This document shows, piece after piece, positions 1-24,311 of a DNA stretch of 24,311 nucleotides. Within the stretch, counting starts at the first letter, position 1. Every line of letters begins with the position of its first letter. The notes beneath the pieces are model-generated. The model was not told the DNA's origin. It worked only from the letters and a program-made list of their open reading frames with translations, and ran no database searches. The translations under genes and the position numbers were made by a program. The DNA is from a virus. The stretch is taken from the IMG/VR virus record IMGVR_UViG_3300021197_001069, positions 1 to 24,311 of that record, one strand, 5' to 3'.

Positions 1-1116
1 TTTATCTACGTCGTAGAAATCGGCAGCGCTGCCCTCACGCACATCAAACTTACGAATGATCTCCTCGTCCATGATCTCAAATACGCGGCCTCTGAATTTT
101 TCATCCTGAAGTTTGTCTGTCCAGTGTGCGCTTTGGAACTTCTCCTCTGTCCCATCGTTATGTACTAACGAATACCACGCACCAGCCTGACGCAGACTAT
201 CTGAACCCTTGATTGCTTCCAACCAGCTCTCTGCATCCTGAATGCCAACCTCGTCGGTCCCCCAGAGAATCTTGAAAGCGCAATTGCGACCCTGTGTGCC
301 GAAACGAGACTTCTCAAGTTTGACTTTCACTTCGGATCCAATTCGGAAACCGCTCTCGTCCTCAATGAAGGCAGACTTTGCCTTTCGGCCCGTTAACCAC
401 ACGCGGAGAGAATATACGTAATGCATGGCTTTTCCGCCTGGGGTGATGTAAGGCGTCGTCATTGCGACGATGCGGGCGTTTGGTCCCTGAGGGATGTTTG
501 TCTTTAGCTGATTCAGAACCAAGAAGGCCGATTTTGTATTTGCAATCGGAATTGTCAACTTAGACATTCCCTTTGAGAGAATGCGTGCCTTCATTGCCAT
601 GGTGGACTGAGGGTTGAAGTCTCCTTCCACATCAGACACAGTAGGAGTCAGAGCCAACGAGTCCCAGATAAACAGGGTACGTTCTGTACCCGAGGCCAGG
701 ACGGCCTCTACAGTCTCTAGAACATGTTCCACAGATTGTGCCTGGACATAGATCAGGTTTTCTAAATCACATCCAGTTCGTTCTAGGAATCCTGGGTCAA
801 TCGCTGACTCTGAGTCCATATACACCACATTCATGCCCATCTTCTGGGCATTAGCGGCGCACTGTGCAGCCATGAAAGATTTGCCGGTCGATTCCAGACC
901 TGCAATCTCTGTGAACTTACCTACGGGGATGCCGGCAAGTTGGCCGCGGCACACTATAGAATCTAACCACCGGGAACCGGTGGGGATCCATTCCGTTACT
1001 TCTGTAGGATTTGCTTCCTTCAGGTTGTGGGCGACATTAACGCCCGAAGTTTTATTAATTAATGAGCGCAACCCATCCACTGATAGTTTGCCTGCTTTTG
1101 ATTTACTTTTTGCCAT
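1..1116 (-). CDS. uvsX: UvsX/RecA-like recombinase (C-terminus cut by window edge)
   Basis: Strand-exchange recombinase that would load on single-stranded DNA and drive recombination-dependent replication and repair with the gp32-like protein upstream. From the ATG at 1116, 372 codons are open to the window edge, close to the usual UvsX length of about 390, so little is missing. Visible motifs are a Walker A loop GLESTGKS at residues 73-80, the RecA-type acidic segment MDSES with Glu103, a Walker B strand LFIWDS near 148-153, and a DNA-binding loop 2 region near 200-230 after LVLNQ. The P-loop is more like bacterial RecA than T4 UvsX. GGAGAG lies upstream of the start, inside the preceding small gene, whose last 14 bases overlap this start. 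Function is secure; UvsX rather than a generic RecA is inferred from the T4-like context. Confidence 0.93.
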   Translation of the reverse strand, partial: MAKSKSKAGKLSVDGLRSLINKTSGVNVAHNLKEANPTEVTEWIPTGSRWLDSIVCRGQLAGIPVGKFTEIAGLESTGKSFMAAQCAANAQKMGMNVVYMDSESAIDPGFLERTGCDLENLIYVQAQSVEHVLETVEAVLASGTERTLFIWDSLALTPTVSDVEGDFNPQSTMAMKARILSKGMSKLTIPIANTKSAFLVLNQLKTNIPQGPNARIVAMTTPYITPGGKAMHYVYSLRVWLTGRKAKSAFIEDESGFRIGSEVKVKLEKSRFGTQGRNCAFKILWGTDEVGIQDAESWLEAIKGSDSLRQAGAWYSLVHNDGTEEKFQSAHWTDKLQDEKFRGRVFEIMDEEIIRKFDVREGSAADFYDVDK

Positions 1117-1258
1117 CGAATCTCTCTCCGTATCTCGTATATATTTCGTCCCTCACATCATTGTGAAGGAGTGCCACGTGGTCACTAATTTCGTCTATCT
1201 GGCGCTGCTGGTTCGTCAAGAACCATATGATTCCAGCAAAACCCAGCAGCGTCCACAT
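1103..1258 (-). CDS. 51-residue membrane-anchored small protein
   Basis: Small open frame not recognised by family. The protein begins MWTLLGFAGIIWFLT, one short hydrophobic segment at residues 2-15, followed by a charged, probably helical tail (QQRQIDEISDHVALLHNDV) and a basic C-terminus. This looks like an N-terminally anchored protein with a soluble coil. The ATG follows a GGGAGAG ribosome site that lies in the last codons of the preceding small gene, and the stop lies 14 bases inside uvsX, so the three genes are tightly coupled. Together with the two small genes upstream it forms a set of envelope-directed proteins. A lysis or spanin-like role is possible, but nothing in the sequence proves it. 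Confidence 0.6.
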   Translation of the reverse strand: MWTLLGFAGIIWFLTNQQRQIDEISDHVALLHNDVRDEIYTRYGERFDGKK

Positions 1259-1262
1259 AGAC

Positions 1263-1400
1263 CTACTCTCCCGCCTGGGAGAGCAGACTCTCTACTTTGT
1301 CAAGACGCTTACGCATCAGAAACGTGTGGGCAAAAGTCCAACCAAGGACACCTGCCAAGAAGGCGCTATACATTGTTTCGAATGTAAACAGTGCCTCCAT
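1263..1400 (-). CDS. 45-residue single-membrane-span protein
   Basis: Tiny protein with one clear hydrophobic span at about residues 10-28 (MYSAFLAGVLGWTFAHTFL), followed by a basic stretch MRKRLDK and an amphipathic end. Positive charges after the span suggest that the C-terminus is cytoplasmic. The ATG shares one base with the TGA stop of the lipoprotein gene upstream (TGATG), so translation is probably coupled. The stop is a TAG just before the next small gene. Size and shape would suit a small holin, antiholin or membrane modulator, but no family is recognised. Confidence 0.62.
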   Translation of the reverse strand: MEALFTFETMYSAFLAGVLGWTFAHTFLMRKRLDKVESLLSQAGE

Positions 1401-1561
1401 CACGCACCTGCCGAGTCGTCGTCGTCAGCAGCGGAATCATCATCATCCGCGGCAGAGTCGTCGTCGTCCGACGCTGGGCAGCCACTAAAAGTAACAGCTG
1501 CGAAGCCCAGGATTAGGGCCAGAAACGCCATAAGCGTAAATTTATTAGTTCGTGAAATCAT
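1400..1561 (-). CDS. Small lipoprotein with Asp-rich repeat
   Basis: A 53-residue protein with a bacterial lipoprotein signal: basic start MISRTNK, hydrophobic core from about residue 9 to 25, and a lipobox-like TFSGC with acceptor Cys28. The mature part is only about 26 residues, dominated by three copies of DDDDSAA/DDDDSAG (residues 32-52). After lipidation it would be a very acidic tail on a membrane face. A clear AGAAAGGAAA ribosome site precedes the ATG. It is followed by two tiny membrane proteins with overlapping or abutting frames. It could be an outer-membrane lysis protein (o-spanin type), a superinfection factor or an envelope modifier. It lacks the proline-rich look of classical Rz1. 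From memory, similar Asp4-Ser-Ala linkers occur in deltaproteobacterial and myxococcal lipoproteins. Confidence 0.7.
   Translation of the reverse strand: MISRTNKFTLMAFLALILGFAAVTFSGCPASDDDDSAADDDDSAADDDDSAGA
1406..1468 (-). repeat. Three 21-bp coding repeats (Asp4-Ser-Ala2)
   Basis: Three in-frame units of seven codons encode DDDDSAA, DDDDSAA and DDDDSAG. The outer units use GAC for aspartate and the middle unit uses GAT throughout. The protein repeat is therefore better conserved than the DNA repeat, which points to selection on the acidic peptide rather than a recent slippage copy. Confidence 0.85.
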
Positions 1562-1573
1562 TATATTTCCTTT

Positions 1574-1798
1574 CTAGATTACGAATTCTTGTTCGGTGAC
1601 GATCAAACAACCTTCGTTGATCAATCGCTCATAGTGTGTATAATACCCTAGTTGACTCACCGTGTCAACCACTATTTTTCTCATTGTCTCAGATTTACCG
1701 GTGATGACACGAACAGGTAGATCACTATTAAACACAAATGTGTGAATTTGTTGAACAATCCCCTCGTGCCTCTCACCGTGTAAATCTAAGGTTTTCAT
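1574..1798 (-). CDS. Stand-alone Smr-domain protein
   Basis: A 74-residue protein that is almost wholly an Smr (small MutS-related) domain. It starts MKTLDLHG, the family's LDLHG motif at residues 4-8, and continues with VRVITGKS at about 29-36, matching the second conserved turn (usually H/T-G-K/x-G), then MRKIVVDTVSQLG and a closing strand CLIVTE. Smr domains act as nucleases on DNA or RNA, sometimes on stalled-ribosome mRNA. The usual TGxG is TGKS here, so activity is uncertain. The start overlaps the TAA of the upstream gene by one base (TAATG), so the two are probably translated together. The family call is good; the role in infection is not known. Confidence 0.82.
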   Translation of the reverse strand: MKTLDLHGERHEGIVQQIHTFVFNSDLPVRVITGKSETMRKIVVDTVSQLGYYTHYERLINEGCLIVTEQEFVI

Positions 1799-2325
1799 TA
1801 GTTCAGTGCAAGGGTGCCATTCTTTGTTGCGACCGAAACATCAAAACCGCTGACAAACGATCCTGCGTCAAATCCCTGAAACCGAAACAGCGTAGAATTC
1901 TCTGCTTCGTACAGGTCACCAGCGCGGACGCGCACCTCAGTCGAGATATCGCAGCGGCCGCGCTTGTAATCATACTGCGTGGTTGAATACTCGATTGAGT
2001 ACTCACCATCATAGATGGTCTCCTGCAGCTTCTCCGTGAGATATTCCCCGAACCAACCCTCATAGTCATAGTCCTCTAGAAGGCCGTTATCGCGCATCTC
2101 GTTAAGGATATCACAACCCGGTTCGGCTGAACCGTACGTCCCATAAACGGGAACGCCAGTGGCCAGCAGCCCTCCGAGCATGCTAGTGGTGCCAGTCTCA
2201 GCAACACTCTCCTGAACATGGCTCTCGTTGATGTGCCACACTTCGCAGCCCTCATTATAATTCAACCATACGAAGTTGTCGTCTTCGACGCCCAACTCTC
2301 GCAACTTATTACTAAAATCACTCAT
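1798..2325 (-). CDS. Conserved-looking phage protein of unknown function
   Basis: A 175-residue acidic, soluble protein with no signal peptide or membrane span. It is rich in Tyr, Glu and Gly, with a distinctive middle part (EGWFGEYLTEKLQ, then IEYSTTQYDYKRGRCDIST) that looks beta-stranded, and it ends FDVSVATKNGTLALN. I do not recognise a family. The ATG follows an AAGGGAG site. Upstream is a 7-bp hairpin that is part of the 33-bp repeat found again before the H1-like gene. Its stop overlaps the Smr gene start. It sits among replication and DNA-binding genes, so an early or middle role is likely, but no activity can be assigned. Confidence 0.78.
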   Translation of the reverse strand: MSDFSNKLRELGVEDDNFVWLNYNEGCEVWHINESHVQESVAETGTTSMLGGLLATGVPVYGTYGSAEPGCDILNEMRDNGLLEDYDYEGWFGEYLTEKLQETIYDGEYSIEYSTTQYDYKRGRCDISTEVRVRAGDLYEAENSTLFRFQGFDAGSFVSGFDVSVATKNGTLALN

Positions 2326-2352
2326 TTTAAACTCCCTTGTTGTGTGATAATT

Positions 2353-2385
2353 TGAGGCCCCTGTAACCCCGGGCCTCCCTGCGGA
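2353..2385 (-). repeat. 33-bp repeat with hairpin, copy 1
   Basis: Exact 33-bp direct copy of 2605-2637. It holds a 7-bp stem (2354-2360 with 2371-2377, GAGGCCC/GGGCCTC) around a 10-base loop. On the transcribed strand it lies 28 bases before the next gene's ATG, after the H1-like gene. No U-run follows the stem, so a classical terminator is unlikely. It may be an RNA-processing or stability hairpin, or a recombination scar. Confidence 0.8.
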
Positions 2386-2394
2386 TGGTAGAGT

Positions 2395-2586
2395 CTACCC
2401 TGCGTTCTTGGTCTCTTGGACCTCAACGCGAAGCTCTTGAGCGAGCGTCTTTACTTCCTGCATAGCCTTGCGTACACGAGTTCCAGCGGCATTGTTTCCA
2501 GTGCCAAAGAACTTATCATGATCATCGCGAGTCTCTTCAAGAAGCGCAATCAGCGTCTCAAGTCGGTTCGTTGTAGTAGTAGTCAT
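2395..2586 (-). CDS. Histone H1-like (Hc1-type) DNA-binding protein
   Basis: A 63-residue helical, Lys/Arg/Glu-rich protein. Its C-terminal half (FFGTGNNAAGTRVRKAMQEV then KTLAQELRVEVQETKN) matches the conserved core of small bacterial histone H1-like proteins (Hc1 family; best known from Chlamydia, with short relatives in Bacteroidota), where G-N-x-A-A-G-T-R-x-R-K is diagnostic. These proteins bind DNA and compact nucleoids. In a phage it could coat or organise replicating DNA, or condense the host nucleoid. It follows the gp32-like SSB, has an AAGGAAGAG site before the ATG, and is bracketed by two copies of a 33-bp repeat, unlike its neighbours. Family call rests on recognised sequence pattern, not on a search. 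Confidence 0.82.
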   Translation of the reverse strand: MTTTTTNRLETLIALLEETRDDHDKFFGTGNNAAGTRVRKAMQEVKTLAQELRVEVQETKNAG

Positions 2587-2604
2587 AACTCTTCCTTTCT
2601 TGTA

Positions 2605-2637
2605 TGAGGCCCCTGTAACCCCGGGCCTCCCTGCGGA
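2605..2637 (-). repeat. 33-bp repeat with hairpin, copy 2
   Basis: Exact copy of 2353-2385, between the SSB stop and the H1-like start. The same 7-bp stem is formed by 2606-2612 and 2623-2629. This copy also allows an alternative 5-bp hairpin CCTCC/GGAGG at 2626-2639. The transcript continues into AAGGAAGAG and the ATG without a U-run, so it reads as a leader or processing hairpin rather than a strong terminator. Confidence 0.8.
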
Positions 2638-2646
2638 GGGGATGTT

Positions 2647-3417
2647 TTAGAGAGCGCCAAGCTCTTGGAATGCGGCATCGACGGCATTGACCTCACCGTT
2701 GCTCTTGTTGCCATATTTCGTAGTCTCGCTGCTAACTGATTCAGCATCTTCGATCTGCGAGTTAATAAAGTTATCTAGCATCGATCTAACGTCAGCAGTT
2801 GACTTGCGATCAAACAGGCCGGCGAACTCAGGAATGCTATCAAGCAATTCTGCGCACTTTTCTGGTGTCAGATCATCACAGAGACTAGACGATCGTCGTC
2901 GGGGGACGAGCTTAGTCTGCGGAAATGACGCTCCCGGCGGCTTGCCGTAAGTGAGAGTCAGATCAGTGCCTGCCTCTGTGTCAGTAATGTCACCATACTC
3001 CGGATTGAGAACAAGGGAAAGAAGATTCTCATATGCGGTCTTTCCATAACCCCAGATGCGAACTCCAGACTCCTCTTGGCCGCGGACCATAACGGGAGAG
3101 AAAAAGCGCTGACGAACGAAGAGAGACTTAGCAGTCTTCTTGCTATGATCGTCGTTGTTATCTACACCCTCACGCCACAGCTGTGAAGCAAAATCACAAA
3201 CGGGACACTCTTCACCAAAGTTACGCTTCGGACAAAGGAATCCGCCCTTTTCAACATTATAATGGAACCACATCTCCTTGAAGGGGTCACCATCCGGAGT
3301 CGGGACAATACGAATGTCCTGATCTCCATCTTCGGGCCGCCAAAAAGCGCTGTCCCTATTACCCTCACCTCGTAAGGCTGCGAGCTTCTCTCGCATTTTA
3401 TCTAAATTAATACCCAT
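2647..3417 (-). CDS. gp32: gp32-like single-stranded DNA-binding protein
   Basis: Single-strand DNA-binding protein of the T4 gp32 type, which coats single strands at forks and helps UvsX loading. The N-terminus has a basic patch KMREKLAALRGEGN (residues 7-20), placed like the LAST-type cooperativity region. DIRIVPTPDG begins the core. Zinc ligands can be read as His52, Cys62, Cys71 and Cys74 (FHYNVEKGGFLCP...ECPVCD), matching the His-Cys3 pattern of gp32. Length is 256 against about 300 in T4. The C-terminal tail (VNAVDAAFQELGAL) is acidic only in part, shorter than T4's protein-recruiting tail. AAAGGAGAT precedes the ATG. It lies between the tubulin-like and H1-like genes. Confidence 0.88.
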   Translation of the reverse strand: MGINLDKMREKLAALRGEGNRDSAFWRPEDGDQDIRIVPTPDGDPFKEMWFHYNVEKGGFLCPKRNFGEECPVCDFASQLWREGVDNNDDHSKKTAKSLFVRQRFFSPVMVRGQEESGVRIWGYGKTAYENLLSLVLNPEYGDITDTEAGTDLTLTYGKPPGASFPQTKLVPRRRSSSLCDDLTPEKCAELLDSIPEFAGLFDRKSTADVRSMLDNFINSQIEDAESVSSETTKYGNKSNGEVNAVDAAFQELGAL

Positions 3418-3445
3418 TTTTATCTCCTTTAGGGTTAAAGTACGA

Positions 3446-4312
3446 TCAGCTAATCTCCTGATCGCCTAGTAGTTCATCTATGTATTGTACCACAGAAGAG
3501 TATCGAATGCAATAGCAATATTTTTGTTCATAATTTGTTCTAAACACACCATACGATACATTTGCTCCCGTGTCAAGGCGAGACTTAACAAAATTGTTAA
3601 TTTTTCTGAAGAGCGTACCATCGTTCTTCAGGTCGTCCTCTCCAATACCATAGTAATATACCACATCCTTCGTGTGTGTCAAGGGGTAAAACCATTTTTC
3701 TTTGTATGCGGTCTCATCATCCCCTTCCATCGTGACGGCCCCGATCGTGCATATGCGCGAAATCTCTGATGGAATTATGAAATTGCCGATCACTGGTTCG
3801 GAGTGCTTAAATACGTTTGTCATGTGAACAATATTGACAATCGCTTGATTTAGCGTGTCATAATATCCCATGATCGACATATCTCCGATGCTTCGCTCAA
3901 TGTATGCGTTGTTAACAATAATAAACTGTTTAAGCAATCCAGATCGTGCATATTCTTGAAGAATGGAACTGACAATTCGTTCTCGCTTCTTCTGTGTCTC
4001 CGACATTATTGTCAAGTCACCCTCAATGTAGAGGACAGATACTCTATTGCTCTTAAGTTGTTCCAGAAGCCTCAATGCGCCCCCAGAGACTTTACCGGCG
4101 CCGGCGATAACAACTGTAACATCCTCATCCCTGAACTTAAGCTTCTTCTTGAGATTAGGAAATGTTGCGTCGTATTCTTCATGGCTGCTTTTCGCCTTGA
4201 TAGTTATATCAGCTTCGTTACTAGCGTCAATACTATACGTTTTGTACTGCGGAAACTTAGAGAAAGCTTTCGCGATATTACATCCCGCTTTTCCAAGTCC
4301 AACGATAATCAT
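3446..4312 (-). CDS. Divergent tubulin/FtsZ-superfamily protein (putative)
   Basis: A 288-residue protein whose motif order follows the FtsZ GTPase domain. It opens directly with a strand and glycine turn, IIVGLGKAGCNIA (residues 2-14; FtsZ GVGGAGNNA). Next come IDASN at 28-32 (FtsZ NTDAQ), a glycine-rich GAGKVSGG at 71-78 in the place of the tubulin signature GGGTGTG, and a strand VSVLYIEGD. A helix KKRERIVSSILQEY and strand QFIIVNNAYIE at 108-139 resemble FtsZ's KKR...DTLIVIPN. The T7-loop region near 178-190 (FIIPSEISRICTIG) lacks the usual Asp pair, so hydrolysis may be weak. The ATG shares ATGA with the stop of the upstream NTPase gene. Possible roles are a filament positioning phage DNA, or an FtsZ decoy. 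Fold assignment is by eye. Confidence 0.62.
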   Translation of the reverse strand: MIIVGLGKAGCNIAKAFSKFPQYKTYSIDASNEADITIKAKSSHEEYDATFPNLKKKLKFRDEDVTVVIAGAGKVSGGALRLLEQLKSNRVSVLYIEGDLTIMSETQKKRERIVSSILQEYARSGLLKQFIIVNNAYIERSIGDMSIMGYYDTLNQAIVNIVHMTNVFKHSEPVIGNFIIPSEISRICTIGAVTMEGDDETAYKEKWFYPLTHTKDVVYYYGIGEDDLKNDGTLFRKINNFVKSRLDTGANVSYGVFRTNYEQKYCYCIRYSSVVQYIDELLGDQEIS

Positions 4313-4626
4313 TCGTCATCTACCCATTCTAAAATAATGCCCTGCTCGTAGCCGCCGCGGAGAATGCGTTTCGAAGTAGCTTGGGCCATAACCGCACTAT
4401 CGCGAATGCCCAGTTTGTCGCAGAGGAAGTGAAAGATCTCCATCACATCAGCTGCCTCCTCTGCGGAAGGGTCCTCTGTGAATTCTTGGATTTCTTCGTG
4501 GAGCTTTTTAAAAGCATACGAAATAATCTCGTTCTCGTCTGCTTTACGTGAGGCGAAGGTCTTGCCGGCATCGGCAATGACGCTTGGGATACGATCCCTC
4601 ACTAGTTTTTGGTAGATCTTCTTCAC
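4309..4626 (-). CDS. All-alpha NTP pyrophosphohydrolase (MazG/PRA-PH-like)
   Basis: A 105-residue nucleoside triphosphate pyrophosphohydrolase. It starts with the signature KLVRDRIPSVI (residues 7-17), followed by the metal-binding helix motif KLHEEIQEF (about 41-49) and EEAADVMEI (about 56-64), the E-x-x-E...E-x-x-D pattern of the all-alpha NTP-PPase superfamily. Such phage enzymes hydrolyse dNTPs or related nucleotides, cleaning the nucleotide pool or altering host signalling. The start is GTG, overlapping the TGA of the polymerase gene by four bases (GTGA), so it is probably translated by coupling. The exact substrate cannot be told. Confidence 0.85.
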   Translation of the reverse strand: MKKIYQKLVRDRIPSVIADAGKTFASRKADENEIISYAFKKLHEEIQEFTEDPSAEEAADVMEIFHFLCDKLGIRDSAVMAQATSKRILRGGYEQGIILEWVDDE

Positions 4627-5810
4627 AGCTTTAATTCCTTCATCGCTCCAAGGTTCTTGCCAGCGGCGACGTTAACCTTAAATCTATCATAGCGTGTCTG
4701 TGAGAAGATGTCAAGCATTTCCATAATGCGTGCTTTGTCCTCATTAGCAAGGTCGATGTATACAGCATCATGAATAAGAAACGCAACAGTGCTCTTCATC
4801 CCCTCCAAAAGTTTAAAAACCTTATAAGCTTGCTCATGTACCATATCAATTGTGGTGCTCTGAACGATGTAGTTTAGAGCGTGGTGGTCGTCCACTTTCT
4901 CTATTATTCTACCATAATCTGTCTTGATTTTGTAGCCATTCCAGTACTTATTTCGCACAAAATCTTTATTGTACATGTCCTCTAAATCCTTGTTTTTATT
5001 GGAGGAATACAGCCAAGCAAATGTCTTGACCTTGGCCTCTTCCCGAGTAATGTGGCCCCCAAACACATTCTGCACGTTCCAATCGTGAATGTCATTCTCG
5101 GGTTGCTCTTGTTCGTTAAGTGCTAGCAGCACTCGCAACTCTGCAGCATTGAAGTCTAGCTCAAGCAGCCAATCATTGTTTGGTTTAACACATCCGCGGA
5201 ACTCTTTACCCATCGTAAGAATCGGGAATGACTTTGGCATCGTTGAGAGTCGGCCAGTAATCGTGCCCCATGCGTTATAGTCACATACATGTCGTGTGGT
5301 GCGGAGAGTTCTGTGAAAATTTTGACCCTTTACAGACGATAAGAGATGCTTGATCGGACCTATGTCGATGTTTAGAGACCTAGACTGAATATCGTCCAGC
5401 ATCCTAACCAGATTAAATACCTGCTGATAGTTCTCTGGTCTCTCATACTTGTTTAGAACATGTTCAGTGACTTTATTCTTCGCATTCATATACTGATATA
5501 AGAAGTATTCTGGCAAGACATCGTAAAAACAATTCTCGTTCAAGTTTACACGAGCAGTGCTGAAGGCCCTGAGACACGATCTGAGCGTCTTCTTGATCAT
5601 TTCCCACTCATCCTTCATGTCTTCCGGGCAAACGTCTGTAATCGTCGCTCCGTGGGCGTAGATGCGGGCTATTTCGATCGGCGCCTCGCCCAGATACTCT
5701 GAGTACTCCCAAGTGCCACCCTCTGAAGGTAATTCGGTGGATGGATTGATTTGATTGTTAGCAAAATAGCCAACGCAGTCGCGCTTGGCGTCGAGAACCT
5801 GAAAAAGCAA
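4623..5810 (-). CDS. Family A DNA polymerase (polymerase domain only)
   Basis: A 395-residue template-dependent DNA polymerase of the Pol I family. Motif A is LLELDFNAAELRVLLAL with catalytic Asp219 and Glu224. Motif B is REEAKVKTFAWLYS with Arg256, Lys260, Phe264 and Tyr268 at Pol I spacing. A Gln helix LNYIVQST has Asn313 and Gln317. Motif C is FLIHDAVYID with His347 and Asp348. GRLST at 186-190 and EFRGC at 203-207 match the conserved thumb/palm segments. The 180 residues before this are too short for a Pol I 3'-5' exonuclease plus full thumb and show no exonuclease motifs, so proofreading would need another gene. The TTG start is forced: an in-frame TAG stands three codons upstream and the next Met is residue 65. 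AGGGAGG lies four bases before it. This replaces T4's family B gp43. Confidence 0.9.
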   Translation of the reverse strand: MLFQVLDAKRDCVGYFANNQINPSTELPSEGGTWEYSEYLGEAPIEIARIYAHGATITDVCPEDMKDEWEMIKKTLRSCLRAFSTARVNLNENCFYDVLPEYFLYQYMNAKNKVTEHVLNKYERPENYQQVFNLVRMLDDIQSRSLNIDIGPIKHLLSSVKGQNFHRTLRTTRHVCDYNAWGTITGRLSTMPKSFPILTMGKEFRGCVKPNNDWLLELDFNAAELRVLLALNEQEQPENDIHDWNVQNVFGGHITREEAKVKTFAWLYSSNKNKDLEDMYNKDFVRNKYWNGYKIKTDYGRIIEKVDDHHALNYIVQSTTIDMVHEQAYKVFKLLEGMKSTVAFLIHDAVYIDLANEDKARIMEMLDIFSQTRYDRFKVNVAAGKNLGAMKELKL

Positions 5811-5814
5811 GTTG

Positions 5815-5821
5815 CCTCCCT
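5815..5821 (-). promoter_or_regulatory. Ribosome binding site deciding the TTG start of the polymerase
   Basis: AGGGAGG on the coding strand, overlapping the TAG stop of the upstream 435-residue gene and four bases before TTG at 5810. It is the only Shine-Dalgarno match near the beginning of the polymerase frame, which cannot extend further because of that TAG. Confidence 0.7.
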
Positions 5822-7127
5822 AATATATTTGTTGGGCGATTGAACCCACTGTAGCTATATTACCAGTTCTGACACGGTTGTCAAGGCTTTTTAGCACATC
5901 GCTGTCGAGCGACAGATAATCAGGTTGATAGATGTAGTCGCGGTAGATGGTGTTTATGTATTGTGCGACGTTTTGTACACCTGTGAGATTCTCATCAGGG
6001 TGGACGGCATAAATGCTGGCCAGTTCCCTTTTGAGCTTTGTAACGTTCCGAACAGGATCTTTGGTTTCTTTAGAACGAAGGGAAAGATACAGATCAACGA
6101 GCAACTTATCAGTCAGCGTGATCTCTACATTGGCCGGGAGCTGCTGGCGATCCCTATTGAAGACCTTGAATGTGCCGCACTTAGGGGATACAACTCTTTC
6201 TTGGTAGAGAGGATTGTTCTCGGAGAACGTCTTATACGCGCTAACAGTAATCTGTTTAAGGTCACTGATGTCCGTTAGGCACGTTTTATCATAATACACA
6301 TCAAAGAAATTATCTTCTGTTACAAAACTATTAAGAGATTGAATATAAAACCGAGAGAAATACTTTTTTATAGCATCGGAGAATAAGTCGGCAGTTAGAA
6401 CCCAAGGAGTATTTTTGTTAACGATCAGTCCAAACTTCTTGGCTGCCTTTATATAAAACTCAAAGTTGGGATCACTGATCCAATTGTCGTACTTATATTC
6501 ATCATTCTGTGCTGGGCCTAGATCAATCGATACGGACAGGCCCGAAATGAAAGAGTTACAAGCATCAGTTAACAGATAACTTGTCTTTGTAACTGGGATG
6601 AACGCTGCGACCTCGTTTAAATAATTGAACCACGAACTAACAAAGGTTCTAAAATTGGTTATCTTGTTGTTCTCGTCAAGTGTTAGGCCGGCAAGATAAG
6701 AGTTATAGAGTTGTTGAGTGTACTCGCCATAGATTCTCGTTGGGTCGTTGTAGGCCTGATAGGCTTTCATGTTGTATATCTTATCGTTTGCATTATCTGT
6801 CCTTAAAACCCCAAGAATTGTTGCACTTCTCATGTGCGCTGCGAATTCCTCAAATGCCTCAACAACAAAATTAAGGGCAAACCGGTTCTGTACTGCAACG
6901 GTTCGGAGAGGAACCAGATTAGAAAAGGCCGGAATGATGGTGTTTTGAACTCTATCCACTCTGCCATAATACTGCTTTTCATACCACGTGTCAAGGGGAA
7001 CCTTCACATCAGACGGATATACCGCCTCCTTATACATGAGTCTCTGAAAATATAGCGCAAAGGAGGACAATCCATTCTTGCCCGATGGGTTTTGTAGATC
7101 CTGTAGAGTGTAGTTAAATGTCGTCAT
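5820..7127 (-). CDS. Presumed virion/baseplate protein, unknown family
   Basis: A 435-residue soluble protein rich in Tyr, Asn and Phe, with no signal peptide, membrane span or catalytic motif that I recognise. Composition and length suit a virion structural protein. It is the last gene of the baseplate group, and its start shares one base with the stop of the 1244-residue hub-like gene (TAATG), so the two are made together. A wedge, hub or tail-fibre attachment role is inferred from position only. Its TAG stop is in the same frame as the polymerase that follows. Confidence 0.75.
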   Translation of the reverse strand: MTTFNYTLQDLQNPSGKNGLSSFALYFQRLMYKEAVYPSDVKVPLDTWYEKQYYGRVDRVQNTIIPAFSNLVPLRTVAVQNRFALNFVVEAFEEFAAHMRSATILGVLRTDNANDKIYNMKAYQAYNDPTRIYGEYTQQLYNSYLAGLTLDENNKITNFRTFVSSWFNYLNEVAAFIPVTKTSYLLTDACNSFISGLSVSIDLGPAQNDEYKYDNWISDPNFEFYIKAAKKFGLIVNKNTPWVLTADLFSDAIKKYFSRFYIQSLNSFVTEDNFFDVYYDKTCLTDISDLKQITVSAYKTFSENNPLYQERVVSPKCGTFKVFNRDRQQLPANVEITLTDKLLVDLYLSLRSKETKDPVRNVTKLKRELASIYAVHPDENLTGVQNVAQYINTIYRDYIYQPDYLSLDSDVLKSLDNRVRTGNIATVGSIAQQIY

Positions 7128-10100
7128 TAGAACTTATCTCTCCCCTGTGTTGATCTGGACGCTGCTTTGGCCCCGCTTTGGGCTCGGGCTCCGAGGTCCT
7201 CTGCCGTAGAGGGATCGGGCCCACCATAGACTTCCGGTGGTGGATCCTCTGGATTATCCGGCTCGTTAATAGTGATAGTACTTGGTTGTAGATCTTGCTG
7301 TTTGAAGCTAACCCCCTCGTGGAGTGCGCGGATTGAAACATCGAAGCTGTTAGGAGTAATGGTCGATTTTACTTTGGTCACCAAATAATATCCATGCAGA
7401 CCCAGGTAGTCTAAATATGTCTGATCAGCATTTAACAAGCTTGGGTTAATATAAATATACATTCCGTTCTTGTATAAGTTATTGCCAACCAGATTTATGT
7501 TTGCTGAATACAGTTCTCTCAATTGCTCTGGTCCTAGGGCGCCCACCTTTTGGATTCGAGACTCACGAAGATATGGTTGATCTTCTCTCTGGAAGTTTAT
7601 CTGCTTAACAAGGCCGCAAGCAGATCCCAGGTAATGATGGTAAATTCCTTTTCTCCTATCACTGTCGGGATTTTTACCAGTTAAACCATGTGGCTTCGAG
7701 TCCGTCGAATATAATATAAGTCCGAGTTCAACGAAAGAGGGATCCGGCGCCGTATAAATCCCGCGTACGCCAGCACGGAGTTGTTGTATGGTGTATGACT
7801 TGCCTGGCGAGTACCGGCTGCGACCTGATTGATTGGTATTTACTGTAAGGGGGCGGGCATCAAAACGTTGTTCAAACTTAAATCCGTCACCAAAACATTT
7901 CGAGGACAAAGCATTACTGATAAGGTCTTTGCATATATCTTTAATAAAATACAATAGATAATAGTTTGAGCGTTCGTTCTTAATAACGTTGTTTTTAAAC
8001 CACACTTGAAAGGTATCTAACGAAATTGGTATATCTCCAATGTTCATTGTTCTGAAGATACCATTTAGTTGATTGAAGCTTTCTGGACTTTCTGTGGCGA
8101 AGATTTCAACCTTGCTAATGTCTCTTAGCGTATAGCCGCAGTTTAAAAGCTTCTCTAGGTTCTCAATTTTAAATGCCTGCAGGGGGTCGATCATTTCGAC
8201 ATCGGACACAAAGAACTTAAAGTTCAAACCATCCTGCCCCAACTCTTCGGGGTAGTTTTCCTTTATCTGTTCTAAAATAGAGTCAAACAGATCGCCTAAG
8301 TAGAAGTATGGAATATTAACCCTGTTGGCTCTCTCAAGCTCTTTGAATCTCTTGAACTCGGCATCTGCAACGATTTTATTAATGGCGTTGCCAGAGCCGG
8401 CCTTGTTCGTGTTGAGGGCATCAATGGTCGCCGTGCTAATAGAGGCCACTGTATCAATCTCTAGGCTGGTGCCAAGCTTTCTCTTAACTCGGGCAGCGCG
8501 CTGTTCTGGGGTTAGGTCAGCGTAACTTGCTTGAGACAACTCGTAAGGGTTAACACTCAGGCTATGTATTTTTGTTCCTGACACCGTGCTTGTGTCAGAG
8601 TTGTTAGTGAAGAACAGTTTCTTCAAAAGTTTTTTATACTTAACATTTCTATCAATTGCACGGAGTTGTTTTATTTCTTGCTGTAATTCTTCGACTTTAG
8701 CTTGGCGCGCTTGTTTTCGGGCCCTCGTCGCGGTGTCGGGAGTTTCTTCATTCAGCTTCTTAATCTTGCTTTCAACATCCTCGATATCTTTGGCGAGTAA
8801 TTTGCCCGATTCATCAAGGATGTTAGAGGTTTTACCACTGAGGAGACCAGCTAGGCTAGCTCTGTAATTAATTGACAATTCCAAACTACCGTTCTGGTTG
8901 AAGTTAATCTTGTGCTGCGTCATTTGCAGGTACAGGGTTGTCTTCGATGTCTTAATAGCTTCGTGCAAGGCCCCAGCCTTACCTGAATCGTTCATCAGAT
9001 CTTCCAGCGCCGCAAGGGGAGGAGTTGACCAGCCGGCCGTAACTTGTACTCTGAAATCTTTTCCGTCGTAATCTCTGTGGAGCAGTTCGCTCTTCATATC
9101 ATCCGAGCATGTCTCGCCTGATGGAGATGCGTCTGTGGTTGACTCTCCATTCCTTCGCTTCCTGAGCGACGGGGAGTTGATGATTAAATCTAGGAAGTTT
9201 GGTTCTGACGCGCCGGCCTGGCGGGCACCATTAAAGAAGTCATTAACTGACTGAAAGTACATGACCAATTCTGCCGTAATATTATTGTCGACTTCCGCTG
9301 GCTGAACACCATCCAGTGACCAGCTAAAGGATTTTATGCCCGCGCCCGGGAGGCGACCTCCCGAAGGACTTAGCATATCTCGGATTTGGTCCTGTGTTAG
9401 AAAGTTTGGAATCTTAAGATCTCTAACCACTGGTTTTTTTGTATTGGGATCGATCGCAATCTTGCCATTCTGGTCATACTCAAGCCTAGATATTTTTATA
9501 TATGGTGTGAGCAGTCCGTAAATATCCGGGCAAATGTCCAAAAACTCTTTAGTGCCAGTCCCTCCGGATTCAATTCTGTTCAACACTGTTCCGGGGTCGC
9601 CGTTACTATTTAATCGGATGAGGTTCTTATATTGCGCAACGTGGCGTGGATCAGACTTTCGCTTATCCACCAGCTTTGATATATTTTCATAAAGAAAGCA
9701 CTGAAAATCATACGGCTTTAAGTTTGGGACTGGGATTGGTATGCCCTTGTTAACATCCCTATCTCCGATGTCAGATGCAGCAGCTTGAGTCAGGGGTGAG
9801 TCGGTCGCGTCTTCGGAAGCAGAAACACCAAACCACTGATAGATATAGTTCAATTCCCTGCCAGTCCTCCTCACATCGTTGCCAGTATATCTTGGCGGCA
9901 AGGTGGCATCTATATCGGGACGCAGAATCTCAAAGAGAGCCAAAACCTGAACGTTGACATCATACCCAGGCTGGGTGAAGAAGGCCTGGGTTGCCGAAAA
10001 GCGTGCCCTAAAGTCAGCGGGGCTGAGATCATAGTTCACGGCGTTGCCCGGTGCATGATCAGCTATGGATTTGCTCAGGAGGGCCGGGTCTGTTGGGTTG

Positions 10101-10861
10101 GCTATAGTATCATTGATCAACTGCATGCCGGCATTATAGGATCTGCCGGCGGCCGTGGATGCTTCGAGGAGCTTGGGTTTTAGTCTTGATTGGAATTCAT
10201 ATAGCTCCTTAACTGCGTCAATCAGGACGGGCGAAATTGGGATCAGCGGGGCCGCTGAAGTCACGGGACCAGAGGGCGAAGCTTGCAAGGCGGACTGGAT
10301 ATATCGTCTTCGGAAATACTCCAACACCGCGGGACTAAAGAGTCCCGTGGGAAGTTTCCCGGAAGACGCGCCTTGTGTAAAGGCTGGCTGGCTCGGGCCC
10401 GGTTCGTCGTTGGGGATGTCGTTTACAAATCCAGGCTTGAGTGACTCGTTAAACAAGTTACCCAGAGCCACTCGGACGACTTGGTCCGATGTCGTTAAGC
10501 CAGACGCTCTATTCGCAGCATACTGCTGAGGGTTTATGCCTGTTACAAGGCCGATCTTCCGGCCGGCGTTCATGTATAGCGGAAGCTTGTTATCTGACAG
10601 AACAGCAAGCGCCTCGGTAGCATTTGTAACACCTGTTGGGCTGTTCTCTTGACCCTCTTGGCGAGGGCCGATGCCTTTGGATTTTGTTGAGGCTTCGATT
10701 TCTTTTTGATATTCCGCATAGTTGTCTACAAATATATCCAGCGCAGCTGGGTCAAAGAAATTCGCATTATAAAACTCACTTACAAGCTGGAGTGCCGCGG
10801 CTTCATAGGTCTTATAATCGACACCGTCGTACTTAAAGACATCTGTTGTACTCTGTCCCAT
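7127..10861 (-). CDS. Large hub-like baseplate protein (1244 residues)
   Basis: The largest gene in the window. The N-terminal half is Pro/Ser/Ala-rich with several apparent domains. Residues about 680-745 hold a highly charged coiled coil (ESKIKKLNEE...VEELQQEIKQLRAI). The C-terminal part ends in a beta-rich domain, YIYINPSLL...HGYYLVTKVKSTIT (about 1140-1175), then a Pro-rich tail. The segment naming a position, then GYYLVT..V, then FDVSIRALHEG resembles the end of hub proteins of the gp27/gpD kind, so a central baseplate or hub role is suggested, not proved. It sits between the gp53-like wedge gene and another presumed structural gene, 11 bases from the former. No lysozyme or peptidase motif was seen, so any puncturing enzyme is elsewhere. 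Confidence 0.65.
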   Translation of the reverse strand: MGQSTTDVFKYDGVDYKTYEAAALQLVSEFYNANFFDPAALDIFVDNYAEYQKEIEASTKSKGIGPRQEGQENSPTGVTNATEALAVLSDNKLPLYMNAGRKIGLVTGINPQQYAANRASGLTTSDQVVRVALGNLFNESLKPGFVNDIPNDEPGPSQPAFTQGASSGKLPTGLFSPAVLEYFRRRYIQSALQASPSGPVTSAAPLIPISPVLIDAVKELYEFQSRLKPKLLEASTAAGRSYNAGMQLINDTIANPTDPALLSKSIADHAPGNAVNYDLSPADFRARFSATQAFFTQPGYDVNVQVLALFEILRPDIDATLPPRYTGNDVRRTGRELNYIYQWFGVSASEDATDSPLTQAAASDIGDRDVNKGIPIPVPNLKPYDFQCFLYENISKLVDKRKSDPRHVAQYKNLIRLNSNGDPGTVLNRIESGGTGTKEFLDICPDIYGLLTPYIKISRLEYDQNGKIAIDPNTKKPVVRDLKIPNFLTQDQIRDMLSPSGGRLPGAGIKSFSWSLDGVQPAEVDNNITAELVMYFQSVNDFFNGARQAGASEPNFLDLIINSPSLRKRRNGESTTDASPSGETCSDDMKSELLHRDYDGKDFRVQVTAGWSTPPLAALEDLMNDSGKAGALHEAIKTSKTTLYLQMTQHKINFNQNGSLELSINYRASLAGLLSGKTSNILDESGKLLAKDIEDVESKIKKLNEETPDTATRARKQARQAKVEELQQEIKQLRAIDRNVKYKKLLKKLFFTNNSDTSTVSGTKIHSLSVNPYELSQASYADLTPEQRAARVKRKLGTSLEIDTVASISTATIDALNTNKAGSGNAINKIVADAEFKRFKELERANRVNIPYFYLGDLFDSILEQIKENYPEELGQDGLNFKFFVSDVEMIDPLQAFKIENLEKLLNCGYTLRDISKVEIFATESPESFNQLNGIFRTMNIGDIPISLDTFQVWFKNNVIKNERSNYYLLYFIKDICKDLISNALSSKCFGDGFKFEQRFDARPLTVNTNQSGRSRYSPGKSYTIQQLRAGVRGIYTAPDPSFVELGLILYSTDSKPHGLTGKNPDSDRRKGIYHHYLGSACGLVKQINFQREDQPYLRESRIQKVGALGPEQLRELYSANINLVGNNLYKNGMYIYINPSLLNADQTYLDYLGLHGYYLVTKVKSTITPNSFDVSIRALHEGVSFKQQDLQPSTITINEPDNPEDPPPEVYGGPDPSTAEDLGARAQSGAKAASRSTQGRDKF

Positions 10862-10872
10862 TAAAAAACCCC

Positions 10873-11211
10873 TTACTTATCGTAGTATCTTAATATATCC
10901 TGCAATGGCAGGGGTATATACACTAAATCACCCACAGTCAGGTCAGACTCTGTTGGTTTTTGATTAAACAGAGCTATAACCCACCAATATTGAGCCGAGT
11001 CATAATATTGAATTGCCAGTTTGTAATAGCGGTCACCGACTCTCCAAACATGGCGGACCTTGGTTAAGTCTTTAGTCTCCTGAACTGTCGGATAATCAAT
11101 CTCAGGTGTAGAGTAGTGACGAATAGATTTTATGCTTCTCTCTTCCAAAGTCTTCTCATACAACTCATTCCGGTTCAGAAAGATTTTCCTTCTATCATAT
11201 CGTGTAGGCAT
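10873..11211 (-). CDS. gp53-like baseplate wedge protein with LysM-like fold
   Basis: A 112-residue protein with VRHVWRVGDRYYKLAIQYY (about 52-70), then YWWVIALFN (about 74-82) and the closing GDLVYIPLP. This is the pattern of LysM-like phage baseplate proteins (T4 gp53; gpX-like in other myophages), where a short domain probably helps to bind wedge parts or peptidoglycan. It is shorter than T4 gp53 (about 196). Its ATG shares a base with the stop of the upstream structural gene. Position among tail genes supports a baseplate role. Confidence 0.72.
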   Translation of the reverse strand: MPTRYDRRKIFLNRNELYEKTLEERSIKSIRHYSTPEIDYPTVQETKDLTKVRHVWRVGDRYYKLAIQYYDSAQYWWVIALFNQKPTESDLTVGDLVYIPLPLQDILRYYDK

Positions 11212-12143
11212 CAGGGCTCGTCCTCAATTAACATCTCGGCGGCTTGGGACTCGATGATGATTGGGTTCTCGACCTCAATCCCTACCTCGTCGGCGATAGC
11301 CACGACTCCGGCGCCGAGGCTTATCTCGTCGGCAGCTGTATCGGATGTGATAGTGCTGGTTGTGTTTCGAATCATGGCAGCATTAGGGAATTTCTTGTTA
11401 AGGTTTTGTTCCCCACCGAAAGACATGCCTTTCCACCCGGTCAAATGGGTGTGCAAAACATTAAACGTAAAGTTTATGCTAACCTGTTTTGGAATAAAAC
11501 TGTTCTCTTTGACTGCCTTTGAAATCGACGTTGCACCAGAGCCGCCTGGGGCATGGTCCACACTAGCCAGAGCGCCAGCATCATAGTTTACTGTCGTTGA
11601 TTCCAATGGATCGGCGCCGAAGGTTGTGGATACACTAGTGCGCTGTTCGGAGCCGGGGATAGTGGTGTTCGAGTTGCCGACGTTTTTTAATATAAAGCCA
11701 CCCTCGCCTATATTGGGGGCATATGTAACGCCACCCTGGATGTAACCGTATAGGTAATCGGCGTCTGTTGCGTTGTTAATTAAGTTAGTCCACTTTATTC
11801 CCAACAGGGGGGCGGCTTTAAGTGTGTTCTGTGCAACCCTGCCGCCACTAGTATACATTGGATACAAGAATTCGATCAACTGGTTAATATTGGTAAGATT
11901 ATCAATTGCTGCGTCCATGTTATCAGATACAACGTCAAAACCTAGCTGAATGGATCTCTGTGTGTTTTCGAAGGTGGCCAGTGGGTCCATGCGGCCATAG
12001 ACGTTCTGTTGATTCCAATTAGAATTATACGCGTCAGAAAATTCAGTTACCCAACCTTCAAACGTAACAACCTTCGATGTAGGAAGGTGCTTAATAGATA
12101 CGGAAAAAAACGGATCTTTTCTCAATGAAGGTGATAATGGCAT
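11211..12143 (-). CDS. Tail/baseplate structural protein
   Basis: A 310-residue protein found directly after the tape measure. The first half is an ordered domain: VVTFEGWVTEFSDAYNSNWN (about 24-43), then VYGRMDPLATFENTQRSIQL (about 48-67), then a helix IDNLTNINQLIEFLYPMY. This arrangement resembles a broad group of contractile-tail proteins at the tube-baseplate interface (gp48/gp54-like position), but I cannot name the exact homologue. The middle is Ser/Thr/Gly-rich; the C-terminus is acidic and probably flexible. It lies 13 bases after the tape measure gene and overlaps the gp53-like gene by one base. Confidence 0.68.
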   Translation of the reverse strand: MPLSPSLRKDPFFSVSIKHLPTSKVVTFEGWVTEFSDAYNSNWNQQNVYGRMDPLATFENTQRSIQLGFDVVSDNMDAAIDNLTNINQLIEFLYPMYTSGGRVAQNTLKAAPLLGIKWTNLINNATDADYLYGYIQGGVTYAPNIGEGGFILKNVGNSNTTIPGSEQRTSVSTTFGADPLESTTVNYDAGALASVDHAPGGSGATSISKAVKENSFIPKQVSINFTFNVLHTHLTGWKGMSFGGEQNLNKKFPNAAMIRNTTSTITSDTAADEISLGAGVVAIADEVGIEVENPIIIESQAAEMLIEDEP

Positions 12144-12156
12144 TTAACTTGTTCTC

Positions 12157-14025
12157 CTACGCATTACTATACGGCGAGAATGCGCCTCTCGCTTTTTCCG
12201 AGTTGAGGGCCCTAATCGAAAAGTCCTCAAGTTGCTCATTACCGATATGAACAGCGATCTGCTGTGGGCCTTGAGTCTGGTTTTTTACGGTGTCGATCAG
12301 TTCTCTAAGAAGATCTTGCGAAATCACCTCGGAGCCCTGGCCGCCTGTAATCAAAAGCTCGCCCGGGTGGACCATGGCTTGGTCTGTGGTGATTGTGCCT
12401 CCAGTCTGGAACCCTGGTATCGCAGTTGTACTGGCCGGGGATGCAGAACCTCCGCCGCTAAATGCTGCAATTCCACCGGCACCCGCTATAGCAGCATAAG
12501 TAAGCAGTGAAGCGCCTCCGGTGAACGGTGCGGCGACAAGAGCGGCAATACCAGCAGCTGCGAGACCAACACCAACGAACCTGCCCAAAGCGCTTGATGC
12601 ACCCGCAATAAATCCAGCAAAGCTTCCAATGCCCTCAATTATGGGAACAATCAAATTGTCAATAAGAGGCTTGCCGGCGACTAACATTTGTCTAAATGCG
12701 TTGGACAACTGAGCCATTGCTGCTTGCGATTGTCTTGCAGCCTCTGCCATCTCTTCTTGATTCATTCTCTGGATTTCTAACTCTTCATTGGTGGCCCCGA
12801 GAAGCTCCTTTGTCTTTGTGGTTGATAACCCTAGAGCAGACGCAAATGCCTCAAGCTGGGCGCCCGAGACATCCTCAATTGATACTCCAGCTTGGTCAAA
12901 ACCATCGCGAAGCATCCTGATCCCCTCAATAGGATCTTCGAACGATGCGTTCAGCATGTCCATTGAATTCAGGAATGGGCCGCCGAGAATCGCATTGAGG
13001 CGGCCGACTGTTTCGCCAGCTTGATCGAATGTCTTAAACTTGTCGACAACCTCAACAAGTGTACCCAGCTCTGTGCCGAGTGCCTTGGCAGTGACAGCCA
13101 ACTCTTCAAAGGCTTTTTGGCCATCATCGCCGAAACGGACAAGGAAATCTTTGTTTGCAGCAAACTGGCCACCGAGTGTGTCTACATCAACTCCAAGGCT
13201 GCGAGCTGTCGAGGCAAGATCAATAAGCAAATCGTTGGCTTCATCTACATCCATGCCCAGAGCCTGAGTAGCAGTCTGGATGATCGCGGCTTGATTACCA
13301 AAGCTAAAGCCCAGTCTGTTCAGCTGAACGGTTGTCTCGGCAATTGCCCCTTGCTGCTGCTCTGAAAGATATGTGAAGTCTGTGAATTCATTCTTCAAAG
13401 CTCCAACAGCCTGTGTAACATCATCCAGGCTAGCGCCGATTGCGATTGTGTTAAGACCGACATTTCGTATCGTGTCGTCAAACTCTCTGCCGGCGCCGGT
13501 TGATTTCCGGAACTCGGCAGTGACCTTATCTGCCTCAAGGGCAAAATCCGTTAACTCCTGGGCAACCTTGAAGATCGCGTCTTTAAGAAGCTGGCCGCTG
13601 GCAACCGACTCCAGAGCTTCTTTGCGAAAGCTAGAAAGACTTGTGTCGCCTAGGCTGGCAAATTGAGCAAACTTCTCAAATCCTCCCGAGAGTCCAAATA
13701 GGGATCCTCTCATCGATTCGAAAAGTTGTTCACCTACTTTTTGTTGTTCTTGAAACTCTCTTTCAATCTTGAGATTGTCTTTTTTTGTTTCGTTAAGCCT
13801 CTCTAGCTCGACGCGTTGGGCTAGAAGGCCCGCGGTGTATGCCTCGATATCTTGAGTGGCTTCTGCTATCGCTCGAGCATCACCCAGCTCCTGGGCAGCT
13901 TTAAGGCGCTCACGGGAGTTTCTTAATTCTTTTTTCTCTGCTTTTTCTCTTTCTTTAAGAAACTCAATCTCAATCTGTATTAGACGATTTCGTTCTTTAA
14001 GTTGTTCGATAGTGGGATCTGCCAT
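12157..14025 (-). CDS. Tail tape measure protein
   Basis: A 622-residue tape measure protein, the ruler and core of the tail tube. It starts with a long charged coiled coil (residues 1-95, ERNRLIQIEIEFLKEREKAE), continues as mostly helical repeats rich in Leu, Ala and Thr, and has a hydrophobic, Gly/Ala-rich region at about 455-525 that could insert in the host membrane. It ends with a motif common in tape measures, GFQTGGTITTDQAMVHPGE (about 538-555). At about 0.15 nm per residue the tail would be near 90-95 nm, similar to T4 (gp29, about 590 residues). The ATG follows a strong AGGAGG. It is downstream of the gp26-like frame-change site, the usual place for a tape measure after tail chaperones. 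Confidence 0.88.
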   Translation of the reverse strand: MADPTIEQLKERNRLIQIEIEFLKEREKAEKKELRNSRERLKAAQELGDARAIAEATQDIEAYTAGLLAQRVELERLNETKKDNLKIEREFQEQQKVGEQLFESMRGSLFGLSGGFEKFAQFASLGDTSLSSFRKEALESVASGQLLKDAIFKVAQELTDFALEADKVTAEFRKSTGAGREFDDTIRNVGLNTIAIGASLDDVTQAVGALKNEFTDFTYLSEQQQGAIAETTVQLNRLGFSFGNQAAIIQTATQALGMDVDEANDLLIDLASTARSLGVDVDTLGGQFAANKDFLVRFGDDGQKAFEELAVTAKALGTELGTLVEVVDKFKTFDQAGETVGRLNAILGGPFLNSMDMLNASFEDPIEGIRMLRDGFDQAGVSIEDVSGAQLEAFASALGLSTTKTKELLGATNEELEIQRMNQEEMAEAARQSQAAMAQLSNAFRQMLVAGKPLIDNLIVPIIEGIGSFAGFIAGASSALGRFVGVGLAAAGIAALVAAPFTGGASLLTYAAIAGAGGIAAFSGGGSASPASTTAIPGFQTGGTITTDQAMVHPGELLITGGQGSEVISQDLLRELIDTVKNQTQGPQQIAVHIGNEQLEDFSIRALNSEKARGAFSPYSNA

Positions 14026-14036
14026 TTATAAACCTC

Positions 14037-14372
14037 CTAGTTTTTAAATGGCCACCTTAAGCCTGTTTCTTTCTCAAAACCTTCAACTGCTCTATTCAGA
14101 GAATACTTTGATTTCATGGTCTTTGGATTATCAAGACCGTTTTTGATATACGAATCCATGTAGCGCTTTTCTCTACCGAGCGCTTTCATAAATGATTCAA
14201 CCTGTGATGTGGACCCCATAAGGCGCAAGGGGATATCGATTCCGCCAAAATACAAATCAAGCATCATTTTACGAACTTGATTAGCAAACTTACTTGCTAC
14301 TGCCGATCTCTCGTTTAATGGCTTTCCGACGTTATTTAAATCTACTATGTCTTCTTCTACAATATCGTTCAT
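14037..14372 (-). CDS. Small tail-region protein of unknown function
   Basis: A 111-residue, probably helical protein with an acidic N-terminus and a basic middle (REKRYMDSYIKNG, MKSKYSLNRAVEGFEKETG). No family recognised. It lies between the gp26-like pair and the tape measure, 11 bases before the latter, where tail assembly chaperones are often found, so an assembly role is a reasonable guess. A copy of the candidate late-promoter motif ends 22 bases before its ATG, so it may begin a transcript that includes the tape measure. Confidence 0.75.
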   Translation of the reverse strand: MNDIVEEDIVDLNNVGKPLNERSAVASKFANQVRKMMLDLYFGGIDIPLRLMGSTSQVESFMKALGREKRYMDSYIKNGLDNPKTMKSKYSLNRAVEGFEKETGLRWPFKN

Positions 14373-14394
14373 GTGTAAGGATCCCTGTTTAAAT

Positions 14395-14403
14395 ATAAAT
14401 AGT
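14395..14403 (-). promoter_or_regulatory. Candidate late promoter motif
   Basis: ACTATTTAT on the coding strand in an AT-rich stretch, preceded by GGA, 22 bases before the ATG at 14372. Nearly the same sequence stands before the scaffold gene, and shorter forms before the sheath and neck genes. The opposite strand reads TATAAATAG, matching the T4 late consensus but pointing away from the gene. Confidence 0.45.
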
Positions 14404-14420
14404 TCCTAAAAAGAAAGAAT

Positions 14421-14618
14421 TTATCTTGTTCTTGCTTTCTCCATTCTCTCTTTCTGATCTTTAAACTCTTTGGATAACCTTTCGAGGAACCACCGGCGCA
14501 GAGCAATGGGTAGATTATATAGCTCAGTGAACGACCACCCGCCGTGGTGCTTAAGTAAAAAGAACTCTTCGTATACTGTTTTTTGGTACTCAGGTGTTAG
14601 GCCAAAAAAACGCTGCCG
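14421..14618 (-). CDS. Small tail/baseplate assembly protein made only by frame change from gp26
   Basis: An open frame with no ATG, GTG or TTG near its beginning; a TGA stop lies at 14619-14621. From the run of seven T (coding strand) it reads FFGLTPEYQKTVYEEFFLLK, then HHGGWSFTELYNLPIALRRW, ending ERMEKARTR. Sixty residues follow the T run. The middle part resembles small myophage proteins of the gp51 or P2 GpE' type, where a Trp/His patch is followed by a short helix. It overlaps the end of the gp26-like gene by 29 bases in the +1 frame. Expression would need +1 or -2 slippage on the T run, giving a gp26 fusion, or else one T in this sequence is an error. Real coding is likely from its composition; the mechanism is open. 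Confidence 0.66.
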   Translation of the reverse strand, partial: RQRFFGLTPEYQKTVYEEFFLLKHHGGWSFTELYNLPIALRRWFLERLSKEFKDQKERMEKARTR

Positions 14619-15426
14619 TCATGGGCATGCCTACCTTTCCATCTTCGTGGCAGAGGGGACAGTTTATGTCAAAACGAAGGTCTAAGTCGGGCTTAACGGT
14701 ATCGTAAATCTCGCGGAGGTGCTTCACATCCTGTAATGGCATAGACTCGATAAATTTATGAAGGAGCGCTGGGTTTGTATGCTCATTAGCCTGAACGATA
14801 ATGGACTTTAACAGCCCCGTAATTGGGGTGACTGTGCCCTCAGCTGGAGCTATAAGTTTTGCAATCCGCTTTTCATCTCGTGATGACAGGAGTCGAACGT
14901 AGATATTAACCTTTGATATTGGCAACTCAAAACTGAATACACCATCACCTTCAGCTGTAACTCCTTCAGCAACTTCTCTATTCTGAGACTTTAGCTCTGT
15001 AAGGTCAAAAGTGTACGGTGACTCTTTGCTGCATGATGGACACTTTGCAGTTACTTCGTAGTGCGGCCCAAAGCCTGTTATCCTTGTTGCAATAAGAATA
15101 GCTGTCTTGTCACCCAATAATAGATCTCCTACTTTGATGTTAGGGTCGATAATAACCGAATCCAACAAACGATCTATCGCAAGCTCGTTCTTCAAAAGAG
15201 CCTCGGATGTTAGGATATCTTCTTCTTTGGCTGTCATGTGTTTAATTTCAACGACAGTCTGGCCATGAAGGGGGTGTTCTTTTGGGTAATGGAGACCCTT
15301 GCTTGGCAACTCAACAAATTCTGTTGGGTTTACGAACGCAAATAGGTCTGAAGCTTCTGTGGTAGGGGGAGTTGGCGCGTCTGGTTGCGGTGCGCCTAAC
15401 CGCTCTAAATTATTTCTACGTGACAA
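14590..15426 (-). CDS. gp26-like baseplate hub/assembly protein
   Basis: A 278-residue protein of the T4 gp26 (T4_baseplate) family. Signature segments are FVNPTEFVELPSKGLHYP (about 31-48), VEIKHMTAKEEDILTSEALL (59-78), the AIDRLLDS helix and GDKTAILIATRITGFG (105-120). Two Cys-x-x-Cys pairs, CPSC at 129-132 and CPLC at 256-259, may bind zinc. It ends GMPMTAAFFWPNT, where the FFWP ending is family-typical. It is longer than T4 gp26 (208) through a Pro-rich N-terminus. The last codons contain seven T in a row where the following small frame can be entered. It lies directly after the tail tube gene and before the tape measure, the slot of a tail chaperone in other phages. Confidence 0.8.
   Translation of the reverse strand: MSRRNNLERLGAPQPDAPTPPTTEASDLFAFVNPTEFVELPSKGLHYPKEHPLHGQTVVEIKHMTAKEEDILTSEALLKNELAIDRLLDSVIIDPNIKVGDLLLGDKTAILIATRITGFGPHYEVTAKCPSCSKESPYTFDLTELKSQNREVAEGVTAEGDGVFSFELPISKVNIYVRLLSSRDEKRIAKLIAPAEGTVTPITGLLKSIIVQANEHTNPALLHKFIESMPLQDVKHLREIYDTVKPDLDLRFDINCPLCHEDGKVGMPMTAAFFWPNT
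14604..14610 (-). other. T7 slippery run / frame-change site
   Basis: Seven T on the coding strand (GCG TTT TTT TGG in the gp26 frame). Dropping one T, or reading two again, continues into 60 more codons of protein-like sequence. Reading straight through gives TGGCCTAACACC and stops at TGA. Confidence 0.6.
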
Positions 15427-15441
15427 AGGTCACCTCTTTTC

Positions 15442-16023
15442 TTATCCGTTCAATTCTGTTACAGCAGCTACTGCTGGGCCGGAGTCATACTCTGCCCAAT
15501 CATACCGGAATTGGATCTCGATATTAAGCAAATCATCAGTTTCATAAGTGAGATCGCCGAATGTAGCATTAGTAATGAAGGCATTCTGGAGTGTCCAAGT
15601 ACCGATAAGTCCGCCCTGACCATTCAACTCTTCGAAGATAACATTACCAAGAGCATCGACTGCGCCCTGCTTGTTAACTGTGCCTGGGGCCTGGGCTGGG
15701 TTGAAGAAGACATTCTCCTGTACGTCAGGCTTCAGATAACCCGACTTTGTGAGGGCATCATAAAGAATCTGGTTACCATCTGGGTTGATGGCGTTAACGA
15801 TGGTGGCTGAAACCGTATTCCATGTAACAGAGCCTGGGTAGTAGTAGGTGTTACCCAAAAACTTGTGAGGCGTATCAGAGACTGTGTACGATGGCTTTGT
15901 AATAGCCTTTGCGAGGTATTGCTCATACCTGAAAGCCTGATTAAGATCAGTTAAGTTTGGTAGTGTGAGCAGAAAGCGATGTGCTCTTCTAGGCTCTGAT
16001 AGTGCTGATGTCCAAAATGGCAT
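15442..16023 (-). CDS. gp19: Tail tube protein (gp19-like)
   Basis: A 193-residue tail tube subunit. It starts like other myophage tube proteins, with RAHRFLLTLPNLTDL (about 13-27), and continues with KAITKPSYTVSDTPHKFLGN (about 39-58), which forms the ring-packing loop in this family, then YYYPGSVTWNTVSATIVNAI. It ends with a strand pair DDLLNIEIQFRYDWAEYD. Length is near T4 gp19 (163) with a C-terminal Ala/Val-rich extension. Next to the sheath gene, as in T4, with a hairpin between them. AGGAGA precedes the ATG. Confidence 0.9.
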   Translation of the reverse strand: MPFWTSALSEPRRAHRFLLTLPNLTDLNQAFRYEQYLAKAITKPSYTVSDTPHKFLGNTYYYPGSVTWNTVSATIVNAINPDGNQILYDALTKSGYLKPDVQENVFFNPAQAPGTVNKQGAVDALGNVIFEELNGQGGLIGTWTLQNAFITNATFGDLTYETDDLLNIEIQFRYDWAEYDSGPAVAAVTELNG

Positions 16024-16058
16024 TTATATAGTCTCCTGTTTATCCTATTATTATATAG

Positions 16059-16082
16059 TGCGGGGAGCCGTAACTCCCCGCA
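16059..16082 (-). other. Hairpin between sheath and tube genes
   Basis: A 9-bp perfect stem (16059-16067 with 16074-16082, core GCGGGGAG/CTCCCCGC) with a six-base loop. On the coding strand it is followed by ACTATATAATAATAGG, not a U-run, so it is more likely a partial terminator or an mRNA end-protecting hairpin that sets the ratio of sheath to tube. The other strand has an A/T-rich tail with four T. Confidence 0.55.
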
Positions 16083-16087
16083 TTTTA

Positions 16088-18922
16088 TTAATCGTCAAAC
16101 GATGCTCCCGTTCTTGTGATATTGAAGTCAATGGCAATAAACTCAATTGCTCGGGTTGGCTTCAGGAAAATCTTCGCATATAGGATGTTTCTATCTACAA
16201 GATCTGGGGTGGTCGTGGTGTTATCAAGAACAACCTTGAAGTCAGAGAGACCAAAGTTTGTCTTAACATCAGCCAAGAATGGGTTAACCTGCGATGTGAA
16301 ACGCTTCCAAGTCTGCTGCACGTTTGGATCAAAGAGCAGGCCGGATGCAATCTGCGAGATGCGCTTCTTAACGAAGATCATCAGGCGGCGCACGTTGATA
16401 CGATCCAGAGCCGAAGGAGTAACCTGAAGTGTCTTCTGGCCGAAGATCACGATACCCTCTGCTGGGAACTTGGCGATTGGGTTAATGTTTGCTGTGTAAA
16501 GGTCATCGCGATCCTTACGTCGAAGCTGGTGGGCTACGTCAACAACTGGGACACCGGCAGAACCCTCAGTGAGTCCTCCGCGGTTGAATCCAGCAGGGGC
16601 GAACCATACCTGCGATCTACGCTGGGAGCTAGAGAATGTGCCAATAGCTGCAATAGATGGCGGAAGCCACACAAAGGAGCCGTTGATGGTGTCTCTTGCT
16701 CTAACCCATGGGTAGTATGCTGCACCGTAAGAGGAGTTCAGTCCTCGGTCTCTCAGACCATTTACAAGAGTTGTAATGGTTGAAGGGAGGTTGTTACGGT
16801 TAATTGTGGTACTGTCCTCTCGTGGTACGAACGAATCTGGAAGATCGATGATTGCGAGCGCATCACCGCGTTCCTCACAGGTTCTTACCAAGTGGGTTGT
16901 TAGGCCTGCCTGAGTCTGTGCTGGGATGGCGGCCAAGTTCATTTCGGCGACCTCTGGATCAGCTACAGAGTCAATAGCTCTTCTAATCGAGAAGAAAGAG
17001 TAGCTATTTGTGTCAGATGGGGTGGTAGGCATTCTCGCACCTGAGAATGGATCCATCTCCTTGATGTCTACACCGTCGAATCCACCGAAGAGTGGGACAG
17101 TGAAGCGATCATAGCCGGCATCGAGAACACCGGAGACAGCGCCGTTTATCGCTGTCAAGCTGCTGTTCAGGCCGTCTGTAATAGCGCCCGATCCTGTAAC
17201 GTATACACCGGATCCAGAAATATCATCTAGCGTGAACGTTGGAGACAACTCTTCGTTGGTCGATGGAACCGTGAAGCCAACGATGCCACCTCGTGGTCTC
17301 AGAATGTCGATATACGACTTGGAGTATACTGTGCTTCCGGCCGACTCTGCTGTCTGCAGGCCGAAGAAAGCGTCAGTTGGGTTGCCTAGGTTGCCATCTG
17401 ATGCGCTAGCGCGCAGTCGTGGTCGTGGGAACTCAACGGAAGCGGTTGCATCAGTGTTGGAGGAGCCAGACACGATGAATACCGAACCGGAGCTGTAGAT
17501 GAAGCCCACTGGCCCGGTCAGCTCGGTGCGGACGGTACCTGTGCTACCGGAAGTCCAAGACTCGAGGAGCCCTGTATGATCATTTGAGTAATCTTTATAC
17601 TTAACAAGACCCTCGAAGCCGAACGGAAGGAGCGATGGGTTTGTGAGAGCTGCGTCGACGTCAGAGTTTACCTCAATGTAAACATAGTCAGATACGTTTT
17701 GGTAGTTGCCGAGCTGGCGATAGCGTCGGTCGGCATTTACCCATGTCTCTCTGTAATCACCAATCTTGCGAGCGACGTAGTTCAGGGAGTTAGGATTAAG
17801 GTTACAGTTGTTATACTGCTCAACAACTTGCACAACATTGTCGCTATCGCTCTGGTGGCGAATAACAACAGAGAACGTACCATACTGGTCATTGTCATTT
17901 GTCGAGCGCTTGATATCCTGAATGGAGATCTTAAGATTTTTATTTGTCCAATCACCTGCCTCACCTCTTGCAACAAATTTAAACAGCTTTGTTGGGTTGG
18001 AGGTAGGCGAAAGCTTGCAGCTGATAATATGTGGTGTTTGGGCGGCCTGGACTTCATAACTAAAGTCGTCGCCGTCTTCACCCCCATCGTTGATTCGGAT
18101 CCATGCAGCTGCAAAGTCAGAGTTAGCGTCACTCAGAACGTTATCAATGTGAGCATCAAAAGTCTCACCAAGGAAGTACTTCTCGCGATTGTCTGCGTCC
18201 GTAATACCAGTTGTCAACAGCTGTGGGTTTGTGTTGAGGACCTTTCGGATATACTTCGAATCGTTCTTATTAAAGTTGAATGTAATTGTGTCAACAACGC
18301 TGGTGCCACTTTTGATCTGAGTCTTGAATTCTTTTGTTCGGCCTGGATCAGAAATAACAACAATGTCGGAACCGGAGAGCTGTCTTGCCGAGCTGGTCAG
18401 ATGAGTTGTAGTTCCGTCGTTAGTTAGAATGGTGCCTGAAAGTTCCATTGTTATTGAGCTGTCGCCATACACGATGGCTCCAAGTGCACCAGTCAGAGTT
18501 GTGTTGTCTGAGGCGGTCTGGAAGAGGACAAGGCCCCAAGCGCGGCCGTCAGCACCAGCGTGCCAGCCAGCTTCCGCCGGCTGGCCAGAGGCATTGTCAT
18601 CTTCAGCGCCCAAAAGTCGAATGTAAGTTAATGGAGAACTATTTTTAAGGTACGCTTGGGCAGCATACATACCATACGTGGTAGCCGTCGTGTTGGCGCC
18701 CTGACGCCATACATCTTGGCTATTGTTGCCGGGGGCTGGGGTGCCGAAAATACTAACATACTCTTCAAAAGAGTTGACTGTAATTGGTCTTAGGGCTGGG
18801 CCCTTTTCTGCTCGGCCTATAATAACTGGTCCAATACCTGCCGGTGAGGCTGGTGTTTGTGAGTTATCAATTTCGTTTACGAAAACGCCGGGGGATACAA
18901 ATCGGTAATTTTTAACTGACAT
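16088..18922 (-). CDS. gp18: Tail sheath protein (gp18-like, long form)
   Basis: A 944-residue contractile sheath subunit. The N-terminus has the typical YRFVSPGVFVNEID (about 6-19), then GPVIIGRAEKGPALRPITV and SFEEYVSIFG. The C-terminal third holds the conserved packing domain: GDALAIIDLP, YGAAYYPWVR, PPSIAAIG, then LTPSALDRINVRRLMIF-like text, and the end KIFLKPTRAIEFIAIDFNIT. T4 gp18 is 659 residues; the extra length is in the middle (about 170-560), a Ser/Gly/Thr-rich stretch that should make surface domains on the tail. The ATG lies behind two copies of the candidate promoter motif. Function is secure. Confidence 0.93.
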   Translation of the reverse strand: MSVKNYRFVSPGVFVNEIDNSQTPASPAGIGPVIIGRAEKGPALRPITVNSFEEYVSIFGTPAPGNNSQDVWRQGANTTATTYGMYAAQAYLKNSSPLTYIRLLGAEDDNASGQPAEAGWHAGADGRAWGLVLFQTASDNTTLTGALGAIVYGDSSITMELSGTILTNDGTTTHLTSSARQLSGSDIVVISDPGRTKEFKTQIKSGTSVVDTITFNFNKNDSKYIRKVLNTNPQLLTTGITDADNREKYFLGETFDAHIDNVLSDANSDFAAAWIRINDGGEDGDDFSYEVQAAQTPHIISCKLSPTSNPTKLFKFVARGEAGDWTNKNLKISIQDIKRSTNDNDQYGTFSVVIRHQSDSDNVVQVVEQYNNCNLNPNSLNYVARKIGDYRETWVNADRRYRQLGNYQNVSDYVYIEVNSDVDAALTNPSLLPFGFEGLVKYKDYSNDHTGLLESWTSGSTGTVRTELTGPVGFIYSSGSVFIVSGSSNTDATASVEFPRPRLRASASDGNLGNPTDAFFGLQTAESAGSTVYSKSYIDILRPRGGIVGFTVPSTNEELSPTFTLDDISGSGVYVTGSGAITDGLNSSLTAINGAVSGVLDAGYDRFTVPLFGGFDGVDIKEMDPFSGARMPTTPSDTNSYSFFSIRRAIDSVADPEVAEMNLAAIPAQTQAGLTTHLVRTCEERGDALAIIDLPDSFVPREDSTTINRNNLPSTITTLVNGLRDRGLNSSYGAAYYPWVRARDTINGSFVWLPPSIAAIGTFSSSQRRSQVWFAPAGFNRGGLTEGSAGVPVVDVAHQLRRKDRDDLYTANINPIAKFPAEGIVIFGQKTLQVTPSALDRINVRRLMIFVKKRISQIASGLLFDPNVQQTWKRFTSQVNPFLADVKTNFGLSDFKVVLDNTTTTPDLVDRNILYAKIFLKPTRAIEFIAIDFNITRTGASFDD

Positions 18923-18958
18923 TCGTTCGGTTCTCCTACATTGCGAAAATGTTCAAAG

Positions 18959-18976
18959 TAAATAGTGCTAAATAGT
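18959..18976 (-). promoter_or_regulatory. Candidate late promoter, two motif copies
   Basis: Two ACTATTTA copies on the coding strand (18966-18959 and 18976-18969), ten bases apart, upstream of the sheath ATG at 18922. A 10-base step puts both on the same face of the helix. They lie in the gap after the neck-completion gene. Confidence 0.45.
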
Positions 18977-18986
18977 AGGAAGAGAA

Positions 18987-19937
18987 TTATTCTCTGTAAA
19001 AACCGTCTTTTATGTTTTCCGGAATATCGCCGACTATAGTTCTTTCTCGGCCAAGCTTAATATCAACTGCATTCTCGCGCTTAACAATCTTTGGTCTTTC
19101 TTGGTTTTCGCCCTCGCCAATAAGATAACCCAACACTTCAATGTTGATATCAGTCTCGTAGTTTCTCTGCTCCATTCCAATATTAGCTTGATTTGAGTTA
19201 TTTGCGAAACCGCCGTCGATAAAAACTTCATATGAATGGCCTTCAGCCTCAATCATCTTTGGGGTTCTAGAGTTGCCCGGAATAGTAATAAAGGGACGGA
19301 GCATTTCATTCATTTGCTGCTGATACTCGGTACGCAACGAAATCTGGTAGCTTACCTTGATCCAAGTTGGGATAGGCATTGTGATTGTTTCGTATACCGT
19401 CTTTGTTGTGGACATGTTTCTCTTGTTGGTATTCAACATTTTGCTAGAAACCGTGGGGGGCATTGAGCCACCATGCTTTTTGTTTGCCTGAGCGTTTTGA
19501 AACTGTGCTGTCTTTTGTTGGTTAATCTTTCTCGCCACCGTAATTGTGCCTCCCTTGGCATCGTTAGTGGGATACAGATTGGCGAAAACGGTCCCGCGGT
19601 AGTTCTGTTCTTTTGTTACGCTAACTCGATTCACCGTGACCAGGGGGAGAATCAAGGTCTCCTCTTTATCTCTTAGGTCTTTATTATGCTTAATCTGAAA
19701 GGCGCGCTCAGCGGTGACCCAAAGAACGGGGACTTTCTTAAAACCATCGTTGGTTGTGGTAAAAAGATTCAAATCCTCATCAATAAAGCTAATCATTGCT
19801 CTATCTATAGTCTCCAAGGATGAAGGCTGAAATTCAATCTCTTGAAGCTCGTTGGCCACTTTTTTGTCCCCAACGTACTCGAATCTTTGTGATCGCTTAT
19901 CTTTTATTTCCTTTTCAGATCTCTTGCTCCGTGACAT
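18987..19937 (-). CDS. Neck / tail-completion protein
   Basis: A 316-residue protein with a basic N-terminal tail (SRSKRSEKEIKDKRSQRF), then a beta-rich domain. The C-terminal half has TMPIPTWIKVSYQISLRTEY (about 188-207), MNEMLRPFITIPG, a strand YEVFIDGGF, and ETDINIEVLGYLIGEG, a layout seen in neck or tail-terminator proteins near the sheath gene of large myophages. By position it corresponds to T4 gp14 or gp15, joining head and tail. I cannot choose between them. It begins 4 bases after the gp13-like gene ends and lies just before the sheath promoter region. Confidence 0.66.
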   Translation of the reverse strand: MSRSKRSEKEIKDKRSQRFEYVGDKKVANELQEIEFQPSSLETIDRAMISFIDEDLNLFTTTNDGFKKVPVLWVTAERAFQIKHNKDLRDKEETLILPLVTVNRVSVTKEQNYRGTVFANLYPTNDAKGGTITVARKINQQKTAQFQNAQANKKHGGSMPPTVSSKMLNTNKRNMSTTKTVYETITMPIPTWIKVSYQISLRTEYQQQMNEMLRPFITIPGNSRTPKMIEAEGHSYEVFIDGGFANNSNQANIGMEQRNYETDINIEVLGYLIGEGENQERPKIVKRENAVDIKLGRERTIVGDIPENIKDGFYRE

Positions 19938-19941
19938 TTAC

Positions 19942-21204
19942 TTACCCTACAAAAATGCCGGCTGGAATGTTTTCAAGAACTTTCCTGCCAGAGTCTTGCA
20001 TGGATGAATCAACAGCAGCAAGCTTGTCGTATGTGGTTTCATCAAGAAGTGTCTTAAGCTCGTCTCTAAGTAAATCCTGCTCAGTGCGGGCTTGAGAGAG
20101 GAGTTCGGCAGCATTAAGAGTTACGTTCTCTCCTGGGATTGGGACTGTCGAGAACTTGCCTCTAACCTGTCCTAAAATTTCCTTAGTTAGGGCCAGCGCA
20201 AATCTACGAATCCACTGCTTGCCAATGGAATTGATGTTTTCAAACGGAATGTTCTCAAACGGGAGGGTGTTAAGGTTGTTGACACCCTCGGCTCCTGTGT
20301 CCCCTCTTCCAGTGTCTTCCCATGGCTCGAACTCTCGTTCAATACTAAACTGAACCCAGAATTTATCTGGCGATGTAGTATCAGGGGTAGGGAACAGCCG
20401 GAGCATATTGTCAAGGATCTCATATGAATAGTGCGATATTCTTACGTTCAAGGCATCCTCATAAGCAATTGCCTGGAGCTTGTTCTGCCAAGTTGGCACG
20501 ATCTCAAAGGTAGAGTCGTCAGCATACTGTCCGTATGTGCGAAGATTACCCACAACAGAGAAGCCACCATAGTAGCCATAGAATCTCCACATAGCTCGCG
20601 GAGTCTTGAAGAATACCTTTCTGATGATCACTCTTTTGTCTCCGACCCTTTGGTAATATGGCACAGAGGTGTCTGTCGCGGCGGATGAAGAAATTATAGT
20701 TTGCAGATCATAATCCTGTTGATTTGGGATACTGGACACTGATGCAGAGTAAATTGATGTTGTGCCTCCCAAGCCAGCTTCCGTGGCTAGGCCCTCAGAG
20801 ATTCTTCTAACATATCCATAATCAAACTTTGGATACCTCAATGCAACGTTAGAGCCCGAAAGTGATCCGGAGATGGTGCCGTCTTCATCAAACGATCCAG
20901 TGGATGCACCCAGAAGAGAAGAAAGCGAATTCTTTGTCTGATAAAGGTTTACTAAATACGAGTACTCCAGAACTGCTTCTTCGTAAGCAGCATAAACATT
21001 TCCCTCAGCTAATTCAATATCTAAGACGTCGCCGCCAAGCTTTTTATAAGTATAAGCAACTTGATCAGAAGCTCCTGATAAAAACGCATTTGATGCAGCG
21101 TAAATGCCAAATGGCAATGTTGCGCCCACATTTGCAGCAGCTCCCGTAACCGGAAGAATATTGGCATTTGAAGTTGATGCCGGGGAAAGATTTGGAATTG
21201 CCAT
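19942..21204 (-). CDS. Neck protein (gp13-like)
   Basis: A 420-residue protein with a low-complexity Ala/Ser/Gly N-terminus, then VAYTYKKLGGDVLDIELAEG and VYAAYEEAVLEYSYLVNLYQ (about 49-88), a middle with FFKTPRAMWRFYGYYGGFSV, and SHYSYEILDNMLRLFPTPDT. The end has RRFALALTKEILGQVRGKFS, followed by NLNAAELLSQ-type helix text and a short helix before GIFVG. This helix set is shared by head-completion/neck proteins of T4-like marine phages (gp13 slot). It would seal the portal after packaging. It follows the capsid gene's terminator and a motif copy, so it may start its own transcript. Confidence 0.66.
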   Translation of the reverse strand: MAIPNLSPASTSNANILPVTGAAANVGATLPFGIYAASNAFLSGASDQVAYTYKKLGGDVLDIELAEGNVYAAYEEAVLEYSYLVNLYQTKNSLSSLLGASTGSFDEDGTISGSLSGSNVALRYPKFDYGYVRRISEGLATEAGLGGTTSIYSASVSSIPNQQDYDLQTIISSSAATDTSVPYYQRVGDKRVIIRKVFFKTPRAMWRFYGYYGGFSVVGNLRTYGQYADDSTFEIVPTWQNKLQAIAYEDALNVRISHYSYEILDNMLRLFPTPDTTSPDKFWVQFSIEREFEPWEDTGRGDTGAEGVNNLNTLPFENIPFENINSIGKQWIRRFALALTKEILGQVRGKFSTVPIPGENVTLNAAELLSQARTEQDLLRDELKTLLDETTYDKLAAVDSSMQDSGRKVLENIPAGIFVG

Positions 21205-21230
21205 ACAAGGATCCTCGATTTGCTCTATTA

Positions 21231-21239
21231 ATAAATAGA
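21231..21239 (-). promoter_or_regulatory. Candidate late promoter motif overlapping a terminator tail
   Basis: TCTATTTAT on the coding strand, 26 bases before the neck gene ATG, with one mismatch to the ACTATTTAT seen elsewhere. It coincides with the U-rich tail of the capsid terminator, so the match could be partly due to that tail. Confidence 0.35.
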
Positions 21240-21269
21240 AAGCCCCGCCTCAAAAGAGACGGGGCTTTC
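21238..21269 (-). terminator. Intrinsic terminator after the major capsid gene
   Basis: A 10-bp perfect GC-rich stem (21238-21247 with 21260-21269, GAAAGCCCCG/CGGGGCTTTC), 12-base loop with an inner CTC/GAG pairing, followed on the coding strand by TATTTATT. It is placed 25 bases after the capsid stop. The other strand has CATTATTTT after the stem, so it may work both ways. It would limit transcript running from the highly expressed capsid gene into neck genes. Confidence 0.8.
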
Positions 21270-21293
21270 ATTATTTTGACCTTATGTCAGGCT

Positions 21294-23042
21294 TTAGTCA
21301 TCAAGACCTCGGCAGATCACGAGACCATACATATCCGGACGTACCATCTTCTTGGCATATCGGGTCATGACACCCTTACGAGGTACAAAGTCCTCTACAC
21401 CGAAGATAGTTGGTGTTGTCTGGAGTGGCACATACGGCGCGTACACATAGCCGCTCTCAAGGAAGCTACTACCACGGCGACCAACGAGGATCACGTTACG
21501 TGGGAAGTATGGATCAACCATAACATCAAACTTCTTGGAAAGCGAGCCAACCTTGATTGCACCGATGTCACCGCGATCAGCATCAGCAGTCACGTTTGCA
21601 CGGAAGCCAGCTGTGAACTCAAGGATGTTGGCAACTTCTGGTCCGCAGACGACGAAGTTAGCAGCACCACGGAGTGTTCTGCGGTGGATTTCAGCCGAAA
21701 CGTCGTTGATTGTCTCAACGAGTGTCTCGTACCACTCGGATACGTTACCAGTAAAGTCCTGAGTTACCTCAGAGACCTGACCTGTTTCGCGGTTCAGGAA
21801 CTGACCTGGGTGACGCGACCAGTAACGGATACCGGCCTCTGCCAACTTGATGAGGTCCTCAAGGATCTCACGGTCAATCTCAAGAGCAATCTGCTCAGAA
21901 AGGATCTGAGTAAGCTCCACCTCAGCGTCAAGGTTGTGGTAAGCGTTGAGATCTTGTCCCAACTCTGGGGTCCACTTAGCCTTGAGCTTCTTGGTAACAG
22001 CTGTGACGGCCACCGAGTCGACCTTGATGTCGATCTCTGGGATACCCTCAGAGTCTTCCAAACCAAAGCCGAAGCCCGATTCCGAACCAATAACCGAACC
22101 AACGGAATCGCCAGTAGCGTAGTTGTCACGGATTGGAGCCTGCAGGTGAGTAAAGCTATCGAGATCGGAAGCGACTTCGATAATCTGAGCAGCTGTAGTC
22201 GAAGCAGTAGTCGATACCAGCGTAAGGAGAATACGACTCGAATCGAGGGGGTCTTCACGAGTAAGACGTCGAACGAGGATCGTGTTATCATTAAGCGATT
22301 GTGTCATCGAGAACGCGACGAGGTCTTCCAAGTTACCACCCGAAGATTCGATTGTGGCACGTGGAACGGCAGCAACTGCGAAGAGAGCACCGGAAACCAA
22401 GTCAGGGTCGAAACGCAGAAGGCGATCAATGTTATAGCCCGCAACACCACTGTAACCACTAGTGAAACCGATAAAGTCTGGAATACCACCAGCCTTGATT
22501 GTGCCCGATGCGAGAATCGTTGTGGATGCATCAACCGAACCTGTTGGGGACGAGTAACCGTTGTTCAAAGAGTATGGACCCTTTTCAGCGTTACCGTTCG
22601 CAAGGTTCAGACCACCTGTGATCTGGCTACCGACAACGCCACCACCATAGATGGAGTTACCAGTTGTATTGTCAAGACGATCACCGGAGTTACCTGGGAA
22701 GGTACCGCCAAAGGTGAAGTCAAGGAAGAAAATGAGACCCGATGGGAGACTCATTGGTTGAACGCTAACGAGTTCGTTGGCGATCAGGGAGCCGAATACT
22801 CGGCGTACAAGTGGGAATGCGACAGCTGCAAACCCCTCAACATCACCACTAGCCATGGTGGATGCCTCACGGAGAAGCTCTTTTGCCTGGTTCTCAAGCA
22901 AACGGGCCATACCGTTTTTCTGTGTATCGTTGGTGATTCCTTCGAGAAGACCGGTCTGTTCCCACTTAGTGATAAGTGCAGAACCTTCCTTCGCGAGGTC
23001 ACGGTTAACGATACCTTCTGTCAATGTTTCTACAATAGACAT
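21294..23042 (-). CDS. gp23: Major capsid protein (gp23-like)
   Basis: A 582-residue shell protein of the T4 gp23 (HK97-fold) family. It has the family N-terminal helix MARLLENQAKELLREAST (about 45-62) followed by VRRVFGSLIANELVSVQPMS (79-98), the point where T4 gp23 starts its folded core. The last 110 residues are typical: FRANVTADADRGDIGAIKVG, FDVMVDPYFPRNVILVGRRG, GYVYAPYVPLQTTPTIFGVE, then YAKKMVRPDMYG. A prohead protease site of the (I/L)-x-E type could be LRE at 57-59, giving a mature chain of about 523. The strongest ribosome site in the window (AGGAGG) precedes the ATG, fitting high expression. It follows the scaffold gene. Confidence 0.95.
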   Translation of the reverse strand: MSIVETLTEGIVNRDLAKEGSALITKWEQTGLLEGITNDTQKNGMARLLENQAKELLREASTMASGDVEGFAAVAFPLVRRVFGSLIANELVSVQPMSLPSGLIFFLDFTFGGTFPGNSGDRLDNTTGNSIYGGGVVGSQITGGLNLANGNAEKGPYSLNNGYSSPTGSVDASTTILASGTIKAGGIPDFIGFTSGYSGVAGYNIDRLLRFDPDLVSGALFAVAAVPRATIESSGGNLEDLVAFSMTQSLNDNTILVRRLTREDPLDSSRILLTLVSTTASTTAAQIIEVASDLDSFTHLQAPIRDNYATGDSVGSVIGSESGFGFGLEDSEGIPEIDIKVDSVAVTAVTKKLKAKWTPELGQDLNAYHNLDAEVELTQILSEQIALEIDREILEDLIKLAEAGIRYWSRHPGQFLNRETGQVSEVTQDFTGNVSEWYETLVETINDVSAEIHRRTLRGAANFVVCGPEVANILEFTAGFRANVTADADRGDIGAIKVGSLSKKFDVMVDPYFPRNVILVGRRGSSFLESGYVYAPYVPLQTTPTIFGVEDFVPRKGVMTRYAKKMVRPDMYGLVICRGLDD

Positions 23043-23081
23043 TTTTATAACCTCCTATAATTTTTGTCAAATAATGTCAAA

Positions 23082-24131
23082 TTATTTTGTTAGACCTGCT
23101 AAACGCAGCATACGACCCATATTTGGATCGACTGTTGCCTCGTTGTTTTTCTTAGAATTGAGTAAAAGCGATATAGGTCTCTGAACTGCTTCACGAAGTG
23201 TTTGTGGTCGTGTTCTCTGATCAGGAGTGGGCCCCACTGCGTTTTGAATTGTTTCAAAGATCATATTCGCTTCCTCAACAGAATTGGCAGACTGAACAGC
23301 TTCGACAATTTGATTTTTTTGTCGCTCATTCAAGGAGGCGCTGCCCAAAGCCTTGTTTTGATAAACAAGCTTGGCATTTTCAAGATTCAGCTTTGTAAGC
23401 TGATCCTTTGCTTCAACAATGAGAGCACGAAGCTCCCTGTTAGAATTTGTAAGTGTGGCAATTTTCGACTCGTAAAGGCCGTCAGCCGATACAACATCGC
23501 CGGCGGTTTCGACTTCTTCTTCGAGTTCTTCATCTTCTTCGAGATGGGCGGCCTGTGCGGCTGCCATTGCATCATTGTTAGCCTGAACCACCATGTTATT
23601 GGCAGAGTTAACAGAGGACCACCCATCAGGCACTGGGTTGAAGTCAAGAACTAGTTCCTCTACAAGTTCATTAATGAACTCTTCGGAGAGGTTAATATCC
23701 TCATCCTCTTGCAACGGTTCGACTGGTGCGGCGCCAAGTTCGGCGGCATCCTCTTGTGCATCTCCCCGGAGTTCTGTGTTCGTAATTTCTTCGGCCATTT
23801 CAAGGGCATCGTTCAGATCTACTTCTTCGACCTCTGCGTCCTCTTCTTTAAGACGCTCTTTAAGAGCATCAAAATCGATCTCTACCATCTCATCTTCTGC
23901 TAAAGCGTCCAACTGCTCGTTCTGAAAAGCATATGGAACATCGTCAGTAAATTCAGTGAGAGTATCGTCCGCAGCAGGGGCCTCTTCTAGGTCTTCCTGC
24001 TCTAGCAAGGTGTCTAGGGCGCCCTTCACTTCGCCGGCGTACTTCTCCAGTACAGCGGTTTCCGCGTTTTTAAGTGCAGCTTCTTTAAGGGCTTTAGCGT
24101 CTACAATCGCTTCTTCTAATAGTGAAGACAT
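23082..24131 (-). CDS. Prohead core scaffold (gp22-like)
   Basis: A 349-residue, very acidic, helical protein directly before the capsid gene, as gp22 is before gp23 in T4. N-terminus SSLLEEAIVDAKALKEAALK, a middle full of Glu/Asp (two acidic blocks at about 80-150 and 198-212), and a coiled coil LTNSNRELRALIVEAKDQLT followed by LNERQKNQIVEAVQSANSVE. It ends with PNMGRMLRLAGLTK. Scaffolds of this kind fill the prohead and are cut up by the prohead protease; L-x-E/I-x-E sites are many. I chose the ATG at 24131, with GGAG before it. A TTG ten codons further upstream has no ribosome site and would overlap the promoter-like region. Confidence 0.85.
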   Translation of the reverse strand: MSSLLEEAIVDAKALKEAALKNAETAVLEKYAGEVKGALDTLLEQEDLEEAPAADDTLTEFTDDVPYAFQNEQLDALAEDEMVEIDFDALKERLKEEDAEVEEVDLNDALEMAEEITNTELRGDAQEDAAELGAAPVEPLQEDEDINLSEEFINELVEELVLDFNPVPDGWSSVNSANNMVVQANNDAMAAAQAAHLEEDEELEEEVETAGDVVSADGLYESKIATLTNSNRELRALIVEAKDQLTKLNLENAKLVYQNKALGSASLNERQKNQIVEAVQSANSVEEANMIFETIQNAVGPTPDQRTRPQTLREAVQRPISLLLNSKKNNEATVDPNMGRMLRLAGLTK

Positions 24132-24163
24132 AAATTTACTCCAAATCTGATGACTTATCAAAA

Positions 24164-24172
24164 ATAAATAGT
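24164..24172 (-). promoter_or_regulatory. Candidate late promoter motif before scaffold gene
   Basis: ACTATTTAT on the coding strand preceded by GGGA, 32 bases before the scaffold ATG and about 44 bases after the upstream stop. With the copy at 14395-14403 it shares GGA-ACTATTTAT. It would drive scaffold and capsid genes. Confidence 0.5.
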
Positions 24173-24216
24173 TCCCAAGATTAGGAAATGACTAATAGTT
24201 GTAATTTAGAGTACTA

Positions 24217-24311
24217 TCAAATCTGTGGTTCTATTTTCCAGATCCGCATGCGGTTGACTGTAAAGGTTGGCTGAGCGCCGCTGGTGTCGCCCACAAAAAC
24301 AAGCCCTACGT
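24217..24311 (-). CDS. C-terminal end of an upstream protein (partial)
   Basis: Reading into the window from the right edge, one frame gives 30 residues: VGLVFVGDTSGAQPTFTVNR, then MRIWKIEPQI and a TGA at 24217-24219. The alternating hydrophobic strands look like the end of a beta-rich protein, perhaps virion-related. A second frame is open to a TAA nearby but has an unlikely Cys/Arg-rich composition. Too short for a function. Confidence 0.5.
   Translation of the reverse strand, partial: VGLVFVGDTSGAQPTFTVNRMRIWKIEPQI

Follow-up and report, generated by a model that had tools for sequence, protein, structure and literature searches.

A predicted tubulin-fold protein encoded beside SSB in the replication module of an uncultured T4-like phage clade

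The window analysed here, 24,311 nucleotides of viral DNA (positions 1 to 24,311 of the IMG/VR record IMGVR_UViG_3300021197_001069), encodes a 288-residue protein, hereafter tub, which is a member of the tubulin/FtsZ superfamily at the level of its predicted fold. Our comparisons are best read as placing tub in a new family of phage tubulins, separate from both PhuZ and TubZ, an earlier description being possible beyond the open-access literature. We propose, with the case for and against about evenly balanced, that tub is a core part of the replication module in a clade of uncultured T4-like phages and acts there as a static scaffold that binds guanine nucleotide. The genes of the window that bear on this proposal, with the basis of each assignment, are as follows.

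1 to 1116, minus strand: RecA/UvsX-like recombinase, truncated at the edge of the window (named for its likeness to the recombinase found after SSB in Flavobacterium phage immuto and in relatives)
2395 to 2586, minus strand: histone H1-like Hc1 protein (PF07432, E 9.4e-21)
2647 to 3417, minus strand: gp32-type single-strand DNA-binding protein (SSB), the downstream neighbour of tub (PF08804, E 7.9e-15)
3446 to 4312, minus strand: tubulin/FtsZ-fold protein (tub), 288 aa (open reading frame, AlphaFold2 model, Foldseek and VIA matches)
4309 to 4626, minus strand: NTP-pyrophosphohydrolase (MazG)-like protein (motif reading only, EExxxE...EExxD)
4623 to 5810, minus strand: family A DNA polymerase (PF00476, E 1.5e-12)
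7127 to 10861 and 5820 to 7127, minus strand: two large genes, of 1244 and 435 aa, between the baseplate genes and the polymerase

The reading frame of tub is intact and complete on the minus strand, exactly at the coordinates given for it in the earlier note, and the plus strand has four stops over the same interval. The pyrophosphohydrolase-like gene ends at the ATG of tub, with an overlap of 4 nt between stop and start. Relatives with about 35 to 90% identity were found in more than 590 IMG/VR viral contigs, and dN/dS between tub and its close relatives is 0.04-0.08, some of the dS values being near saturation; tub is under strong purifying selection. This retention in viral contigs, together with the low dN/dS, shows that tub is a real gene. 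A tblastn search of 50,697 phage records found no carrier, and a divergent member of the family yielded no more than short chance matches there. Furthermore, no relative of tub turned up in two scans of bacterial and archaeal genomes, which hence provide no link to a host.

The gene lies in a co-directional block that runs, from right to left, through the major head protein, the tail and baseplate genes, the two long genes and the polymerase, and continues with the pyrophosphohydrolase-like gene, tub, SSB, Hc1, two small genes and the RecA-like gene. The replication-module setting described earlier thus holds, with the polymerase and SSB identified by profile and the pyrophosphohydrolase-like protein, for which there was no profile above cut-off, recognised from its motif. 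Neither Pfam nor PHROGs assigned a function to the two large genes, which are present at this place in most loci. The polymerase has 395 aa only, without a long exonuclease part, and lies beside T4-like structural genes; the polymerase of T4 itself belongs to family B. A small Smr-domain-like protein is encoded near SSB (1574-1798, minus strand; PF01713, E 0.02, below cut-off) and has homologues in 21 loci. The Hc1 gene is flanked by a 36-nt G+C-rich element (2353-2388 and 2605-2640, 97% identity) in which a short hairpin is possible, and this element may be a repeated terminator or the border of a cassette.

That the phage is T4-like, as had been claimed, is confirmed by its sheath (phrog_23, E 1.2e-70), tube, baseplate (T4_baseplate, PF12322, E 4.6e-17) and gp23-type major head protein (phrog_138, E 6.7e-71). 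The nearest named head proteins include those of immuto, Microcystis phage Mel-JY01 and Rhodothermus phage RM378, the last being the reference of the Far-T4 group (PMC4360716); the text of that paper makes no mention of tubulin or FtsZ. The largest contigs of the tub clade are 148-194 kb. Homologues of Hc1 occur in 54 loci, and the Hc1 profile matched only Bacteroides among 14 control genomes. Together with the host of immuto, a Flavobacterium, this suggests a host among the Bacteroidota, as a lead and not as proof.

Evidence for the fold comes from structure prediction. The final AlphaFold2 model of tub, built from a 72-sequence family alignment, has a pLDDT of 91.1 and a pTM of 0.90, and the match to FtsZ was already present in an earlier, mediocre model from 18 close sequences (pLDDT 70.5). 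In a Foldseek search of the PDB, a check that the earlier note had proposed, the best 50 matches were all FtsZ or TubZ (top E 9.6e-13). VIA-align gave Z scores of 24.8 for CetZ (rmsd 3.0, 259 residues aligned), 24.0 for CetZ2, 22.9 for TubZ, 22.8 for FtsZ and 21.7 for beta-tubulin, with 259-275 residues aligned over residues 1-284; the absence of PhuZ structures among the VIA-align matches listed is uninformative. The model thus has the two-domain tubulin fold, including the C-terminal domain, with the helix at residues 150-169 as the central H7, and bears out the assignment as tubulin/FtsZ-like, at Z above 21 and not as an ordinary Rossmann or other fold. By DSSP, when the order of elements is compared by reading, the model has a coil at the place of FtsZ H8 and a strand at that of H9, and the region between S2 and S4 is shortened relative to FtsZ.

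Sequence profiles failed to recognise this kinship. Searches of Pfam, PHROGs, NCBIfam, PADLOC and the PDB sequences gave nothing convincing for tub. PF00091 matched below its curated cut-off (best E 0.019) in 4 of 26 relatives, and there was no match above cut-off in four large contigs; no different family scored above its own cut-off either, in keeping with the tubulin assignment. When the tub family was aligned to an FtsZ profile with hhalign, P was 0.031, and the known phage tubulin PhuZ gave P 0.016 against the same profile; thus, sequence is a poor judge of tubulin kinship here. A forced global hhalign alignment was uninformative. The only recurrent profile matches were weak ones to TrkA_N, at residues 2-33 of the window protein, with a best E of 1.5e-5 in one relative. 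These are what would speak for a mistaken tubulin call on an ordinary Rossmann protein of the NAD type, a reading whose probability we consider negligible: a Rossmann dehydrogenase is ruled out by the tubulin match over the whole chain, since the best 50 structure matches all belong to the tubulin superfamily and take in the C-terminal domain.

In the open-access literature, phage tubulins form two groups, PhuZ of the nucleus-forming jumbo phages and TubZ of plasmid-like phages. CetZ (3zid and 4b45) is structurally the closest to tub (259-264 residues aligned), but shares 15-16% identity and is cellular and archaeal, not phage-borne, and tub has neither T7 acids nor H8. TubZ, the partition tubulin of plasmids and of phage c-st, shares the fold and is likewise found on mobile elements; however, it works with TubR and a centromere, whereas the neighbours of tub are the polymerase, the MazG-like protein and SSB, and tub has lost the T7 acids. 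TubR was not among the identified neighbours of tub, and a centromere-like direct-repeat array was not seen within positions 1-7200. PhuZ (phiKZ gp39) is, like tub, a phage-encoded tubulin fold with a deviant T4 loop (GGASGS in PhuZ), but it keeps a DLMDI stretch at T7, and its phages carry chimallin and a multi-subunit RNA polymerase. Neither of these was detected in six contigs of the tub clade, of 102-194 kb, in a search in which the phiKZ control matched, a distant chimallin could escape and the contigs may be incomplete; thus, a PhuZ-type nucleus is not indicated. In hhalign, tub and phiKZ gp39 aligned over 29 columns only, covering the glycine loop and the ID strand (P 0.12), and no full-length sequence relation between the two was detected. 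The view that a tubulin in this position would differ from PhuZ and TubZ is upheld.

FtsZ has the same fold as tub, with Z scores of up to 22.8 and a Foldseek E of 9.6e-13, but its GGGTGTG and NVDFADV motifs and helix H8 are all missing from tub, and there is no sequence-profile match. The top viral structure match, in BFVD, was A0A6J5RW92 of an uncultured Caudovirales phage, annotated as 'FtsZ Cell division GTPase' (E 9.6e-13, TM 0.77 on the query); this protein is longer, with 452 aa, and 15% identical to tub. Divergent members of the superfamily have a precedent in the FtsZ-like families of Makarova and Koonin (PMC2875224), but these are bacterial and archaeal, are linked to membrane remodelling, and were found by a GGGTG(S/T)G motif that is absent from tub. 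Since tub fits none of the sequence-defined families FtsZ, TubZ, PhuZ and CetZ, and has neither the T7 acids nor the signature of the canonical members, it is placed in the superfamily by fold only.

The residues that would contact the nucleotide were located by the model, the alignment and column counts in 72 relatives.

4283 to 4300, minus strand: T1 glycine loop GLGKAG, residues 5-10
4226 to 4228, minus strand: T2-loop Asp29, at the probable place of the FtsZ NTD Asp, judged by element order and alignment
4082 to 4102, minus strand: T4 phosphate-binding loop GAGKVSG, residues 71-77; GxGx[IV][ST]G in the family
3941 to 3958, minus strand: family signature QEYARS, residues 119-124, at the end of H5
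3908 to 3910, minus strand: T6 Asn135, guanine-contact position, aligned with the Asn of the FtsZ IPND motif
3848 to 3850, minus strand: H7 Asn155, guanine-contact position of tubulin H7, within the FtsZ AANDV stretch by alignment
3755 to 3805, minus strand: degenerate T7 loop, residues 170-186 (model DSSP and column counts)

Invariant in all 72 relatives are G5, L6, G7, G10, Y23, D29, Y95, Q119, R123, S124, N135, N155, H163 and G191. The signature GGGTG(S/T)G of canonical tubulin/FtsZ GTPases is replaced in the family by GxGx[IV][ST]G, with G71 kept in 70, G73 in 69, S or T at 76 in 69 and G77 in 67 of the 72. Most of the landmarks of the earlier note were borne out, namely the GLGKAG glycine turn, IDASN (with D29), the GAGKVSGG loop as a changed tubulin signature and the FIIVNN strand (with N135); the KKR helix is not conserved, position 110 being Q in 53 of 72. 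Its remark that there is no clear Asp pair at the T7 loop also proved right: of the 72 relatives, none has an acid at column 177, 24 have one at column 180 and 46 at column 183, and the catalytic pair is absent. An acid stands at residue 172 in 52 of 72, and all 72 have a basic residue at 186. From the invariant contact positions, we infer that tub binds guanine nucleotide. In Staphylococcus aureus FtsZ, mutations of D46, R143, N208, D210 and D213 stop or weaken assembly and hydrolysis, assembly being abolished by D210N and D213N (PMC8936486), and T7 mutants of PhuZ form non-dynamic filaments (PMC7950403). Thus, the usual hydrolysis of GTP between subunits is unlikely in tub, which is probably no dynamic GTPase.

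The linkage of tub to SSB was followed across the relatives. Among 112 loci found through tub, many of them on short contigs, SSB is present in about 105, the polymerase in 92 and a MazG-like homologue in 84. The order polymerase, MazG-like gene, tub, SSB recurs down to about 35-40% identity, the MazG-like gene being optional. Because these loci had been found through tub itself, the search was repeated through SSB; in this retrieval, 118 loci had 900 nt or more ahead of SSB, and in all 118 tub lies directly upstream. Some of these loci come from contigs met before or met twice, so that fewer independent phages are represented. Many of the tub/SSB pairs overlap or sit within 100 nt of each other.

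Flavobacterium phage immuto has no tub between polymerase and SSB, and a search that started from its SSB retrieved 80 sister-group loci. In these, the gap between polymerase and SSB is usually without tub and is filled by another conserved protein, about 150 aa long and with a NTILVHRKKETNTLYTINALN motif (L215:1346-1801; gap of L221-L300), which showed no relation when compared with the tub family. The whole records of eight sister phages, including two isolates annotated as complete, gave no match to tub, and three members of the tub clade searched alongside did match. In a tree of SSB, the loci with and without tub separate, with a single locus lacking tub (L040) inside the tub group; the contig of this locus begins within the tub gene. 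Thus, tub is a clade-wide gene that was either acquired or lost here when the two groups parted, the tree being without an outgroup. In Microcystis phage Mel-JY01, an S-adenosylmethionine-lyase-like protein is encoded directly before SSB (L214:7598-8884; PF23780, E 4.4e-10).

In the proposed mechanism, tub would bind GTP or GDP through the kept T1, T2, T6 and H7 positions and the modified T4 loop, and would not hydrolyse GTP by the usual T7 mechanism between subunits; for this reason, it would form small oligomers, or polymers that are static or turn over slowly. Such assemblies may scaffold or anchor, within the cell, the phage replication complex of SSB, polymerase and recombinase, which would make tub a cousin of PhuZ in role, without the dynamics of PhuZ. 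We count the recurrent gene order, the unbroken linkage to SSB, the dN/dS and the split in the SSB tree for a core replication role, and the static filaments of the PhuZ T7 mutants as a precedent for the scaffold. Against the scaffold, the model is without H8, which is part of the protofilament contact in relatives, and tub may form no polymer at all, since the D210N and D213N changes abolish the assembly of FtsZ. Against the core role, the sister phages replicate without tub, and the adjacency of tub and SSB may mirror shared timing of expression instead of a shared complex. The stronger form of the proposal we hold only tentatively, a little short of even: that tub is an obligate structural part of the replication machine, a static GTP-bound scaffold or compartment organiser working with SSB, and a third, independent kind of phage tubulin in which hydrolysis has been lost or replaced, in T4-like phages that give no sign of a phage nucleus.

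The main rival to the scaffold is an accessory of the replisome that binds guanine nucleotide and does not polymerise, the tubulin fold being reused as a monomer or dimer, for example to load SSB or polymerase or to sense nucleotide as their partner. The loss of the T7 acids and of H8, the strict linkage to SSB, and the invariant H163 and QEYARS motif, which occurs only in this family and may be a partner site, all agree with it; however, both tubulin domains are kept at full length, beyond the need of a simple nucleotide sensor, and we consider this accessory rather unlikely. Lower still stands the idea of an inhibitor of host FtsZ, which the earlier note raised in the form of a capper or decoy. 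In principle, a protofilament could be capped by a tubulin fold that lacks a catalytic loop, and phage inhibitors of FtsZ exist, namely lambda Kil (PMC3961180), T7 Gp0.4 (PMC13423816) and T5.008 (PMC10714956), but these are a different kind of gene and are not known to be relatives of tubulin. Furthermore, with T7 and H8 lost, one of the two faces that form the protofilament is largely missing, and a gene universal in its clade, strongly conserved and locked to SSB better fits a core role at the replication site; the capper or decoy is thus unsupported and improbable. We see an equally slim chance that tub forms a filament that is dynamic and hydrolyses GTP through a rearranged active site, such as the basic residue 186 with acids at 172 or 183. 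The conservation of these positions and the arginine-finger-like behaviour of R143 in FtsZ (PMC8936486) favour such a filament, but there is no invariant acid in the T7 region, and the FtsZ arginine sits in H5, not in T7.

A cytoskeleton-type protein has here taken up a constant place beside SSB in the replication module of a large group of uncultured T4-like phages, with a role that is testable. A family that sequence profiles do not see and that is nevertheless so widespread and so tightly bound to SSB suggests that cytoskeleton-type proteins take part in the replication of abundant uncultured phages. Furthermore, tub offers a concrete test of whether the tubulin fold can serve without GTP hydrolysis driven by T7.

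Follow-up and report, generated by a model that had tools for sequence, protein, structure and literature searches.

The window analysed here is the whole 24,311-nucleotide stretch of virus record IMGVR_UViG_3300021197_001069, from a marine phage. The structural genes of this 24.3-kb record are located on the minus strand, and those around the junction described below follow each other in the order tail tube, chaperone, start-less +1 frame (referred to here as the T frame), 111-aa ORF and tape measure:

15442-16023, minus strand: tail tube protein, immediately upstream of the gp26-like gene (phrog_4542, 5e-17)
14590-15426, minus strand: gp26-like gene, putative short tail assembly chaperone, TAC-N (PF12322 in Pfam, 4.6e-17; phrog_150 in PHROG, 1.6e-18; AlphaFold model)
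14619-14621, minus strand: TGA stop of the +1 frame, directly upstream of the site (reading frame)
14599-14610, minus strand: candidate frameshift site TTT TTT TGG CCT (seven T at 14610-14604; pattern TTY-YTN-NNN-CCT kept in 181 loci)
14590-14592, minus strand: 0-frame TGA stop closing the short product, 4 codons past TGG (reading frame)
14421-14603, minus strand: start-less +1 frame, DUF6760-like C-terminal domain of the putative long chaperone, TAC-NC (PF20546, coding pattern, model)
14037-14372, minus strand: 111-aa ORF, downstream of the T frame and upstream of the tape measure gene (Pfam and PHROG, no match)
12157-14025, minus strand: tape measure protein, downstream (phrog_167, 5.7e-6)

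A gp26-like gene and the frame at its 3' end

The gp26-like ORF (15426-14590) starts with TTG, codes for 278 aa and ends AAFFWPNT: the 3' end of the gene reads GCG TTT TTT TGG CCT AAC ACC TGA. The protein scored 62.9 bits against PF12322 (T4_baseplate, gp26/gp51), over the curated cut-off of 24.5. An open +1 frame of 65 codons extends from 14618 to 14424 (translation RQRFFGLTPEYQKTVYEEFFLLKHHGGWSFTELYNLPIALRRWFLERL...), with its stop at 14423-14421. Past the T run it comprises 60 codons, GLTPEYQ...KARTR, plus the stop; the first of these codons is GGC at 14603, and no ATG, GTG or TTG occurs in the +1 frame of the window ahead of the conserved core. Entry to the +1 frame before 14621-14619 is excluded by the stop codon at that position.

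A comparable gene order was found in Flavobacterium phage immuto, Microcystis phage Mel-JY01 and Thornevirus SP-15. In the window, a 395-aa ORF with a TTG start (4623-5810, minus strand) adjoins the tail gene block and matched a DNA polymerase family in PHROG (phrog_17, 3e-14).

Conservation of the junction among relatives

Relatives were gathered by scans of IMG/VR, of MAGs (mostly Flavobacteriales) and of isolated phages with the gp26-like protein and its distant relatives. The junction was readable in 191 loci, the window included, reaching down to less than 30% protein identity; a representative set of 83 sequences, all below 85% identity, was used for the analysis of the site. The +1 frame was open for at least 50 codons over the gp26 stop in 185 of the 191 loci, and the +1 layout together with the site TTY-YTN-NNN-CCT was common to 181. 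The initial annotation had described a gp26-like frame ending AAFFWPNT and a start-less +1 frame across seven T, which the coordinates and these 181 loci confirm; it had also proposed an alignment of relatives for conservation of the T run and of both frames, and this showed that the two frames are kept and that seven T are not essential.

Substitutions in the T frame at codon positions 1, 2 and 3 stood at 0.33, 0.21 and 0.54, a pattern indicating that the T frame evolves as a translated frame. No ATG, GTG or TTG was present in the first 13 codons of 64 of 79 T frames, the start codons of the other 15 were scattered, and a consistent start codon for the small frame was absent in all 181 loci with the +1 layout.

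The layout was also found in isolated phages, with the site TTT CTT TGG CCT in immuto and TTT TTT TGG CCT in Mel-JY01. The +1 layout is shared by Listeria phage LIS04, SP-15 and Streptococcus phage SagM-GXN1, whose site differs and consists of TTT TTT or TTC TTT followed by xCC CGA TTY. In the records of these three phages the chaperone extension is unannotated or annotated just in part.

Only two close relatives, L193 and L198, both about 60% identical to the gp26-like protein of immuto, had a broken site (TTC TTG TAT CCT in L193, TTC CTT TGG CCA in L198). In both, a gene of its own with an ATG start encodes the T domain, preceded by additional residues at the N terminus. Relatives with an ordinary start codon for the small protein had been regarded in the initial annotation as evidence against a frameshift. 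Such relatives do exist, but their small gene lies in another frame and their site is lost, and the loss of the site together with the gain of an ATG start supports the frameshift proposed for the remaining loci. Since L193 and L198 are mutual nearest neighbours on the tree, they may represent one loss rather than two. A separate small gene was also found in the jumbo phages LR756511, XacN1 and Atu_ph07.

The candidate shift site and the probable direction of slippage

The 83 representatives included 59 sites of the type TTT TTT TGG, 15 TTT CTT TGG, 5 TTC TTT TGG and 4 others, with CCT as the next codon in all of them. The longest T run was of seven in 59, of eight in one and of three or four in 23. 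The second codon of the site showed a strict codon choice: where it codes for Phe it was TTT in 65 of 65, against a background of 78% (p about 1e-7, with sequences treated as independent), and where it codes for Leu it was CTT or CTA in 18 of 18, although Leu is most often encoded by TTA (p about 4e-8, again with sequences treated as independent). The site types changed about ten times on the tree of the gp26-like protein, the lost form being counted as a type.

The limits of the site are set by stop codons. In 84 of the 181 loci a +1-frame stop precedes the site by 2-4 codons, the distance being 2 codons in 13 loci. The 0-frame stop followed 5-8 codons past the first F codon in 180 of the 181 loci and 12 codons past it in one, the distance being 5 in L062 and L083. 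The 13 close upstream stops and the early stops of L062 and L083 place the shift within NNN TTY YTN TGG CCT NNN. The codon after the proposed slip codon is TGG, a sense codon and not a stop. An SD-like 4-mer, as expected of a Shine-Dalgarno-like stimulator, was present upstream in just 7 of the 83 representatives, and no downstream RNA structure was detected (mean z about 0).

These comparisons show, at the level of sequence, a conserved layout, a coding +1 frame and a bounded site, and the gp26-like gene very probably yields a short (TAC-N) and a long (TAC-NC) chaperone through a +1 programmed frameshift. The programmed frameshift suggested by the initial annotation, joining a gp26-family chaperone to a start-less domain before the tape measure gene, is thereby supported by comparative evidence. 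Slippage itself, its direction, its efficiency, the tRNA involved and the roles of the two forms are inferred.

In the proposed mechanism, the majority of ribosomes would read TTT TTT TGG CCT AAC ACC TGA and produce TAC-N. A minority would slip one base forward with tRNA-Phe (tRNA-Leu in the CTT relatives) on the codon just before TGG; the slipped tRNA would re-pair one base on and GGC CTA ACA CCT... would be read, adding the 60-residue helical DUF6760-like domain of TAC-NC. If the system works like lambda G/GT, the tape measure protein would be coated by many copies of the short form and a few of the long one, tail tube subunits would be recruited by the TAC-NC extension, and both forms would leave before completion of the tail.

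In each of the 83 representatives, one of the two codons allows P-site re-pairing at +1. The same frame would be reached, with one additional Phe, if the ribosome moved back two bases on the T run; on TTT TTT TGG such -2 re-pairing of tRNA-Phe is possible, and a -2 shift is in use in phage Mu (PMC5009743). At the five TTC TTT TGG sites, however, -2 pairing has a middle-base mismatch, whereas +1 pairs at all three positions, and at two CTA sites -2 pairing is worse than +1 pairing on the preceding codon. The +1 direction is favoured because TTC TTT TGG sites re-pair badly at -2, and a -2 shift is considered unlikely. The small frame could also be a separate gene, translated by reinitiation or from a non-standard start codon, as the ATG-started gene of two relatives and of some jumbo phages would suggest; in addition, codon 2 of the T frame is CTG in 51 of 79 sequences. 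This CTG is replaced by CTA or CTC in the other 28, no start position is conserved, SD-like sequences are rare before the site, and a separate start would not need a shift site, yet the site is conserved. Independent translation of the small frame is considered unlikely as well.

Two further explanations depend on the T run itself. RNA polymerase slippage on seven T would give mixed transcripts, and with them a fusion made without ribosomal frameshifting. Seven T in a row are indeed found in 59 of the 83 representatives, but the 23 whose longest run is of three or four T have the same layout. Runs of this length are too short for ordinary transcriptional slippage, so that slippage of the polymerase on a long T run is no general explanation and has very little probability. 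Of the slip on seven T, +1 or -2, put forward in the initial annotation, the +1 direction is the one favoured, and a run of seven T is not essential. The other possibility raised there was a homopolymer sequencing error of one T splitting a single gene, which a run of seven T could invite. The same junction recurs in 181 loci, drawn from isolated phages, MAGs and numerous assemblies, some of them without a long T run, and the 0-frame stop is kept; this conservation among relatives excludes an error for practical purposes, and the explanation was rejected.

Predicted fold, putative extension domain and relation to known systems

The two halves of the fusion were modelled apart. Comparison of the gp26-like AlphaFold model with 994 chains gave 3FGX, 3KLU and 2OB9 (HK97 gp13) as the best three (Z 6.1, 5.3 and 5.2 over 84-90 residues; next 4.0), values which, being below 8, may reflect a common arrangement alone and are no proof of common descent. 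All three, named phage tail assembly chaperones (PMC9603447), match the N-terminal domain of the model, and this structural comparison is favourable to a tail assembly chaperone fold for the N-terminal part of the predicted protein. When the gp26-like model was compared with the PDB by Foldseek, no match reached E ≤0.001; the highest probability shown, 0.23, was that of the HK97 chaperone. PDB sequence searches with the gp26-like and T-domain profiles gave nothing meaningful.

The T domain was modelled as three helices (pLDDT 82), with no match at E ≤0.001 among BFVD structures. The T frame of the window matched PF20546 (DUF6760) at E 5e-4 to 6e-4 (20.2-20.4 bits, under the Pfam cut-off of 27), and a match at E up to 0.01 was obtained for 9 of 35 relatives, the best at 5e-5. 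When the T-domain profile was compared with bacterial DUF6760 members by hhalign, the value was about 1e-5. The gp26-like protein and DUF6760 are joined in one frame of 255 aa in two Bacteroidota loci, L101 and L102, which carry tube-like and sheath-like genes and resemble bacterial injection systems.

A further injection-system-like bacterial locus, L100 (G076 contig C54, reverse complement 1440-1520), has gp26-like and DUF6760 frames that overlap in the -1 direction, with a run of five G and no start codon near the junction. Judging from these frames, a -1 frameshift in a contractile injection system is possible. A wider DUF6760 search within one bacterial order gave nothing beyond the same three loci. 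A likely role can be suggested for DUF6760, as a tail-chaperone extension domain in phages and in bacterial injection systems, and many missed C-terminal domains become annotatable. The +1 site is simple and could be tested by reporter.

Frameshifted tail chaperones are classic. Like the locus in the window, lambda G/GT and P2 E/E' are located between the tube and tape measure genes and have a short and a frameshift-extended form; the lambda order of tube, chaperone, T frame and tape measure is that of the window. Both of these systems shift -1, whereas the open frame of the window is +1, and no sequence match was found between the T domain and lambda T. A +1 frameshift occurs in prfB (RF2) at CUU UGA, and the CTT_TGG variant of the site described here could slip from CTT to TTT in the same way. 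It differs from prfB in its A-site codon, TGG instead of a stop, and in lacking the upstream Shine-Dalgarno-like stimulator, an SD-like 4-mer being present in just 7 of 83 representatives.

The chaperone of phage Adele (Vandenendeviridae/Andersonviridae) has an invariant GTTTTT, a -1 site (PMC12846349). As in the window, TAC-N of Adele ends in a poly-T site and its extension is unannotated; the Adele shift is reported as -1, whereas in the family described here the open frame is +1 and a long T run is not required. The same paper notes, citing Vladimirov et al. 2022, that the TAC-N genes of T4-like phages are known to have poly-T signals.

T4 gp26 and T4 gp51, listed as hub assembly chaperones (PMC3004832), both match PF12322, the same model as the window protein. 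T4 has two paralogous genes where the window has one gene plus a start-less +1 frame. About 48 residues of gp51 extend past the end of gp26, in register with the T domain, the sequence match of this gp51 tail to the T domain being weak (E 0.016-0.064). The T frame of one relative matched phrog_634 at 5e-4, and phrog_634 also matches the C-terminal part of gp51. A link by profile alone was rejected: equally high scores were reached by 20 of 200 column-shuffled controls, and the link between the T domain and the gp51 tail therefore rests on position and paralogy. In a passage of the PRFect paper (PMC10885494) citing Vladimirov et al. 2022, some T4-like phages are described as having two genes, one short and one long and fused, in place of a frameshift; we read this pair, as reported there, as gp26 and gp51. 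With gp51 as a gp26 paralogue carrying a C-terminal extension, and with the fused long gene of that passage, a gp26 fusion is not unusual, contrary to the initial annotation.

The 2016 review (PMC5009743) describes G-T frameshifting as a conserved feature of long-tailed phages, with T4 as the exception. Against this exception, many phages, both environmental and isolated, appear to rely on a frame change, in the +1 direction, for chaperones of the T4 family. On balance we favour the wider proposal that widespread +1 sites, YUU_UGG_CCU, act at a sense codon with neither a stop, a Shine-Dalgarno stimulator nor an RNA structure and supply long gp26/gp51-type chaperones; within this one family, T4 with its two genes and the bacterial injection systems with their in-frame fusions would represent other solutions. 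As far as the literature consulted goes, the novel points are the +1 direction, the site family and how widely it occurs, the disappearance of the site from L193 and L198 and the link to DUF6760, some of which Vladimirov et al. 2022 may have published already. The proposed gp26-like +1 system is a variant of the known frameshifted or two-gene tail chaperones, the two-gene version of T4-like phages having already been described, as far as the PRFect passage goes (PMC10885494).
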